Source: Candidatus Tectomicrobia bacterium (GTDB taxonomy: Bacteria; UBA8248). Taken from it: a stretch of DNA of 64,000 nucleotides. Shown in pieces: positions 1-64,000 of the stretch. The notes under the pieces were generated by a model. That model worked only from the letters and a program-made list of their open reading frames with translations, ran no database searches and was not told where the DNA came from. Position 1 is the first letter of the stretch; each line of letters begins with the position of its first letter. The translations under genes and the position numbers were made by a program. The stretch is taken from NCBI GenBank assembly GCA_016192135.1, contig JACPUR010000019.1, forward strand, positions 1-64,000. Direction: 5' to 3'.

Positions 1-1
1 C

Positions 2-1372
2 TGGGGCTACGACAACCTGCTGCAGTCCGAGACGGGCTCCGGCAATCTCATCCCCTGGCTCGCCGAGAAGTTCGAGCGGGTGAACGCCCAGGCCTTCAAG
101 TTCACCCTCCGGGCGGGCGCCAAGTTCAACGACGGCACCCCGCTCAACTCGCAGGCGGTCAAGTACTCCATCGGCCGCATCTTCGACCCCAAGGTCAAGA
201 GCCGGCTGACCCCCTATTTCAAGGACATCAAGGAAGTCGAGGTCATCGACGACCGCACCTTCATCATCCGCACCAAGGCGCCCATGAACGGCCTCCCGAA
301 CCTCCTGCGCCGCTGGGGCCACATCGTGAACCCCAAGACGAAGGACATGGATCCGGCCGAGATCTCGCGCAACAGCCACGGCTCCGGGCCCTACGTTCTC
401 AAGGAGTGGGTGAAGGGCCAGAAGATGACCTTCGAGGCCAACCCGCTGTGGTGGAACAACGCCAAGTACCCGAACCGCCCCCAGACCCTGATCCTGCGCC
501 GCATCCAGGAGCACGCCACCCGCGTGAAGGCGCTCCAGGCCGGCGAGGTGGACATCATCACCGCCATCCCGGGGCACTTCGTCCCGCAGCTCCAGGCGGA
601 CCCGAAGCTGGAAGTGGCGAGCGTGCCGGCCGTCCGCATCCTCTACCTCGGCTTCTTCAGCGCCCACGGCGGGCCCTTCGCCGACAAGCGGGTGCGCCAG
701 GCGGTGAACCACGCCATCAACTCCGAGGCCATCATCAAGACCTTCCTGGCCGGGCACGCGGAGCCCTATTTCCAGATGCTTCACCCCTGGGTGTACTCGG
801 GCCAAAGCAAGAAGTTCACCTCCTGGAATCCCTACGACCCGGGCAAGGCCAAGCAGCTCATGAAGGAGGCGGGCTACGAGAAGGGCTTCAAGGCCCATCT
901 CTTCACCACCATCGGCCGCTATCCCTCCGACAAGGAGACCTGCGAGGCCATCACCGGCATGGTCCAGCAGATCGGCATCGACGCCCCCTGCCGGCCGGTG
1001 AACTTCCCGCTCTACCGCCAGACCTTCACCGCCTTCCAGCAGGGCAAGCGCAAGGAGCCCGGGTTCTACTACCAGGGCTTCGGCAACGGCGCGGGCGACA
1101 CCGCCGTCTCGCTCCGAGGCATGAGCGCCTGCAAGGGGGCCTGGAGCCCCCACTGCTTCAAGGAGTATGACGACATGGTCGACAAGGCCATCGGGACCGC
1201 GGACGTCGAGGAGCAGCAGGCCGCGTTCGAGAAGATCCAGATGTGGCTGCGCGACAACGCCACCCACAAGCCGGTGACCAAGGTCCATGACGTTTTCGGC
1301 GTGAACAAGCGGGTCAGGTTCATTCCCCGGCACGACGAGGGGCTCGACCCCTGGGAGATCTCGGTGAAGTAA
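2..1372 (+). CDS. ABC transporter solute-binding protein, family 5 (5' end cut off)
   Basis: Periplasmic substrate-binding component of a peptide/nickel/opine-class ABC importer (SBP_bac_5). The gene is already open at the window edge: the first codons read WGYDNLLQ, matching the same block of the next gene, so the signal peptide and roughly the first 50 residues lie upstream. The visible part has the family features: a ligand-lobe block (FTLRAGAKFNDGTPLNSQAV), then SGPYVLKEW, then VRQAVNHAIN. It is close to the downstream paralogue along its whole length, so the two arose by tandem duplication. A strong terminator follows at once, so it is transcribed apart from the next gene. No permease or ATPase gene is visible, and the ligand cannot be told from sequence. 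Confidence 0.93.
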   Translation, partial: WGYDNLLQSETGSGNLIPWLAEKFERVNAQAFKFTLRAGAKFNDGTPLNSQAVKYSIGRIFDPKVKSRLTPYFKDIKEVEVIDDRTFIIRTKAPMNGLPNLLRRWGHIVNPKTKDMDPAEISRNSHGSGPYVLKEWVKGQKMTFEANPLWWNNAKYPNRPQTLILRRIQEHATRVKALQAGEVDIITAIPGHFVPQLQADPKLEVASVPAVRILYLGFFSAHGGPFADKRVRQAVNHAINSEAIIKTFLAGHAEPYFQMLHPWVYSGQSKKFTSWNPYDPGKAKQLMKEAGYEKGFKAHLFTTIGRYPSDKETCEAITGMVQQIGIDAPCRPVNFPLYRQTFTAFQQGKRKEPGFYYQGFGNGAGDTAVSLRGMSACKGAWSPHCFKEYDDMVDKAIGTADVEEQQAAFEKIQMWLRDNATHKPVTKVHDVFGVNKRVRFIPRHDEGLDPWEISVK

Positions 1373-1393
1373 GCCACGGCCTATCGATTCACC

Positions 1394-1423
1394 CGGGGGG
1401 CGCGAAAGCGCCCCCCCTTTTTT
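1394..1423 (+). terminator. Rho-independent terminator
   Basis: A GC-only stem (GGGGGGCGC / GCGCCCCCC) with a GAAA loop region is followed by a run of T about 20 bp after the stop codon of the first solute-binding protein gene. Confidence 0.9.
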
Positions 1424-1595
1424 ATGGGATTGACCCCTCCGGCCGGAAGGGCTACCATCTCCCTCCATCATCCGGATTGAAATGATACCGCCTGGGGGAA
1501 TGCCATCCCGTTGCCAGGGACTCCCCCTGTTCTCCGGATTCACGATTGGTTCCGCCGCAGTTCCATTTTATGAAACCGAATGGGAGGACAATCCG

Positions 1596-3131
1596 ATGCG
1601 AAAGTGCCTTGTCGTTCTGCTCACCCTGATGTTCGCGGCCGCCGCCGCGCCACGGGCCGAGGCCATCAAGCCGGGCACCGTCACCGTCGCCCTCTCGGGC
1701 GAGCCGCTAACCTTCGATCCCCACCTCCAGTCCGAGTTCATCGGCACCATGATCTGGCCCTGGGGCTACGACAACCTGGTCCAGTCGACCCCGCGCACCG
1801 GCGAGATCAAGCCCTGGCTCGCCGAGAAATTCGAGCGCATCAACTCCAAACAGTGGAAGTTCACCATCCGCAAGGATGCCAAGTTCCACGACGGCACGCC
1901 GGTCACAGCCGAGGCGGTCAAGTATTCCCTTGATCGGATCCTCGACCCCAAGACCAAGAGCCGTCTCCTGGCTTACTTCAAGTCTGTCGACCGGGTCGAG
2001 GTGCCAGACAAGTACACCGCGGTCCTTCACCTGAAGGTGCCCGACAACGGCATCCTGAAGCTCCTCTACCGGTGGGGGCACATCGTCAACCCGAAGATCA
2101 AGGACATGGATCCGGCCGAGGTTTCGCGGAGCAGTCAGGGCTCCGGGCCCTACATCCTCAAGGAGTGGACCAAGGGCCAGAAGATGGTCTTCGAGGCGAA
2201 TCCCAACTGGTGGGGCAACAAGATGTACCCGAACCGGCCCCAGACCCTCGTCCTGCGACGCATCCAGGAGTCCACGACCCGCGTCAAGGCGCTCCTCGCC
2301 GGCGAGGTGGACATCGTCACGGGGATCATGCCCCACTTCATCCCCGAGGTGAAAGCGAACCCGAACGTGGAGACGGTCGCGATCCCAAGCGTCCGCATCC
2401 TTTACATGGGGTTCTTCACGAAGCACGGCGGCCCCTTCGCCGACAAGCGGGTGCGCCAGGCGGTGAACCACGCGATCAACACGGAATCCATCCGCAAGAC
2501 CTTCCTGGGCGGCTACGCCGACTCCTACCATCAGATGCTTCACCCCTGGGTGTATTCGGGCTACAGCAAGAAGATGACATCGTGGTACCCCTACGACCTG
2601 GGCAAGGCCAAGCAGCTCATGAAGGAGGCCGGCTTCGAGAAGGGCTTCAAGGCCACCCTCTTCACCACCCTGGGCCGCTACCCGGCCGACAAGGAGGCCT
2701 GCGAGTCCATCACCGGCATGGTCCAGCAGATCGGCATCGAGGCCCCTTGCCAGTCCCTGGTCTTCCCGCTCTACCGGCGGACGTTCACGGCTTACCAGAA
2801 GGGCAACAAGAAGGACCCCGCCATGTTTTATCAGGGATTCGGGAACGGCGCGGGGTACACCTCGGTTTCGCTGCGCGGTTTCAGCGCCTGCAACGGCGCA
2901 TGGAGCCCCCATTGCTACAAGGAATTCGACGCCATGGTGGACAAGGCGATCGCCACCGAGGATGTCGAGGATCAGCAGGAGGCGTTCGAGAAGGTCCAGA
3001 TGTGGATGCGCGAGAACGCGACCCACAGGCCCGTCCTGAAGATCCACGAGGTGTTCGGCAACACGAAGCGGGTGTCGTTCAAGCCCAGCCACGACGAGAA
3101 CCTTCATCCCTGGGAGATCTCGATCAAGTAA
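1596..3131 (+). CDS. ABC transporter solute-binding protein, family 5
   Basis: Complete 511-residue periplasmic binding protein of the dipeptide/nickel class. The start at 1596 is chosen because GGGAGGA lies about 7 bases upstream and the protein then opens with a clear Sec signal peptide (MRKCLVVLLTLMFAAAAA, cleavage after AEA); an upstream in-frame ATG would give an unlikely N-terminus. The mature protein begins GTVTVALSGEPLTFDPHLQ, typical of the family. It is a near-duplicate of the preceding gene, differing by scattered conservative changes. It has its own terminator and no permease neighbours, so it may be an orphan binding protein or share a transporter encoded elsewhere. The ligand is unknown. 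Confidence 0.94.
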   Translation: MRKCLVVLLTLMFAAAAAPRAEAIKPGTVTVALSGEPLTFDPHLQSEFIGTMIWPWGYDNLVQSTPRTGEIKPWLAEKFERINSKQWKFTIRKDAKFHDGTPVTAEAVKYSLDRILDPKTKSRLLAYFKSVDRVEVPDKYTAVLHLKVPDNGILKLLYRWGHIVNPKIKDMDPAEVSRSSQGSGPYILKEWTKGQKMVFEANPNWWGNKMYPNRPQTLVLRRIQESTTRVKALLAGEVDIVTGIMPHFIPEVKANPNVETVAIPSVRILYMGFFTKHGGPFADKRVRQAVNHAINTESIRKTFLGGYADSYHQMLHPWVYSGYSKKMTSWYPYDLGKAKQLMKEAGFEKGFKATLFTTLGRYPADKEACESITGMVQQIGIEAPCQSLVFPLYRRTFTAYQKGNKKDPAMFYQGFGNGAGYTSVSLRGFSACNGAWSPHCYKEFDAMVDKAIATEDVEDQQEAFEKVQMWMRENATHRPVLKIHEVFGNTKRVSFKPSHDENLHPWEISIK

Positions 3132-3154
3132 AGCGCGCGACCTCGAAGCTCGAA

Positions 3155-3188
3155 GGCGCGGGGGGCTTGCGCCCCCCGCGCTTTTTTT
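3155..3188 (+). terminator. Rho-independent terminator
   Basis: An 11-bp perfect stem (GCGCGGGGGGC / GCCCCCCGCGC) with a TTGC loop is followed by seven T, 23 bp after the stop of the second solute-binding protein gene. Confidence 0.92.
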
Positions 3189-3257
3189 ATGAGCGGGCCC
3201 GGCTTTATACTCGGCGGGCGATTCATAACGTCGTCTTTTCCGCCCGGAGGAGCCCCG

Positions 3258-4448
3258 ATGGCCATGGCGAAGGAGTACCCCCGCTTCTCGAAGCAGGAAT
3301 ACGCGCGGCGCTGCGAAGAGGTCCGCGGGAGAATGCGGGAGCGGGGGCTGGACGCCCTCGTCGTGTACGGCGATTCGGGCTCCCACGGCGGCAACCACGC
3401 CAACGTCAAGTACCTCTCCAACTACCAGGACCCCATCAGCAGCTACGTGGTCTTTCCCCTGAAGGGAGAGCCCGCCCTCTACATGTCGAACCGCCTCTAC
3501 CTGCCCTACGCCCGCCAGATGAGCGTCATCGCGGAGACCGACGCCGTGGACTACGACCCCGCCTCCAAGGTGGAGCGCCGCCTGCGGGAGCTCGGCCTGG
3601 AGAGGGGGGCCATCGGCCTCGTGGGGCTTCGGGGCATCCTCCAGGGCTCGCTCCCGCACGGGCACGTCGTCCATTGGGAGAAGGCCTTCCCGGGCGCCTC
3701 CTTCCACGAGGCGACCGACCTCCTGGCCTCGGTGCGCGCGGTCAAGAGCAAGGAGGAGCTGCGCTGGTTCCGCAAGGGCGCCGCCTTCACCGACCTGGCG
3801 TTCGAGGCGCTGGAGAAAAAGGCCCGGCCCGGCATGACCGAGCACGAGCTGGCCGCCCTCATCGCGGGCGCCTACATGCCGCGCGGGGGAGGCCCCCAGC
3901 TCATCTTCGTCGGCTCGACCTCCATGGCGCGCCCCCACCTCATCTTCCCCAACCAGTTCCCCGCCCACCGCAGGACAAGAAAAGGCGACATCGTCCTCAC
4001 CGAGCTCTCCTCGGACCACGAGATGCACGGCGGCCAGGCCCACCGGCCCATCGCCGTGGGCGCCAAGCCCACCCCCATCTACCAGAAGCTCTTCGACGTG
4101 GCGGCCGAGGCCTACAGGCGCATCCTCGCCTGCATCAGGCCGGGCGCCACCCACGAGGACGTGCGGCGCGCCGCCTCGATCATCCAGGAGGAGGGGTTCA
4201 CCACCTTCGACAGCACCTTCCACGGCTGGGGCCTCCTCATCGAGGACCCCCGCGTGGACATCGAGGCCACGCTCATCAAGCGCCCCCAGAACCAGATCGT
4301 CTTCCAGGAGGGGATGCTCATGGTGGTCCAGCCCAACGTCGTCACCCCGGACGCGAAGCGGGGCCTCCAGGTGGGCAATCTGGTCGAGATCACCCGCACC
4401 GGCGCCCGGCCGCTCCAGAAGTACCCGCTCAAGTTCATGCGGATTTAA
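3258..4448 (+). CDS. Creatinase/M24 aminopeptidase-fold protein, metal site degenerate
   Basis: A 396-residue protein with the creatinase N-terminal domain followed by an M24 pita-bread domain (from about residue 170). Start at 3258 follows CGGAGG with good spacing. In M24 metallopeptidases five residues (D, D, H, E, E) bind two metals. Here the first strand reads VLTELSSDHEMHGGQ, so the first Asp is replaced by Glu and the second by Gln. It therefore looks more like the metal-free creatinase/dimethylpropiothetin-lyase-like branch than an active Xaa-Pro peptidase. Its place after two peptide-class binding proteins hints at use of an imported amide or peptide-like compound, but this is inference. 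Confidence 0.85.
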   Translation: MAMAKEYPRFSKQEYARRCEEVRGRMRERGLDALVVYGDSGSHGGNHANVKYLSNYQDPISSYVVFPLKGEPALYMSNRLYLPYARQMSVIAETDAVDYDPASKVERRLRELGLERGAIGLVGLRGILQGSLPHGHVVHWEKAFPGASFHEATDLLASVRAVKSKEELRWFRKGAAFTDLAFEALEKKARPGMTEHELAALIAGAYMPRGGGPQLIFVGSTSMARPHLIFPNQFPAHRRTRKGDIVLTELSSDHEMHGGQAHRPIAVGAKPTPIYQKLFDVAAEAYRRILACIRPGATHEDVRRAASIIQEEGFTTFDSTFHGWGLLIEDPRVDIEATLIKRPQNQIVFQEGMLMVVQPNVVTPDAKRGLQVGNLVEITRTGARPLQKYPLKFMRI

Positions 4449-4622
4449 AGAAAAGTCCGCGGACCAGGCGGCTTCTTGGCCGTCCGGCGGGAGGGGTGCG
4501 GCCCGGCGCTGGGCCGTGCATGGAGGCTGCGCGCCGCGCCCGATCCGAGGCGGACCGGGCAAGAGCCGGACAGGCAAATCCCCTAGGGAATTTCCCCCGT
4601 GCCAAATTCGTGCTTTTCCGGA

Positions 4623-4651
4623 CTGACACTTAAAAATTAATTCTATACAAT
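4623..4651 (+). promoter_or_regulatory. Candidate sigma-70 promoter
   Basis: CTGACA and TACAAT boxes are separated by 17 bases in an unusually AT-rich patch. It points at the receiver remnant about 90 bp downstream. No functional evidence beyond the match. Confidence 0.45.
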
Positions 4652-4738
4652 CTGTTCCGTCGCTCGCGAAGCCGAATTGGCGGTCCCACGGGGAATCGGG
4701 AAAATTCCCAGCCTCCACGCGCAAGGGAGGACCCGGCC

Positions 4739-4964
4739 CTGGCCAAAATACTCATAGCCGGCGACGACGGAGAATGCCCCGCCGTCCATGATCCCGAGTT
4801 CGAAGGTGTCGCACGAGCGGGTGCGCGAATGCCTGAACGCCGGGTCGAAGGACTTCATCATCAAGCCCTTCAACCTGCCGGTGCTGGTGCAGCGGGCCGT
4901 CAGGCTGATCGGGAAAAGGTGTAAGGCCCCGATCCGCTGCCGGCTTTCGGAAGCCGCCGTCTAG
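4739..4964 (+). pseudogene. Response-regulator receiver remnant with internal deletion
   Basis: Reading from 4739 gives LAKILIAGDDGE, the first strand and acidic pair of a CheY-like receiver. From 4788 the +1 frame gives a 58-codon open stretch with SSKVSHERVRECLNAGSKDF and then IIKPFNLPVLVQRAV, which is the second half of a receiver including the conserved Lys of the IKPF motif. The middle, about 60 residues with the phospho-acceptor Asp, is missing and the two halves are in different frames. This is best read as a gene destroyed by an internal deletion. The start at 4788 (MIPSSK...) has no convincing ribosome site. Normal receivers are about 120 residues. Confidence 0.7.
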
Positions 4965-4981
4965 AATGGACGAGGGGGATC

Positions 4982-5272
4982 ATGGACGATGAGATCCTCA
5001 AGAAAATTCTCGTCGAATATCCGTCCGGCCACGAATTCAGCCTGCGCGAACTCAAGCTGCGCTTCCGGCGGACGCCCGAGGCCGACCTCCAAAGGGTGAT
5101 CTTCTCCCACCTGCACCGGAGCGACGGGGGGGCCTGCGAGACGGGCCTCCCGGTGTTCCGCCGGATCGGGGCCGACCGGTACCGCGTTCAGTTGACGGCG
5201 GAGAATATCAACCTCCTCTTCGGCGCCGGTAGCCGGACCCCCTCGCCGCCAGGGTCCATTCCCCCCATCTGA
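4982..5272 (+). CDS. Small hypothetical protein, possible winged-helix fold
   Basis: A 96-residue protein not recognised as a named family. The ATG at 4982 follows GAGGGGG by a few bases. The N-terminal 60 residues (ILKKILVEYPSGHEFSLREL, then RFRRTPEADLQRVIFSHLHR) alternate helices in a pattern that could be a small winged helix, which is inference. The C-terminus is Pro/Gly/Ser rich and probably disordered. It lies 17 bp after the broken receiver, so it could be a relic partner of that regulator. An antisense frame over the same stretch is open but lacks a plausible start. Confidence 0.55.
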   Translation: MDDEILKKILVEYPSGHEFSLRELKLRFRRTPEADLQRVIFSHLHRSDGGACETGLPVFRRIGADRYRVQLTAENINLLFGAGSRTPSPPGSIPPI

Positions 5273-5329
5273 GGCGGGGCAGGGCGGACGGGTTGAGCCC
5301 GGCGCCAAGAAGCGCGGGAAGCCGCGCGG

Positions 5330-5363
5330 AAAAATCAGGGGCGGCCAAGCTGGCCGCCCCTGA
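5330..5363 (-). terminator. Rho-independent terminator of the TPR gene
   Basis: A 12-bp perfect stem (TCAGGGGCGGCC / GGCCGCCCCTGA) with a 5-base loop ends in five T on the minus strand, 18 bp past the stop codon of the TPR gene. Confidence 0.85.
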
Positions 5364-5380
5364 ACGTTTCCGCCGGCCGC

Positions 5381-5827
5381 TCAATTCGCGGGGGCGCTGT
5401 CGATCTTCTGCTTGAGGTCCTGCGCCAGGGGGGAGTTCAGCTTCACCAGCGCCTGGTAGTCCGTCATCGCGGCCTGCCGGTTCTTCAGCATGAGATAAGC
5501 CTCCGCCCGGTACTCGAGCGCGGGGGCGTAGTCCGGCTTGAGGGCGAGAGCGCGGTTGTATGCCTCGAGCGCCTCCTGGGGCTTTTCGGTCTTGCGCAGC
5601 GCGTAGCCGAGCATGTTGTAGGCGGCGTGATCCCGGGGGTTCTCCTGGACGGCCTCTTGGAACAGGCCCACCGCCGTCTCCCACTGGCCCTCGCTCACCG
5701 CCTGGCGCCCCCGGTCATAGGGCGAACCGATCGGCGCCATCGGCTTCGGGTCGGCGTCCGGAAAGGCGGCCGTCGGGAGAACGAGCGCCAGGGCGAGGGC
5801 CCAGGCGATCCACAAGCGGGGTTTCAT
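5381..5827 (-). CDS. Exported TPR-repeat protein
   Basis: A 148-residue protein with an N-terminal signal peptide (MKPRLWIAWALALALVLPTA) and about three tetratricopeptide repeats from residue 40 on (for example NMLGYALRKTEKPQEALEAY and EYRAEAYLMLKNRQAAMTDY). The start at 5827 is fixed by AAGGAGG 9 bases upstream. TPR proteins are protein-protein adaptors; with an export signal this one should act in the periplasm or at the envelope. It is monocistronic with its own terminator and lies just downstream of the ATP synthase operon, with about 210 bp between them. The partner is unknown. Confidence 0.85.
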   Translation of the reverse strand: MKPRLWIAWALALALVLPTAAFPDADPKPMAPIGSPYDRGRQAVSEGQWETAVGLFQEAVQENPRDHAAYNMLGYALRKTEKPQEALEAYNRALALKPDYAPALEYRAEAYLMLKNRQAAMTDYQALVKLNSPLAQDLKQKIDSAPAN

Positions 5828-6037
5828 ATTCGCATTCCTCCTTGAAAGGCATGCCGCAGCGCCAGCCGGCACGGGCCGGAGCCGCGGCGCAACGAGCCGC
5901 CCCGTGGGCGGCCTGGGTCTCTGGCTTGAGAACAAGCGGCGGCGGAAAAGGGTTCCGGGGGCGTTCCCGCCCGGCCGGGCCGGAAGGGCGGCTTTCGTCC
6001 GGCCGCGGGGAATTCGCCTGGCGGGGCCGGGAGAAAC

Positions 6038-6457
6038 TCAGGCCATCCCGCTCTGGCGCGCCACCCCGAGCCGGGTGACGGCGCGCTTGAGGGCGAGCTC
6101 GGCCCGCTCGAAATCGATGGAGTCCTGGCTGCGGCCCATCATCCGCTCCTCGGCCCGGTGGAGCGCCGCCCGGGCGCGCTGGGTGTTGATGTCCTCGGCG
6201 CGCTCTGCGACCTCGGTGAGGATGGTCACCCGGTCCGGACCGACCTCGGCGTATCCCCCGATGATGGAGAGGAAGTACCGGGCGCTCCCCGACCGGTAGG
6301 AGAGGATGCCGACGCCCAGCTGGACGAGATAGGGCGTGTGGCCGGGCAGCACCCCGAACTCGCCATGGAACCCGGGCGCGGTCACCTCGTCCGCCTCGGC
6401 CGAAATCAGCCGGCGGTGAGGGGTCACGATCTCCAGGCGCAGCGTCCCGTCGGCCAT
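6038..6457 (-). CDS. atpC: ATP synthase F1 epsilon subunit
   Basis: A 139-residue epsilon subunit of the F1 central stalk. It opens DGTLRLEIVTPHRRLISAEA, followed by the beta-sandwich motif PGFHGEFGVLPGHTPYLVQL, and ends with the two-helix C-terminal domain that can inhibit ATP hydrolysis. It is the last gene of the operon, 4 bases after atpD, which fits translational coupling. Confidence 0.97.
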   Translation of the reverse strand: MADGTLRLEIVTPHRRLISAEADEVTAPGFHGEFGVLPGHTPYLVQLGVGILSYRSGSARYFLSIIGGYAEVGPDRVTILTEVAERAEDINTQRARAALHRAEERMMGRSQDSIDFERAELALKRAVTRLGVARQSGMA

Positions 6458-6461
6458 CGCC

Positions 6462-8848
<2,387 letters not shown>

Positions 8849-8857
8849 CGGTTCTCC

Positions 8858-10396
8858 CTAGCCCGCGGCGCCCGCCGCCGCGGGGGCCTTCTCCTTGATG
8901 GTCTTGGAGAACTCCTCGCAGGCGGCGCGCAGGCGCTTGGTGATGTCCTCGGTCAGCTCGCGCTTATCGGAGATGTCGCGCACGACCTGGGGATGGCGGC
9001 TCTCCATGAACACCTGGAAGTCCGCCTCCACCTTCTGGATCTGGTCGATGGCCACCTGGTCGAGGAAGCCCTGGGTGCCCAGGAAGATCGACATGACCTG
9101 CTTGTGGACCGGGACCGGCTTGAACTGGGGCTGCTTGAGCAGCTCGGTGAGCCGGGCGCCCCGGTTGAGCTGGGCCTGGGTGGCGGCGTCCAGCTCGGAG
9201 CCGAACTGCGCGAAGGCGGCCATCTCGCGGTACTGCGCGAGGTCGAGGCGCAGCGTGCCGGCCACCTTCTTCATGGCCTTGTTCTGGGCCGAGCCGCCCA
9301 CCCGCGAGACCGAGAGGCCCACGTTGATGGCGGGCCGGATGCCCGAGTAGAAGAGGTTGGATTCGAGGTAGATCTGGCCGTCGGTGATCGAGATGACGTT
9401 CGTCGGGATGTAGGCGGAGACGTCGCCCGCCTGGGTCTCGATGACCGGCAGCGCCGTCAGGGAGCCGCCGCCCAGCTCCGAGCTCAGCTTCGCGGCCCGC
9501 TCGAGCAGGCGCGAGTGGAGGTAGAAGACGTCGCCCGGATACGCCTCGCGGCCGGGCGGGCGCCGGAGCATGAGCGAGAGCTGGCGGTAGGCCACCGCCT
9601 GCTTCGAGAGGTCATCGTAGATGATGAGGGCGTGCATCGAGTTGTCGCGGAAGTACTCGCCCATGGCGCAGCCGGAGTAGGGGGCGATGTACTGGAGGGG
9701 GGCCGGGTCGGAGGCCGTGGCGGCCACGACGATCGAGTACTCCATGGCCCCGTGCTCATCGAGGGAGCGGATGACCTGGGCCAAGGTGGAGCGCTTCTGC
9801 CCGATGCACACGTAGATGCAGTGAACGTCGGTTTCTTTCTGGTTCATGATGGCGTCGATGGCGATGGCGGTCTTGCCCGTCTGGCGGTCGCCGATGATGA
9901 GCTCGCGCTGGCCGCGCCCGATGGGGATCATGCCGTCGATGGCCTTGACGCCCGTCTGGAGGGGCTCCTTGACCGGCTGGCGCTGGATCACGCCCGGGGC
10001 GATGACCTCGATGTTGCGCGTCTCCTTGGAGTTGATGGGCCCCTTACCGTCGAGGGGGCGGCCCAGCGGGTCCACCACCCGGCCTAGGAGCTCCTTGCCC
10101 ACGGGCACCTGCACGATGCGCCCGGTGCGCCGCACCTCGTCGCCTTCCTTGATGTGCTGGTCGTCCCCCAGGAGCACGGAGCCGACGTTGTCCGTCTCCA
10201 GGTTCAGGGCCATCCCGAAGAGCTCCCCCGGGAAGGCGAGCAGCTCGCCGGCCATGCACTTCTCCAGGCCGTAGATGCGGGCGATGCCGTCTCCCACCGA
10301 GATGACCGTCCCCGTCTCGGCCAGCTCCACGGAGGCGTCGAAGCCCTCGATCTGCTTCTGGATGATCTGGCTGATTTCCTCGGCGCGAATCTGCAT
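8858..10396 (-). CDS. atpA: ATP synthase F1 alpha subunit
   Basis: A 512-residue non-catalytic nucleotide-binding subunit. Walker A GDRQTGKT is at residues 169-176, and the N-terminal beta-barrel motif [18 protein letters not shown] and the signature [17 protein letters not shown] are present. Length is normal for bacteria. It sits in the delta-alpha-gamma order, with atpH 33 bases upstream. Confidence 0.98.
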
Positions 10397-10429
10397 GAAC
10401 GATCCCCTCGGTCCGCCGGGCCCGGACGG

Positions 10430-10972
10430 CTACTTAACCGTCAGCGTCTCCCGGAGGTTCTTGAGCTGGTTGCGGATGCTCCCGTCCATCACCACCCCGC
10501 CCACCTGGCACACGAGGCCGCCGATGAGGCCGGGGTCGCGCTCGACCTCGAGCAGCACTTCCTTTCCCGTCATCGCCCCGAGCTTGGCCTTGAGGCGGGC
10601 GGCCAGGGCCTCGTCGAGCGGGTATGCGCTCCTGACCTGGGCCCGCGCCCGGCCCGCCTTCTCGTCGGCGAGCTCGCGGTAGATCACCGCCATGGCGGGG
10701 AGGTCGGCGAGGCGGTCCTTCTCGAGGACCAGCCGCGCGAACTTCCGCAACAGGGGGCGCGCCCCGCCAGACTCCAGGATGCCCTCGATCATCCGGATGC
10801 GGTCCGGGCGCGGGAAGCGGGGGTTCATGAGCACCCGCCGGAGCTCCCGGTGGCCGGCGACCATGTCGGCGAGGGCGGATAGCTCCTCCCCCACCGGATC
10901 GACGGCGCCCTCCCGCTCGGCCACCGCCACCAGCGCGCGCGCGTAGCGGCGGGCGGCCTCGCTCGTGATCAT
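10430..10972 (-). CDS. atpH: ATP synthase delta subunit
   Basis: A 180-residue peripheral-stalk subunit that joins the b subunits to the top of F1. The helical N-terminal domain (ARRYARALVAVAEREGAVDP) and the C-terminal signature DPGLIGGLVCQVGGVVMDGS are clear. Its start codon overlaps the end of the b gene by 4 bases (ATGA), so the two are translationally coupled. Confidence 0.96.
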   Translation of the reverse strand: MITSEAARRYARALVAVAEREGAVDPVGEELSALADMVAGHRELRRVLMNPRFPRPDRIRMIEGILESGGARPLLRKFARLVLEKDRLADLPAMAVIYRELADEKAGRARAQVRSAYPLDEALAARLKAKLGAMTGKEVLLEVERDPGLIGGLVCQVGGVVMDGSIRNQLKNLRETLTVK

Positions 10973-11580
10973 CGGGCGCCTCCGTTTCGCTTATCCAGCT
11001 TGGCCACGTAGTCCTCGACGAACCGCTTCTGGTCCTCGGGGCCCAGGTTCTTGGCGAGCATGTCCTCCGCCAGCCCCAGCGCCAGGAGGGCGGCTTGGTT
11101 CTGGAGATCCGCGCGCGCCTTCGTCGCCTCGAGCGCGATGGTGCTCTTCGCCTGCTCGAGGAGCCGCTTGGCCTGCGCCTCCTGGTCCGCCTGGAGCCGC
11201 TCGCGGAGGAGATCTCGCTCCTTCCGGCCCGTCTCGCGCACCTGGCCCAGCTCGGCCTCGAGGCCCGCCACGCGGGTCCGCTGGACCTCGAGCTGGCGCT
11301 CGGCCTCCTGCCGGGCGCGCTCGGCCTCGGCCAGCGCCTTGCGGATGCCCTCCCGGCGCTCGGCCAGGAAGTTGCGCAGGGGGCGCGCCGCGAGCTTATA
11401 GAGGATGCCGACGACGATGAGGGTGTTGAGGAGCTTGAAGAGCTCCTCCGTGAGGTTGAAGGACTTGTGGTGGGCCTCCCCGGCCTCGGCCGCGAAAGCG
11501 AGCCCCGGCGCGAGGAGGGGGAGCGCCGCGAGGGCGAGCCCCGCGAGGAGGAACATGGCCGCGCGCGCCCGCCCGCCCAT
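10969..11580 (-). CDS. atpF: ATP synthase F0 subunit b
   Basis: A 203-residue peripheral-stalk subunit. It begins with a signal-like hydrophobic stretch (MFLLAGLALAALPLLAPGLA), a second membrane segment (LFKLLNTLIVVGILYKLAAR), and then a long charged coiled coil of 100 or more residues. The start at 11580 overlaps the stop of the b' gene by one base (TGATG). Two b-type genes in tandem predict an asymmetric b/b' stalk as in photosynthetic and many proteobacterial synthases. Confidence 0.93.
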   Translation of the reverse strand: MGGRARAAMFLLAGLALAALPLLAPGLAFAAEAGEAHHKSFNLTEELFKLLNTLIVVGILYKLAARPLRNFLAERREGIRKALAEAERARQEAERQLEVQRTRVAGLEAELGQVRETGRKERDLLRERLQADQEAQAKRLLEQAKSTIALEATKARADLQNQAALLALGLAEDMLAKNLGPEDQKRFVEDYVAKLDKRNGGAR

Positions 11581-12152
11581 CAGGCCACCTTCCGCCCGGC
11601 GAGCCGGTTGGCGATCTGGGCCGCGATGGCCCGGGCCTTCCCCTCGAGCTCCCGGCGCGCCTGGCCGGCCTCGGAGGCGATGGTTTTCCGGGCCTCCTCG
11701 ATCTGGGCCGAGGTCTGGCGCCGGATCTCCTCCATGCGCTTGCGGCCCGCCTCGGTCATCTCCTGCTGGAGGGCGACCAGCGCATCGGTGTTCTCCCGCT
11801 GGATCTCGGCCAGGGAGTCCTCGTACTGGCTCACGTAGCCCTGGGCCTCCTTGCGGTCGCGCTCGGCGGAATGGAGGTCGCCCTTGATCTTGCCCTCGCG
11901 CTCCTCCATGAGGCGCCCGAGGGGCCGGTAGAGGATCCTGTTCAGGATGAGGAGGAGGATGAGGAAGTTGGCCCACTGGATGAGGATGACGATCGGGTTG
12001 AGGATGAGCGCCCCGCTCCCGAAGTTGAACTGGTGGACCCAGGCGTCGAAGCCGCCCTTGGGCGCGGCCGCCGCGGCCCACGCGGGCCCCGCCCACAGCA
12101 GGAGGGCCAGGGCGAGCCAGGGGAGGAACCGGAGCGTCTTTCGCGCGGGCAT
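11580..12152 (-). CDS. ATP synthase F0 subunit b' (second b-type subunit)
   Basis: A 190-residue b-type stalk subunit and first gene of the operon. It has a signal-like N-terminus (TLRFLPWLALALLLWAGPAWA), a membrane segment (NPIVILIQWANFLILLLILN) followed by RILYRPLGRLMEEREGKI, and a long coiled coil. Start at 12152 follows GGAGGGG. Paired with the downstream b gene it would form the heterodimeric stator. Upstream, where a and c genes often sit, there is no coding sequence for about 750 bp, so those membrane rotor parts must be encoded elsewhere. Which of the two is b and which b' is a convention here. Confidence 0.9.
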   Translation of the reverse strand: MPARKTLRFLPWLALALLLWAGPAWAAAAAPKGGFDAWVHQFNFGSGALILNPIVILIQWANFLILLLILNRILYRPLGRLMEEREGKIKGDLHSAERDRKEAQGYVSQYEDSLAEIQRENTDALVALQQEMTEAGRKRMEEIRRQTSAQIEEARKTIASEAGQARRELEGKARAIAAQIANRLAGRKVA

Positions 12153-12317
12153 GAAGCCCCTCCGCCGCCCCGCCGCGAGGCCCCGCCCCGGGCGGGCGAA
12201 CCGATCCCCGGGAGGGCCGGATGCCATGCGCAGGAGGGGCCAAAGTGATGGCAGGGCAAGAAAAATCGGGCCGCCGACGGGGGTTCCCCAGGCGCCGCGG
12301 CCCGCGAAAACGCCCTA

Positions 12318-12346
12318 AGCTAACCGCACCCCCCCGGTGAAGTCAA
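12318..12346 (-). promoter_or_regulatory. Candidate sigma-70 promoter of the ATP synthase operon
   Basis: On the minus strand TTGACT is followed after 17 bases by TTAGCT, about 165 bp upstream of the b' start codon. The -35 box is strong and the -10 box weak. Position and orientation fit the operon; no other candidate is as good in the leader. Confidence 0.45.
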
Positions 12347-12420
12347 GCCCCCGCAGGGGGGATGAAGGGGCCGATCTCGGGGAGGAAATCCCGCGGGAAA
12401 GCGGACCTGAGACATCCACC

Positions 12421-12490
12421 TCCGCAGGGGTGAACCTCGCGTTCGCCCGGTTCCCGGGATATGGGCGAATACGGGATTCGCCCATACGGA
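12421..12490. repeat. Double-hairpin GGGCGAA-type intergenic repeat
   Basis: The left arm reads GGGTGAACCTCGCGTTCGCCC and the right arm GGGCGAATACGGGATTCGCCC, each a hairpin in itself. The same two-hairpin layout recurs at 25737-25806 and 26479-26549. Confidence 0.75.
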
Positions 12491-12668
12491 TCGCGTCTCC
12501 ATGGGTATTCGATTCTCCCCCTCCCTCCGGGCCTTCGCCCGCCGACCTTCCTTCACCCGCCGAAGCGGGCTTCGCGAAGGCGGGAGCGGATTTTCGCGCA
12601 AGCGGGAGCGGCTTCGGCCCGCGTAGGCGGGAGGGGGGGAGGGAAACCGCCAAGTGGCCTCCCCCACT

Positions 12669-12722
12669 GTGAAACCGGGTACATGGGTAACACATCAGAC
12701 CTGGGACATGGGTGACACTTTA
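12669..12722. mobile_element. Possible solo insertion-sequence end
   Basis: Two imperfect direct copies, GGGTACATGGGTAACAC and GGGACATGGGTGACAC, stand 18 bases apart. Motifs of this kind (CATGGGTAACA, CCGGGTACATGG) recall the ends of IS481-group elements, from memory. No transposase is nearby, so at most this is a remnant. Confidence 0.3.
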
Positions 12723-12898
12723 CTCCACCGGTTCTGGGGTCCTCCCCGGAGGGGGAGGGGGTGAGGCAAAGCCGCCTTCCGAGCCTCCCCCCGCCTGCCC
12801 CTACCCGCCCGGAAATGCTATCTTTCCTCCCGATCTTCACCCATTTTCCCCTATTTTCCCGCCTTTTCCCCCGGTATGCGCGGGGCAAGGAGCCCTCG

Positions 12899-13897
12899 AT
12901 GAAATTCGTCACCTTCGAGATCGCGACCCCCGCCGGCCCCCTCCGCCGGGCGGGGGCCCTGGCCGGGACGCCCGGCCGGGAGGACCGCGCCGTGGACCTC
13001 TCCGCCGCCTTCGCCGCCCGCCTCCGGGCCGAGGGCCGGGAGCCCCGCTTCCGGGAGTACGCCGCCTTCCGGCTTCCCCAGGACATGGTGGGCGTCATGG
13101 AAGGGGGCGAGCCCTCGCTCGAGGCCGCCCGGGAGGCCCTGGAGTACGCCAACTGGGAGGGGCCCGACCCCCGGGGCGTGGACGGCGAGCGGCTCATCCA
13201 CCCCCTCGCCGAGGTCCGCCTCCTCCCCCCCGTCCCCCGGCCCGTGAGCTTCCGGGACTTCTTGACCTTCGAGGGCCACAAGGCCGCCGGCGCGAGGAGG
13301 CGGGGCACCGCCATCGACCCCCTCTGGTACGAGATCCCCTCCTGCTACAAGGGCAACCGGCTCACCCTCATCGGGCCGGGCGACGACCTCCCCTGGCCCC
13401 GCTACACCCAGAAGCTCGACTACGAGCTCGAGCTCGCCATGTTCATCGGCCGGCGGGGCCGCGACATCCCCGAGGCCGGGGGCCTGGGCCACATCTTCGG
13501 CTTCACCGTCCTGAACGACTTCAGCGCCCGCGACATCCAGATGGAGGAGATGAAGCTCTGGCTCGGCCCCCACAAGGGCAAGGACTTCGGCACCGCCATC
13601 GGCCCCTGCGTCGCGACGCTTGAGGACTTCAACTCCCGGGACGCCGTCATGGTGGCCCGGGTGAACGGGGAGGAATGGAGCCGGGGGAACGCGGGCGACA
13701 TGCACTTCTCCTGGGGCAAGGTCGTAGAGTGGGCCTCGGCCGAGGAGGAACTCGCGCCGGGCGAGATGTTCGGCTCGGGCACCGTCGGCACCGGCTGCGG
13801 CGCGGACCTCGACAAGTGGCTCAAGGTGGGGGACGTGGTGGAATTGGAGATCGAGGGGATCGGGGTGCTCAGGAACAAGATCGTGGGGAGCCGGTAG
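12899..13897 (+). CDS. Fumarylacetoacetate hydrolase (FAH) family protein
   Basis: A 332-residue enzyme of the FAH superfamily, whose members cleave or decarboxylate acyl-pyruvate-like compounds with a bound divalent metal. The catalytic domain runs from about residue 100: metal ligands in DYELELAMFIG, the signature GFTVLNDFSARDIQ, and the C-terminal GSGTVGTGC block are present. The N-terminal 100 residues form the small extra domain of fumarylacetoacetase-type members. Start at 12899 follows AAGGAG. Several catabolic enzymes nearby suggest aromatic or ring-cleavage breakdown, but the substrate is not given by the sequence. Confidence 0.9.
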   Translation: MKFVTFEIATPAGPLRRAGALAGTPGREDRAVDLSAAFAARLRAEGREPRFREYAAFRLPQDMVGVMEGGEPSLEAAREALEYANWEGPDPRGVDGERLIHPLAEVRLLPPVPRPVSFRDFLTFEGHKAAGARRRGTAIDPLWYEIPSCYKGNRLTLIGPGDDLPWPRYTQKLDYELELAMFIGRRGRDIPEAGGLGHIFGFTVLNDFSARDIQMEEMKLWLGPHKGKDFGTAIGPCVATLEDFNSRDAVMVARVNGEEWSRGNAGDMHFSWGKVVEWASAEEELAPGEMFGSGTVGTGCGADLDKWLKVGDVVELEIEGIGVLRNKIVGSR

Positions 13898-13977
13898 GGA
13901 TTCCAAAACGTCTTTCCTTGATCGATCCGCGGGGGCGGCGGGGGCCTACCTCTTCCGGGCGCTCTTCCTGGGGCGAT

Positions 13978-14073
13978 GATTTTCCCTCTCCCCTTGGGAG
14001 AGGGCAGGGTGAGGGAGCCTGCCATCGCGCGCGCCCTCACCCCAACCCTCTCCCGGAGGGAGAGGGGGAAAGC
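13978..14073. repeat. Inverted repeat, CTCTCCC/GGGAGAG type
   Basis: Short hairpins TCTCCCCTTGGGAGA and CTCTCCCGGAGGGAGAG flank GGGTGAGGGAGCC and its near complement CCCTCACCCCAACC, giving one long hairpin. Related copies lie at 18521, 35880, 41744, 46874, 57268 and 58848. Confidence 0.75.
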
Positions 14074-14176
14074 CCCTGCGCCGTTCCGTCCGCAGCGAAG
14101 AATCCGCTTCTTCTCTTTTTTCCCGTACAATCCCCCCACCCCATCCACTGGCTCCCCCCTCCCGAGGAGGTTCCCC

Positions 14177-15409
14177 ATGACGCTCGGCCTGATGGCGAAG
14201 GACTGCGAGATCCGCGTGGACTACGGCAAGCTCCGGCGGGACCGCCTGGAGAAGACCCGCGCCCAGATGAAGCGGGAGGGCCTCGCGGCCCTCCTCGTCT
14301 TCGACCCGGACTGGATCCGCTACATCACCAGCACCAAGGCGAACGACTGGGCCAACAACAAGCTCCTCCGCAGCGCCCTCCTGGCCGAGGGCCAAGAGCC
14401 GCTGCTCTACGAGCTGGGGAGCGCCATCGAGGCCAAGCGCGCCCTCTGCCCCTGGATCGCGGACCGCATGCACCCCTCCATCGGCACCTGGCGCGGGGCC
14501 TTCCCCCGCCCCGTGGTGGAGGGGAACGCCAAGAAATTCGCCCGCATGGTGCGCGGCCACCTGGAGGACATGGAGGCGGCGGACGGCCCGGTCGGGGTGG
14601 ACATCACCGAGATGCCCATCCTGCGCGCCCTGGAGGCCGAGGGGCTCACCGTGGCGGACGGCCAGCAGTGCATGCTCGATGCCTCCAAGATCAAGACGCC
14701 CGAGGAGGTCGAGCTCATCGAGACCTCCATCTCCATCGTGGAGGCCGCCTTCTGGGAGGTGGCCGAGCGCGCCAAGCCCGGCGTCCGCGAGCAGGACATC
14801 GCCGCCTTCATGCGCGAGACCATGTACCGCCTCGGGGCCGAGGAGATGCAGAACATCAACGTCATCTCGGGCAACCGCTCCCACCCCCACCCGCACGACT
14901 TCTCCGACCGCATGCTCCGCATGGGGGACATGCTCTTCATCGATGTGGTGAGCGTCTTCAACGGCTACAAGACCTGCTACTACCAGACCTTCTGCATCGG
15001 CCGGCCCTCCAAGAAGCAGCTCGAGGTCCACAAGCGGTGCTGGGACTGGCTCTTCACGGCGATCGAGAAAGTGAAACCCGGGGTCAGCACGGCCGAGATC
15101 GCGGCGCTGTGGCCCCCGGCCGAGGAGCTGGGCCTGTCCAGCGAGGCCGAGGCCTTCGCGCTCCAGGTGGGGCACGGCATCGGCATCACCCACTGGGGCA
15201 AGCCCGTGGTGAGCCGTTTCTTCTCCTTCGAGCACCCCGAGGAGCTCCAGGAGGGGATGGTGCTCGCCTTCGAGACCTACTGCGGCCACGGCAACGACGG
15301 CGCCCGCATCGAGGAGCAGTTCGTGGTCACCTCGGACGGCGTGCGGATGCTCAGCAAATTCCCGTCCGAGAAATTGATCGCCTGCCCGGTGGGGGCGATG
15401 GGGGTGTGA
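14177..15409 (+). CDS. M24-family metallopeptidase-like protein
   Basis: A 410-residue protein with creatinase N-terminal and M24 pita-bread domains. Start at 14177 follows GAGGAGG. Four of five metal-ligand positions are recognisable: the Asp of LFIDVVSV, the His of GHGIGITHWG, the Glu of LAFETYCG and the second Glu-bearing strand ARIEEQFVVT. The second Asp position falls in TCYYQTF and looks replaced. It could be a proline peptidase-like hydrolase or a related C-N hydrolase; the FAH-family neighbour suggests small-molecule breakdown. It is distinct from the M24-like protein at 3258. Confidence 0.87.
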   Translation: MTLGLMAKDCEIRVDYGKLRRDRLEKTRAQMKREGLAALLVFDPDWIRYITSTKANDWANNKLLRSALLAEGQEPLLYELGSAIEAKRALCPWIADRMHPSIGTWRGAFPRPVVEGNAKKFARMVRGHLEDMEAADGPVGVDITEMPILRALEAEGLTVADGQQCMLDASKIKTPEEVELIETSISIVEAAFWEVAERAKPGVREQDIAAFMRETMYRLGAEEMQNINVISGNRSHPHPHDFSDRMLRMGDMLFIDVVSVFNGYKTCYYQTFCIGRPSKKQLEVHKRCWDWLFTAIEKVKPGVSTAEIAALWPPAEELGLSSEAEAFALQVGHGIGITHWGKPVVSRFFSFEHPEELQEGMVLAFETYCGHGNDGARIEEQFVVTSDGVRMLSKFPSEKLIACPVGAMGV

Positions 15410-15422
15410 GGGGGGGATGCGC

Positions 15423-15629
15423 CTAACGCTTCTTCGATCCTTTGCCCTTCTTCGCCGGGGCGCTTCTTGGTTTCGCCTTGGGCTTCAGGCCCAGGCGCTC
15501 GGCCACCTTCTCGAACGGGACGGTCTTCTCCCTCCCGGAGCGCAACGCCTCCAGCGCCTTCCGGCCCTCCTCGATGTCGATCTGGTCCTCGATGCGCTCG
15601 ATCAGGCGGAGATAACGTGAAGTAATCAT
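15423..15629 (-). CDS. Small antitoxin-like protein
   Basis: A 68-residue basic protein. The block DIEEGRKALEALRSGREKTV followed by PFEKVAERLGL resembles the C-terminal part of RelB/StbD-type antitoxins, where an acidic helix precedes a VKxELGL-like ending. The last 20 residues are Lys/Ala/Pro rich. No toxin gene is next to it; it starts 4 bases past the stop of the TcmP gene on the same strand, so it may ride on that transcript. Resemblance only, without a known partner. Confidence 0.5.
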   Translation of the reverse strand: MITSRYLRLIERIEDQIDIEEGRKALEALRSGREKTVPFEKVAERLGLKPKAKPRSAPAKKGKGSKKR

Positions 15630-15633
15630 AGCA

Positions 15634-16785
15634 TTATAAAAACCTTACGGTTGTTCCAGCAGGGTACTCTCCCGGCCTGTTCCTTCTCCCCGGGGGCCTA
15701 TTCACAATAATCGTTGGAGGCGATTCTCTTTCCATTTCCATTAGAGTCCGTCGCCTCAGATGTATTTTCTCCGAGTAAGGAGTATCCACCAGCACAAACC
15801 TTTCGATATCACCTATCAGGACAGGCTCCTCTCCTCGATATTTTTCCCGCAAGAGCGTTTTTAAAAGTCCCGTTTCACCTTCACTAAAAAGAACCATTTG
15901 GGCAGGATTGCTAATATCCGAAAAGCGCTCTCCCCACATGGGGTCCGCTTTCCACATAGCTTCTTTCATTCTGCTAAGGCCGGTCAGGTCATTGGTTCCA
16001 AAAAACAGAAAGTATTCTGTCCTATTGCCTTCGTTAATCATTTGAAACGAGCGCACGTAACTTAAGCCTCCCATGTTCACCAATTGACGACGATACAACT
16101 GAGTAATTTCATTCAAACGAGTCATAGGGTTTGCTTCAGTGATAATTTCTTGCCAATCGTTTGCGCCAAACAAGTCGTCAAAGTGTCGACGAATATTTTC
16201 GTCCGGATGTTGAATGAACCTATTTATGTACTCATACATAAACGTAACAAGGCACTCGCATTTGGGGTTTTGGCAAATCCGGGATATGAGCCTCATGGGA
16301 AGACCAGAAAACCCATAAGGATCTATAAATGCAAGGGTTGGCGCTAGGTTTCGACCTCGGCTCTCTATGCCATCTAAAAGACGTGTCAATACCCTTTCAA
16401 ATTCTCCTTGTTCGACGTCAATCTTCACCCAATCTGGAATGGCATATTGACTCTCAAGTTGTGATATTTCTGAATTTAGATTGTCCTTGTTGGCAGAATC
16501 TCTCTCAATGAATTTAAAAACAATTTCACATTCATGCCTTAGAGTCCTAAAATATGGGTGTTCTAAGACAGCTTTAAGCGCAATTATCGGGGAGCCGTCC
16601 TCTCCTCTACTATATCGCCCTCGTCCCGCGAAGCCGTCTATATAAACGATCCTATCGTTATACCGCGCCATGATCGGGAACCATGCATTTAAATACCGCC
16701 GAAGGATGTAGTGCTTGATTCGGGTATGGGGTTGAATTTCCCAAAGATCGTCAGAGGGCAATTCTCGTTTCTCCCCGCCACTCAT
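15634..16785 (-). CDS. tcmP: Three-Cys-motif partner protein TcmP
   Basis: A 383-residue protein recognised as TcmP from its opening ([20 protein letters not shown]), then [20 protein letters not shown], which resembles a nucleotide- or SAM-binding loop after a strand, and [16 protein letters not shown] further on. The family is defined by its pairing with a three-Cys-motif protein, exactly the neighbour here. Its biochemical role is not established; the genes occur in variable islands. Its start lies 35 bases inside the upstream gene. Base composition is clearly lower in GC than the flanks and codon use differs, signs of transfer. Confidence 0.88.
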
Positions 16786-17506
16786 TTATCTCTGAGGCAA
16801 TCACTGGATATTCATCCCAGACTTTTCCATCCAACAATCTCCCGCCTGCCTTAGGCGTAGTCCCACCCCATTGCTTGAAGAAAAATGGCACACGTGCCTT
16901 GACACATTGGCGGCGAATGTCACGAACCCATTCTCGTTTGATATCCCGATGACTCGGGCCACTTTCACCACCGACAATGACCCAATGAATTCCATCTAGA
17001 GGTAACTTCGGGATTGCCCCAAGTAGAGGCTCCGCGGAAACGAACCGAACAAAAGCTGGAACCTTTTTTAGATGAGACAACCGCCATGTATATTCAACGC
17101 TTTCAATGGATACACCCATCCATACGTTCTCAGGCCAAGGAAGACGACATGAGAGTTTCTCTAAATTTTCAGCTCGTTTGGTCAACACCTGAAAGGTATG
17201 CCAATGTGCCTTAGACATGGTTTCAAAAACCCTTGCTATGAAATCGAAGGGAATTTTTTCATGGAAGAGGTCGCTCATGCTGTTTACAAAAATTTGTCGC
17301 GGCTTCGACCATTTGAGCGGTAGGGTCAAAAGGTCATCATGGAGAGTCAGTGCAAATCCATTCCTGTACCGAGGGTTTCCCATTGCCTGAAGTCGATGGG
17401 CCAACCGTTCTGCGTAACAGTTCTTGCAACCAGGACTGATCTTGGTGCAACCAGTCACAGGATTCCAGGTTGCGTTAGTCCATTCGATGGATGAATTCAT
17501 CGCCAT
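16751..17506 (-). CDS. Three-Cys-motif protein, phage Gp37/Gp68 family (DUF5131)
   Basis: A 251-residue protein. The family hallmark [15 protein letters not shown], then [13 protein letters not shown], places Cys at residues 20, 27 and 30 (C-x6-C-x2-C), a radical-SAM-like metal site. Other blocks are [30 protein letters not shown] and WVIVGGESG. The ATG at 17506 is preferred: AAAGGA stands 7 bases upstream, whereas the GTG at 17512 is too close. Known members are phage- and island-borne and of unproven function. It overlaps TcmP and follows a DUF1643 gene, which together form a module with low GC content. Confidence 0.9.
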
Positions 17507-17578
17507 CGGCACATCCTTTCATGCAAAACGGCAACCGGAACCACTCCCTAATTCTAGCATACTTTTAATCGTATTTCG

Positions 17579-18145
17579 TTATTTTTTCGTCCACCCCCCA
17601 TTCCACCCCAACCCATGCCTGGGAAACCCCATCCTCGTCATCCCCACCACTCCCACGCTTTTTCCCTCTAGCAGCCCCATCGCCTCCGAAATCCGCCTCG
17701 CGTAGCGCCCGGGCTCGACCCCGTTGGGGTTGCCCCAGGCGGCGAGGATGATATCGGCCCCTTGGGCGGCCTGGAGGATGAAACGGTCATTGTCTTCCCC
17801 CACGGCGTCTTCGTAGGGGACCGCGTTCAGGGCCTTGGGGTAGGGGCTGCGCAGGCCGAAGAGGTTGGCGAGGCGGAGCCGGGCGAAGCCCGCGCGCCTC
17901 GCCCAGGCCTCGAGCTTGCCGAGGGTGGGGTCGCTGCGGGTGGCCGAGGCTGTGGAGGGGTTCTTGCCGATGACCAAGAGAACCGGGCCGCCCCCCGGGG
18001 CTCCGGCCAAGGCTTCTTCCGACAGCGCGACTTCGAGGAGGCAGCGGTACTCCCCCGCTTCGGGCTCGCAGCGCAGGACGCGGCGGCCCGCCTTCGCTGA
18101 AGTTACGGCGGGTGGGGTGGAGGAGGGGTTGCGCATTGCGTGCAT
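17579..18145 (-). CDS. DUF1643 domain protein
   Basis: A 188-residue protein with the DUF1643 signature: LVIGKNPSTASATRSDPT, then LANLFGLRSPYPKAL, GEDNDRF and the Gly-rich ending. The family is of unknown function and is often found beside TcmP and three-Cys-motif genes, as here. The first 25 residues are poorly supported; either ATG at 18145 or 18136 could be used, with only a weak GGGGA upstream. It is more GC-rich than the two genes that follow, so it may be older in this genome than they are. Confidence 0.82.
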   Translation of the reverse strand: MHAMRNPSSTPPAVTSAKAGRRVLRCEPEAGEYRCLLEVALSEEALAGAPGGGPVLLVIGKNPSTASATRSDPTLGKLEAWARRAGFARLRLANLFGLRSPYPKALNAVPYEDAVGEDNDRFILQAAQGADIILAAWGNPNGVEPGRYARRISEAMGLLEGKSVGVVGMTRMGFPRHGLGWNGGWTKK

Positions 18146-18252
18146 TCCCCGAAAGAAAGGAGATCAGGCGAACCCTGGAAAAAGGGGACGGATCGGTTAT
18201 AGCATGTGGGACGGGCCCGGCCGCGGGCCCCCGTCCAGCGAGGAGGAAGAAG

Positions 18253-18417
18253 GTGACGCCCCGAGACAGCCAGCCGCCGAAGGAAAAGCCGATAGGGCTG
18301 CACTACACGATCATGAAGGGCCTCCGGATGGGGGTGACCAAGGAGAAGATGGCCGAGGTCATGGGGATCACCGTGGGTCAGATCAACACGGTCCTGCTGC
18401 TCCAGTCGGAAAACTAG
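18253..18417 (+). CDS. Small helix-turn-helix-like protein
   Basis: A 54-residue protein starting with GTG at 18253 behind a strong AGGAGGAAGAAG. The second half (MKGLRMGVTKEKMAEVMGIT, then VGQINTVLLL) has the spacing of a helix-turn-helix recognition unit. It lies in the gap divergent from the DUF1643 gene and before the enoyl-CoA hydratase. Function not recognised; its size would let it escape automated calls. Confidence 0.55.
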   Translation: MTPRDSQPPKEKPIGLHYTIMKGLRMGVTKEKMAEVMGITVGQINTVLLLQSEN

Positions 18418-18520
18418 AAGGACGGGGAACCCCGAAGCACGGAATTCCCCGAACGGCCGCCCGCTCCGGCCGGCTGGTGGCCGGTGCGGCGCTGCGCATA
18501 GAATGCTTTGGGTTGTCGCT

Positions 18521-18620
18521 GCTCCCCCTCCCCCCGGGAGGGGGCGGGGGGAGGGAAAATCCACGAAGGGTCTCCCCCACCCTGCCCTCCCCCACGCCCC
18601 AAAGAACTCAGGGGGAGGGA
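18521..18620. repeat. Inverted repeat, CTCCCCC/GGGGGAG type
   Basis: CTCCCCGGGAGG-like hairpin and GGGTCTCCCCCACCCTGCCC belong to the same class as the element at 13978. It lies just upstream of the enoyl-CoA hydratase gene. Confidence 0.6.
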
Positions 18621-18678
18621 GAAAAATCCAGGGGCCTCGTCCTTCCCGAACAACGATCCCCCCCGCGAGGACTCCCCC

Positions 18679-19464
18679 ATGCCCGTCGAGGCCTACGAGA
18701 ACCTCCTCTACGAGACCGAGGGGCCGCTGGCCCTCATCACCATCAACCGGCCCGGGCGCATGAACGCCATCTCGCTGGGGACGCTGGAGGAGCTCGGCCG
18801 GGCCGTGGAGCGGGCGGCGGGGGACGAGCGGGTGCGCGCCATCGCCGTCACGGGGGCGGGGGAGAAGGCCTTCGCCTCGGGCTCGGACCTGGAGGAGGTG
18901 CAGGCCCGGAACATCCGGACCTCTTTCGTCCCCCTGGTGCAGGGCCTGGCCGAGCGCCTGGAGCGCACCCCGAAGGCCACCATCGCGGCGGTGAACGGGG
19001 TCTGCATGGGGGGAGGGCTGGAGGTGGCCCTGGGCTGCGACCTGCGGGTGGCCTCGACGGCGGCGCGCTTCGCCACCCCCGAGGGGAAGCTGGGCATCAT
19101 CCCGGGCGGGGGCGCGACCCAGCGGCTCCCGCGCCTCGTGGGCCGGGGCTGGGCGCTGGAGATGCTCCTGATGGGGGAGACGCTGGACGCCGAGGAGGCG
19201 CTCCGCATCGGGCTCGTGACAAGGGTGGTGGCGCCCGAGGCGCTCCTGCCCACGGTGCGGCGGATGGCGGAGCGGCTGGCCTCCTACGCGCCCCTCGTCC
19301 CCCCCTTCATGAAGGCGATGGTCCACAACGGGATGGAGGGGAGCCTCCAGGCGGGCCTCGCGCTGGAGAAGATCGCCCAGGCGGCCCTCTGCGAGACCGA
19401 GGACAAGGCCGAGGGCATCCGCGCCTTCCTCGAGAAGCGCGAGCCGCGCTGGAAGGGGAGGTAG
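18679..19464 (+). CDS. Enoyl-CoA hydratase/isomerase family protein
   Basis: A 261-residue crotonase-fold enzyme acting on a CoA thioester. NRPGRMNAISLGTLEEL, the oxyanion-hole segment ITVTGAGEKAFASGSDLEEV region (residues around 60), and VCMGGGLEVALGCDLRVA with GKLGIIPGGGATQRLPRLVG are all present. The Glu of PEGKLG and the loop GGGAT support a hydratase rather than a dechlorinase, but the substrate is open. Start at 18679 follows GCGAGG. The glutamate dehydrogenase gene begins 5 bases after the stop, so the two form an operon. Confidence 0.93.
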   Translation: MPVEAYENLLYETEGPLALITINRPGRMNAISLGTLEELGRAVERAAGDERVRAIAVTGAGEKAFASGSDLEEVQARNIRTSFVPLVQGLAERLERTPKATIAAVNGVCMGGGLEVALGCDLRVASTAARFATPEGKLGIIPGGGATQRLPRLVGRGWALEMLLMGETLDAEEALRIGLVTRVVAPEALLPTVRRMAERLASYAPLVPPFMKAMVHNGMEGSLQAGLALEKIAQAALCETEDKAEGIRAFLEKREPRWKGR

Positions 19465-19469
19465 CCCCC

Positions 19470-20753
19470 GTGGCCGCCGTCGCGATCGAGGCCGCCCCCG
19501 CCGAGTACGACTCCCCCCTCTACCGCTCCGCCCTCGCCCAGCTCGACGAGACGGCGAGGCTCCTGAACCTGGACCCGGGCCTCCATGAGCGCCTGCGCCA
19601 CCCGAAGCGCGCCCTCATCGTCTCGGTCCCCACGGCGATGGACGACGGCACGACGCGCGTCTTCACGGGCTACCGGGTGCAGCACAACCTGACGCTGGGC
19701 CCCTGCAAGGGCGGGGTGCGCTACCACGAGGAGGTCTCCCTCGGGGAGGTGGCGGCCCTCGCCATGTGGATGAGCTGGAAGTGCGCCCTGATGGGGCTCC
19801 CCTACGGGGGCGCCAAGGGGGGCGTCGCGGTGCGGCCCTGGGAGCTCTCGCGGAGCGAGCTCGAGAACATGACCCGCCGCTACACGAGCGAGATCGCCCC
19901 CTTCATCGGCCCCGACATGGACATCCCCGCCCCCGACATGGGCACCGACGAGCAGGTGATGGCCTGGATGATGGACACCTACTCCATCCTCCGGGGCTAC
20001 ACCGTGCACGGCGTCGTGACGAGCAAGCCCCTCCTGCTGGGGGGCTCCCTCTTCCGGCGGGAGGCGACCGGGCGCGGGGCGGTCCACGTCTTCGAGCGGG
20101 CATGCAAGGCCTGGCGGCGGGACCCCGGGGGCATGCGGGCGGCGGTCCAGGGCTTCGGGAACGTGGGCTCGGTCGCGGCCGAGGCCCTGGCGGCGCTGGG
20201 CGTGAAGGTGGTGGCGGTGGGGGACCGGACGGGGGCGGTGTTCAACGGGCGGGGGCTCGACGTCCCGGCCCTCGCGGCCCACGCCCGGGAGAACGGCGGC
20301 GCGGTCCGGGACTTCCCCGGCGGGGAGCCCTTCCCCCCGGAGGAGATCCTCCTCCAGCCCTGCGAGGTGCTGGTGCCCGCGGCGCTCGGCAACGTCATCA
20401 CGGCCGGGAACGCCGGGAAGCTCCCGTGCCAGGTGGTGCTCGAGTGCGCGAACGGCCCCACCTCGCCCGAGGCGGACGCCATCCTGGCGGAGCGCGGGAT
20501 CGAGGTGCTGCCGGACGTCCTGGTGAACGCGGGAGGCGTCACCGTCTCCTACTTCGAGTGGGTGCAGGACACCGAGCACTACTTCTGGGAGGCGGACGAG
20601 GTGGAGGCTCGCCTGCGCAAGATCATGGCGCGCGCCTTCGACGCCGCGATGGCGCTCTCCCGGGAGAAGCGGGTCTCGATGCGCCTCGCGAGCCTCATGC
20701 TCGGGGTCTCGCGGGTGGCCGAGGGCAAGCGCCTCCGGGGGCTCTACCCCTAG
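19470..20753 (+). CDS. gdhA: Glu/Leu/Phe/Val dehydrogenase, glutamate dehydrogenase type
   Basis: A 427-residue NAD(P)-dependent amino-acid dehydrogenase that reversibly deaminates glutamate (2-oxoglutarate plus ammonium). The GTG at 19470 follows GGAAGGGGAGG by 8 bases. The substrate loop GPCKGGVRYH (Lys 80) and catalytic Lys 116 in GGAKGG are present, as are PAPDMGTDEQVMAWMMDTYS and the Rossmann motif VQGFGNVGSVAAE. Length and motifs fit a hexameric GDH. Coupling to an enoyl-CoA hydratase suggests amino-acid catabolism, but that is only inferred from order. Confidence 0.94.
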   Translation: MAAVAIEAAPAEYDSPLYRSALAQLDETARLLNLDPGLHERLRHPKRALIVSVPTAMDDGTTRVFTGYRVQHNLTLGPCKGGVRYHEEVSLGEVAALAMWMSWKCALMGLPYGGAKGGVAVRPWELSRSELENMTRRYTSEIAPFIGPDMDIPAPDMGTDEQVMAWMMDTYSILRGYTVHGVVTSKPLLLGGSLFRREATGRGAVHVFERACKAWRRDPGGMRAAVQGFGNVGSVAAEALAALGVKVVAVGDRTGAVFNGRGLDVPALAAHARENGGAVRDFPGGEPFPPEEILLQPCEVLVPAALGNVITAGNAGKLPCQVVLECANGPTSPEADAILAERGIEVLPDVLVNAGGVTVSYFEWVQDTEHYFWEADEVEARLRKIMARAFDAAMALSREKRVSMRLASLMLGVSRVAEGKRLRGLYP

Positions 20754-20772
20754 CGGGTCGAGGAGAGCCGGC

Positions 20773-21189
20773 TCAGCCCCCCGTCCGCCGGAGGCCGGGC
20801 CGGATCAGGTGGAAGACCCCGGCCGCGAGGGCGGCCAGCACGCCGATGACGGCGACGGCCTCCTGGCCCGCTCCTCCGGCGGAGGCGCGCAAGATTCCGG
20901 CGAGGAGGGCGGTCACGATCACTACCGCGAGGAAGAGGGCGAGGGCTCCCGCGAGACGCTTGAAAAAGGCCCAGGCCCCTCCCCCCGGCGGCGCGAAGGG
21001 CCTGAAGAGGCCCGGCCTGACCAGGTAGAGGAGACCCGCCGCGGCGGCGGCCAGCACCCCGGCGAGGATGGCGATCTCGCGGGCCTCCTCGCCCACGGCG
21101 GCGCGGAAGATGCCGGACACGAAGCCGGTCAGGATGATCATCCCGATGAATACGGCGGTGGCGATAGCGAGGCGCTTGATGAACCCCAT
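20773..21189 (-). CDS. Membrane protein with internal duplication
   Basis: A 138-residue protein of two similar halves. The first half has FIKRLAIATAVFIGMIILTG, then AILAGVLAAAAAGLLYLVRP; the second has [20 protein letters not shown], then AVIGVLAALAAGVFHLIRPG. Each half is two membrane segments ending in (L/I)RPGL. So a four-helix protein formed by fusion of two copies of a two-helix unit. Start at 21189 follows AGGAGGGGGGAG. Family not recognised. Confidence 0.7.
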   Translation of the reverse strand: MGFIKRLAIATAVFIGMIILTGFVSGIFRAAVGEEAREIAILAGVLAAAAAGLLYLVRPGLFRPFAPPGGGAWAFFKRLAGALALFLAVVIVTALLAGILRASAGGAGQEAVAVIGVLAALAAGVFHLIRPGLRRTGG

Positions 21190-21276
21190 GGCTCCCCCCT
21201 CCTCCTGTGAGGCGCGTGAAGGGAATCATACCGCAGCCGGCGCGCCTCGCTCCGGCTTTTCCGGCAGGCTCCGGCG

Positions 21277-21705
21277 GTGAGCGGGGGGGGCCTCCGCGTG
21301 CGCGGGGTGCTGGAGACCTGCCTCTACGCGGAGGACCTGGAGGAGGCCGAGCGCTTCTACGCCGAGACGCTGGGGCTCGAGGCCTTCCAGCGGGCCCCGG
21401 GGCGGCACGTCTTCTTCCGCTGCGGGGAGAGGGCCGTCCTCCTCCTCTTCAACCCGCGCAAGACGCGCGAGCCGGATCTCAAGCTGGGCGTCCCCTCCCA
21501 CGGGGCGGAGGGGCCGGGCCACGCGTGCTTCGCCGTCCGCGAGGAGGAGCTGGAGGGCTGGCGGGCGCGCCTGCGGGGGCTCAAGATCGCAATCGAGAAA
21601 GAGATCGACTGGCCGGGCGGGGGGCGCTCCATCTACTTCCGGGACCCGGCGGGGAACAGCCTGGAGCTGGCCTCCCCGCGCATCTGGCGGCTGGAGGAGA
21701 TCTGA
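21277..21705 (+). CDS. Glyoxalase/VOC-fold protein
   Basis: A 142-residue vicinal-oxygen-chelate domain protein. Residues 10-30 (GVLETCLYAEDLEEAERFYA) and the closing IYFRDPAGNSLELASP match the two half-sites; the Glu of LELAS and His in PGHACFAV would be metal ligands. VOC proteins include glyoxalases, dioxygenases and fosfomycin-resistance enzymes, so the reaction is open. The GTG start at 21277 lacks a strong ribosome site. The next gene follows after 14 bases. Confidence 0.85.
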   Translation: MSGGGLRVRGVLETCLYAEDLEEAERFYAETLGLEAFQRAPGRHVFFRCGERAVLLLFNPRKTREPDLKLGVPSHGAEGPGHACFAVREEELEGWRARLRGLKIAIEKEIDWPGGGRSIYFRDPAGNSLELASPRIWRLEEI

Positions 21706-21719
21706 GAGGAGGTTCGGGC

Positions 21720-22082
21720 ATGGCGGGCGGAGGGCATCCCGGCGGGCATCCGCACGGGGCGGCGCCGGGGGCGGCATCGGAAGGCGGCGGGCTCCTGGAG
21801 CACGAGAAGCGCTTCCTCGCCCGCATCGCCCAGAAGTACGAGAAAGATGAAAAAGCGGGCCAGGCGCGGAGCTACCTCATCGCGGCGGCGGTCATCCTCG
21901 CCTTCTTCGCTCTGATTAAGTTCCTGCCCTGGTGGTGGGCGTCCCTCGCCATCGCCCTGGCGGGGGGGCTCTACATGTTCCACCAGTACAAGCGCTTCAC
22001 CCGCTTCAAGACGCGCATCCTGCTCAAGCTCTGGCGCGAGCGGGAGAAGGGGGCCCCTACGGGCGCCGCCCCGCCAGCCTGA
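21720..22082 (+). CDS. Hypothetical two-helix membrane protein
   Basis: A 120-residue protein starting at 21720 after GAGAGGAGG. The first 25 residues are Gly/His/Pro rich (AGGGHPGGHPHGAAPG), then a charged helix (EHEKRFLARIAQKYEKDEKA), two membrane segments (SYLIAAAVILAFFALIKFLP and ASLAIALAGGLYMFHQYKRF), and a basic tail. No family recognised. Its 3' end overlaps the convergent sulfatase-modifying-factor-like gene by 26 bases. Confidence 0.7.
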   Translation: MAGGGHPGGHPHGAAPGAASEGGGLLEHEKRFLARIAQKYEKDEKAGQARSYLIAAAVILAFFALIKFLPWWWASLAIALAGGLYMFHQYKRFTRFKTRILLKLWREREKGAPTGAAPPA

Positions 22083-22884
22083 CGCCGCCGGGCCGCCGGA
22101 CCACCCCCGCAGGGGCCGAGCGGGCGCAGCGGAAGCCCACGCCGTGGCTGGCGCTGCGTGGATCGAAGCCCGTGCGGAAGGCGGCCCGCAGGAGCACCTC
22201 GCTGTTGAACCAAGCCCCCCCGCGCAGCACGCGCAGGGCGCCCGTCGCGGGGCCCTTCGGATCGCGGAGGGGGGCGGTGCGGTAGTAGCCGCCGTCGTAC
22301 CAGTCGGCCACCCACTCCATCACGTTCCCCGCCATGTCCTGCGCGCCGTAGGGGCTCGCGCCCCGGGGGTGGCTGCCCACCGCCCACGTGGTGTAGCCCC
22401 GGAAGCAGGCGGGAAGCTCCATCCCCATGACGGCATAGTCGCAGTTCGCCGGTTCGTTCCCCCAGGGATAGAGGCGCCCGTCCGTCCCACGGGCGGCCTT
22501 TTCCCACTCCGCCTCGGTGGGCAGGCGCTTGCCGGCGCGGGCGCAGTAGTCGCGGGCCTGGAACCAGCTCACTCCCACCACCGGCTGGCTGGGGAGCGTG
22601 AAGGTGCCCATGTAGGATTCGAGCGGGGTGAAATGCCGCCCGAAGCGCTGGTTGGTGACCTCGAATTTGTCGATGTAGAAGTCCGCCAGCCAGACCCGGC
22701 GCTGGGGCTGCTCGTTGTCGCCGAAGATATAACCCCCCGGCGGGGAGCCCATGATGAATTCCCCCTTGGGGACGAGGACCATGGGGGTGCCGTCCGCGCC
22801 GGTGATCTCCGGCGGGAGCGGGGCGGCGAGCGCGGCGGCGGCCCCCGCCAGCCACCCCGCCAGAGCGATCCCCCAGATTCGCAT
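22057..22884 (-). CDS. SUMF1/formylglycine-generating-enzyme-like protein without catalytic Cys
   Basis: A 275-residue exported protein: signal peptide (GIALAGWLAGAAAALAAPLP) then the SUMF1 fold, with MVLVPKGEFIMGS, KRLPTEAEWEKAARG, YPWGNEPANCDYA, DMAGNVMEWVADWY and VLRGGAWFNSEVLLRAAFR. True formylglycine-generating enzymes carry two active Cys in the SFLCHRSYC region; here the equivalent is AWFNSEVLL, with none. So this belongs to the large non-catalytic branch, whose members act as carbohydrate-binding or accessory proteins. No sulfatase is nearby. Start at 22884 has AAAGGCGG upstream. Confidence 0.85.
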   Translation of the reverse strand: MRIWGIALAGWLAGAAAALAAPLPPEITGADGTPMVLVPKGEFIMGSPPGGYIFGDNEQPQRRVWLADFYIDKFEVTNQRFGRHFTPLESYMGTFTLPSQPVVGVSWFQARDYCARAGKRLPTEAEWEKAARGTDGRLYPWGNEPANCDYAVMGMELPACFRGYTTWAVGSHPRGASPYGAQDMAGNVMEWVADWYDGGYYRTAPLRDPKGPATGALRVLRGGAWFNSEVLLRAAFRTGFDPRSASHGVGFRCARSAPAGVVRRPGGVRLAGRRP

Positions 22885-22979
22885 GGCGCCGCCTTTCTCT
22901 TTCGGGCGGGGCAGATGCCCCGCCTCTCCGGGATCAACGCCCTCCCGGGTCCGGATGTTCCCCGGCGCCCCCCGGAGGC

Positions 22980-24125
22980 CTAGAACCTCGGCCTGGCCTT
23001 CGGCTCCGGCGGGAGGATCTCCAGCGCGGCCTCGACGGGCCGGTGGTCCGAGACGCCGGGGTCGGGGACGGAGGCGCCGCGGGCGAGCAGGCCCTCGGAG
23101 TGGTAGACGTGGTCGACCATGGCCCCGAAGGGCCCGGCGTAGTAGGTGTAGCCGAAGCCCGAGCCGCTCTCCTCGAAGGCGTTCCGCAGGCGCTGGGCGA
23201 GGCGCAGGACGTCCAGGCTCTTTGGGGTGGTGTTGAGGGTGCCGGCCAGGATGAAGGGATCCAGCCCGCCCTCGGCGATGAGCCGCAGGTGGATGAGCTG
23301 GGCCCGCCGGGCGTACTCGTAGAGCCGCAGGGTGGTGAGCCAGTCCAGCACGCTCCCGAAGGAGAGCCCCACGTCGCGGCTCCAGATGTCCTTCCAGGGC
23401 ACCCGGGGCGGACACAGGTGGGCGTTCACGAGGCGGAGGAGGCGCTCCCCCGCCAGGGCCCTGGCCACCAGGGCGTCGGCCTCGGCGCAGACGCCGCCGG
23501 GCACCGGGCCCGGCGGGAGCGGGATGATCTCAGGCTCGCGCAGCGGGAACCGGCTCAGGATGCCCAGGCCGAAGCGCCGGCCGGTCGAGGCGGGGCCCTC
23601 GCGCCAGGCGCCGTGGGGGTAGCGGCCGCGCAGCGCTTCCGCGAGACGGGGCCGGTCGCCGCTCCGCTCGTCCCCGTGGACCTCCTGGAGGAAGAGCACG
23701 TCGATGTCCCGGCGCTCCCGCAGGTAGGCGTAGGCGGCCGGGCGGCGGCTCTCGTCGGGGCCCAGGTTCAGCGTCATCACCCGGACCATCTGCCCCGAGA
23801 GGGGCGGGAGCGCGCCGCGCGGAAAGAGCATGCTCGCGTGCTGCATGGCGAGCGAGGCCAGCAGCCAGATCGTAGGCACCGAGCGCAGGACGTTCGACAC
23901 CCCCCGCGCGAGCAGCCCCACCAGGGCGCCGCCCAGGCTGAAGTAGGGCCAGAAGTGGGAGAGGAAGCTGGCCTTCGAGCCGAAGCGCCCGTTGATCCGG
24001 AACCACCACAGGCCGGCGTCGATGAGGGCCGCGAGGATGAGGGCCACCAGGGCCAGGAAGGCCACCCAGCCCATGACGCCCCGGGGCGGGAACCACGCGC
24101 GGGGGCGGTACACGCGATTGATCAT
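22980..24125 (-). CDS. Membrane-anchored endonuclease/exonuclease/phosphatase-family protein
   Basis: A 381-residue protein with three membrane segments in the first 100 residues (for example MGWVAFLALVALILAALIDA), then an EEP domain: MVRVMTLNLGP, DVLFLQEVHGDE (catalytic Glu), LVNAHLCPP, FILAGTLNTTP and the closing GVSDHRPVEAALEI (catalytic His in SDHRP). In the usual motif the fourth block is GDFN, here GTLN, so one catalytic Asp is missing. Members cleave phosphodiesters in lipids, nucleic acids or signalling molecules. Start at 24125 chosen for the hydrophobic N-terminus. Confidence 0.8.
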   Translation of the reverse strand: MINRVYRPRAWFPPRGVMGWVAFLALVALILAALIDAGLWWFRINGRFGSKASFLSHFWPYFSLGGALVGLLARGVSNVLRSVPTIWLLASLAMQHASMLFPRGALPPLSGQMVRVMTLNLGPDESRRPAAYAYLRERRDIDVLFLQEVHGDERSGDRPRLAEALRGRYPHGAWREGPASTGRRFGLGILSRFPLREPEIIPLPPGPVPGGVCAEADALVARALAGERLLRLVNAHLCPPRVPWKDIWSRDVGLSFGSVLDWLTTLRLYEYARRAQLIHLRLIAEGGLDPFILAGTLNTTPKSLDVLRLAQRLRNAFEESGSGFGYTYYAGPFGAMVDHVYHSEGLLARGASVPDPGVSDHRPVEAALEILPPEPKARPRF

Positions 24126-24187
24126 CCGCGCGCCCTCTGGCAGGATGGCGCCTCGATCGCGCCCCCCGGACGACCAGGGAACCGGAC

Positions 24188-24652
24188 ATGGCCCAAGGCA
24201 CCGAGGCACTGACCCAGACCACGTTCATCTGCCCCGCCTGCGGGGAGGCCGAGCTGCCCCTCCCGGAGGGCTGGTCCCCCCGGGAGACGCCCTACGTGCG
24301 GCTCGCGGAGCAGCACGGCTGCGAGCAGTGCCAAGCAGCCTCCTTCCTCTTCGGCGACGGCCACACCTCGGGCTTCGGGGGCGTGGTGCGCGACCTCGGG
24401 CCGGACGGCCGGCCCCGCGAGCGCTGGGTGCCCCCGCGCGCCGCCGTGGCCTACCACTACATGCGCCAGGGCCGGAAACGGGCCTCCGCCGAGGCGGAGC
24501 GCCCCTTCTATCCCCAGCCCCTCTACCGCAACCTCGTCCACGGCCAGAACACGGACGACGTCTTCGTGGCCATGGCCTTCCTGCCCCACGGCGAGACGCT
24601 GACGCCCGCGCTGCGCGCCCGGGGGGAGCGGCTCGCCAAGACGCTCAAGTAG
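24188..24652 (+). CDS. Hypothetical zinc-ribbon protein
   Basis: A 154-residue protein with one zinc-ribbon-like Cys set: FICPACGEAELP and CEQCQAAS (CxxC at about residues 15-18 and 46-49). The remainder (VPPRAAVAYHYMRQGRKRAS, then NTDDVFVAMAFLPHGETLTP) is not recognised. It converges on the small zinc-ribbon gene on the other strand and overlaps it by 8 bases. Two Zn-ribbon genes end to end may be chance. Confidence 0.6.
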   Translation: MAQGTEALTQTTFICPACGEAELPLPEGWSPRETPYVRLAEQHGCEQCQAASFLFGDGHTSGFGGVVRDLGPDGRPRERWVPPRAAVAYHYMRQGRKRASAEAERPFYPQPLYRNLVHGQNTDDVFVAMAFLPHGETLTPALRARGERLAKTLK

Positions 24653-24899
24653 GCTGCACCTCCGGGAGGGGAGCCTCCGCCCCGCTCCGCACATACCGGA
24701 ACCGCACCCGTCCCTCCCAGGAGCGGTGGAGCTCCCGCCCGCAGGCCAGGCACTTGGCGGCGAAGCGTGTCATGAGGCTCCACGAGGGCACCCCCGCCGC
24801 CCCGCCCGCCGGCAGGGGCTCCAGGCGCGAGGAGCCGCAGCGCGGGCAGAGGAGGAGCTCCTCCTCGGGGCTCCCCATCTCCTTCGCGTGGATCTCCAT
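24645..24899 (-). CDS. Small zinc-ribbon protein
   Basis: An 84-residue protein with LLLCPRCGSSRLEPL and AKCLACGRELHR, a four-Cys zinc-ribbon. Nothing else is recognised. The upstream gene on the same strand is a small membrane protein 9 bases away, so the two may be co-transcribed. Confidence 0.6.
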   Translation of the reverse strand: MEIHAKEMGSPEEELLLCPRCGSSRLEPLPAGGAAGVPSWSLMTRFAAKCLACGRELHRSWEGRVRFRYVRSGAEAPLPEVQPT

Positions 24900-24908
24900 C
24901 TTTCCGCC

Positions 24909-25160
24909 TCAGCGGCTCCCGAGGAGCCGGTTGTAGATCCAAGCGCCCAGCCCGAAGAAGACGAGGCCGATCCCGAACCCCCAGAGGGCCCCGATCACCG
25001 CGCCCCCCAGGGAGGGGCCCATGCCGGCGTAGATCCCCCCGATGAGCCGCATCCACTCGTTTCCCCAGCCGGTCAGGGCCGAGACCAAGGTGAGGACGAA
25101 GAACACCAGGGCGTATACGGCGCCCATGGCGAGCCCGAACCTGGCGGCGTCGAGCTTCAT
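24909..25160 (-). CDS. Small two-helix membrane protein (holin-like superfamily)
   Basis: An 83-residue protein with membrane segments AVYALVFFVLTLVSALTGWG and GAVIGALWGFGIGLVFFGLG and the ending WIYNRLL. Similar small proteins are often labelled bacteriophage-holin-like, but I see no phage genes here, so the label says nothing on function. Start at 25160 follows GGAGG. Confidence 0.65.
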   Translation of the reverse strand: MKLDAARFGLAMGAVYALVFFVLTLVSALTGWGNEWMRLIGGIYAGMGPSLGGAVIGALWGFGIGLVFFGLGAWIYNRLLGSR

Positions 25161-25331
25161 GGCGGCCTCCTCTCCGGCCTGGCGGCCTGGCGGCCCGGCT
25201 CCGGAAATCGTTCTTTTTAATATAGCCCCCCTCCCGCCCGGGCCGCCAACCCCCGCGCGGTTGCCTCGGCGGGGGGGAACGTGGTCCCATCCCCGGACAT
25301 CCATCCATCCTTTTCCGAGGAGAGGGCGCGC

Positions 25332-25709
25332 ATGGCGGACGACACGCTCTACCAGAGAGGGCTCGCCAACCGGGCGAGGGTGTTCGGGACCGAGGGGGAG
25401 GAGCGCCGCAAGACCTTCGAGCAGGCGAGCCCCGACTTCGCCCGCTTCGTCACCGAGGACATCTACGGCGGCCTCTACGAGCGCAAGGGCATCGACGACA
25501 AGACGCGCGAGGCGGTCATCCTGGGCATCCTCATCGCCCGCGGGATGACCAAGGAGATCGAGTACCACGTGGACGCGGCCCTGAACGTGGGGATGACCCG
25601 GAAGGACATCGAGGAGATCATCATGGTCTGCGCCTACTACGCGGGCGGCCCCCACGCCGTCGCGGCCGTCCACGCCTCGCTCAACGTGTTCAAGAAAAGG
25701 GGGATTTGA
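25332..25709 (+). CDS. Carboxymuconolactone decarboxylase/AhpD-like protein
   Basis: A 125-residue all-helical CMD-domain protein: DDKTREAVILGILIARGMTK and IEEIIMVCAYYAGGPHAV are the domain core. AhpD-type thiol reductases need CxxC at the second of these; here it reads CAYY, with a single Cys, so it is not an AhpD-type peroxidase partner and is nearer gamma-carboxymuconolactone decarboxylase. Start at 25332 follows GAGGAGAGGG. A close paralogue follows 308 bp later. Confidence 0.87.
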   Translation: MADDTLYQRGLANRARVFGTEGEERRKTFEQASPDFARFVTEDIYGGLYERKGIDDKTREAVILGILIARGMTKEIEYHVDAALNVGMTRKDIEEIIMVCAYYAGGPHAVAAVHASLNVFKKRGI

Positions 25710-25736
25710 GGGGGGCCAGATGACGCATGCGATGCC

Positions 25737-25945
25737 GTAGGGGCGAACCTCGTGTTCGCCCCGTTTAGGGAGACGGCCAGGGGGAGAATGCAAGATTCGC
25801 CCCTGCAGATATTGGCGTCCGCGTCTGTAGGCGCGGGCCATCCACCGCGATTTCTCCCCGGCCGGCCTGCGGTTCCCTTTCGTAGGGGCGGTTCGCGAAC
25901 CGCCCCTACAGGTCGCGAGCCTGGCCCTTCGGTCGAACGCCCCTG
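25737..25945. repeat. Cluster of palindromic intergenic repeats
   Basis: Between the two AhpD-like genes lie a double hairpin (25737-25762 GTAGGGGCGAACCTCGTG... with partner ending 25806) and a perfect 28-bp palindrome (25882-25909; arms GTAGGGGCG and CGCCCCTAC, core GTTCGCGAAC). The remaining sequence shows nothing coding. Confidence 0.85.
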
Positions 25946-26017
25946 CAAGGGTCCCGCCCTCTCGCTGGGGGAGCCCGTTTAAATCCGCCGTTCCCTCAAC
26001 ACCTGAAGGAGACCTCC

Positions 26018-26395
26018 ATGCCGGACGAGACGCGCTACCGGAAGGGCCTCGCCAACCGGGCCAAGGTGTTCGGCGGGGAGGGCGAGGCGCGGCGGAGGGC
26101 CTTCGAGGAGGCCAGCCCGGACTTCGCCCGCTTCGTCACCGAGGAGATCTACGGCGGCCTCTACGAGCGCCCGGGCATCGACGACAAGACGCGCGAGGCG
26201 GTGATCCTCGGCATCCTGTGCGCCCGGGGGATGGGCCGCGAGTTCAACCACCACGTCCACGCCGCCATGAACCTGGGGATGACGAAGCGGGAGATCCAGG
26301 AGATCGTCATGGTGTGCGCCTACTACGCGGGGGCCCCTCACGCCGTGGCCGCCACCCACGCCTCGCTCGAGGCGTTCCGGGAGCGGGGGGTGTGA
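26018..26395 (+). CDS. Carboxymuconolactone decarboxylase/AhpD-like protein (paralogue)
   Basis: A 125-residue paralogue of the gene at 25332 with the same length and most residues shared (FARFVTEEIYGGLYERPGID, then IQEIVMVCAYYAGAPHAV). Again single Cys in place of CxxC. Start at 26018 follows GAAGGAGA. The pair looks like a tandem duplication into which repeat palindromes later accumulated. Confidence 0.87.
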   Translation: MPDETRYRKGLANRAKVFGGEGEARRRAFEEASPDFARFVTEEIYGGLYERPGIDDKTREAVILGILCARGMGREFNHHVHAAMNLGMTKREIQEIVMVCAYYAGAPHAVAATHASLEAFRERGV

Positions 26396-26418
26396 AGAGA
26401 GCGTTTCCCTGCCTACCC

Positions 26419-26603
26419 GTAGGGGCGACCGGCCGGCCGCCCCTACACAAACGAACCCTCTGTCAGCCGATTTTTTATGTAGGGGCGAACCTCGTGTTCG
26501 CCCAATCCACAGGTGCCATAAGGGGCGAATACAACATTTGCCCCTACGGAAAGACGCGCCCGCCGGCGGCCGACGCTTCAGGGGCGTTCAATTGAACGCC
26601 CCT
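26419..26603. repeat. Cluster of palindromic intergenic repeats
   Basis: Three elements in 185 bp: 26419-26446 (core ACCGGCCGGC between GTAGGGGCG arms), a double hairpin at 26479-26503 plus 26521-26549, and a perfect 24-bp palindrome at 26580-26603 with core TTCAATTGAA. All share the GGGGCG/CGCCCC arms. Confidence 0.85.
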
Positions 26604-26658
26604 GTGTGATTTGCGGGGAAAATCCCGAAGAAAAGATCACCGAAAAGCGAGGCCCTTC

Positions 26659-27681
26659 CTATTTCCCGTCCGGCCCCAGGGTCTTGCGGATCTGCCCGGC
26701 GAGGGCGTCCACCACCAGGCGGGAGACCTCCTCGAGGGTGCCGCGTTTGCGGGCGCCCGCGGCGAAGGCGTGCCCGCCGCCGCCGAACTGGGTGGCGACG
26801 CCGTGCACCTCGACCCGGCCCTTCGAGCGCAGGCTGATGCGCACCCGGCCCCCCTCGATCTCGGACATGAACGCGACCACCTCGACCGACTGGATGCCCC
26901 GGGGGAGGGAGATGTATTCGTCCGTCTCGTCCCGCCGCACGCCGTAGCGGTCCAACTCCTCCTGGCCCAGGGTGAACCAGGCGAGCCGCCCGCCGCACTC
27001 GAGCTTCATGCGGCCCATGAGGAGCCCCATGAGGCGCACCGAGCCCGCCCCGTGCGACTCCCAGAAGATGGAGTAGGCCTCGCCCGGATTGGCCCCAAGC
27101 TCCACCAGCCGGGCGCCCCAGCGCATGGTCTTGGCGGAGGTGTTCGTGTAGCGGAACTGGCCGGTGTCGTACACGAGGGCGGCGTGGAGGCAGCGCACGA
27201 TGAGCGGGTCCCCGAAGGCGTAGCCCTCCTCGTCGAGGAAGTCGGCGACCATCTCCCCCACGGCGGCCGCATGGGTGTCGATGGCGGAGGGGCAGTCGAA
27301 GTTGTCGGGCTCGGCGATGTGGTGGTCGATGACGGCGACGGGCAGGCCGCTCTCCCGCACGGGGCCATCGAGCTTGCCGAGGCGGCTGGGCTTGCCCGTG
27401 TCGAGAACGAGGATGCCGTCGAAGCGCGAGGGCCAGTCCTGGACGGCGAGCAGCTCCTCGCGGGAGCGGACCAGGCCCTCGGGGTCGTAGGAGGCGGTGA
27501 AGCCGGGGACGGGGCCCTCCGTCACGGCGGTGGCCTCCTTGCCGAGCGAGCGCAGGTAGCGGCTCAGGGCGATGCAGGAGAGGAGGCCGTCCCCGTCCGG
27601 GCCGACGTGGGTGAGGAGGAGGAAGCGGCGGCGCGCGGCGATGAACGCGCGCACGCCCTCGAAGCGGCCCCCGGCGCTCAT
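26659..27681 (-). CDS. DHH/DHHA1 phosphoesterase, NrnA-like
   Basis: A 340-residue bifunctional oligoribonuclease/pAp-phosphatase-like enzyme. The DHH domain has THVGPDGDG at 24-32, DTG near 94-96, and DHH at 119-121 for Mn binding; the DHHA1 domain ends with FGGGGHAFAAGARKRG, the substrate-binding signature. NrnA degrades nano-RNAs and 3'-phosphoadenosine phosphate. Its start overlaps the stop of the nicotinate phosphoribosyltransferase gene by 4 bases (ATGA). The family also holds c-di-AMP phosphodiesterases, but the GdpP-type membrane domains are absent. Confidence 0.9.
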   Translation of the reverse strand: MSAGGRFEGVRAFIAARRRFLLLTHVGPDGDGLLSCIALSRYLRSLGKEATAVTEGPVPGFTASYDPEGLVRSREELLAVQDWPSRFDGILVLDTGKPSRLGKLDGPVRESGLPVAVIDHHIAEPDNFDCPSAIDTHAAAVGEMVADFLDEEGYAFGDPLIVRCLHAALVYDTGQFRYTNTSAKTMRWGARLVELGANPGEAYSIFWESHGAGSVRLMGLLMGRMKLECGGRLAWFTLGQEELDRYGVRRDETDEYISLPRGIQSVEVVAFMSEIEGGRVRISLRSKGRVEVHGVATQFGGGGHAFAAGARKRGTLEEVSRLVVDALAGQIRKTLGPDGK

Positions 27682-28850
27682 TCCGAGGCGTCCAGGCGCA
27701 CGCGGTGGAGCTGGCCGAGGACGCGCTCGCGGATCTCCCGGGCCGGGGGGGCGGGCGCCAGGGCCTCGCCCGCCCGCATGACGGGGGCGAGGAGCTGGTC
27801 CATGGGCCCTCCGCAGGCCTCGCAGTCGCCGTAGGGGCGGTCCATGGGGATGACGCGCTCGGCGCCGCAGGCCCGGCACCGCAGTAAGTGCTTGGCCCCC
27901 GAGAGCTTGCCGCGCTTGGCCACGGCCTCGCCCTCGATCTCGACGATGTCCATGGAGAAGTCGACGGTGGAGGCGGAGCTGATGGCGGTCCCCACGCCGT
28001 AGCCCCCGTCCACGGCCGGGTTGAGCTCGAGGATCTTCCGCTCGTCGAGCCCCCCGCTCACGAAGAGCTTGACGTGGCGGTGGCCGGCGCGGTCGAGCTC
28101 CCAGCGCACCTCCCGGAGGAGCTGTACCATGTCGCCCCGGCGGGAACCCGGGGTGTCGAGCCGGACGGCGGAGAGGCGGTCGGCCAGGGCCTTGGCGGCG
28201 GCCAGTGCCTCGAACTTCTCGTCCCCGAAGGTGTCCACCAGCGCCACGCGGGGGACCTCGGGCCCGATCACCTCGTCGAACGCCTTGAGGGCGGGGACGA
28301 GCCCCCCCATCACGATGACGAGGGCGTGGGGCATGGTGCCGATGGGGGGGAGGCCCAGCAGCTCGGCGCCCTTCACCAGGGCCACGCCGTCGCAGCCGCC
28401 GAGGTAGGCGGCGCGCTCGATCATGGGGGCGACGGCGGGATGCATCCGCCGGGCGCCGAAGCTCACGAGCTGGCGGCCCCCCGCGGCGATGCGGCAGCGG
28501 GCGGCGCGGGTGGCCACCCCGCTCGCCTGGCACATCAGGCCCAGCACGGGGGTCTCGAGCAGGGCGAAGTCGTTGTAGACGCCCTCGATCTCGAGGACGG
28601 GCTGAAAGGGCCGGAAGAGCGTCCCCTCGGGGACGGCCCGCACGTCCACCGGGAAGCCCTTGAGGAGGGAGAGGATCTCCGTCAGGCCGACGAACACCCC
28701 CCAGCCGGAGGGCAGGCTCTTGGCCATGAACTCCGCCCGCACGCGCTTGCGGATCCCCTTGGCCTCGAGGATGCGGCGGGTGCGGTCGAAGTAGACGTCC
28801 GTCACCTTGCCCGACCGGATTTCATCGTAGCCGGAGATGAACAGGTCCAA
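27678..28850 (-). CDS. pncB: Nicotinate phosphoribosyltransferase with C-terminal zinc ribbon
   Basis: A 390-residue enzyme of NAD salvage (nicotinate plus PRPP to nicotinate mononucleotide). Motifs: LFRPFQPVLEIEGVYNDFAL, FGARRMHPAVAPMIERAAYL, DTFGDEKFEAL, SGGLDERKI and GYGVGTAI. From about residue 318 it carries an added zinc ribbon, LRCRACGAERV and DCEACGG, as in archaeal and some bacterial short forms. Together with the overlapping NrnA-like gene it links NAD metabolism to nucleotide recycling. Start at 28850. Confidence 0.92.
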   Translation of the reverse strand: MDLFISGYDEIRSGKVTDVYFDRTRRILEAKGIRKRVRAEFMAKSLPSGWGVFVGLTEILSLLKGFPVDVRAVPEGTLFRPFQPVLEIEGVYNDFALLETPVLGLMCQASGVATRAARCRIAAGGRQLVSFGARRMHPAVAPMIERAAYLGGCDGVALVKGAELLGLPPIGTMPHALVIVMGGLVPALKAFDEVIGPEVPRVALVDTFGDEKFEALAAAKALADRLSAVRLDTPGSRRGDMVQLLREVRWELDRAGHRHVKLFVSGGLDERKILELNPAVDGGYGVGTAISSASTVDFSMDIVEIEGEAVAKRGKLSGAKHLLRCRACGAERVIPMDRPYGDCEACGGPMDQLLAPVMRAGEALAPAPPAREIRERVLGQLHRVRLDASE

Positions 28851-28876
28851 TGGAGGGCGTCCGGGCTAGGGTGGGG

Positions 28877-29422
28877 CTACTCCGCTGCGGCGGCGGGCTC
28901 GGCCTTGGGGCGCCTCGCCGTCTCGGCGTTGCGCAGGCCGAAGAGCTTCCCCCAGGGCCGGGGGCCGCGGTAGTTCACTTCCTTCTCCCACACGTCGTAG
29001 AGGCGATCCTTCTCGTACACCAGGTCGTCGCGGTAGAAGCCCGGCGTCTCGTACTGGTGGGTGTGGACGATGGACTTGGGGGTGGTGGGGCAGGCCTCGC
29101 TGCACAGGCCGCAGTACATGCAGCGCATGTAGTCGATGTAGAACTCCTTGGCGTACATCTCGCGGCCCTTGCCCGCCGTCACGATGGTGATGCAGTCGAC
29201 CGGGCAGGCCTTCTCGCAGTTCAGGCAGCCGATGCAGTTCTCCTCGCCCGTCTTGAAATCGCGGGTGAGGCCCAGGAAGCCCCGGAAGCGCTCGGGCGCC
29301 TCCCAGCGCTCCGTGGGGTACTGGAGCGTGACCGGCTTCTTGAACATGTGCTTGAAGGTGAGGCTCATCCCCTGGGCGATGTCCCAGAGGAAGAACCGCT
29401 TGAGCGCCCGTGAAATCTCCAT
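28877..29422 (-). CDS. nuoI: NADH-quinone oxidoreductase subunit I-like ferredoxin protein
   Basis: A 181-residue 2x[4Fe-4S] protein: Cys 63/66/69 and 73 (CIGCLNCEKACP) and Cys 101/104/107 and 111 (CMYCGLCSEACP). N-terminal amphipathic helix (GMSLTFKHMFKKPVTLQYP) and overall length match NuoI, the subunit passing electrons to the N2 cluster in complex I. It stands alone: no other nuo gene is within reach. So it may serve a complex I encoded elsewhere or another electron-transfer partner. It lies 26 bases upstream of pncB and 60 bases downstream of trxB on the same strand. Confidence 0.9.
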   Translation of the reverse strand: MEISRALKRFFLWDIAQGMSLTFKHMFKKPVTLQYPTERWEAPERFRGFLGLTRDFKTGEENCIGCLNCEKACPVDCITIVTAGKGREMYAKEFYIDYMRCMYCGLCSEACPTTPKSIVHTHQYETPGFYRDDLVYEKDRLYDVWEKEVNYRGPRPWGKLFGLRNAETARRPKAEPAAAAE

Positions 29423-29482
29423 CCCTCTCTCCCGCCCGGCGCCCCCGCGGGGCCGGGCCTCCTGAATCCGCTGGCGGAGCGC

Positions 29483-30451
29483 CTACAAGGCCGCGGCGGG
29501 GGCTTTCGCCCGGAGCTTCTTCCCCTCCGCCTGGGCCTCGAGGTATTTCTCGGCCGCGACGGCGGCGGTGGTGGCGTCCCCGACCGCGTTGGTGATCTGG
29601 CGGATGAGCTGGCTGCGGCAGTCCCCCGCCACGAACAGGCCGGGGATGTTCGTCGCCATGTTCTGGTCGGTGATGATGAAGCCGGCCTCGTCCTTCTTCA
29701 CCGGCTCCTTGATGAGGCCGGTGTTCGGCACGAAGCCGACGAAGACGAAAAGGCCCTGGGCCTCGATCTCCCGCACCTCGCCCGTCTTCACGTTGCGGAC
29801 GCGGAGCTTCTTCATCTCCTTCTCGTCCCCGATGACCTCCTCGGGCACGGTGTCGAGGATGATCTCGGCCTTGGGGTTCTCCTTCAGCCGGTCCACCGCG
29901 ACGGCGTGCGCCCGGAACTGGTCGCGCCGGTGGATGAGGTAGACCTTCGTGCCGTACTTGGTGAGGAACATCCCCTCCTCGACGGCGCTGTTGCCGCCCC
30001 CGACGACGGTGATGACCTCGTCCTGGAAGAAGGCCCCGTCGCAGAGCGCGCAGTAGCTCACGCCCTTGCCGGCGTACTTCTGCTCGCCCGGGATGCCGAG
30101 CTTCCGGGGGGTGCCGCCCGGGGTGTAGATGACGGCGCCGCAGCGGCGCTCGCCCTCGGTGGTCCGGACGACGAAGTCGTCGCCGTCCCTGCGGATCTCG
30201 GTGACCTCCTCCAGCTCGATCTTGAGGCCGAACTTCTGGGCGTGCTCGGCGAACTTGGCCGCCAGCTCCTGGCCCCCAATGAGCTCGAAGCCCGGGTAGT
30301 CCTCCACGAACTCGGTGTTGAGGATCTCGCCCCCGGGGGCGAGCTTCTCGTAGCAGACGACGTTCAGCTTCGAGCGCGAGGCGTAGAGGCCCGCCGTCAG
30401 GCCCGCCGGCCCCCCGCCCACGATGATGATGTCATAATCACGGTCCGCCAA
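29483..30451 (-). CDS. trxB: Thioredoxin reductase
   Basis: A 322-residue low-molecular-weight thioredoxin reductase: FAD site IIIVGGGPAGLTAGLYA, redox pair Cys 134/Cys 137 (CALC), NADPH site VVGGGNSAVEEG, and the final FAD motif FVAGDCRS. It reduces thioredoxin- or glutaredoxin-type proteins with NADPH. It is upstream of nuoI on the same strand. It could supply electrons to the seleno-glutaredoxin of the mercury locus 5 kb away, but that is inference. Confidence 0.94.
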   Translation of the reverse strand: MADRDYDIIIVGGGPAGLTAGLYASRSKLNVVCYEKLAPGGEILNTEFVEDYPGFELIGGQELAAKFAEHAQKFGLKIELEEVTEIRRDGDDFVVRTTEGERRCGAVIYTPGGTPRKLGIPGEQKYAGKGVSYCALCDGAFFQDEVITVVGGGNSAVEEGMFLTKYGTKVYLIHRRDQFRAHAVAVDRLKENPKAEIILDTVPEEVIGDEKEMKKLRVRNVKTGEVREIEAQGLFVFVGFVPNTGLIKEPVKKDEAGFIITDQNMATNIPGLFVAGDCRSQLIRQITNAVGDATTAAVAAEKYLEAQAEGKKLRAKAPAAAL

Positions 30452-30551
30452 GCGACGCTCCTTTGAGGTGCCCCGGGCGCGGAATCGCCCGGAAACGGAA
30501 GGGAAATCTTAGCATCCGCCCCTTCTCCTGCCAACCCGGGGGCGGGGGCGG

Positions 30552-30872
30552 TCAATTCCGCAGGTCGCGGAGCTTCGCCTCGTACTCCTCCTTCTGGATC
30601 TCGCCCCGCGCGTAGCGCTTCTTGAGGATGTCCTCGGCGGCCTCCCCCGTGGGGCGGCCCGGGGCGGCGGCGAGCAGCCAGCGCGCCGCCGCGATGGCGA
30701 GGACGAGGATCGCCACCCAGAAGAGGATCATGATGATCCCCATCCCCGTCCCCATCATCCCCCACCCCCACATGTGCCAGGGGCCATAGCCGCCCCAGTC
30801 CCCCCCGGGCTGGGCGGCGGCGGGAGCGGCGGAGGCAAAGAACGCGAACGAAGCCCCGGCGATGGCGCGCAT
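30552..30872 (-). CDS. SHOCT-domain membrane protein
   Basis: A 106-residue protein: signal-like N-terminus (AGASFAFFASAAPAAA), a Trp/Met/Gly-rich stretch (GPWHMWGWGMMGTGMG), a membrane segment (IIMILFWVAILVLAIAAARW) and a C-terminal SHOCT motif (DILKKRYARGEIQKEEYEAK). Such proteins often sit beside metal-resistance genes, as here next to merR. Met/His/Trp-rich segments suggest metal contact, not proven. Start at 30872 is fixed by AAGGAGG six bases before. Confidence 0.8.
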   Translation of the reverse strand: MRAIAGASFAFFASAAPAAAQPGGDWGGYGPWHMWGWGMMGTGMGIIMILFWVAILVLAIAAARWLLAAAPGRPTGEAAEDILKKRYARGEIQKEEYEAKLRDLRN

Positions 30873-30970
30873 GGCGGCCTCCTTCATCGGGCTTATACCG
30901 AAAAGGCGCGGGACCGCGGGAAGGCAGTCGCGGGAGGGCTCCGTCATCCTAGCAGGGCCCGGGCGGGCCC

Positions 30971-31399
30971 TCAAACCGCTCCTTCGAACGCCGCGAGGAC
31001 CGGGCACAGGGAGGCGGGGGCATCCTTCCGGCAGGCGTCGGCCAGGGCCCGCAGCTCGCGGCGGACGCGCTGGAGGGCGCGGATTTTTTCGTCGATCTCG
31101 GCCACCTTGCGCTCGGCCCGGCCCAGGACGTCCCCGCAGCGCGCGCGGTCCCTCAAACGGAGCTCCAGGAGGCCGCGAATCTCCTCCAGCGAGAAGCCGA
31201 GGGCCTGGGCCCGCTTGATGGCGCTCAGCCTCCCCACGGCCTCGGGAGGATACACCCGGAAGGCGCCGCGCCGCTCCCCCGGACGCTCGATGAGGCCCCT
31301 GCGCTCGTAGTAGCGCACGGTCTCCACGTGAACCCCGGCGCACCGGGCCAGGGCGCCGATGGTGAGGGGGCGCTTGGAAGAAGTCTGGGCGCGCGGCAT
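30971..31399 (-). CDS. merR: Mercury-responsive transcriptional regulator MerR
   Basis: A 142-residue MerR. The winged helix-turn-helix (LTIGALARCAGVHVETVRYY, ERRGLI) is N-terminal. All three Hg(II)-binding Cys of true MerR have equivalents: Cys 88, Cys 123 and Cys 132, with the same 35 and 9 residue spacing as in Tn501 MerR (C82, C117, C126). So this is a mercury sensor rather than a copper or zinc one. It sits at the 3' end of the mercury gene array and is preceded by a merE fragment. Start at 31399 follows AAGGAG. The first 66 bases are repeated at 33237-33301. Confidence 0.93.
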   Translation of the reverse strand: MPRAQTSSKRPLTIGALARCAGVHVETVRYYERRGLIERPGERRGAFRVYPPEAVGRLSAIKRAQALGFSLEEIRGLLELRLRDRARCGDVLGRAERKVAEIDEKIRALQRVRRELRALADACRKDAPASLCPVLAAFEGAV

Positions 31400-31433
31400 G
31401 GGAGGCTCCTTACCGGGACGGCGGCGCGGGCGA
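31335..31433. repeat. 99-bp direct repeat, copy A (merE end plus merR start)
   Basis: Identical by eye, base for base, with 33237-33335. It covers the first 65 bases of merR, its ribosome site and the tail of merE. The twin copies mark the edges of a duplication or recombination. Confidence 0.92.
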
Positions 31434-31500
31434 GGATGAGGCCCGGACCCCATATATCCAACTGCCCGATGAAGATTACACCCATGAGCATGAAAATCAT
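31434..31500 (-). pseudogene. merE 3' fragment upstream of merR
   Basis: Reading on the minus strand gives IFMLMGVIFIGQLDIWGPGL, a diverged and frame-disturbed copy of the MerE end TFALMGVVFLGALGAWNLLS (33312-33527). It joins the 99-bp repeat in the same place as in the intact merE. No start or N-terminal part is left. Confidence 0.65.
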
Positions 31501-31557
31501 CCCGCCGGGAGCGTTCTCCCCAGGTCGATTCCCGCCAGCGGAAGAACTCGAACCCAA

Positions 31558-32904
31558 TCAGAGCATATAAGCGATATCCGATGTCGCCGTCGGGTAAGCG
31601 AAAATCATGTCCTTCAGGATTCGAGAGGTCAGGCCGTTTCGAATGGCCAGAGCGAAGAGGTTGATGGTTTCCTCGGCGCCTGGTCCCAGGAGATGCGCCC
31701 CCAGAATCCGCTCGGTGCCTTCTTCTATCAAAATCTTGTACCCGGCGCAGTCTTCTCCGATTCGGCGGGACGTATACCAGCCCGAGGAATCCCCCCGGCT
31801 GACGCGGAACTTGAGGCCCCTGCGGTTCGCTTCACCTTCCTGCAACCCCACGCCGGCGAGGGGCGGGATGGTGAAGACCACGCTCGGCACCCCCCGGTGA
31901 TTGGGCTTGTGCTTGTTTCCCTCCAGCAAATTACGGGCGACGATGGTTCCCTCATGGGCCGCCACCGGGGTCAGCGGGGGGCCGCTCTCCGCCGCGTCGC
32001 CCGCCGCGTACACGGCCGGATTCGAGACGCTCTGGAGGTAGTCGTTCACTTTGACGCCGCGCTCATGCTCCACGTGGGCTGCGCCGAGATTCAGATCGTC
32101 AATCTCGGGGACCCTCCCGGCGGCATGCACCACCAAGTCCGCCCCGAAATCCTTGGTTGATCCATTCGTTTTGGCAGTTGCCAGAAAAGCGCTTCCCTGC
32201 TTTTCAATCCGAGAGACTTCGGTCTCCAGGTGCACCACGATTCCTAGGCGCCGGGATTTTTCCAGAAGCTGCCCGGTCAGATCCGGATCAAAACCGCCCA
32301 GCACCCTTTTCCCTCGGTGGAGAACCGTCACTTGGCTTCCGGCGCGGCTTGCGACATGGGCAAATTCGAACGCGATGTAGCCTCCCCCGACCAGCAGCAT
32401 GCGCCGGGGCAGTTCTTCCAGATCCAGGAATTGTTCGCTCGTCGTCAGGTGCTCTTCGCCGGGGATGCCGAGGGTGGCCGGCCGCGCCCCCGTCGCGATG
32501 ACGACATGCCGTGCCTCAAGGGCTTCGTTTTCCACCTGGAGCGATTGCTTTCCAGTGAAACGGGCGCGTCCGTGGTAGGTCTCGATGCCTTTGTCGTTGT
32601 AGTTTTTTTCCATCTTTCCCGGCATCGGTTCTGTGAAGGAGCGCTTGAACCGGATGAGGTCCTGCCAATGGATGCCGATCCTTTCCGCCGTGAAACCTTT
32701 GCCGTGGAGCCGCCGGGCATGGTCCGCTGCCTCGGCCGCTCCCACCAGGACCTTCTTGGGGTCGCATCCCCGCAAGGCGCACGTTCCGCCGAAGGGCCGC
32801 GAATCGACCACCGCGACGCTCCAGCCGGCGGAGCGGCACATCGCCGCCGCAGAGGAGGCGGCGCTGCCGGTGCCGATGACAACCAGGTCATAGTTCTTGG
32901 CCAT
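31558..32904 (-). CDS. MerA-like FAD-dependent disulfide oxidoreductase
   Basis: A 448-residue pyridine-nucleotide disulfide oxidoreductase in the mercury locus. FAD motif IGTGSAASSAA, redox Cys 42 and Cys 47 in GGTCALRGC, NAD(P) motif LLVGGGYIAFEFAHVAS and FAD motif YAAGDAAES are present. Two features of classic mercuric reductase are missing: the N-terminal HMA domain and the C-terminal Cys-Cys pair (it ends DIAYML). It may reduce Hg(II) delivered by the Sec-containing MerP, or regenerate a thiol/selenol carrier. Context favours mercury; sequence alone would also allow a glutathione-reductase-like role. GGGGGAGGG precedes the ATG. Confidence 0.85.
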   Translation of the reverse strand: MAKNYDLVVIGTGSAASSAAAMCRSAGWSVAVVDSRPFGGTCALRGCDPKKVLVGAAEAADHARRLHGKGFTAERIGIHWQDLIRFKRSFTEPMPGKMEKNYNDKGIETYHGRARFTGKQSLQVENEALEARHVVIATGARPATLGIPGEEHLTTSEQFLDLEELPRRMLLVGGGYIAFEFAHVASRAGSQVTVLHRGKRVLGGFDPDLTGQLLEKSRRLGIVVHLETEVSRIEKQGSAFLATAKTNGSTKDFGADLVVHAAGRVPEIDDLNLGAAHVEHERGVKVNDYLQSVSNPAVYAAGDAAESGPPLTPVAAHEGTIVARNLLEGNKHKPNHRGVPSVVFTIPPLAGVGLQEGEANRRGLKFRVSRGDSSGWYTSRRIGEDCAGYKILIEEGTERILGAHLLGPGAEETINLFALAIRNGLTSRILKDMIFAYPTATSDIAYML

Positions 32905-32973
32905 TTTGCCCTCCCCCCGGCCATCACAGGCCTTTCGGGTATATGAATTCCCGGATGACCCAAGAGGCGGCCT

Positions 32974-33201
32974 TCATTTCTCCTCGTCCAGCGGGGAAGC
33001 TTGGAAGCCGTATCGCTCGAGCGCCTTCTTCATGCCGGCGAAGCTGGCCTTCTTGGGATCGTAGAGCACATCAGCCCGTTTCTTGGCAAAGCTCACTCCT
33101 TCCACCTTCACCCCCGGGAGCCCCTCCAGGGCCCCTGCGACCACCTGGGGTCAGGTGAAGGGTCAGGTCATCCCGTCCACGCGCAGTGCCAGCCGCTCCA
33201 T
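32974..33201 (-). CDS. merP: MerP-like mercury-binding selenoprotein with two in-frame UGA codons
   Basis: A 75-residue HMA-fold protein when two TGA codons (33165-33163 and 33153-33151) are read as selenocysteine, residues 13 and 17. The sequence around them is GMT-U-PFT-U-PQVVAGALEG, in the place of the GMTCxxC metal loop of MerP. The frame stays open to a TGA at 32974 and closely matches the MerP half of the fusion at 33524, including both UGAs. No signal peptide is left: an upstream ATG (33231) extends it only into repeat sequence. MerP passes Hg(II) to MerT; this copy, if expressed, would be cytoplasmic. Conventional annotation would miss it. Confidence 0.85.
33116..33135 (-). promoter_or_regulatory. 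Candidate bacterial SECIS hairpin of merP
   Basis: Minus-strand RNA folds as GGG-GCCC, loop UGGAG, GGGC-U-CCC (7 bp with one bulged U). The apical loop begins 22 nt after the second UGA, inside the 16-37 nt window usual for SelB-bound SECIS elements. Confidence 0.6.
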
Positions 33202-33236
33202 CCGGGTCTGCGCGGGGGAAGACGCCCCCATCGCCG

Positions 33237-33301
33237 CCGGCGCACCGGGCCAGGGCGCCGATGGTGAGGGGGCGCTTGGAAGAAGTCTGGGCGCGCGGCA
33301 T
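33237..33301 (-). pseudogene. merR 5' fragment
   Basis: The first 21-22 codons of merR (MPRAQTSSKRPLTIGALARC) with their ribosome site, then an abrupt join to sequence leading into merP. This would give a useless short peptide; it marks a recombination junction. Confidence 0.9.
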
Positions 33302-33335
33302 GGGAGGCTCCTTACCGGGACGGCGGCGCGGGCGA
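33237..33335. repeat. 99-bp direct repeat, copy B (merE end plus merR start)
   Basis: Twin of 31335-31433. Here the merE part belongs to the intact merE gene, and the merR part is a cut-off copy. Confidence 0.92.
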
Positions 33336-33527
33336 CCGGGAGAGCAGGTTCCACGCGCCCAGCGCCCCGAGGAAGACTACACCCATCAGGGCGAAAGTCA
33401 CGCCCGGGCTCCCCGAAACCGCCGCGCCCAGCGCGGTCCCGCCCAGCAGGACAAGATAGATGGGCAGGTGGCACGGGCAGGTCAGGAAGGCTACTCCAAG
33501 CATGATCTTGCCAAGCACCGTCCTCAT
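33312..33527 (-). CDS. merE: Mercury transporter MerE
   Basis: A 71-residue inner-membrane protein with the MerE hallmark LTCPCHLPIYLVLLGGTALG (Cys pair CPC in the first membrane segment) and a second segment GVTFALMGVVFLGALGAWNL. MerE moves Hg(II) and methylmercury across the inner membrane. Its ATG overlaps the stop of the MerT-MerP gene (ATGA), so its translation depends on reading through the two UGA codons upstream. That coupling supports the extended reading. Confidence 0.9.
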   Translation of the reverse strand: MRTVLGKIMLGVAFLTCPCHLPIYLVLLGGTALGAAVSGSPGVTFALMGVVFLGALGAWNLLSRSPAPPSR

Positions 33528-34147
33528 TTGCCCTCATCCAGCCGGGATGCGGTAAAACCATACTTCTCCAGGGCCTTCTTCATCTCGGCAAAGCCAACTT
33601 TGCTGGGATCGTAGAGAAGGTCGGCGCGCTTCCGGGCGAAGCTCACTTCTTCCACCTTCACCCCGGGGAGCCCCTCCAGGGCCCCCGCGACCAGCTTCGG
33701 TCAGGTGAAGGGTCAGGTCATGCCTTCCACGCGAAGCGCGAGGCGCTCCATCCGGGTCCGCGCGGGAGAAGACGCCGCCACTCGCGCCGGGGGCTCGCCG
33801 CCTGGGGCGGTGTTGTTCACGTCCACCCCGAGATACGCCCCCGCCGGGGTGTAGGTGATCGCGAAGAAGAACGCCACGGCCGCGGTGTTCGCCCACAGCA
33901 GCCACTTGCGCGCTTTTCCACCTCCGATCTCGCAGAGCCCCAGTTCGCAGGCCATCACGTCGCGCCGGTAGGCGTACCAGGCGTACCCAAGAGCCACCAC
34001 GGCCAGCGCCATGAGGTAGGTCTTGTAGCGGACGAGGAACACCGTCAGGACGCTCCCGCCGAGCCCCACGGCGATCAGCACCAAGGGCAAAACGCAGCAC
34101 GAGGCCCCGAGCGTCCCCGCGAGGAAGCCCTTGTTCGGCTTGTTCAT
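33524..34147 (-). CDS. MerT-MerP fusion, selenoprotein with two in-frame UGA codons
   Basis: 207 residues if two TGA codons are read as selenocysteine. Residues 1-115 are MerT: GTLGASCCVLPLVLIAVGLG (vicinal Cys pair in helix 1), helix 2 and a third membrane segment, with a Cys loop (VMACELGLCEIGG) between. A linker (TAPGGEPPARVAASSPARTR) leads to a MerP/HMA domain whose loop reads GMT-U-PFT-U-PKLV, with U at residues 145 (33715-33713) and 149 (33703-33701). The frame then stays open for 58 codons to the TGA that overlaps merE. UGA is a normal stop elsewhere in the window, so code reassignment is excluded. MerT-MerP would take up Hg(II) and hand it to the cytoplasm. Confidence 0.88.
33665..33686 (-). 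promoter_or_regulatory. Candidate bacterial SECIS hairpin of merT-merP
   Basis: GGGG-GCCC, loop UGGAG, GGGC-U-CCCC: eight pairs with one bulged U. The loop begins 22 nt after the second UGA and 34 nt after the first, so one hairpin might serve both. Confidence 0.65.
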
Positions 34148-34168
34148 GGGCGGACCCTCACCGGCGGC

Positions 34169-34627
34169 TCAGCCCCTTCGCTTCACCCAGTAGGCCACAT
34201 TCCCGAGGCAGCAGGCCCCTTGAGGATTCTTCACGTCGCATTGACACTGGCCCTCCTTCACCTTCTCCCATATGGCGGCGGGGATGCGGGGAGGGGAGTG
34301 GAGCGCCGCGTCGTCCATGATGGCCCGCGCCGTGTGGCCGAAGCAGTAGCAGACCGGGATATCGCTCGCGTCCTCCTTCTGCCACACGGGGACGGCGAGC
34401 TTGTCCTTGGCGATCTCATGGCCTTTCCGATCGAAGTAGACCGTCACGCAATCCCGCTGCACGCAAAAATACACCGGCCCATCGGGCGAGAGCGCTCCCC
34501 GGCCCTCCTCCCTCACGAGGCTGGCCAATGTCACTCGGGGGTTGGGCACCTTCCGGGTTCCCAGGCACTCGATGCCCTCCTTCCGGCAGGAGGGGCAAAC
34601 AGGGCCGGATGGCTTGCCCTCCGTCAT
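34169..34627 (-). CDS. CopZ-like iron-sulfur metallochaperone-type protein
   Basis: A 152-residue Cys-rich protein: CPSCRKEGIECLG at the N-terminus, CVQRDCV in the middle, and VCYCFGHTARAI with QCQCDVKNPQGACCLGNV at the C-terminus. The latter is the [2Fe-2S] plus zinc layout of the N-terminal domain of Archaeoglobus CopZ. Its start overlaps the merF stop by 4 bases. In this setting it may bind or reduce metal on the way from MerT/MerF to MerA. The role is inferred; no HMA domain is attached here. Confidence 0.8.
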   Translation of the reverse strand: MTEGKPSGPVCPSCRKEGIECLGTRKVPNPRVTLASLVREEGRGALSPDGPVYFCVQRDCVTVYFDRKGHEIAKDKLAVPVWQKEDASDIPVCYCFGHTARAIMDDAALHSPPRIPAAIWEKVKEGQCQCDVKNPQGACCLGNVAYWVKRRG

Positions 34628-34872
34628 CGCTCAGCCTCCGACGGCCCGCGCGGGGCGTCCTCCCGCGCGCGCTCCCTCCTCATGCGCCGGTAGCCGTGGG
34701 CCGCGAGCGCAAGAAAGAGGACGAGCAGGGGCAGCAGCACATAGTCGGCCCAGCCGAGCCAGGCCGCGAGCCCCACGGCGGGAAGCAAGATCGCGAGGAC
34801 GGGCGTGAAGCAGCAGATGGCCGCGAGGACGCTGCCCGCCGCGCCGCATTTCAACTGGGACCTGCAATTCAT
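34624..34872 (-). CDS. merF: Mercury transporter MerF
   Basis: An 82-residue two-helix membrane protein: AGSVLAAICCFTPVLAILLP with the vicinal Cys pair and Pro, then WLGWADYVLLPLLVLFLALA, the MerF pattern. It moves Hg(II) across the inner membrane. ATGA overlaps on both sides, with the zinc-ribbon gene before and the CopZ-like gene after, make a tightly coupled string. Confidence 0.92.
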   Translation of the reverse strand: MNCRSQLKCGAAGSVLAAICCFTPVLAILLPAVGLAAWLGWADYVLLPLLVLFLALAAHGYRRMRRERAREDAPRGPSEAER

Positions 34873-35159
34873 CCCGCCTCCTCCAGCGAGAACGCGCCGA
34901 ACTCCCGGGCCAGGCGGAAGGTTCTCCCGTCGTGCTCCACGGTGGAGCCCTCGGGGGTCTCGTCGTCCACCGGGATGGGCTCCCCGCAGGCCGGGCAGCG
35001 GATCAGGTGGACGAGCTTGAGGATCTCCCTTCCGCCCTCGGCGCAGAGGCGGAACTTCACCCCCGCGCAGTTCTCGCACTCGATCAGGTCGCCCGGGCGG
35101 GCCCCCGGGGGGACGAGGATCTCCTGGCCGCAGCCCGGGCAGGGCAGGCGGCGCGTCAC
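34869..35159 (-). CDS. Zinc-ribbon protein in mercury operon
   Basis: A 96-residue protein with two Cys pairs early (LPCPGCGQEI and ECENCAG) and one later (IRCPACGEPI), plus a single Cys at RLCAEGG. Resembles small lysine-biosynthesis or rubredoxin-type zinc ribbons, not a named Mer protein. GTG start overlaps the stop of the glutaredoxin gene (GTGA), and its stop overlaps merF. Translational coupling shows it belongs to the operon; a thiol-rich mercury sink is one option. Confidence 0.75.
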   Translation of the reverse strand: MTRRLPCPGCGQEILVPPGARPGDLIECENCAGVKFRLCAEGGREILKLVHLIRCPACGEPIPVDDETPEGSTVEHDGRTFRLAREFGAFSLEEAG

Positions 35160-35398
35160 TTGCCCAGCCCCAGGAGGGCCTCCAGGCGCCCCCGGTCGAA
35201 GCCCACCACCATCTCATCCCCCACCAGGATGACGGGGCTGGCCCGGCGCCCCGTGCGTTCCTCGATCTCCCGCATTGCCCCGGGATCCTGGTCCACCAGC
35301 TTTTCTTCAAAGGCCACGCCATGATGTGAAAGAAACTCTTTCACCGCCTTGCAGGGGATTCAGGTGCTGGACGAATAGACGGTCACTTCGCGCGCCAC
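35156..35398 (-). CDS. Glutaredoxin-like selenoprotein with U-x-x-C active site
   Basis: An 80-residue glutaredoxin/NrdH-fold protein when TGA at 35362-35360 is read as selenocysteine, residue 13: VTVYSSST-U-IPC-KAV. This is the first Cys of the CPxC site. The thioredoxin-fold ending RRASPVILVGDEMVVGFD, with cis-Pro, is downstream of the UGA, in frame. I prefer the GTG at 35398 (GGAGAG seven bases before) over the ATG at 35434 in the same frame. First gene of the mercury operon, right after the MerR-type promoter. It may reduce protein disulfides or strip Hg from thiols. Without readthrough the gene makes no sense. Confidence 0.88.
35325..35345 (-). promoter_or_regulatory. Candidate bacterial SECIS hairpin of glutaredoxin
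   Basis: GUGAAAG, loop AGUUU, CUUUCAC: a perfect seven-pair stem, with the loop starting 22 nt after the UGA, the same distance as in both merP genes. Confidence 0.72.
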
Positions 35399-35452
35399 GG
35401 GGCCGCTCTCCAGTGCGTGAGGGGGGCGCCCCATGCGCCCCTTCAGGAAAGC

Positions 35453-35484
35453 AGCCTACACTCCGTACCTAAGTACGGGGTCAA
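35453..35484 (-). promoter_or_regulatory. MerR-type operator/promoter of the mercury operon
   Basis: Minus strand: -35 TTGACC at 35484-35479, then the dyad CCGTAC-TTAG-GTACGG at 35478-35463, then -10 near TAGGCT. The spacer is 19-20 bases, the long spacing on which MerR activators depend. The Tn21 operator is TTGACT plus CCGTACATGAGTACGG, almost the same. It lies about 20-55 bases before the possible starts of the glutaredoxin gene. Confidence 0.9.
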
Positions 35485-35513
35485 GGCCCTTATTCCCGGC
35501 CGGGAGAGGCCCC

Positions 35514-35843
35514 CTACCGGGGCGCGTACATGACGACGGCCACCCCGGCGAGGCAGAGGAGGCCGCCCAGGAGATCGAAGCGGTCGGGGCGGGTCCCGTC
35601 CAGCGCCCAGCCCCAGGCCAAGGAGAGGACGACGAACCAGCCCCCGTAGGCCGCGTACACCCGGCCGAAGTGCGCCGGCTGGTAGGTGGGCACGACGCCG
35701 TAGAGGAAGAGGGCGAGCGCCCCGGCCGCCCCCACCGCCGCGCTCCGCCCGTTCCGCCACCACTGCCAGACGAGCCAGCCCCCGCCGATCTCGCACAGCC
35801 CCGCCGCCAGGAAGAGGAGGATGGACTTCGCCACAGGGATCAT
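35514..35843 (-). CDS. YnfA/UPF0060 family membrane protein
   Basis: A 109-residue four-helix protein: [60 protein letters not shown] and [20 protein letters not shown], all standard UPF0060 blocks. YnfA is related to small multidrug-resistance transporters. It is upstream of the mercury promoter on the same strand and may be an earlier transcription unit. GGAGG precedes the ATG at 35843. Confidence 0.9.
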
Positions 35844-35879
35844 GAGGGCCTCCGGATGGATGGGGGGCGAAAGCGGCGG

Positions 35880-36138
35880 AGAATCCCCTCTCCCTCCGGG
35901 AGAGGGTTAGGGTGAGGGAAAACCGCCGGTGGAAGCCCTCACCCCGCCCTCTCCCAAAGGGAGAGGGAGAGACGGCGGCCAAGGTTGTCATTCGGAACGG
36001 AGCCCTTCGCTCGCGCTCAGGACAGGCTCCGCGAAGGATCTGCTTCTGCCTTTGAAACCAAAAGCAGATTCTTCGCTCGCCGTCTTTCCGGGTCCCCAGG
36101 CGGCGAGCCGCCTGAGCGGGCTCGCTCAGAATGACGGG
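35880..36138. repeat. Compound intergenic repeats
   Basis: First a CTCTCCCTCCGGGAGAGGGTTAGG-type hairpin with its CCCTCACC partner (35888-35968), then a long imperfect hairpin (about 35985-36135) whose ends are GTCATTCGGAA and CAGAATGAC and whose centre pairs GGATCTGCTT with AAGCAGATTC. The second resembles the shorter hairpin at 40301. No gene seen in the gap. Confidence 0.75.
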
Positions 36139-36152
36139 CTGGGGGGTTTCCC

Positions 36153-37520
36153 CTACCCCCTCCCCACCCGCCCGAGCAGCGCCGTGAGGTCGCGCACCCG
36201 GATCGAGTCGAGCCGGGCGCAGGCCTCCTCGATGTCCCGCCGCAGCGGCTCGGGGGCGCGGGGCGCGGCGAGCGCGTGGAACTTGGCGGCCACCGTCTCC
36301 CAGCGCATGGGCCGGGTGGGGAAGCCCTCGTAGTCCTCGTGCTCGTCCGCGAAGGAGCGGCCGTCCTTGAGGGTGATCTTCACCCGCGCGCAGGAGTGGG
36401 CCGGGTAGCGGGCGGTGAGGTCCTCCGCCAGGACGACCTTCACCTTCCGGAGCAGGGCCTGGACGTCCGGGGCCGCGATGCGCGCCGGCGCGTACTGGGC
36501 GGGCAGGAGCTGGCCGTCGAGGAGGGCCGCCGCCAGGACGTAGGGCAGGCTGTGGTCGGCCGTCTCCTTGTTGCGGATGTCGTGCTTCCCGCCGTACTTC
36601 CCCCCGCCCATGATGTTGTAGGCGCGCTCGTAGAGGCCCACCTCGACCGCTTCGATCTCTTCCCCCTTGAAGCCGTGCTTCTCCCGGAGCTCCAGCGCGG
36701 CCTCGAGGGCCGTCTGGGAGTGGACGCCCGCGTTGTACTTCTTGATGGCCACCCCGAGCACCCGGTCGAGCTTCTCCCGGGACCAGTCGATCTCGAAGGG
36801 CCCCGAGACGGCCTCCATCATCCCGCCCGTCCCCTCGAAGACGGCCAGGGGGCCCGTCACCCCCCGCATGGCGAGGAAGGCGGCGTGCGCCGCGTTCATC
36901 CCCGCCGCGGCCATGGCGAAGCCCTTCCAGTGGGAGATGTGGCCCGTGCGCGTCACGAACAGGGGATTGTTCGAGGCCCCGGCGATGGCGATGGCGTGCG
37001 CCGCCCGCTTCGCGTGCAGCCCCAGCGCCCGCGCCGCCCCCGCCGCCGAGCCGTAGGCCCCGGCCACCCCCTGGTCGAAGCCCCGCGCCTCGGACCCCGC
37101 CACGTCCGCCAGGCGGCACTGCACCTGGTAGGCGAGGGCCAGCGCCGGGATGAAGTCCGTGCCCGAGGCCCCGGCGTACTCCGCCGCGGCGAGCACCGCC
37201 CCCAGGTTGTCGCTCGGGTGGACGGTGCCCTTCTTCCCCATGTAGCTGTCGTTGAAGTCGAGGTCGCGCACGAGCGCGGTGTTGTAGAAGGCCGCCCGGT
37301 CGGGGGCGGTCTGCCCGCCTCCGATGAGGGTCGAGAGCGGGGCGCCCCCGAACTCCTCCGCGTGCTTCCGCAGATGCTCGATGGGCTCCGCCCCCAGCGA
37401 GCCGATGGCGCAGCCCAGGGCGTCGAGCACCAGGAGCTTCACCTGCTTCCGCGCCGCCTCGGACATCCCCTCGCAGGAAACGCTGGAGGCGAACGCGGCG
37501 AGGTCTTCGGCCATGGTCAT
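36153..37520 (-). CDS. MmgE/PrpD family protein
   Basis: A 455-residue protein of the 2-methylcitrate dehydratase/cis-aconitate decarboxylase fold. VLDALGCAIGSLGAEP at residue 30, LVRDLDFNDSYMGKKGTVHP with SDNLGAVLAAAEY, and KKYNAGVHSQTALEAALEL are the family blocks. Many members in such genomes have no known substrate. Start at 37520 after GGAGCCCCTCCC. It is monocistronic with no prp genes nearby. Confidence 0.9.
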   Translation of the reverse strand: MTMAEDLAAFASSVSCEGMSEAARKQVKLLVLDALGCAIGSLGAEPIEHLRKHAEEFGGAPLSTLIGGGQTAPDRAAFYNTALVRDLDFNDSYMGKKGTVHPSDNLGAVLAAAEYAGASGTDFIPALALAYQVQCRLADVAGSEARGFDQGVAGAYGSAAGAARALGLHAKRAAHAIAIAGASNNPLFVTRTGHISHWKGFAMAAAGMNAAHAAFLAMRGVTGPLAVFEGTGGMMEAVSGPFEIDWSREKLDRVLGVAIKKYNAGVHSQTALEAALELREKHGFKGEEIEAVEVGLYERAYNIMGGGKYGGKHDIRNKETADHSLPYVLAAALLDGQLLPAQYAPARIAAPDVQALLRKVKVVLAEDLTARYPAHSCARVKITLKDGRSFADEHEDYEGFPTRPMRWETVAAKFHALAAPRAPEPLRRDIEEACARLDSIRVRDLTALLGRVGRG

Positions 37521-37758
37521 GGGAGGGGCTCCGGGGAGAGGGGTTGATGAGGGCAATCCTAGCACGGGAGGGTCTTGGCGGAAGGTTTCACAGAAAGGCG
37601 CACGAAATTTCCGATGGCGGAATCGCAATCCCCTCCGCACCCTTTATTGCAACCCAAGCGCTGGGACGATATAGTGGACATGATTATGTCCATAACTTCG
37701 GGCAAAATATATTTAATCATTTTAAATTCAATAAGTTAACGGGACAAAAGGCGGGACA

Positions 37759-38982
37759 ATGAAGAGGACATTTTCTAGGACATACCTCAAGACACATCCC
37801 TGGCTGACTTTTCAGCTCGATCTCCGAAGGGCAGGCCAGAAACTATGGGTTGCCTTAGGGGAAGCGCAATCGAAATGCGAGCATCTGGCGGGAGTCCCCC
37901 TGAAACCTCTCTACGACCAAGAGCTGCACAAGATATATCTGGCGAAGGGCATTCTCGCCAGCGCGGCTATCGAAGGAAATACACTATCCGAGAAGGAGGT
38001 GTTGGATCGCCTCGAAGGCAAGAAGGAGCTTCCTCCTTCCAGGGAATATCTTGGAAATGAGATAGACAACATCATAGAAGCCTGCAATGGCATTCTCGGC
38101 GACATAACCAGAGGCGAAGAACGGAAACTAAGTCCAGGCCTGGTCAAGGATTTCAATAAAGCGATCCTAAAAGGCCTGGAAGTAAGCGAGGGGGTAGTCC
38201 CGGGGGAATATACCCAGCATCCTATCGGGGTTGGAAGGTACAGAGGAGCACCTCCCGAAGATTGCGAATTTCTGGTTGAGCGATTTTGCGAATGGCTAAA
38301 CAGCCCGGACTTTCAGGCTCAAGATGGATACGAGATCATTCACGGCCTGATCAAGGCGGTTGTTGCGCACTTGTACTTGGTTTGGATTCATCCGTTCGGG
38401 GATGGAAACGGCCGGACCGCGCGTCTCTTGGAAGTAAAGTTCTTGCTGGAGGCTGGCGTTCCATCCGTGGCCGCTCACTTGCTCAGCAACCATTACAATC
38501 AAACTCGGATGGAATACTACCGCCAGCTAGACAGGGCGAGTGGATCGGGGGGGGATATTATTCCATTTATCGAATATGCCATCCAAGGTTTCGTAGACCA
38601 GCTAAGGGAGCAGATCAGTTTCGTCAAAACCCAACAGTGGGAAATTTCATGGACGAACTACATCCACGAAACTCTTTCCGGCAGGTCCCGTGCGGAGATT
38701 CGAAGGCGCAAATTGGCCTTGGCCCTTTCGTCGCACGTTGGGCCGGTGCCCATAGGTGAAATCCGCAAGCTCAGCCCGGAGTTGGCCGAGGAATACAAAG
38801 ACAAGACAACAAAGACGATTGCCCGGGACCTAAACAATTTGCACGAGAAAAATCTGGTGGTTAGGGAGGCCATGGGTTATCGGGCAAGGAAAGAAACCAT
38901 CCTGGCCTTTCTTCCCGTGCGGAAACGCGAAAACATCCAAGAGAATTCGGATGTTCGGCCGACTCTTCCTTTGGAAGACTAA
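37759..38982 (+). CDS. Fic-family protein AMPylator-type
   Basis: A 407-residue Fic protein. The catalytic loop HPFGDGNGRTAR is at residues 211-222 and intact (His for base, Asp for metal). An N-terminal inhibitory motif S-x3-E-G (SAAIEGN, residues 68-74) is present, so this is a class II, self-inhibited enzyme. A winged-helix segment ends the protein (about 310-385). Fic proteins transfer AMP or related groups to target proteins. GC content is clearly lower than in neighbours and the upstream 100 bp are AT-rich: probably acquired. No separate antitoxin gene is seen. Confidence 0.93.
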   Translation: MKRTFSRTYLKTHPWLTFQLDLRRAGQKLWVALGEAQSKCEHLAGVPLKPLYDQELHKIYLAKGILASAAIEGNTLSEKEVLDRLEGKKELPPSREYLGNEIDNIIEACNGILGDITRGEERKLSPGLVKDFNKAILKGLEVSEGVVPGEYTQHPIGVGRYRGAPPEDCEFLVERFCEWLNSPDFQAQDGYEIIHGLIKAVVAHLYLVWIHPFGDGNGRTARLLEVKFLLEAGVPSVAAHLLSNHYNQTRMEYYRQLDRASGSGGDIIPFIEYAIQGFVDQLREQISFVKTQQWEISWTNYIHETLSGRSRAEIRRRKLALALSSHVGPVPIGEIRKLSPELAEEYKDKTTKTIARDLNNLHEKNLVVREAMGYRARKETILAFLPVRKRENIQENSDVRPTLPLED

Positions 38983-39469
38983 AGCTGAATCTCCTTTTGT
39001 CAGCCGACCATGAACCTGCGCGAAAAGGGACGAATTTGGGGTAAGTGGCTTTCCCTCCCCACGGCCTATATTCCCCCTGCGGGCCGGCGCGCCTGCCTGT
39101 GCGCAGCGGGGATCGCCCTCCCCGCAACTCCGGAAGGAAAATTTGGGGCCTTGTCTCGCGAAGTAACGCGAATTGATGGAAAAAGACATGTTTTAAGAAG
39201 CGTCCATGTCCGGAGGGCTGCGGATGAGGCTGAAATGAAGATTCCGGCCTTTTCCGGGAAATTACGGGGAATTCCGGCTTTTTCGGCGGCGGGGCCGGGG
39301 CGCCCGCGCTGGTTGAAGATAATTGCCCGAAGTTGCGCCTAGTTGCCGCCAATACCGGATAGTTCCCCGTTTTTCCGGCGGCCACCCCCCAACTGGCACC
39401 TCCCCCGCCCCTGGGCTAGGATGGGCGGTCCGGAACGAGAATCCGCGAAATCCCTTGGAGGACGGCCAT
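38983..39469. other. Intergenic region without recognised gene
   Basis: 487 bp between the Fic gene and the enoyl-CoA hydratase. Frames on both strands are open by composition only. A short run with repeated TTCCGG-like units (39243-39300) is the only feature seen. Confidence 0.6.
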
Positions 39470-40276
39470 TTGAGCGAGGAGGCGCGCGCCGGGGGCAAGA
39501 TTCTCCTCCGCCGGGAGGGGGCGGTGGCCACCGTCGTCTTGAACCACCCGGAGAAGATGAACGCCATCGAGCTCGAGATGTGGGGGGAGCTGGCCCGGAT
39601 CATGCCCGAGCTGGACCGAGACCCCTCGGTGCGCGTCCTGGTCTTCCGGGGGGCGGGGGAGCGGGCCTTCTCGGCCGGGGCGGACATCTCGCGCTTCGCC
39701 GAGGAGCGCGCGAACACCCGGCAGGCGCGGGAGTACGCGGGGCATTTTTTCGCCGGGCTGGACGCGGTGGACGCCTTCTCGAAGCCCGCCCTCTGCCTCA
39801 TCCGGGGGGCCTGCGTGGGGGGAGGGGTGGAGCTCGCGGCGGCGGCCGACCTGCGTGTGGCGGGGGAGACGAGCCGCTTCGGCGTCCCCGTGGCCAAGCT
39901 GGGGCTCGTGGCGGGCTACGCGGAGCTCAGGCGCTTCGTGCAGAGCATCGGCCCCGCCCGCACCCTGGACATGCTCCTCACGGCGCGCCTCTTCACCGCC
40001 GAGGAGATGCGCGAGGCGGGCTTCTTGGCCCGGGTGGTGCCGGACGGGGAGGTGGAGAAGACGGCCTACGAGATGGCGGAGCGCATCGCCTCCCTCGCGC
40101 CCAAGGTGCACGCCTGGCACAAGGGCTTCGTCAAGAAGATCCTCCGCGACCCGGGGCTCTCCTCGCTCACGGAGGCGGAGTTCGAGAGCCAGTTCGCCTG
40201 CTTCGACACCGAGGATTTCCGGGAAGGGGTCGCGGCCTTCCTCGCCAAGCGCACGCCCCGGTTCAAGGGGAGGTAG
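39470..40276 (+). CDS. Enoyl-CoA hydratase/isomerase family protein
   Basis: A 268-residue crotonase-fold enzyme. HPEKMNAIELEMW, GAGERAFSAGADIS (oxyanion loop), CLIRGACVGGGVELAAAADL and FGVPVAKLGLVAGYAELRRF are present. The TTG at 39470 is chosen because GGAGG stands 8 bases upstream and the frame aligns with the family from there. In the GLVAGYAELR loop the usual Glu of hydratases is displaced, so the reaction may differ. Not closely similar to the homologue at 18679. Confidence 0.9.
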   Translation: MSEEARAGGKILLRREGAVATVVLNHPEKMNAIELEMWGELARIMPELDRDPSVRVLVFRGAGERAFSAGADISRFAEERANTRQAREYAGHFFAGLDAVDAFSKPALCLIRGACVGGGVELAAAADLRVAGETSRFGVPVAKLGLVAGYAELRRFVQSIGPARTLDMLLTARLFTAEEMREAGFLARVVPDGEVEKTAYEMAERIASLAPKVHAWHKGFVKKILRDPGLSSLTEAEFESQFACFDTEDFREGVAAFLAKRTPRFKGR

Positions 40277-40300
40277 TATCCTCGCAGGGGAGATTTTCTT

Positions 40301-40380
40301 GTCATTCCGAGCGCAGCGAGGAATCTGCTTTGGGGCACGAGAAGCAGATTCCTCGGTCGCTGCGCTCCCTCGGAATGACA
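40301..40380. repeat. 80-bp imperfect hairpin repeat
   Basis: GTCATTCCGAGCGCAGCGAG...AATCTGCTT pairs with AAGCAGATTCCTCG...CGGAATGAC around an 11-base loop. It could act as a terminator for the enoyl-CoA hydratase gene, but lacks a T run. Related to 35985-36135. Confidence 0.85.
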
Positions 40381-40426
40381 AACCGAGTCCACGGATAAGA
40401 CATTGCATACGGGGGACAAAAGAAGC

Positions 40427-41629
40427 ATGAGCCCGGACACCCCGCGCGCGCTGGAGGGGCTGCGCGTCCTCGAGGTCTGCCAGGTGATGGCCGGGCCCTT
40501 CTGCGGGGCGCTCCTGGCCGACATGGGGGCGGACGTCGTCAAGATCGAGAACCCGGACGGCGGGGACCAGGCCCGCCACCTCGGGCGCCACTTCGCCGGA
40601 GGCGAGGGGCACGGCTTCATGAACCTGAACCGCAACAAGCGGAGCCTGGCGCTCAACCTGAAGGAGCCGGCGGGCCGGGCGCTCCTCAAGGAGATGGCCG
40701 GGAAGGCCGACGCCCTGATCGAGAACCTCCGCCCCGGCACCCTCAAGAAGATCGGCCTGGGCTACGAGGACCTGAAAAGGGTGAACCCGGGTCTCGTCTA
40801 CGCCTCCATCTCGGGCTACGGCCAGACCGGCCCCTACAAGGACCGGGGGGGCTTCGACCTCGTCTCCCAGGGGCTCTCGAGCCTGATGAGCTTCACCGGG
40901 GAGCCGGACCGTCCGCCCGCCAAGATCCCGGTGCCGCTGTGCGACCTGAACGCGGGCATCTACACCGCCTTCGCCGTGCTCGGCGCCTACATCCACAAGC
41001 TGCGCACGGGAGAGGGCCAGTACATCGACACCTCGCTCACCGACGCGGGGCTGGGCTACACCTTCTGGCAGGCGTCGCAGTTCTTCCCCTCGGGAGAGCC
41101 GCCCCGGCCCCTGGGCTCGGCCCACGAGATGACGGCCCCCTACCAGGCCGTCCGCTGCAAGGACGGCTACATCATCCTCGGCGCGGCCAACCAGAACACC
41201 TGGACCTACACCTGCCGGGCCATCGGCCGGGAGGACCTGCTCTCAAGGCCCGAGTACGCCACCGACGGGAAGCGGAGGGAGCATTACCAGCAGCTCGCCG
41301 CGGAGCTGGAGAAGGAGTTCGCCCAAAAGACCCGCGACGAGTGGATCGCCATCCTCGACGCGGCCAAGGTGCCCTGCGGGCCCATCCTGGACATGGCCGA
41401 GGCCTTCGCGCATCCCCAGATTCAAGCCCGCGAGATGGCGGTGGAGGTGGATCACCCCAGGGCGGGCCGGGTCAAGGTGCTGGGCATCCCCCCCAAGCTC
41501 TCCGCCACGCCGGGGAAAATCCGCCGCCCCGCGCCCCTTCTCGGCCAGCACACGGATGAGGTGCTGCGCGAGTTCGGGAAGTCCGATGAGGAGATCCGGC
41601 GCCTGCGCGAGGCGGGGGTGGTGGCGTAG
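40427..41629 (+). CDS. CoA-transferase family III (CaiB/BaiF)
   Basis: A 400-residue enzyme moving CoA between acids. Family features: LEGLRVLEVCQVMAGPFCGA at the start, LLADMGADVVKIENPDGGD (with the catalytic Asp region at about residue 168, PLCDLNAGIYTAFAVLGAYI), ENLRPGTLKKIGLGYEDL and SISGYGQTGPY. Start at 40427, only a weak ribosome site. Substrate unknown; a second family III enzyme is at 47002. Neighbouring enoyl-CoA hydratase suggests joint use on an acyl-CoA. Confidence 0.93.
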   Translation: MSPDTPRALEGLRVLEVCQVMAGPFCGALLADMGADVVKIENPDGGDQARHLGRHFAGGEGHGFMNLNRNKRSLALNLKEPAGRALLKEMAGKADALIENLRPGTLKKIGLGYEDLKRVNPGLVYASISGYGQTGPYKDRGGFDLVSQGLSSLMSFTGEPDRPPAKIPVPLCDLNAGIYTAFAVLGAYIHKLRTGEGQYIDTSLTDAGLGYTFWQASQFFPSGEPPRPLGSAHEMTAPYQAVRCKDGYIILGAANQNTWTYTCRAIGREDLLSRPEYATDGKRREHYQQLAAELEKEFAQKTRDEWIAILDAAKVPCGPILDMAEAFAHPQIQAREMAVEVDHPRAGRVKVLGIPPKLSATPGKIRRPAPLLGQHTDEVLREFGKSDEEIRRLREAGVVA

Positions 41630-41676
41630 GGGGGCAACCTGGCGCGCATGGGCCGGAGCCGCCGCCTGTGATTTCC

Positions 41677-41869
41677 GTAGGGGCGGTTCGCGAACCGCCC
41701 CTACACAAGGCCTCGCCCCTTTCTTCTTTCTTTTGCCAAGGCCATTCCCTCTCCCTGTAGGAGGGGGTAGGGTGAGGGTGCCTCTCTCGCGCGCTCCTCA
41801 TCCCGGCCCCCTGGCCTGACGTGCCGGTCACCCGTGATTCCGTAGGGGAGGTTCGCGAACCGCCCCTAC
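41677..41869. repeat. Two GTAGGGGCG palindromes and a CTCTCCC repeat
   Basis: 41677-41704 is a perfect 28-bp palindrome with core GGTTCGCGAACC; 41842-41869 is the same with one change. Between them, 41744-41785 has the CCCTCTCCC/GGGTAGGGTGAGGG motif. The gap (41630-41908) holds nothing else. Confidence 0.85.
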
Positions 41870-41908
41870 ACCTAAACCCTTGCCCCAGGCCTCTCGCAAG
41901 GAATCCCC

Positions 41909-42655
41909 ATGACCGATCCCCGCCCCGACGAAACCCGCGCCCCCCTTCCCCCCGGCGTCTACCTGGTCGCCACCCCCATCGGGAACCTGGAGGACGTCTC
42001 GGCGCGCCAGGCGCGGGTGCTCCGGGAGTGCGACGTGGTCGCCTGCGAGGACACCCGCCACACGGGGCTCCTCCTCTCCCGCCTGGGCATCAGGCGGCCC
42101 CTCGTGAGCTACCACGAGCACAACGAGGCGGCCCGGGCGGAGCAGCTCGCGGCCCGGGCGGCGGAGGGCGGGCGCGTGGCCGTGGTAACGGACGCGGGGA
42201 CGCCGGGCATCTCGGACCCGGCCTACCGGGTGGTGCGGGCCGCCGTGGAGCGGGGGGTGGCGGTCGTGCCTGTCCCCGGCCCCTCGGCGGTGGTCGCGGC
42301 GCTCTCGGCCTCGGGGCTCCCGACGGATCGCTTCGCCTTCGAGGGCTTCCTCCCCCAGAAGGGGGAAAAGCGCCGCAGGCGCCTCGAGGCGCTCCTGGAG
42401 GAGGAACGGACGGTGGTGCTCTACGAGTCGCCCCACCGGGCGGCGCGGCTCGCGGCGGAGGTGGCGGCCCTGGCCCCCGGCCGGCCGGTGGCCCTCGCCC
42501 GGGAGCTGACCAAGCTGCACGAGGAGTTCGTGCGGGGGACGGCCCAGGAGGTGGCGGAGGAGCTCGGGAAGAGAACGGTCAGGGGCGAGTGCGTCTTCCT
42601 GATCGGGCCGAAACGGATGGAGGAGGAGGAAGAGGAGAAGGAAGGGAATCCGTAG
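41909..42655 (+). CDS. rsmI: 16S rRNA (cytidine-2'-O)-methyltransferase RsmI
   Basis: A 248-residue tetrapyrrole-methylase-fold enzyme that methylates the ribose of C1402 of 16S rRNA with SAM. VYLVATPIGNLEDVSARQAR at the start, ACEDTRHTGLLL, SYHEHNE, TDAGTPGISDPAYRVV and VPGPSAVVAALSASGLPTDR with FEGFLPQK are all diagnostic. Usual bacterial length is 270-290; the C-terminal small domain seen in E. coli is shortened to an acidic tail. Confidence 0.97.
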   Translation: MTDPRPDETRAPLPPGVYLVATPIGNLEDVSARQARVLRECDVVACEDTRHTGLLLSRLGIRRPLVSYHEHNEAARAEQLAARAAEGGRVAVVTDAGTPGISDPAYRVVRAAVERGVAVVPVPGPSAVVAALSASGLPTDRFAFEGFLPQKGEKRRRRLEALLEEERTVVLYESPHRAARLAAEVAALAPGRPVALARELTKLHEEFVRGTAQEVAEELGKRTVRGECVFLIGPKRMEEEEEEKEGNP

Positions 42656-42754
42656 GGGCGGCCCCCTGTGGCCGCCCTGTCCCGGGGCAGGCACAGGGGC
42701 CTGCCCCTACAGGTCCACCCCGCAAGGACCGAGCGAAACACGAGGAAGGGCCGC

Positions 42755-44056
42755 TTAGGATGGACCCCTCTTCCGCCGGTCGATCTCCCACTGCAAGAAG
42801 AAGCCGATGAGGATGCTCCCCCCCATGCCGGCGGCGATGACGGTGAAGGGGATGGCGTAGCTCCCGGTGAGGTCGAACATCAGCCCCGCCAGGGGCGGCC
42901 CCACCACCCCGCCCAGGCCGTAGCAGATCTCGAGGAAGCCGACGATCACCCCGTAGGTGGGGCCCTCGAAGCAGTCTCCGGCCAGGGCCGAGTAGCAGGT
43001 GCTTATCGCCCCGAAGCCGATCCCGTAGATGAGGGCGTAGAGCAGGCCGTTGGCGACGCCTCCTCCGATCGCGGGCAGCAGGAGGAGAAACGCGAGCCCC
43101 AGGACGACGACACCCCCGGCGGCGGCCACCCCGCGCCCCCGCCCGATCCCGTCCCCCATCCAGCCGCCCACCACGCTCCCCAGCATGCGGATGAAGCCCA
43201 CGGCGCCGAAGATGAGGGCCGCCGTGGCGGTCGGGTAGCCCGTGTCCACCAGGTAGAGCTGGAGCTGGCTCATGATGGTGTTGGCGTTCAAACCGATGAA
43301 GAAGGCCAGCAGCACGATGGCCCAGAAGCGGATGTCCCCCCGGACCGCGAGAAAGACCTGGCGGATCCCCTTGCCCGAGTGGCCGCCGCGCACCGCGGAG
43401 AGCACCTCGGGCGGGCGGGGCGGGCCGCCGTCGGGCCCCTGGCCCTTCTCCTCGGGGTAGTCGCGCATCAGGAGGAAGTTGAGCGGGGCGATGACGGCGA
43501 CGATGGAGAGCCCGAAGAGGAGGTAGGCGTAGCGCCAGCCCCAGTAGGCGATGGCGCGCTCGATGGCCGGGGAGAGGACGAGGGTGCCCACCCCGATCCC
43601 CGCCAGCGCCAGGCCCGTCGCCCGGCCGCGCATGCGGACGAACCAGCGCGGCATGATCGCGCTGTGGGTCCCGAAGCCGCTCAGGGCCAGGCCCAGGCCG
43701 GTCAGAATGCCCGACAGCAGGTATACCTGCCACAGGGAGGAGACGAGGAAGCTCGCCGTCATCCCAGCCCCGGCGATGACGCAGCCCCAGGGCATGACCC
43801 TCCGCGGGCCGTAGCGCTCCAGGAGGGAGCCCGCGTAGGGGACGGCTACGGCGTACGCCCCCAGCCCCAGGGCGAAGGCGCCGCCCAGCGCGCCCCGGCT
43901 CCAGCCGAACTCCTCGATGAGGGGCACCTGGAAGATGCCGAACCCGAACCGCGTCGTGACCTGGAAGGCCAGGGTGAGGTGGGCGAGGCCGATGATCGCC
44001 CAGCCGTAGTAGAACGAGGGCGCCCTCGCCGGCAGCCGGTCCGCATCAACGATCAT
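42755..44056 (-). CDS. MFS transporter (monocarboxylate/oxalate-formate-like)
   Basis: A 433-residue 12-helix major facilitator. Near the start FYYGWAIIGLAHLTLAFQVT and FQVPLIEEFGWSRGALGGAF are typical of the MCT-like/OxlT branch, as is SLLERYGPRRVMPWGCVIAG after helix 2. It probably exchanges organic anions; the substrate is not given. Start at 44056 with GGAAGGCGG upstream. An upstream in-frame extension has no membrane-protein character. Divergent from an SDR gene. Confidence 0.9.
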   Translation of the reverse strand: MIVDADRLPARAPSFYYGWAIIGLAHLTLAFQVTTRFGFGIFQVPLIEEFGWSRGALGGAFALGLGAYAVAVPYAGSLLERYGPRRVMPWGCVIAGAGMTASFLVSSLWQVYLLSGILTGLGLALSGFGTHSAIMPRWFVRMRGRATGLALAGIGVGTLVLSPAIERAIAYWGWRYAYLLFGLSIVAVIAPLNFLLMRDYPEEKGQGPDGGPPRPPEVLSAVRGGHSGKGIRQVFLAVRGDIRFWAIVLLAFFIGLNANTIMSQLQLYLVDTGYPTATAALIFGAVGFIRMLGSVVGGWMGDGIGRGRGVAAAGGVVVLGLAFLLLLPAIGGGVANGLLYALIYGIGFGAISTCYSALAGDCFEGPTYGVIVGFLEICYGLGGVVGPPLAGLMFDLTGSYAIPFTVIAAGMGGSILIGFFLQWEIDRRKRGPS

Positions 44057-44297
44057 GACACCGCCTTCCGTCGCGCAAGCGCACAGAACATCCGGGTCCT
44101 TTCCATGGGGAAGTATGCCGGTTTCTTGAAAAAGCCAGCGGACGGCCAATCGTAGCAAAGCGCCCCGCGCTTTCACAGTGCCCGGGCGATGCCGCCCACC
44201 CCTTGGAAACGGGCGCGCCGCGTGCGAGATTGGAGCGGCATCCTAACGGCAAGAGCCGAGGCGCGGAATCCGGGCGCGAACCGGGAGGGGACGAGCG

Positions 44298-45050
44298 ATG
44301 GAGTTCGAGGGGAAGGTGGCCTTGATCACGGGTGGGGCGCAGGGCATCGGGGCCGCCACGGCGCGGCGCTTCGCCGGCGAGGGCGCATCGGTCGTGGTGG
44401 CGGACCTGGACGCGGCGCGCCTCGGGAAGCTAGAGGCGGAGATCGCTCGCACGGGCGGCCGGGTGCGGGGGATAACGGCCGACTGCGGCAAGAAGGAAGG
44501 GATCGAGAGGATGATCTCGGCCGCCGTCGAGGGCCACGGCGGGCTGGACATCCTGGTCTGCGGGGCCATCTACCGGCCCACCAAGCCCTTCCTCGAGGTG
44601 ACCGAGGCCGACCTCGACCTCGCCTGGCAGGTGAACATCAAGGGCTACTTCCTCTCGGTCCAGCGGGCGGTGCCCGAGTTCCGCAAGCGGGGAGGCGGGA
44701 AGGTGGTGCTCATCTCGAGCACCTTCGGGTTCGCCGGGGCGCCCAACTTCTCGGTCTACTGCACCTGCAAGGGGGCGGTAGTGAACATGGCGCGGGCACT
44801 CGCCCACGACCTGGCTCGAGAGAACATCAACGTGAACGCGGTGGCGCCCGGGCCCATCATGACGGAGGGCATGCGCGAGCTCATCCGGAACGACCCCTCC
44901 ATCGAGAAGCACCGGACGGCCGGCATGCCGCTCCCGCGATTCGGGGAGCCCGAGGAGATCGCCGAGGCCATCCTGTTCCTGGCCTCGCCGCGCTCAGGCT
45001 ACATGCATGGGCACAACATGGTCGTGGACGGGGGCTATCTGGCGGTGTAG
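44298..45050 (+). CDS. Short-chain dehydrogenase/reductase
   Basis: A 250-residue classical SDR. The cofactor motif TGGAQGIG is at 11-18, Asp at the end of the second strand (VVADLD) favours NAD(H), and the catalytic set is Ser in ISSTFGFAG and Tyr/Lys in YCTCK (the usual YxxxK). In place of NNAG the third motif is VCGAIY, a visible oddity. INVNAVAPGPIMTEGM closes the active site. GAGGGG precedes the ATG. Confidence 0.93.
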   Translation: MEFEGKVALITGGAQGIGAATARRFAGEGASVVVADLDAARLGKLEAEIARTGGRVRGITADCGKKEGIERMISAAVEGHGGLDILVCGAIYRPTKPFLEVTEADLDLAWQVNIKGYFLSVQRAVPEFRKRGGGKVVLISSTFGFAGAPNFSVYCTCKGAVVNMARALAHDLARENINVNAVAPGPIMTEGMRELIRNDPSIEKHRTAGMPLPRFGEPEEIAEAILFLASPRSGYMHGHNMVVDGGYLAV

Positions 45051-45107
45051 GACAGGCCGCGAAGCCGTCATCGCAGCCCTTCGCTTTTGAGATGAGGCGC
45101 GACGCAA

Positions 45108-45133
45108 GTAGGGGCGTTCAATTGAACGCCCCT
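45108..45133. repeat. Palindromic intergenic repeat
   Basis: GTAGGGGCGTTCAATTGAACGCCCCT; the 24-bp core is identical to the element at 26580-26603, almost 19 kb away. Confidence 0.9.
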
Positions 45134-45166
45134 CCCATGATGCGGTGTTCGTCCGTGCCGGTCGTC

Positions 45167-45778
45167 CTACAGCCTCGGCACGCTCTCGGGCGGGTAGACG
45201 CTCGACTCGAACCAGGCGTGGAACTCCCCGATGAGGGACTCGTGGTCGGCCTTGAGGCTCGAGTAGAGGCGGGCGTGCTCGATGGCGAGCGCCCCGAGGT
45301 CGGCCAGGGCGCGGAGGAACTCCATCTCCTCTTCGGAGTAGTCCCGCGACTCGGCCGAGTAGAGCCGCACCACGCCGATCACCCGCCCGCGCAGCACCAT
45401 GGGCACCGAGAGCATGGAGGCGATGCCCTCGGCCGCCGCCTCCCCGGGGTACTGCACGCGCGGATCGGTCCGCACGTCCCGGATGTGGACGATGTCCCCG
45501 TTCATGCAGGCGGAGAGGCTGCTCCCTCCGTCGATGGGGCCCTTCGCCAGGTAGCCCGCGCTCAACCCCCACGAAGCCGATAGCTCCAGCCGGCGCGTCC
45601 GCTCGTCCAGGAGGCGCAGGGCGCTCCCCTTGGCTTTCGTGGCCTCGGCCGTCAGGCGCACCACGTCCTTGAACACGTCCGCCACGTCCAAGGTGGAGGT
45701 GAGCTCCCCGGTCACTTTGCGGATGGCCTCGAGGTAGGACTTGCTGCTGGGAGTGGGCTTCGGCGCGGGCTTTTGCAT
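45167..45778 (-). CDS. GAF-domain protein
   Basis: A 203-residue single-domain protein. After an N-terminal helix (YLEAIRKVTGELTSTLDVAD) comes a GAF sensor: KGSALRLLDERTRRLELSAS, SVPMVLRGRVIGVVRLYS and DYSEEEMEFLRALADLGALA. No kinase, cyclase or receiver is attached. It probably senses a small ligand or redox state and acts on a partner. No operon partner is seen. Confidence 0.87.
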   Translation of the reverse strand: MQKPAPKPTPSSKSYLEAIRKVTGELTSTLDVADVFKDVVRLTAEATKAKGSALRLLDERTRRLELSASWGLSAGYLAKGPIDGGSSLSACMNGDIVHIRDVRTDPRVQYPGEAAAEGIASMLSVPMVLRGRVIGVVRLYSAESRDYSEEEMEFLRALADLGALAIEHARLYSSLKADHESLIGEFHAWFESSVYPPESVPRL

Positions 45779-45906
45779 GGGAGGATCTCCACGGCGAGCT
45801 GGAAGATGCCGGGGCTATGGCTTCATCTGAGAGGCCCTTGTAGGAATGGCACCCATTAGGCGGAAGAATGCCGCATTATGAAATTTTTCCCGCCCGAAAT
45901 CAATTA

Positions 45907-46815
45907 CTAGGAAAGTAATATTGCTTTCGCCCGGGTTTCCCAGAAGGCCATGGCCGTCCCGGCGTGGATGTCCACGGTGTCCGAGGGGTCCGCGGCGTAG
46001 CCCCCGCCCAGGGTCCCGGCCACGGGGATTCCGCGCCTTTCGCATTCTGATATCACAAGATCGTCCCGCTCCCGCAGGCCCGCCTTGGTGAGCTTGAGGG
46101 TGCCGAGCTGGTCGCCGGCGAAGGGGTCGGCGCCCGCCTGGTAGAGAACGATGTCCGGCCGGTGACCGTCGAGGATCTCGGGGACGTGCGTGCGCATGTG
46201 GGCGAGGTACTCCGCGTCCCCCGCCAGATCGTAGAGGCCCACGTCGAGGTCGCTCCTGCGCTTAGCCGGGTAGATGTTCTGCTGGTGGATGGAGAAGGTG
46301 AAGACGGCCGGGTCGCCCCGGAAGATGACGGCGGTGCCATTCCCCTGGTGGAGGTCGCAGTCGATGACGGCGGCCCGGGCGATGGCGCCCTCATGCTGGA
46401 GGACGCGGACCGCCACCGCTAGGTCGTTCATGTAGCAGAAGCCCTCGGCCTGCCCCGCGAAGGCGTGGTGGAAGCCCCCCGTCAGGTTGAGCGCCCTGCC
46501 CCGGGCCAGCGCCTCGCGAGCCGCCAGGAGGGTGCCCCCGACCGCGAGGAAGGCCGCCCGCACGATCTCCGGCGTGAGGGGAAGCTCGCTCGTGCAGGTC
46601 CGCTCGGTGTGAACGCCGCCGAGGAGATCGTCCACGTACTCCTTCGTGTGGACGCGGCGCACCTCCTCCACCGTGGCCGGCGCGGGCTCCCGGAAGGCGC
46701 CCTCGGGCAGGCCCGCCGCGCGCAGGCGCTCGTAGGTGGCCCGGTACTTCCCCTGCTGGAGGACGTGGGGGCCGATGTCGGCCCAGTAGCCGGGGTGGTA
46801 GATGAAGACGCACAT
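45907..46815 (-). CDS. Histone-deacetylase/AcuC-family amidohydrolase
   Basis: A 302-residue arginase-deacetylase-fold enzyme. NLTGGFHHAFAGQAEGFCYM holds the catalytic His pair and VIDCDLHQGNGT the zinc ligands Asp and His; a second Asp is in LYQAGADPFAGDQLG. Bacterial members deacetylate acetylated lysines, polyamines or acetoin-like compounds. Start at 46815 after GGAGG. Upstream extension is repeat sequence. Monocistronic. Confidence 0.92.
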   Translation of the reverse strand: MCVFIYHPGYWADIGPHVLQQGKYRATYERLRAAGLPEGAFREPAPATVEEVRRVHTKEYVDDLLGGVHTERTCTSELPLTPEIVRAAFLAVGGTLLAAREALARGRALNLTGGFHHAFAGQAEGFCYMNDLAVAVRVLQHEGAIARAAVIDCDLHQGNGTAVIFRGDPAVFTFSIHQQNIYPAKRRSDLDVGLYDLAGDAEYLAHMRTHVPEILDGHRPDIVLYQAGADPFAGDQLGTLKLTKAGLRERDDLVISECERRGIPVAGTLGGGYAADPSDTVDIHAGTAMAFWETRAKAILLS

Positions 46816-46873
46816 GGGAAGCACACCTCCATAGGCGTCGCCCGCGAGCAAGTGCCAAAGAGGACGAACTTGC

Positions 46874-46976
46874 CCCCCTCTCCCTCCGGAAGAGGGGGAA
46901 GGGGGTGAGGGAAAGCCACGCGCCGGAAATCCTCCCTCACCCTGCCCTCTCCCAAAGGGAGAAGGAAAAGCGCCCC
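46874..46976. repeat. Inverted repeat, CTCTCCC type
   Basis: CTCTCCCTCCGGAAGAGGGGGAAGG...GTGAGGG pairs with CCTCACCCTGCCCTCTCCC further on. Lies between two minus-strand genes. Confidence 0.75.
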
Positions 46977-47001
46977 TTTCGCTTGTCGTCAAGATTTTTT
47001 C

Positions 47002-48201
47002 CTAGATGATCCCCTTCCCGCGCAGCTCGGCCACCTCCCCGGCGGTGTAGCCGAGGGAGGCCAGCACCTCTTCCGTGTGCTTCCCCTTGGGGGGTCCCGC
47101 CCAGCGGATGCGGCCCGGGGTCTCCTTCAGTCGGGGCATGACGTTCTGCATGCGCAGGGGGCCCAGCTCCTCGTCCTCCACCCGGACGACGGAGCCCCGC
47201 GCCCGGACGTGGGGGTCCTCGGCGTACTGCGCCGCGTCGTAGATGGGGCCGAGGGCTCCCTCGTAGCGCTCGAAGTGGCGCACCGTCTCCTCGAGCGTAT
47301 GCCCCCCGATCCAGGCCTGGATGGCGTCGTCCAGCTCCTTCATGTGCCGGACGCGGCCGGCCTGGCTCGCCATGCGGGGGTCCTCCGCCAGATCGGGCCG
47401 CCCGACCGCCTCCATGACCCGCCTGAAGATGCTCTCGGCGCTCGCCGAGATGACGACCCAGCGGCCGTCCTTGCACCGGTAGGCGTTGCGCGGCGCGGCG
47501 AAGGGGATGGCGTTCCCGGTGCGGCCCTGGACGTAGCCGAGCTGGTCGTACTCCAGCACCTGGGGCCCCAGCACCGTGGCGATGGGCTCGTAGATGGCGA
47601 CGTCGATCTCCTGCCCCGGGGCGCCGTGCACGTCGCGGTGGTAGAGGGCCATCATGGCGGCGTAGGTGCCGCAGAGCGCGCTGATGCCGTCCGCCAGCGC
47701 GAAGGGCGGCAGCGTCGGCGGGCCGTCGGGCTGGCCGGTGATGTGAGCGAAGCCGCTCATGGCCTCGGCCAGGGTGCCGAAGCCGGGCCGCTTGGCGTAA
47801 GGGCCCTCCTGCCCGAAGCCGCTCGTGCGCACCATGACCAAGCGGGGGTTCAGGGCGTGGAGCGCTTCCCACCCGAGGCCCCAGCGCTCCATCGTGCCGG
47901 GGCGGAAGTTCTCGATGAGCACGTCCGCCTCCCGGCACAGCCGCCGGGCGATCTCCTGCCCCTCCGGCGCCGAGATGTCGCAGGTGACGGACTTCTTGTT
48001 CCGGGAGGTGAGCTTCCACCACAGCGAGACGCCGTCCTTCATGGAGGCGAAGTTGCGGAGGCTGTCCCCCTTCGGGTGCTCGATCTTGATGACCTCGGCC
48101 CCGAAGTCCCCCATGTAGGTGGCGATCCACGGCCCCGCGAAGAGCGTGCCGGCGTCGATGACCCGGATCCCCTCGAGGGGCATGCGCGTGGGCTCGGCCA
48201 T
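47002..48201 (-). CDS. CoA-transferase family III (CaiB/BaiF)
   Basis: A 399-residue family III CoA transferase: LEGIRVIDAGTLFAGPWIAT, MGDFGAEVIKIEHPKGDSLR, ENFRPGTMERWGLGWEAL, RTSGFGQEGPY and FALADGISALCGTYAAMMAL with the catalytic-Asp region. ATG at 48201, directly after a GTG, is preferred; GAGAGGAACC lies upstream. Not close to the homologue at 40427, so the two likely use different acyl groups. Confidence 0.93.
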   Translation of the reverse strand: MAEPTRMPLEGIRVIDAGTLFAGPWIATYMGDFGAEVIKIEHPKGDSLRNFASMKDGVSLWWKLTSRNKKSVTCDISAPEGQEIARRLCREADVLIENFRPGTMERWGLGWEALHALNPRLVMVRTSGFGQEGPYAKRPGFGTLAEAMSGFAHITGQPDGPPTLPPFALADGISALCGTYAAMMALYHRDVHGAPGQEIDVAIYEPIATVLGPQVLEYDQLGYVQGRTGNAIPFAAPRNAYRCKDGRWVVISASAESIFRRVMEAVGRPDLAEDPRMASQAGRVRHMKELDDAIQAWIGGHTLEETVRHFERYEGALGPIYDAAQYAEDPHVRARGSVVRVEDEELGPLRMQNVMPRLKETPGRIRWAGPPKGKHTEEVLASLGYTAGEVAELRGKGII

Positions 48202-48287
48202 CACGAAGGTTCCTCTCGCGGCCCGGAAGGAAGGCGGGGCGATGGTAGCAGGGGGCGGGACGCTCCTTCAATCGTGGGCGGGCCCTC

Positions 48288-49442
48288 CTACAGGTGCAGG
48301 CGCGCCCGGCCCGGCCAGCGCTCGGAGATGTGGTAGAGGCCGGTGCCGATGAGGAGCCCGATCAGGAAGCCGTAGGGGAGGCCGAAGGCGCACACGGCGG
48401 TCAGGAGGGCAATCCCCAGGTCGCGCCTCGACCCCGCCTGATCGCGGATGAACAGCATCAGCGCCAGGGCCTCGAAGGTCAGGACCACGCCCAGGATCGG
48501 CTGGGGGAAGATCTCCACCACGTGCCGGAAGGCGCCGCCCAGGAACAGCCCCAGGGCGAGGTACATGGAGCCGTAGATCACGACCGAGCCTCCCGTCCGC
48601 GCCCCGAAGTAGTGGTGCCCCGCCAGCCCGCCGCAGCCGTGGCACACCGGGAGGCCCCCGAAGAAGGGGGCGACGAGGTTCATGGCGGAGTAGGTCGTCC
48701 CGATGCGGCGGAGGCTCATCTCCCGGCCGGGGAACAAATCCGCCACCGTCTGCCGGGTGGCGATCAGGGAGTTCGACAGCGAGAGCGGGATCTGCGGCAG
48801 GGCCAGCACGAGAAAGCCGGTGAGGACATCCTCCCAGCGGGGCGCGTGGAGCTTCGGCAGCGCGAAGCCGGCGCCGGCCGCGGCGGCGGCGAAGTCCATC
48901 CGGGTGAGGGCCGCGTACAGGACCCCCAGCCCGATCACCGCCAGCCCCGCCGGGAAGCGGCTGCTCCCCGAGACGGCGAGGATCAGGGCGAAGCCCGCCG
49001 CCGCGAGGGCGTAGCCCTCGGCGCCCAGGGCGGGCACGTACTGCTTGAGCGCCAGGGAAGCCAGGGAGAGTCCCAGGCCGAACTGGACCCCCCGCACGGC
49101 GCACAGGGGGACCACGCGCCCCAGCCAGTCGAGCAGGCCCGTGAGGCTCAGGACCAGCATCACAACGCCGATGGCCAGCCCCGCGCCGAGCAGCACCTCC
49201 CCGCTCAGCCGCTGGGCGATGACCAGGACCGCCATGGCCTTGAGGGGCTGGACGGGCATCGGCAGCCCGTAGATGAGCCCCGTCCCGGCCTGCATCAGGC
49301 CGAACATAATAAGGACGCTCGCGCTGTCCAGGCCCGCGGCCTGGATGAGCCCCACGATCAGGGGCAGGTCGGTCCCGATGTCCCCGAATGCGCCCGAGAG
49401 CTCGTTCCGGTTGAAGCGTACCCGCGCCCGAAGGGCCTGCAT
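48288..49442 (-). CDS. MOT1-type molybdate/sulfate transporter
   Basis: A 384-residue membrane protein related to the SulP family. Two MOT1 signatures are plain: RNELSGAFGDIGTDLPLIVG near the N-terminus and GGLPVCHGCGGLAGHHYFGA in the second half. Ten or more membrane segments follow the pattern of these oxyanion transporters. Molybdate is the best guess. The exact start is uncertain: ATG at 49442, or TTG at 49451, which has the better GGGAGGAG ribosome site. Confidence 0.9.
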   Translation of the reverse strand: MQALRARVRFNRNELSGAFGDIGTDLPLIVGLIQAAGLDSASVLIMFGLMQAGTGLIYGLPMPVQPLKAMAVLVIAQRLSGEVLLGAGLAIGVVMLVLSLTGLLDWLGRVVPLCAVRGVQFGLGLSLASLALKQYVPALGAEGYALAAAGFALILAVSGSSRFPAGLAVIGLGVLYAALTRMDFAAAAAGAGFALPKLHAPRWEDVLTGFLVLALPQIPLSLSNSLIATRQTVADLFPGREMSLRRIGTTYSAMNLVAPFFGGLPVCHGCGGLAGHHYFGARTGGSVVIYGSMYLALGLFLGGAFRHVVEIFPQPILGVVLTFEALALMLFIRDQAGSRRDLGIALLTAVCAFGLPYGFLIGLLIGTGLYHISERWPGRARLHL

Positions 49443-49623
49443 CCAGGTCAAGCGCCCGCTCCTCCCGCGTCTCGCGACAAGACCGTCCTTCCGCAAGCGG
49501 CAAGCCTACCACGCCCGAGGCCCGCGGCGGACGTGGACGAAGGCGCGCGCAGTTGCGATAATGGGGGCGGCCGCATGGAAGCCGGAAACAATTAACGAAA
49601 TAGACTAGGAGGACGACACCGAA

Positions 49624-50691
49624 ATGAGGCGCATCGCCATCCTGTCCGCCTTCTTCATCTTCTTCCTCACCTGGCCCGTTCACATGGGCGTCCCCGCGCC
49701 CGGCCCCGGCGGGCTAATCCTCGTCCGGAGCGAGGCCGAGGCCGCCCGCTTCGGCGGGGGCCGCTCCTTCGGCTTCCGGGGTTCGCGCGGCTTCGCCCGG
49801 CCCTCGCCGGCCAGCCCGCGCTCGGGCCTCGCCCAGCCGGGCTACGACCAGACCCGCCGCCCCTTCGGCGGCTTCGGGGGCGGGCTCTTCGCCGGGCTCG
49901 GCGGCCTTCTCCTGGGCGGTCTCATCGGGAGCCTCCTCTTCGGCCGCATGGGCATGGGGGGCATCGGGCTCTTGGAGATCCTCCTCATCGGCGGCGGCCT
50001 CTTCCTTCTCTTCCGCATGTTCGGCGGCCGCAGGCGGGAGGCGCCGCAGGGCGGCGGCACCTACACCGGGCGCCTCGCCACCGCGGAAGCCGATCCTTAC
50101 GGCGTGGGGGGCGGCCCGGCCCCGGCGGAGCGCGCCCGGGGCTCGGTCTACACCGGCCCCGACATCGCCGCCCGGGGCGCCTCGGGCCCGGCCGCGTCGC
50201 CGGGGCCCTCGGCGAGGCCCTCGGCCGGCGCCGCGCCCGACCCGGGCCTGGAGGAGGGCCTCAGCGCCATCCGGGCCTCCGACCCCTCCTTCTCCAGGGA
50301 GAACTTCCTCCTCGACGCCCGGCGCGGCTTCCTGCGCTTCCAGGAGGCCTGGGTGGCGCGCGACCTCGCCCCCATCCGCGACGCGGTGGACCGCGACATC
50401 TACGAGAAGTCCCAAAGCGATCTGGACGAGCTCCGGCGCGAGGGGCGGGTCAACCGGCTCGACGACATCCAGGTCCGCCGGCTCGACCTCGCCGAGGCCT
50501 GGCAGGAGGAGGGCTTCGACTTCGCCACCGTGCGGGTCGAGGCCAGCCTCCTCGACTACCTCGTCTCCGAAACCTCGGGCGAACTCCTGGGCGGCAGCCG
50601 CACCGAGCCCGTCACCTTCGCCGAGCTCTGGACCTGGGCGCGCAAGACGGGGCCGAACAAGTGGTTCCTGTCGGCGATCGAACAGGGGTGA
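49624..50691 (+). CDS. Tim44-like domain protein
   Basis: A 355-residue envelope protein: signal peptide (RRIAILSAFFIFFLTWPVHM), a Gly/Ser/Arg-rich stretch (RFGGGRSFGFRGSRGFARPS), a Gly-rich membrane segment (FAGLGGLLLGGLIGSLLFGR) and a second one (LLEILLIGGGLFLLFRMFGG), then from about residue 200 a Tim44-like domain (FLLDARRGFLRFQEAWVARD...). In bacteria such proteins are of unknown role at the inner membrane. Start at 49624 follows AGGAGG. Confidence 0.88.
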   Translation: MRRIAILSAFFIFFLTWPVHMGVPAPGPGGLILVRSEAEAARFGGGRSFGFRGSRGFARPSPASPRSGLAQPGYDQTRRPFGGFGGGLFAGLGGLLLGGLIGSLLFGRMGMGGIGLLEILLIGGGLFLLFRMFGGRRREAPQGGGTYTGRLATAEADPYGVGGGPAPAERARGSVYTGPDIAARGASGPAASPGPSARPSAGAAPDPGLEEGLSAIRASDPSFSRENFLLDARRGFLRFQEAWVARDLAPIRDAVDRDIYEKSQSDLDELRREGRVNRLDDIQVRRLDLAEAWQEEGFDFATVRVEASLLDYLVSETSGELLGGSRTEPVTFAELWTWARKTGPNKWFLSAIEQG

Positions 50692-50700
50692 GATTGCTCC

Positions 50701-51339
50701 ATGAGCAATTTCACAAATTGGCATGAAGACTTTCCTGATCGTTGCCTCAGACTAATTGGCCAGTTTGAGAAAAATATCCAAAATCGTCTCAGTACATTTT
50801 CCCTTATGGTCGCTCCTTCTTTGCTAATTGCCCCATATGAGCGGCTTCAAACCTTTCCTGGCAAACGGATTAATCCTCAAAGAGATTTTGATCGATTCAA
50901 AAAAGCCAAAGAAGAATTCGACAAGTTGATGGAAGGAAAATTCGAAGATGCTCCCTTCATGGCTGATGCTCAAGATGGGAGCTGGAAATATGGGAAAATC
51001 GCCACAAATATCGGTCAACCTGACCTATGGGCAGACGAGAAAGGCCACTCTTGCCCTGACGAGAGTTTCTGGAAAGGCATGAGCACACTGCAGGTTAATT
51101 TTGTTTGGGAATGCCTAAGAGACTCTCTTGCTCATTGGAATATTGCCACAACAGACTCGCTGTTCCAGCAAAAGGATAGGATTCAATATCTCTTGTTTTA
51201 TCGTTCAAAAAATAACCGCTATCCATGGGATGCTATCAAAACGACAGAGAAGGAATTTTTCCGTTTCATAAAAGCGTGGGCGACGTTTCTCACCGAATCA
51301 CCCGCGCGCGAGGCTCTAGAAGGTTTCGAGGCCGCCTAA
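50701..51339 (+). CDS. HEPN-like protein of foreign composition
   Basis: A 212-residue helical protein without a firm family. The segment NFVWECLRDSLAHWNIATTD carries R-x4-H (Arg 140, His 145), the signature of HEPN RNases, and recalls the pEK499_p136-type domain. The gene is much poorer in GC than its neighbours and its codons differ, so it was probably acquired. It begins 9 bases after the Tim44-like gene with no good ribosome site, and ends overlapping a convergent gene by 4 bases. HEPN proteins serve as toxins or phage-defence RNases; no partner nucleotidyltransferase is seen here. Confidence 0.65.
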   Translation: MSNFTNWHEDFPDRCLRLIGQFEKNIQNRLSTFSLMVAPSLLIAPYERLQTFPGKRINPQRDFDRFKKAKEEFDKLMEGKFEDAPFMADAQDGSWKYGKIATNIGQPDLWADEKGHSCPDESFWKGMSTLQVNFVWECLRDSLAHWNIATTDSLFQQKDRIQYLLFYRSKNNRYPWDAIKTTEKEFFRFIKAWATFLTESPAREALEGFEAA

Positions 51340-51710
51340 TTATTATGTGGTGGTTTTTCCTCTTCCCCCTCCCCATACCTCCTCCCTCCCTCCAGATCCT
51401 TCAGCGACCACCAGAGGTAGAGGATGACGCCGAGGATGAGGGCCATCACGGCGCCGAAGCCCGCGATGAAGTAGGCGGGGAGGCCGCGGTAGCCCTCCCC
51501 GGGCGAGGGGCGGGCCTGCGGGGCCGCCTGCTGCGGGGCGGGCGCCGCCGGCCGGGCCGCCTGGGCCTGGAGCTGGCGGGCCTGGCGCAGCGCCTGCTCC
51601 TCCTGCCACTTGCCGTAGCCGTGCCAGACCAGGGCGCCGGTGCCCGCGGCGAGCAGGAGGATGTAGAAGGACAGGGCGATGGCCCTGCGGGAGGGAGGGG
51701 CGGCGCTCAT
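51336..51710 (-). CDS. Hypothetical two-helix membrane protein
   Basis: A 124-residue protein: membrane segment AIALSFYILLLAAGTGALVW, an Ala/Gln/Pro-rich linker of 40 residues, then LPAYFIAGFGAVMALILGVI with an acidic tail. Its ATG overlaps the stop of the luciferase-like gene (ATGA), so they are co-translated. No family recognised. Confidence 0.65.
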   Translation of the reverse strand: MSAAPPSRRAIALSFYILLLAAGTGALVWHGYGKWQEEQALRQARQLQAQAARPAAPAPQQAAPQARPSPGEGYRGLPAYFIAGFGAVMALILGVILYLWWSLKDLEGGRRYGEGEEEKPPHNN

Positions 51711-52666
51711 GCCCGCGACCCCGCGAGAACTTCCCCGGCGAGCCGCGCGAGCTGGTCCATCTCCTCCTCGGGGGGCCCCGCGTACTTGAAGATGAAGTGG
51801 CGTACCCCGGCCTGCTTGTAGCCCTCGATCTGCCCGGCGACGCGCTCCGGCGGCCCGTAGAGGAGATACCGCTCGGCGATGCCGTCAAAGTCCATGGCGT
51901 AGCGGCACGAGAGGTTCTCGGTGCCCCGGCGCAGGGCGGTCTCCGCGTCCCCGTGCATGTAGAAGAAGGCGTGGTGGGCCGGGGTCCAGCGGCCCCCGTC
52001 GATATCGAGCGCGCGGCCGGCCTCGGCCGCCCAGCCCCGCATCTTCTCCAGGGCCTCGGCGTAGCGCCGGGCGGTGAAGAGGTAGGAGACCCAGCCGTCC
52101 CCCGAGCGCGCGGCCCGGCGCTGGGCGGCCTCGCTGCGCCCCCCGACCCAGATGGGCGGCCCCCCGGGCGTGGCTGGGGGCGGGCTCTGCCGCGCGCCCT
52201 CGAACGCCCAGAAGCGCCCCCGGTGGCTCACCGTCCCGCCGGTCCAGAGCTTGCGGACGATCTCGAGGGACTCGTCCATCCGCGCGCCGCGCTCATCGAG
52301 AGGCACGCCGCAGAGCTCGAACTCGGCCTTGCCCTCCCCGCCCACGCCCACGCCGAAGACGAAGCGCCCGCCGCCCGAGAGGAAGTCCACCGTGGCGGCC
52401 GCCTTGGCGGCGATGGCCGGGCGCCGGAGCGGGAGGAGATAGACGCAGGTCCCGAGCGTGATGCGCTTCGTGCGGGCGGCGAAGGCGGCGAGGGCCGTCA
52501 GGCTCTCGGGATAGGGGCCGTGGAAGGCGACGTGGTCCCCGAGCCAGAAGGAGTCGTAGCCCAGCCGCTCGGCCAGCTCGGCGTGTGCGTACATCTCCCC
52601 GGGCGGGGTGGCGCGCTCGGGGTGCATCCCCCCGCTCACGCCGAACCGGACCTTCGCTTCAGGCAT
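51707..52666 (-). CDS. Luciferase-like (LLM) flavin-dependent oxidoreductase
   Basis: A 319-residue bacterial-luciferase-fold enzyme using F420 or FMN. VRFGVSGGMHPERATPPGEM, LAERLGYDSFWLGDHVAFHG, LTALAAFAARTKRITLGTCV, and FVFGVGVGGEGKAEFELCGV with WTGGTVSHRGRFWAFEGA are the LLM blocks. Substrate and cofactor cannot be told apart by eye. Start at 52666 after AAGGAGG. Coupled to the downstream membrane protein gene. Confidence 0.92.
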   Translation of the reverse strand: MPEAKVRFGVSGGMHPERATPPGEMYAHAELAERLGYDSFWLGDHVAFHGPYPESLTALAAFAARTKRITLGTCVYLLPLRRPAIAAKAAATVDFLSGGGRFVFGVGVGGEGKAEFELCGVPLDERGARMDESLEIVRKLWTGGTVSHRGRFWAFEGARQSPPPATPGGPPIWVGGRSEAAQRRAARSGDGWVSYLFTARRYAEALEKMRGWAAEAGRALDIDGGRWTPAHHAFFYMHGDAETALRRGTENLSCRYAMDFDGIAERYLLYGPPERVAGQIEGYKQAGVRHFIFKYAGPPEEEMDQLARLAGEVLAGSRA

Positions 52667-52895
52667 TCTTCCTCCTTGCGCCCCGGCGGCGATTCTGGCA
52701 CGGGGGCCTCCGCGCCAAGGTTCCGGCGGCGGAGGGCCGGGGCGGCGCCCCCGCTGACGGGCCTGCGGTGCCGCCCGGCCCGGAAAACCCTTATACACCC
52801 ATCGCTTTCCCTCCTCCCAGCCCTTGGCACGGTTCCTGCTCGACAGCCGGAGAGGCTTGGCGTTCCAACCTTCGGCCCTTTTGCAGGAGACCGCC

Positions 52896-53159
52896 GTGGC
52901 GACCTCGCCCATCCGCCCCCAGCCCGTCCCCTCCCCTTCCGCCCCCGCTCCGGCGGCCAAGCCCGCCCGCGAGGCCCTCGCCCGCCCCGCCTCCGTTCAG
53001 GCGCCGGCCGTGGCCCGGCCCGCAGAGAACCTGGAGATGCAGCTCGCGCGGATTTTCGCCCGGCACGCGATGCAGGCCCGGCAGGCCGCCCAGCCGGGGG
53101 AATCCCCGAAGGCCGCCTCAGGCCGGACCCGGGGGGCAAACTTAGATATACATGCATGA
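52896..53159 (+). CDS. Small hypothetical protein, Ala/Pro-rich
   Basis: An 87-residue protein starting at GTG 52896, with CAGGAGA six bases before. The first 45 residues are Ala/Pro-rich; then a helix (ENLEMQLARIFARHAMQARQ) and the ending RTRGANLDIHA. Its closing RG-x-x-LDI resembles the end of the next small protein (RGGSVNLVI). The ORF then runs into AT-rich sequence. No known family. Confidence 0.5.
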   Translation: MATSPIRPQPVPSPSAPAPAAKPAREALARPASVQAPAVARPAENLEMQLARIFARHAMQARQAAQPGESPKAASGRTRGANLDIHA

Positions 53160-53188
53160 TAAATTAAGGTAACTCCCTGAAAAACCTT

Positions 53189-53216
53189 TGACTGAACCCC
53201 TCACATCCATATAATG
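53189..53216 (+). promoter_or_regulatory. Strong sigma-70-like promoter
   Basis: TTGACT at 53189 and a perfect TATAAT at 53211 with 16 bases between. It stands 31 bp before the small gene at 53247. The best consensus match seen in the window. Confidence 0.75.
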
Positions 53217-53246
53217 CCTTTGCCTGAGGCGCCATGGAGGGAGGGG

Positions 53247-53486
53247 ATGAAGATGGCCGAGCCGGTCATTCCGCCCGTTCCCGGCGCAGGAAGGCGGGGC
53301 TTCACCCCCGAGGCTTCCGCCCTGCTGCGCCGCCTGGCCGGGAGCGGCCTGGCGAAGGACCTCGGGCGGCCCCCGGCGGAGGCGCCGCAGGGGCGGACGG
53401 CGATCCCGGCCGGGAATTTCGCGGGACAGGACTTGAGCACCCTGGGCGGCGACGCCCGGGGCGGAAGCGTGAACCTCGTCATCTAA
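53247..53486 (+). CDS. Small hypothetical protein
   Basis: A 79-residue protein with start ATG 53247 after GGAGGGAGGGG. The N-terminal part is Pro-rich (MAEPVIPPVPGAGRRGF), then a helix (TPEASALLRRLAGSGLAKDL), then a Gly-rich tail ending GGDARGGSVNLVI. Expressed, if at all, from the strong promoter just upstream; next gene is the outer-membrane-type protein, 78 bp further. The reverse strand is also open but lacks signals. Confidence 0.5.
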   Translation: MKMAEPVIPPVPGAGRRGFTPEASALLRRLAGSGLAKDLGRPPAEAPQGRTAIPAGNFAGQDLSTLGGDARGGSVNLVI

Positions 53487-53564
53487 TCTCGCGCCTGCGG
53501 CGGATTCGCCGCGGAGGGATTGCTCGGGGAAGAAGCGCGCCGTTTTCGCTGAAAGGATGGCCCA

Positions 53565-55088
53565 TTGACACCTCGCCTGCGCCGCATTCGCCGGCGGGTG
53601 GCCGCCATGGCCGGAGGTTCCCTCCTCGCGCTGGCCGCCTGTCTCTCCCCCGCCCGTGCCCAAACGCCGCCGCCTCGCCCCGCGGATGTGGAAAGCCTCG
53701 TCGAAGCCGCGGCGGCGGCCGCCCCGGCTCCGGTTCAGCAGGCCAGGGTCCAGACGAAGCCCTTCCCGCCGCCCCCGGCCAAGCTCCCCTCCCCGAAGAG
53801 GGACGCGCCCGCGCGCCTTCCCCTGCCCGTGACTCCTTCGGGCACCCGCATCTACTGGGAACAGCCCGCGGGCGCCGCCGCGGATGAGGACGGAGACGGT
53901 CCGGCCGCCGCCTCCTCCGATGCCTCCGAGTTCGCCGGCGCCGCCGAGGCGCACCTCCTGTTCCTCTACACCCTCGAGCCCGAAACCCGCCGCGACTGGC
54001 TGCCCGACACCCGCGTCAACGTCTTCGCGGAAGAGGCGCCCTCCTCCGCGGAGGCCCTGGATACCCTGTGGCGGCTCCAGGCCAAGTCGAACGGCCCCGA
54101 GGGCGGGACCTCCCGGCTCCGGCTCCTCGGGGAAGGGGAGTCCGCCCTGGCTTTTCCGTCCCCGTCCGCGCCGGAGGACGCCCTGGCCCCGCAAACCCGC
54201 CCCCAGCTTCTCCTCGTGGACGCCGAGCAGCGGATCGGGAACAGCCGCTACGGCGCCGCCTACCGCTACGACGGCCCCGGCCGCCGCAGCGGGCGCAAGT
54301 ACCCTGGCTGGGTGCAGTCGGACGTGAAATGGAAGCACGACCAGGAGAGCGCCGAGGCGTGGTTCATCCAGCGCTTCGGGGACACCCAGGTGAGGGCCTT
54401 CCTGGCGGAGTTCCGGAACAACCTGGACGCGAACCCGTCCCGCTACAGCATCGACAGCCAGAACGCCGGCGTCTCGGTGAGCCAGCGCCTCGCGAAGTCT
54501 CCGCTCTACCTGACCGTGAGCGGCTCCCAAGGCGCGTCCCGCGCCAGCCGCGAGCCGAACGGCCGGGAGCCCTTCTCCCCCCGGTCGTGGAACACCTACA
54601 ACGCCTCCCTCTCCTATTTCCCGGGCGGCCGGTGGGACGCCTACATCTCGACCGGGTACTCGACCGCCGGCGACCTCACCCAGAGCGGGGACCCGGGGAG
54701 CTCCGTCTGGCACGAGGCGGGGGTCTCGATCCACCCGGCCAGCGGGGTCACCCTCAAGCCCGCCTTGGCCCTCGGGAAGATCCGCAACGAGCGGACCGGC
54801 GGCGAGATCGACTACCCCTTCGCGTCCTTGTCCCTGAGCTTCCGCGAGCTGCTGCCGCCCTTCGACGTCACGCTGTGGACCTCCTACGCGCGGATGACCT
54901 CCGGCGACTCCGCCGTGGACGCCACCCTCGCGGACGCCTCCATCCGCCTCTCCCGCCGGCTTCCCGGCGCGCCGGGCCAGGCCGCCCTCTCCTTCGAGGT
55001 GAGCTGGACCTGGTACGAGGACCACGCCTTCCCCAGCCGCTCCAACGAGGGCGCCTCGGCGATGACCTTCCTGCGCCTCGCCTTCTGA
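53565..55088 (+). CDS. Putative outer-membrane beta-barrel protein
   Basis: A 507-residue exported protein: signal peptide (MAGGSLLALAACLSPARA, with a possible lipobox LAAC), a Pro-rich linker, and from about residue 240 alternating strands such as SDVKWKHDQESAEAWFIQRF and NTYNASLSYFPGGRWDAYIS, ending in a final Phe (TFLRLAF), a typical last strand of a porin-like barrel. No transport family is recognised. The TTG at 53565 has AAAGGA 8 bases upstream; an ATG at 53607 is the alternative. Confidence 0.75.
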   Translation: MTPRLRRIRRRVAAMAGGSLLALAACLSPARAQTPPPRPADVESLVEAAAAAAPAPVQQARVQTKPFPPPPAKLPSPKRDAPARLPLPVTPSGTRIYWEQPAGAAADEDGDGPAAASSDASEFAGAAEAHLLFLYTLEPETRRDWLPDTRVNVFAEEAPSSAEALDTLWRLQAKSNGPEGGTSRLRLLGEGESALAFPSPSAPEDALAPQTRPQLLLVDAEQRIGNSRYGAAYRYDGPGRRSGRKYPGWVQSDVKWKHDQESAEAWFIQRFGDTQVRAFLAEFRNNLDANPSRYSIDSQNAGVSVSQRLAKSPLYLTVSGSQGASRASREPNGREPFSPRSWNTYNASLSYFPGGRWDAYISTGYSTAGDLTQSGDPGSSVWHEAGVSIHPASGVTLKPALALGKIRNERTGGEIDYPFASLSLSFRELLPPFDVTLWTSYARMTSGDSAVDATLADASIRLSRRLPGAPGQAALSFEVSWTWYEDHAFPSRSNEGASAMTFLRLAF

Positions 55089-55259
55089 CGGAGCCGTTGG
55101 CGGGGAGGCGCTCCGCCTCCCCGCTCCCCTGCGCCTTTCGCCCGGCTCCCCCGGAGCATCCCGCCGCGCCGGTTGCCCCGAAACACGTTTGGGGGGATAT
55201 AAGAGCGGCCGGAGGGGCCGTCTGCCCCCCGGTCCCCTGCGCAGCCTGGAGGAATCCCC

Positions 55260-56561
<1,302 letters not shown>

Positions 56562-56565
56562 GGCG

Positions 56566-57192
56566 GTGCGCTTCCAGCGGGCCGAGCTGATCAAGAGCGC
56601 GGCCTCCCGCGGGGGCTGGCCCGCGCCCTCACTCCCGGAGGTGGCCTTCGCGGGGCGGAGCAACGTGGGGAAATCCTCCCTCATCAACGCCCTGGTGGGG
56701 CGCCGGGACCTCGCCCGCACGAGCACCACCCCGGGGAAGACCCAGCTCCTCAACTTCTTCGAGATCGACGGGCGCTTCATCCTGGTGGACCTCCCCGGCT
56801 ACGGCTACGCCAAGGTGCCCCTCGCCGTGCGGGGGAAGTGGCAGCCCATGATCGAGGCGTACCTGGGCGCCCGGGAGACCCTGCGGGGGGTGGTGGTACT
56901 CATCGACAGCCGCCGCGGCGCGGGGGACATGGACCTCCAGCTCCTCGAGTGGCTCGGGAAGGTGGAGGTGCCAGCCTGCATCGCCCTGACCAAGACCGAC
57001 AAGCTCAAGCGCGCCGAGCGCCGCGCCGCCTCGGAGTCCGTCTCGGCCCGGCTCCTCCAGGGGGGCGGGCTCTTCGGGCGCTGGTCGGGGCCCATCCTCA
57101 CCAGCGCCCAGGAGAACCTGGGCCGCCGGGAGCTCCTCGCCCAGCTCCAGGACTGGATCGCGGGCCCGCCCCGCCTCACGCCGGCGGCGTAG
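56566..57192 (+). CDS. engB: Ribosome-biogenesis GTP-binding protein EngB/YsxC
   Basis: A 208-residue TrmE-Era-EngA-type GTPase for late large-subunit assembly. G1 GRSNVGKS (30-37), the switch PGKTQLLNFFEI, G3 DLPGYGYA, and G4 TKTDKL are present. GTG start 4 bases after the DUF1015 gene, so the two are coupled. Length is usual for the family. Confidence 0.96.
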   Translation: MRFQRAELIKSAASRGGWPAPSLPEVAFAGRSNVGKSSLINALVGRRDLARTSTTPGKTQLLNFFEIDGRFILVDLPGYGYAKVPLAVRGKWQPMIEAYLGARETLRGVVVLIDSRRGAGDMDLQLLEWLGKVEVPACIALTKTDKLKRAERRAASESVSARLLQGGGLFGRWSGPILTSAQENLGRRELLAQLQDWIAGPPRLTPAA

Positions 57193-57393
57193 GGAAAGAA
57201 CCGAAGCGGCGAGAGAGAAGATCGTTCCCCGGCCGTGTTCCAAAGAACCGCATGCCTTGAGTTTTTCCCTCCCCCTGCCCCCTCCCGGCGGGAGGGGGAA
57301 ATAACACGGCAGCCTTTCTTGGCCAGAGCGTGCGAAAGCCGGCCGTGCACCTTTCCGCCATTTGTACATTCGTAATCGCGCATCAATGGAAGC

Positions 57394-57417
57394 AGGGGCG
57401 TATTGCAATACGCCCCT
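57394..57417. repeat. Palindromic intergenic repeat
   Basis: AGGGGCGTATTGCAATACGCCCCT, a perfect 24-bp palindrome: family arms with core TATTGCAATA. A GGAGGGGGAAA-type repeat precedes it (57268-57302). Confidence 0.88.
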
Positions 57418-57511
57418 ACGCAAGCAAGGCCCCGCGAGGCACGGGCCGCGTTCACCTCCCCGCCCCCCTCTGGTACAGTCTGAAAAGATTCCGCCGCGAC
57501 GGAGGCGCCCC

Positions 57512-58525
57512 GTGCCCGAGAAAAAACCCGCCCCAAAGAAGGCCCTCCAGAAGGCGGGCCCCAAGGCCCTCGTCCCCAAGAAGAAGGCCCCCCGGCGCGG
57601 GCGGGCCGCCTCCGCCGGGGGGGAGCCGGGCGAGCGCACCTACACCGGCGTCCCCAAGCCCAACCCCGCGCCGGGAAAACCCGACCGCCTCCTCTTCGGC
57701 ACGGGGGGCACCCCCCACACCGCCCTGCCGCGCGACCACCCGGGCGCGGTGCGCCGCCTCGGGGAGCTGGGCCTCGGAGTCTACGAGATGGAGTTCGTCC
57801 ACGGGGTGCGCATCCGCCCCGAGACCTGCGAGGAGGTGGACCGCCTCCGGCGCGAGACGGGCATCCAGGTCACCGCCCACGGGCCCTACTACATCAACCT
57901 CTTCTCGCTGGAGGAGGAGAAGCTCGCCGCGAGCCGCACCCGCGTCCTCGATACCGCCCGGGCGCTCGCCCGCTGCGGCGGGGACGGCGCCTGCTTCCAC
58001 GCGGGCTTCTACCAGGGCCGGGGGCGGGACGAGGTCTACGCCCACATGAAGCGGGAGCTCTCCGCCCTGGCCGACGCCCTCCGGGCCGAGGGCTGCAATG
58101 TGCGCATCGACCCCGAGACCACGGGCAAGGAGAGCCAGTTCGGCTCCCTGGACGAGCTCACCCGCCTCGCCCGCGAGGCCGGGCGCGGGAACCTCGGCAT
58201 CACCGTGGACTTCAGCCACATCCACGCCCGGTCGAACGGGGGCTTCAACACCTACGAGGAATTCGGCCGCATCCTCGAAACCATCCGGGAGCGCAACGGG
58301 AAGACCGCCCTCCAGAACATGCACATCCATCTCTCCGGCATCGCCTACGGCGAGAAGGGGGAGAAGCACCACCTCGACGTGGACGAGAGCGACATGAACT
58401 ACCGCGACCTCTTGCGCGCCCTCATCGACATGGGCTGCGAGGGCCGCGTCGTCTGCGAGAGCCCCGGGCTCGAGTTCGACGCTCTCATCCTCCAGCGCGC
58501 CTACCGCGAGCTGAACGGGGGCTGA
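57512..58525 (+). CDS. Endonuclease IV-like TIM-barrel protein (AP endonuclease family 2)
   Basis: A 337-residue protein. After a basic, Lys/Pro/Ala-rich N-terminus (residues 1-50) comes an AP-endonuclease-2-like TIM barrel: LFGTGGTPHTALPRDHPGAV, EFVHGVRI, TAHGPYYINL (zinc His), ACFHAGFYQG, IDPETTGKESQFGSLDEL, TVDFSHIHAR, and MHIHLSGI, with GRVVCESPGLEFDAL at the end. The His/Glu/Asp set of a three-zinc site seems kept. Nfo-type enzymes nick at abasic sites; the barrel also holds sugar isomerases. GTG start follows GGAGGCG by six bases. Confidence 0.9.
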   Translation: MPEKKPAPKKALQKAGPKALVPKKKAPRRGRAASAGGEPGERTYTGVPKPNPAPGKPDRLLFGTGGTPHTALPRDHPGAVRRLGELGLGVYEMEFVHGVRIRPETCEEVDRLRRETGIQVTAHGPYYINLFSLEEEKLAASRTRVLDTARALARCGGDGACFHAGFYQGRGRDEVYAHMKRELSALADALRAEGCNVRIDPETTGKESQFGSLDELTRLAREAGRGNLGITVDFSHIHARSNGGFNTYEEFGRILETIRERNGKTALQNMHIHLSGIAYGEKGEKHHLDVDESDMNYRDLLRALIDMGCEGRVVCESPGLEFDALILQRAYRELNGG

Positions 58526-58890
58526 CGCATTTTATTGGGGAAGTACCCGGTATTATCGGCAACTCAGAGGAACTAGCCCCCGAAGCGCCCCATGAAAAAA
58601 AACGCCAAAATCCCCTCGATTTCCTCCAAAATGCGCCGGAAAACGATCGAAATCCTTCATTTTTGACCCTCTTTTTTCCGGGGTAGATTTCAATCCGCCC
58701 CCTCGGAAAGAAGGCGCAAGGCCGTCCCTCGGACAAGATACGGCCCGGACGGCAAAAGCCACTTACCCCAATTTCGTCCATTTTCGCGCACGTTCGTGGT
58801 CGGGGGGATTTTTTTGGGAATCAAGCGGCGCTTCCGGCGATAGGGTTCCCTCACCCCAACCCTCTCCCGGAGGGAGAGGGAGACTCCTTC
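58526..58890. other. Intergenic region, AT-richer, no gene recognised
   Basis: 365 bp between the convergent endonuclease-IV-like and receiver genes. It is AT-richer than the flanks, with runs of A and T at 58596-58604, 58656-58680 and 58808-58816, some able to end transcription from either side. A CCCTCACC/CTCTCCCGGAGGGAGAG repeat lies at 58848-58882. Confidence 0.6.
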
Positions 58891-59406
58891 CTACTGGATC
58901 ACCCGCATCTCGCGCAGCGCGCCGAGGACGGCCTCGAGCTGGGCGGAGGGCTCGCCGCCCTCGAGGAGGACGCGGCGGATGCGGCCGATGGCGCGCTCGG
59001 CGCGGAGCGCCCGCACCTGGCGGTCGAGGCGCCCGATGAGCTCGCGGCGCTTGATGGGCTTGGTGAGGTAGTCGTCGGCCCCGGCGCGGGCGGCCTGCTC
59101 GACGAACTCCGCCTCGGTGCGGGCGGTGAGCATGACGATGCGGATGGGATGGTTCTGGAAGCCCTGCTTGAGGGTGCGGGCGAGATCGAGGCCGGAGAGG
59201 CCGGGCATCATGATGTCGAGGAGGACGACCTCGGGGAGGAAGGGGAGGTCCTTGTCGAGGGCGTGCTCGGGCTCGGTGCAGGCCTCGGCGCGGTAGCCCT
59301 CGCGGGCGAGCACCTTGAGGAGGAGCGCGGCGGTGTGCGCGTCGTCGTCGATGAGAAAGACGTCGCCCCGGCTCATGGGGACGGCTGCGGGCTCCCGGAC
59401 GGCCAT
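58891..59406 (-). CDS. Stand-alone response-regulator receiver protein
   Basis: A 171-residue receiver with no output domain. Acid pocket DDD at 20-22, phospho-acceptor Asp 64 (LLDIMMPG), Thr 94 (MLTAR) and Lys 116 (YLTKPI) are all present. A C-terminal helical tail (residues 130-171) follows. Start at 59406 after GGAGGGAGGG. Works presumably in a phosphorelay with an unlinked kinase. Paralogous to the next gene. Confidence 0.92.
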   Translation of the reverse strand: MAVREPAAVPMSRGDVFLIDDDAHTAALLLKVLAREGYRAEACTEPEHALDKDLPFLPEVVLLDIMMPGLSGLDLARTLKQGFQNHPIRIVMLTARTEAEFVEQAARAGADDYLTKPIKRRELIGRLDRQVRALRAERAIGRIRRVLLEGGEPSAQLEAVLGALREMRVIQ

Positions 59407-59497
59407 GTCCCTCCCTCCCCGGCGGCCGAACCTCTCTCATGTTACCCCAAAGGCCCGGGCGGAGAAATGGGGGGGCCTTGAGCGGCGGGGCGGGGGT

Positions 59498-60019
59498 TCA
59501 GCCGGGGAGGGACCCTTCACGGGCGAGGCGCTCGGCGGCGGCGCGGACCTTCTCCTCGGGGGTGCCGGCCCCGGCGAGGATGCGCGCGAGGTCCTCGACG
59601 GCGGCCGCGGCGCGGCCGCCCCGGGCGGCGGCGAGCTGCGCCTCGACGGCCGCGAGGAGCTCGGCCGGGCGGACGGGCTTGGTGAGGTAGGCGTCGGCGC
59701 CCGAGGCGAGGCCGCGCTGGCGGTCGGCCTCGCGCCGGAGGGCGGTGAGCATGACGATGCGGACGCCGGACCCCAAGGCCTTCTTGAGGGCCTGGGCGAA
59801 CTCGAAGCCCGACATGCCGGGCATCATGGCGTCGAGGATGGCCACCTCGGGCGCGAAGGGGAGCTCGGCCTGGAGCGCCTCGACCGGGTCGGTGGCCTTG
59901 GCCACCGCGAAGCCCTCGCGCAGGAGGAACTGCTCGATCATGTTGACGGTGAGGGGGTTGTCGTCCAGGAGGAAGATGCGGCCCCGCGGGGGCGCCGCGC
60001 CGCCGCTCCCCGGGGGCAC
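59498..60019 (-). CDS. Stand-alone response-regulator receiver protein
   Basis: A 173-residue receiver. Acid pair Asp 19-20 (FLLDDN), phospho-acceptor Asp 63 (ILDAMMPG), Thr 92 (MLTAL) and Lys 114 (YLTKPV); helical C-terminal tail. GTG start at 60019, two bases after the iscX stop, follows CAGGAGAG; so it is expressed with the isc genes. The link of a phospho-signalling protein to Fe-S assembly genes is unusual, maybe only positional. Confidence 0.9.
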   Translation of the reverse strand: MPPGSGGAAPPRGRIFLLDDNPLTVNMIEQFLLREGFAVAKATDPVEALQAELPFAPEVAILDAMMPGMSGFEFAQALKKALGSGVRIVMLTALRREADRQRGLASGADAYLTKPVRPAELLAAVEAQLAAARGGRAAAAVEDLARILAGAGTPEEKVRAAAERLAREGSLPG

Positions 60020-60021
60020 GG

Positions 60022-60240
60022 CTAGCTCTCCTGCCCGGCCTTGTACTCGTCGAGCCAGGCCATCTGGATGGCCTCGAGCTTGCCCTCGGTGGATTTCATG
60101 GGGTCGTCGCCGAACTCCTCGAGCCCGCAGACCCACTCGTGCAGGTCCGTGAAGCGCACGGAGAGGGGGTCGATCTCCGGGAACTTCTCGGCCAGCGCGA
60201 TGCCGATGTCCTCGGCGTCCTCCCAGGTGAATTTCTGCAC
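60022..60240 (-). CDS. iscX: Fe-S assembly protein IscX
   Basis: A 72-residue acidic protein: FTWEDAEDIGIALAEKFPEI, DPLSVRFTDLHEWVCGLEEF and the ending LEAIQMAWLDE are the IscX blocks. IscX binds IscS and iron and tunes cluster assembly. It follows fdx after about 34 bases, as in other isc operons. Confidence 0.95.
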   Translation of the reverse strand: MQKFTWEDAEDIGIALAEKFPEIDPLSVRFTDLHEWVCGLEEFGDDPMKSTEGKLEAIQMAWLDEYKAGQES

Positions 60241-60274
60241 GTCCGTCCTCTCATCTTCCGTAAAGGGAACGCGC

Positions 60275-60622
60275 CTAGTGCGCGTGGGCCGCGTCGGGGC
60301 CCTCCTGGACGAGGTTCACGTTCCAGAAGGGGATCTGGACGCGGATGGTTTCGTCCGAGTCCTTGAGGAGGCGGGCCTGGCAGCCGAGGCGGCTGCACAG
60401 CTCGATGTCGCGGGCCTCGTCGAGCTGGTCCTCCTCCTCCTCGGTGGACTCGGTGAAGAGCTCCCGGCCCTGCCGGATCTTGACGTGGCAGGTGGAGCAG
60501 GCGCACACGCCGCCGCAGGCGTGGTCGAGGTCGACCCCTTTGTCCATCGCGACCTCGAGGATGCTCTGGCCGGCGGCGATGTCGACCGTCTTGCCCTCGT
60601 CGATGAATTCGATCTTGGCCAT
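60275..60622 (-). CDS. fdx: Isc-type [2Fe-2S] ferredoxin
   Basis: A 115-residue adrenodoxin-like ferredoxin. Cluster ligands by spacing (C-x5-C-x2-C) are Cys 36, 42 and 45 (ACGGVCACSTC) and Cys 81; Cys 40 and Cys 76 are extra. IEFIDEGKTVDIAAGQSILE at the start and IRVQIP near the end fit the family. It hands electrons to cluster building on IscU. ATG at 60622. Confidence 0.95.
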   Translation of the reverse strand: MAKIEFIDEGKTVDIAAGQSILEVAMDKGVDLDHACGGVCACSTCHVKIRQGRELFTESTEEEEDQLDEARDIELCSRLGCQARLLKDSDETIRVQIPFWNVNLVQEGPDAAHAH

Positions 60623-60653
60623 TGTCGATGCTCCCTTGGAGCGGGTGCGTATG

Positions 60654-61052
60654 TTCTACCTTTACACCACCCCCCCCAATACCTCCCCCCCTGAGGGGGG
60701 AAGGAAGATTCCGCCCCTCCTTGGGGGGAGGGAGCGCCGGAGGCGCGATGGGGGGAAAAGAATTCTACTTTTACCCCACCCCCCCAATACCTCCCCCCCT
60801 GAGGGGGGAAGGAAGATTCCGCCCCCCTTGGGGGGAGGGAGCGCCGGAGGCGCGATGGGGGGAAAGGAATTCTACCTTTACACCACCCCCCCAATACCTC
60901 CCCCCCTGAGGGGGGAAGGAGAAAACCGCGCCGCCCGTCGCTGGAGCGGTGAGGGGTATGCCTCTCTCTGCTCCGTTTCCCCCAATACCTCCCCCCTGAG
61001 GGGGGAAGGGCAAGGCCTGGGCCGCCCCCCTTTGGGGGGAGGTCCATGGGGG
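60654..61052. repeat. Tandem repeat array of about 108-bp units inside the isc cluster
   Basis: Units begin at TTCTACC (60654), TTCTACT (60763) and TTCTACC (60870), so periods of 109 and 107. Each carries AATACCTCCCCCCTGAGGGG, a hairpin, then GGGAGGGAGCGCCGGAGGCG and GATGGGGGG. A fourth, partial and diverged unit ends at about 61052. It separates fdx from hscA, which are normally close. Confidence 0.9.
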
Positions 61053-61062
61053 GATTAGAAAG

Positions 61063-62898
61063 CTACTCCTTCATCGCCTCGCTGACGCGCTTGTTCTGGA
61101 GCGCCGCCTTGAGGACGCCGTCCATCATCCGCTCGGCGAGGGGCATGGTCACCTCGTTCAGGGCGTCCACCCGCTCGCGGATCCTCAGGTGATCCTCCCC
61201 CCGGACGGCCCCCTCGAGCTCGGCCACGGCCCGGGCGATGGCGGCGCGCTCGGGCTCCGGCACCCCGTCCTCGCCGTACTCCCCGAGCGCCCGGTGGGTG
61301 GCGCCCAGGATGGCTTCGGCCTCGTTGCGCGCCTCGAGGAGCTGGCGGGCCCGAACGTCCTCCTCGGCGTGCTCGAACGACTCCATGAGCATGCGCTCCA
61401 CCTCCTCGTCGGTGAGGCCGTAGGAGGGCTGCACCTCGACCGAGGCGGCCTTGCCGGTGCGCAGGTCGCGCGCTGTGACGTTGAGGATGCCGTTCGCGTC
61501 GATGAGGAACGTCACCTCGACCCGCGCCACCCCGGCGGGGGCGGGCTCGATGCGGAGCCGGAAGCGCGCGAGGGAGCGGTTGTCCTTCACCAGCTCGCGC
61601 TCGCCCTGGAGCACGTGGATGTCCACCCCGGTCTGGTTGTCCTTGAAGGTGGTGAACGCCTCCCGCGCGGTGGCGGGGATGGTGGTGTTGCGCGGGAGGA
61701 TCCACGCCATCGCGCCCCCCACCGTCTCGATGCCGAGGGAGAGGGGCGTCACGTCGAGGAGGAGCATGTCCCGGGTGCCCCCGGCCAGGATGTCCGCCTG
61801 GACGGCCGCCCCCAGGGCCACCACCTCGTCGGGGTTGATCTCGCAGCGGGGCTCCTGCCCGAAGAGCTCCCGCACCATGCGCCGCACGAGCGGGATGCGC
61901 GTCGAGCCCCCGACGAGCACCACCTCGTCCACGTCCTGGGCCCGGAGCCCGGCGTCCTCGAGGGCTCGACGGCAGGGCGGAAGGGTGCGGGCCGCGATGG
62001 GCCGGATGATCTCCTCGAACTCGGCCCGCGTGATCTCCCGCCGCCAGGAGAGGGGCTCGGGGCCTCCGATCTCGAGGGCGAAGAGGGCCGACGCGCGCTC
62101 GGAGAGCCCCCGCTTCGCCGCCTCGCAGAGAACGGTCAGCTCCCCCACCCGCTCGGGGCTCGCGCCGAGGTCCAGGCCCGCCTCCTCCCGCGCCCGGGCG
62201 CGCGCCCAGTCCGCGAGGGCCCGGTCGAAGTCGTCCCCGCCCAGGCGGGTGTCGCCCCCGGTCGCGAGGACCTCGAAGATGCCGTCCTTCACCCGCAGGA
62301 TGGAGATGTCGAAGGTGCCCCCGCCCAGGTCGTAGACCGCGATGACGCCCCGGTCGCGGTCGTGGAGCCCGTAGGCGAGGGAGGCGGCCGTGGGCTCGTT
62401 CACGATGCGGAGGACATCGAGGCCCGCGAGCCGGCCGGCGTCCTTGGTGGCTTGGCGCTGGGCGTCGTTGAAGTAGGCGGGGACGGTGACGACCGCCCGC
62501 GTCACGGGCCGGCCCAGCGCGCGCTCGGCCCGCGCCTTGAGCTCGCGAAGGATCAGGGCGCTGATCTCGGGCGGGCTGTAGGAGCGCCCGCGCGCCCTCA
62601 CGTGGGCCACCTCCTGGTGCGCGGGGTCCACCTCGAAGGGCATGTGGCGGAGGTCTTCCTCGATGTCGCGGTAGCCCCGGCCCATGAAGCGCTTGATGGA
62701 GAAGACGGTGTGCCGGCTGTTCGAGACGCGGTCGGCCTGGGCCCGGTCCCCCACGAGGACGCGGTCCGGCCGGAAGCTCACCACCGAGGGCACGAGGGCG
62801 CGCTCTTCCGGGGGCGCCAGCACGCGGGGCCTGCCGTCCCGCATGGCGGCGACCAGGCTGTTGGTGGTTCCCAGGTCGATTCCGACGATCTCGGTCAC
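61063..62898 (-). CDS. hscA: Fe-S protein chaperone HscA (Hsp70 type)
   Basis: A 611-residue Hsp70. ATPase domain: [13 protein letters not shown] at the start, [34 protein letters not shown], and [16 protein letters not shown]; substrate domain from about 390 with [12 protein letters not shown]. With HscB it helps move clusters from IscU to targets. GTG start overlaps the hscB stop (GTGA). Lid helices are complete. Confidence 0.95.
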
Positions 62899-63551
62899 GA
62901 TGCCGTTTCCAGGGCTTCCCGCAGGCTGCGGAGGGTGTTCTCGATGTAGTTGCGCTGGCTGAGGACGGAGCGCAGGCGCCGGAGGGCATCCTCGGGCACC
63001 GTCCGCCCCTCGTCCACGGCGCGGTCCCACTGCGCCCCCAGGTCCTCGAGCGCCTTCCGCTGGCCGGCGCGCAGGGCCTCGAAGCACTCCCGCGCCGCCT
63101 GGATGCGCCCGCGCAGCTCCTCGGCCTCCTCCCCCTCGCAGCCGCAGCGCAACTCGGCGGCGGCCTCCTGGGCCTCGAGGATCTGCTCGAGGAGATCGGC
63201 CGGGGGCCGGGCGTCGTTCTCGGCCAGCTTGCCGCTCGCGCGCTCGACCAGGTAGACGGCGCGGCGGACGGGGTCCCTGAGTATCTTGTAGGCCTCGTTC
63301 AGGCGGGCCGAGGCCTCCAAGCTGCGGATGCGCTCCCCGACCGGGGCGTTCATGAAGAAGTCGGGGTGGAGGCGGCGGCTCAGGGCGTGGTAGCGAGCCT
63401 CGAGCGCGCGCTCGTCGAGCGAGACCTTGGGAGGGAGGCCGAAGAGGCCGAAGTGGCTCACCTCCGCCGGGATGCGGCGGACCTCGCCGCCCTCCCCGAG
63501 GAGGGCGAACTCCTTCTCGTCCGTCAGGGCCTCGTGCATCGTCTCACCCAT
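62895..63551 (-). CDS. hscB: Fe-S co-chaperone HscB (J-domain protein)
   Basis: A 218-residue DnaJ-type partner of HscA. J domain: [26 protein letters not shown] (HPD at 62-64), then [21 protein letters not shown]-terminal three-helix IscU-binding part. No N-terminal zinc Cys are present. ATG at 63551 or 63539, both with weak ribosome sites. Confidence 0.93.
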
Positions 63552-63627
63552 GCGCTTGCGCCACGAAGGGCTCCGCCAGAAAAAAGCGCGCCGCGGATTT
63601 CGGCCGGGCGCGCGTCTTTTCGCTGAC

Positions 63628-63993
63628 CTACGCGGAGAAGCTCGATCCGCAGCCGCAGGTCTGCCGGGCGTTCGGATTCTTGAACGTGAAGCCCTTCCCC
63701 ATCAGGCCCTCCTCGTAGTCGAGGACGGTCCCGGCGAGGAAGAGGGCGCTCTTGCGGTCCACGGCCAGGCGCACGCCGTCGCGCTCGACGACCGTGTCCG
63801 TCATCGGGTTGAGCTTCTCCGCCGGCTCGAACTGGAGCACGTAGGAGAGCCCCGAGCATCCCCCGCCCTTCACGCCCACCCGGACGATGGAGCCGGCCTT
63901 CCCATCCTTCTCCATGAGGCGCTTCATGTGGGCGAAGGCCCCGTCCGTCACCTCGAGCGAGGCGGGCTTCCTGGCCGCCGCGGCGTCCGTCAT
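63628..63993 (-). CDS. iscA: A-type Fe-S carrier protein (IscA/ErpA/HesB family)
   Basis: A 121-residue A-type carrier with Cys 46 (VKGGGCSGLSY), Cys 113 and Cys 115 (TCGCGSSF), the three ligands. It takes clusters to targets. It lies 76 bp before hscB; iscS and iscU would come before it, beyond the window. Length and ending match IscA. Confidence 0.95.
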   Translation of the reverse strand: MTDAAAARKPASLEVTDGAFAHMKRLMEKDGKAGSIVRVGVKGGGCSGLSYVLQFEPAEKLNPMTDTVVERDGVRLAVDRKSALFLAGTVLDYEEGLMGKGFTFKNPNARQTCGCGSSFSA

Positions 63994-64000
63994 GATCTCT

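Follow-up and report, generated by a model that had tools for sequence, protein, structure and literature searches.

In the mer system, periplasmic MerP delivers Hg(II) to MerT, whose helix-1 Cys pair receives the metal before it moves to a cytoplasmic Cys pair and then to MerA. Selenolates are known to bind Hg(II) more tightly than thiolates.

Selenocysteine (Sec) has already been described in proteins of this kind. In 2008, the GOS ocean metagenomes yielded predictions of a Sec-containing MerP and of a putative mercuric transport protein with Sec (PMC2398784), and Sec-containing mercury transport proteins are listed in reviews (PMC9312934, PMC13188914); the 2026 review gives the MerT-type selenoprotein one Sec only, in a C/SxxU motif (PMC13188914). 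Two NCBIfam families are the closest on the selenoprotein side: NF045683, the MerT/CopZ fusion-like selenoprotein, in which a MerT-like part precedes an HMA/CopZ-like part, and NF041115, the UxxU metal-binding (seleno)protein, an HMA protein with two Sec in the metal loop, named "putative mercuric reductase UxxU" in the reviews.

Here, we analysed a stretch of 64,000 nucleotides from a Candidatus Tectomicrobia bacterium (UBA8248; contig JACPUR010000019.1), hereafter the window. Its minus strand carries a mer-type cluster in which a MerT-HMA fusion gene, merTP, contains two in-frame TGA codons. On the sequence evidence presented below, merTP very probably encodes a functional MerT-HMA protein with two Sec residues.

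The merTP frame and its domains

When TGA is read through, the merTP frame (34147-33524, minus) gives a protein of 207 residues (MNKPNK...GMT-U-PFT-U-PKLV...DEGK-stop), and its stop TGA (33526-33524) overlaps the ATG of the merE-like gene (33527-33525). The plus-strand reading of the same interval is meaningless.

33524..34147, minus strand: merTP, predicted fusion selenoprotein (MerT at residues about 7-98, a linker, HMA/MerP-like domain at about 134-204)
33713..33715, minus strand: first in-frame TGA of merTP (predicted Sec145)
33701..33703, minus strand: second in-frame TGA of merTP (predicted Sec149), four codons past the first

A sequence-only reading of the locus had proposed this 207-aa MerT and HMA frame, with TGAs at residues 145 and 149 and the overlap with merE, and both translation and Pfam searches agree with it. 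With Cys put in place of Sec, merTP scored 37.4 bits for MerT (PF02411, gathering cut-off 32.9) and 29.9 bits for HMA (PF00403, cut-off 24.8). The MerT half holds four Cys (17, 18, 67, and 72), and Cys17-18 and Cys67/72 sit at places matching the Cys pairs of MerT. In the AlphaFold2 model, built on a seven-sequence alignment, the last 75 residues fold as beta-alpha-beta-beta-alpha-beta with a pLDDT of about 90, and the MerT part has low confidence. Foldseek matched the HMA domain to MerP 1osd, with a TM score of 0.91 on the target.

Under translation table 11 the product ends at residue 144 and the HMA domain is lost, as the earlier reading had pointed out for a stop at the first TGA; standard annotation would thus cut merTP at 144 aa and miss the metal-binding domain. 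A protein ending at 144 would still contain the whole MerT half and its four Cys, and Sec insertion at UGA generally competes with the release factor. Both points would fit a regulated termination, in which the 144-aa MerT is the main product, read-through is fractional, and selenium supply sets the amount of fusion protein. We regard this as rather unlikely. Two successive UGAs would lower the yield of the full-length protein; in any case, regulated termination would refine the two-Sec explanation and is not its opposite.

The surrounding mer-type cluster

Along the minus strand the order is glutaredoxin, zinc ribbon, merF, CopZ-type metallochaperone, merTP, merE, a second HMA copy, MerA-like gene, and merR, with a thioredoxin reductase further on; several of these neighbours overlap by a few bases.

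35156..35398, minus strand: predicted glutaredoxin-like selenoprotein (SSST-U-IPC, in-frame TGA)
34869..35159, minus strand: zinc-ribbon (LysW-like) small protein
34624..34872, minus strand: merF-like transporter
34169..34627, minus strand: CopZ N-terminal-domain-type putative Fe-S metallochaperone (NF047645)
33312..33527, minus strand: merE-like gene, its ATG overlapping the merTP stop
32974..33231, minus strand: second UxxxU HMA copy (putative gene), duplicating the 3' part of merTP and truncated at its own 5' end
31558..32904, minus strand: MerA/glutathione-reductase-like flavoprotein
30971..31453, minus strand: merR-like regulator, its true start probably the ATG near 31399
29483..30451, minus strand: thioredoxin reductase (TIGR01292, above cut-off)

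The glutaredoxin is another predicted selenoprotein of the cluster. Standard annotation would start it (35398-35156) downstream of its TGA, and six further family genomes have loci in which the predicted UxPC Sec glutaredoxin is conserved. By eye, the relative G014 keeps merR, merTP, and the merE-like, thioredoxin-reductase-like, CopZ-like, zinc-ribbon, and glutaredoxin genes.

The MerA-like protein has the GTCALRGC motif and lacks both the C-terminal CC pair and the N-terminal HMA domain. It scored 302 bits for MerA (cut-off 454) and 323 bits for the glutathione reductase model. In this respect the cluster departs from a classical mer operon, whose MerA has the catalytic Cys pair and the C-terminal CC; since the protein lacks this CC and scores at least as well for glutathione reductase, Hg reduction, or the final step in the cluster, is uncertain.

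These features bear on the identity of the cargo. Binding by HMA domains extends to several soft metals, and in NCBIfam the MerTP model and the general UxxU metal-binding model give merTP equally good top scores. The MerA-like gene, moreover, is not a typical one, and a glutaredoxin and a thioredoxin reductase lie nearby. It is thus conceivable, if on balance unlikely, that the protein contains Sec and carries another soft metal (Cu(I), Ag(I), or Cd(II)), or that its site is mainly redox active. On the other hand, the presence of MerT, MerF, MerE, and MerR-like genes in one cluster points to Hg, and on this gene content Hg(II) is probably the physiological cargo of merTP.

Some relatives also carry a MerT-like protein in which the helix-1 CC is replaced by UU, encoded by two adjacent in-frame TGAs (G007, G012, and G014), or by CU (G003).

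L043:10040-10339, minus strand: MerT-like UU protein
L086:7078-7371, plus strand: MerT-like UU protein
L087:973-1278, minus strand: MerT-like UU protein
L039:7032-7352: MerT-like CU protein

The second HMA copy in the window

The second HMA copy keeps both TGAs and is 81% identical to merTP over 268 nt. In-frame ATGs are found at 33231 and 33201, and neither has a clear ribosome-binding site, so that translation of this copy is uncertain. The start at 33301, which has a good ribosome site, is the copied merR start, lies in another frame, and cannot serve the copy. Indeed, the start region of merR is present twice as a perfect repeat of 99 nt (31335-31433 = 33237-33335), with which the 5' border of the second HMA copy coincides; this repeat reflects a recent rearrangement or an assembly effect. 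Judging from the substitutions described in the next section, the codons of the second copy were under selection for a long time.

Conservation of the two TGA codons

Besides the second copy in the window, five other genomes of the family have the U-P-x-x-U-P loop with both TGAs in frame: UPFGUP in G003; UPFTUP in G004, G010, and G014; and UPSSUP in G005. In all five the frame stays open past both codons. Seven sequences from four genera therefore share the two TGAs, which stand where HMA domains have their Cys, and neither TAA nor TAG occurs there. The MerT-HMA fusion is intact in two genomes only, that of the window and G014: G010 has a TAG inside MerT, G004 has a frame break between the halves, and G003 and G005 have separate MerP-type proteins that are not fused.

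Past the second UGA, comparison of the two window copies gave a dN/dS of 0.125/0.907 (about 0.14), and for the pair G010 and G014 it was 0.17/0.82. The window copies differ mostly at third codon positions (19 of the 31 changes). On these values, the codons downstream of the second TGA are under purifying selection. The merTP gene thus has what is expected of a bacterial selenoprotein, an in-frame UGA at a Cys position followed by conserved coding sequence.

The downstream half, where the sequence-only reading would have looked for pseudogene decay, is not decaying. Broken copies do exist: the TAG and the frame break just mentioned, as well as the 5' truncation of the second window copy, would be coherent with a pseudogene in which a Cys-type MerTP of the usual kind was disrupted by two nonsense mutations and the remainder is being lost. 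Nevertheless, chance or decay is a very unlikely origin for the TGAs, because the pair recurs in five genomes, the sequence behind it is under purifying selection, and a second copy retains it. The absence of TAA and TAG at these positions, together with the covarying hairpin and the Sec machinery described below, likewise argues against a pseudogene, which we consider highly improbable.

In more distant genomes we found UxxU (G065 and G090) and UxxC (G049 and G056) loops. Two HMA proteins from distant genomes (L102 and L103) are single-Sec UxxC types, with GMTUASC and GMSUPFC. The UxxC proteins are possible intermediate states between CxxC and UxxU. One-stop HMA matches in G014 (C198), G009, and G011 turned out to be ordinary CxxC domains in which the alignment overran the true stop.

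A scan of about 85,000 species with the pattern GM-x-UPF-x-UP, which would miss other loops such as UPSSUP, returned 22 matches. Only three of them are HMA genes; each comes from a genome that carries the Nitrospinota label, and one of these genomes is UBA8248. The remaining 19 appear fortuitous.

A candidate SECIS element

Just behind the second UGA lies a covarying hairpin with a short, G-containing apical loop, the arrangement expected of a SECIS element.

33647..33715, minus strand: candidate SECIS region, with a helix containing the second UGA and a covarying 7-bp hairpin capped by the 3-nt loop GGA

The hairpin pairs alignment columns 32-38 with 42-48 around a GGA or GUC loop, and starts 17 nt behind the second UGA. 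Four of its seven pairs have changed on both sides. Over the two helices, 96% of cells pair, against 30-57% after sliding, and RNAalifold recovered the same hairpin together with the helix containing the second UGA. None of 200 shuffles was as stable as the fold of the merTP copy (z -3.0), and the fold of the second copy did not differ significantly from its shuffles (z -0.4). Run against 18 genomes, an RNA model built from the hairpin matched the seven known sites and nothing else; this search is specific but partly circular, because the matches are the model's own training sequences. A search of the window with Rfam at gathering score returned no SECIS and no other match. A further outer helix, between the inter-UGA stretch and GGUGAA, fits most sequences and shifts register in others, and was not relied on.

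The apical loop begins 24 nt after the second UGA and 36 nt after the first; therefore, one element probably serves both codons.

Selenocysteine machinery and the reading of TGA

The sequence-only reading had called for a search for selA, selB, selC, and selD, and had treated a genome without selB and selC as telling against Sec. The window genome has both: a canonical tRNA-Sec with anticodon TCA on contig C28 and, on contig C15, selB (389 bits, cut-off 242) about 0.9 kb from selA (540 bits, cut-off 268). Only selD is missing above cut-off from the assembly, which is 96.8% complete; a weak match looks by eye like thiamine-monophosphate kinase and is not SelD. Since 14 of the 18 family genomes have selD, among them the two others of the genus, an assembly gap is the likely reason. 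Each of the family selD genes carries one in-frame TGA, of the Sec type. With selA, selB, and selC here and selD in the family, we scored the bacterial Sec machinery as present.

TGAs in frame within a conserved protein could also arise from a code change, with TGA read as Trp, Gly, or Cys. This reading is hardly credible here: TGA is the stop of 13 of the 31 long ORFs in the window and of most genes in the cluster, a canonical tRNA-Sec and SelB exist, and the TGAs fall on the Cys positions of the HMA loop.

The translation of both UGAs as Sec, which the sequence-only reading had put forward, is strongly supported by the sequence data: the machinery, the conserved TGAs, the covarying hairpin, the purifying selection, and the predicted Sec glutaredoxin all bear it out.

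Proposed mechanism and significance

We propose that the merTP product is a membrane protein that imports mercury, or some comparable soft metal, and carries a fused MerP-like domain. UGA145 and UGA149 would be translated as Sec by SelB and tRNA-Sec, with the hairpin just behind the second UGA as the RNA signal. From the usual topology of MerT, the HMA domain would lie in the periplasm, where its U-P-F-T-U loop would capture Hg(II) as a selenolate complex; the loop may form the diselenolate site suggested earlier. Hg(II) would then be handed to Cys17-Cys18 in helix 1 and to Cys67/Cys72 on the cytoplasmic side, to be reduced or disposed of by the neighbouring flavoproteins and redoxins. Since selenolates bind the metal more tightly, two Sec residues could allow it to be captured even where Hg is very scarce. 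The MerT-UU proteins of the relatives and the Sec glutaredoxin may have a part in metal release.

In most known selenoproteins, Sec is believed to serve redox catalysis. A Sec pair placed exactly at the HMA metal site is a clear example in which Sec probably acts as a metal ligand, and merTP makes it testable whether organisms exploit the affinity between mercury and selenium to handle mercury.

Comparison with known systems

Among the families that resemble merTP, NF033556 (MerTP fusion) has the same two-domain order and aligned over residues 7-200, with 70.2 bits, below its cut-off of 180. On the HMA side the best-scoring model was NF041115, which has a cut-off of 95 bits and gave 69.7 (merTP) and 74.2; the loop is UxxxU here and not UxxU. 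NF045683 gave merTP 41.6 bits in two separate stretches, against a cut-off of 375; therefore, compared by model score, merTP clearly belongs to another subfamily, and a closer catalogued relative may exist within NF045683. Plasmid relatives all have less than 60% identity, with separate merT and merP genes among the matches listed.

MerP (TIGR02052; PDB 1osd and 1afi) shares the fold and loop position of the merTP HMA domain, but it is unfused. The earlier statement that two Cys of this loop bind Hg is right for MerP itself, with its CxxC, and does not carry over directly: aligning merTP with solved HMA domains requires a gap of one residue in the loop, since those structures have CxxC and merTP has UxxxU (U-P-F-T-U), where the spacing is one residue longer.

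Nothing specific on UBA8248 selenoproteins or on Sec metallochaperones in mercury resistance came up in our literature search, and UxxxU is mentioned in neither review (PMC9312934, PMC13188914). The sequence-only reading had left it in doubt whether a Sec-containing MerT-MerP fusion had been described. Sec MerT/HMA fusions and UxxU HMA proteins are in fact catalogued, and it is the UxxxU variant that looks new. We tentatively suggest, at somewhat less than even confidence, a clade-specific, selenium-based mercury system in which a loop with two Sec ligands, a SECIS shared by two UGAs, and the relatives' MerT-UU and Sec glutaredoxin would relay Hg over selenolates and not thiolates. Compared with the known systems, what appears to be new in merTP is the UxxxU in place of UxxU or CxxC, the single candidate SECIS that would serve two UGAs, and a surrounding mer cluster rich in Sec.
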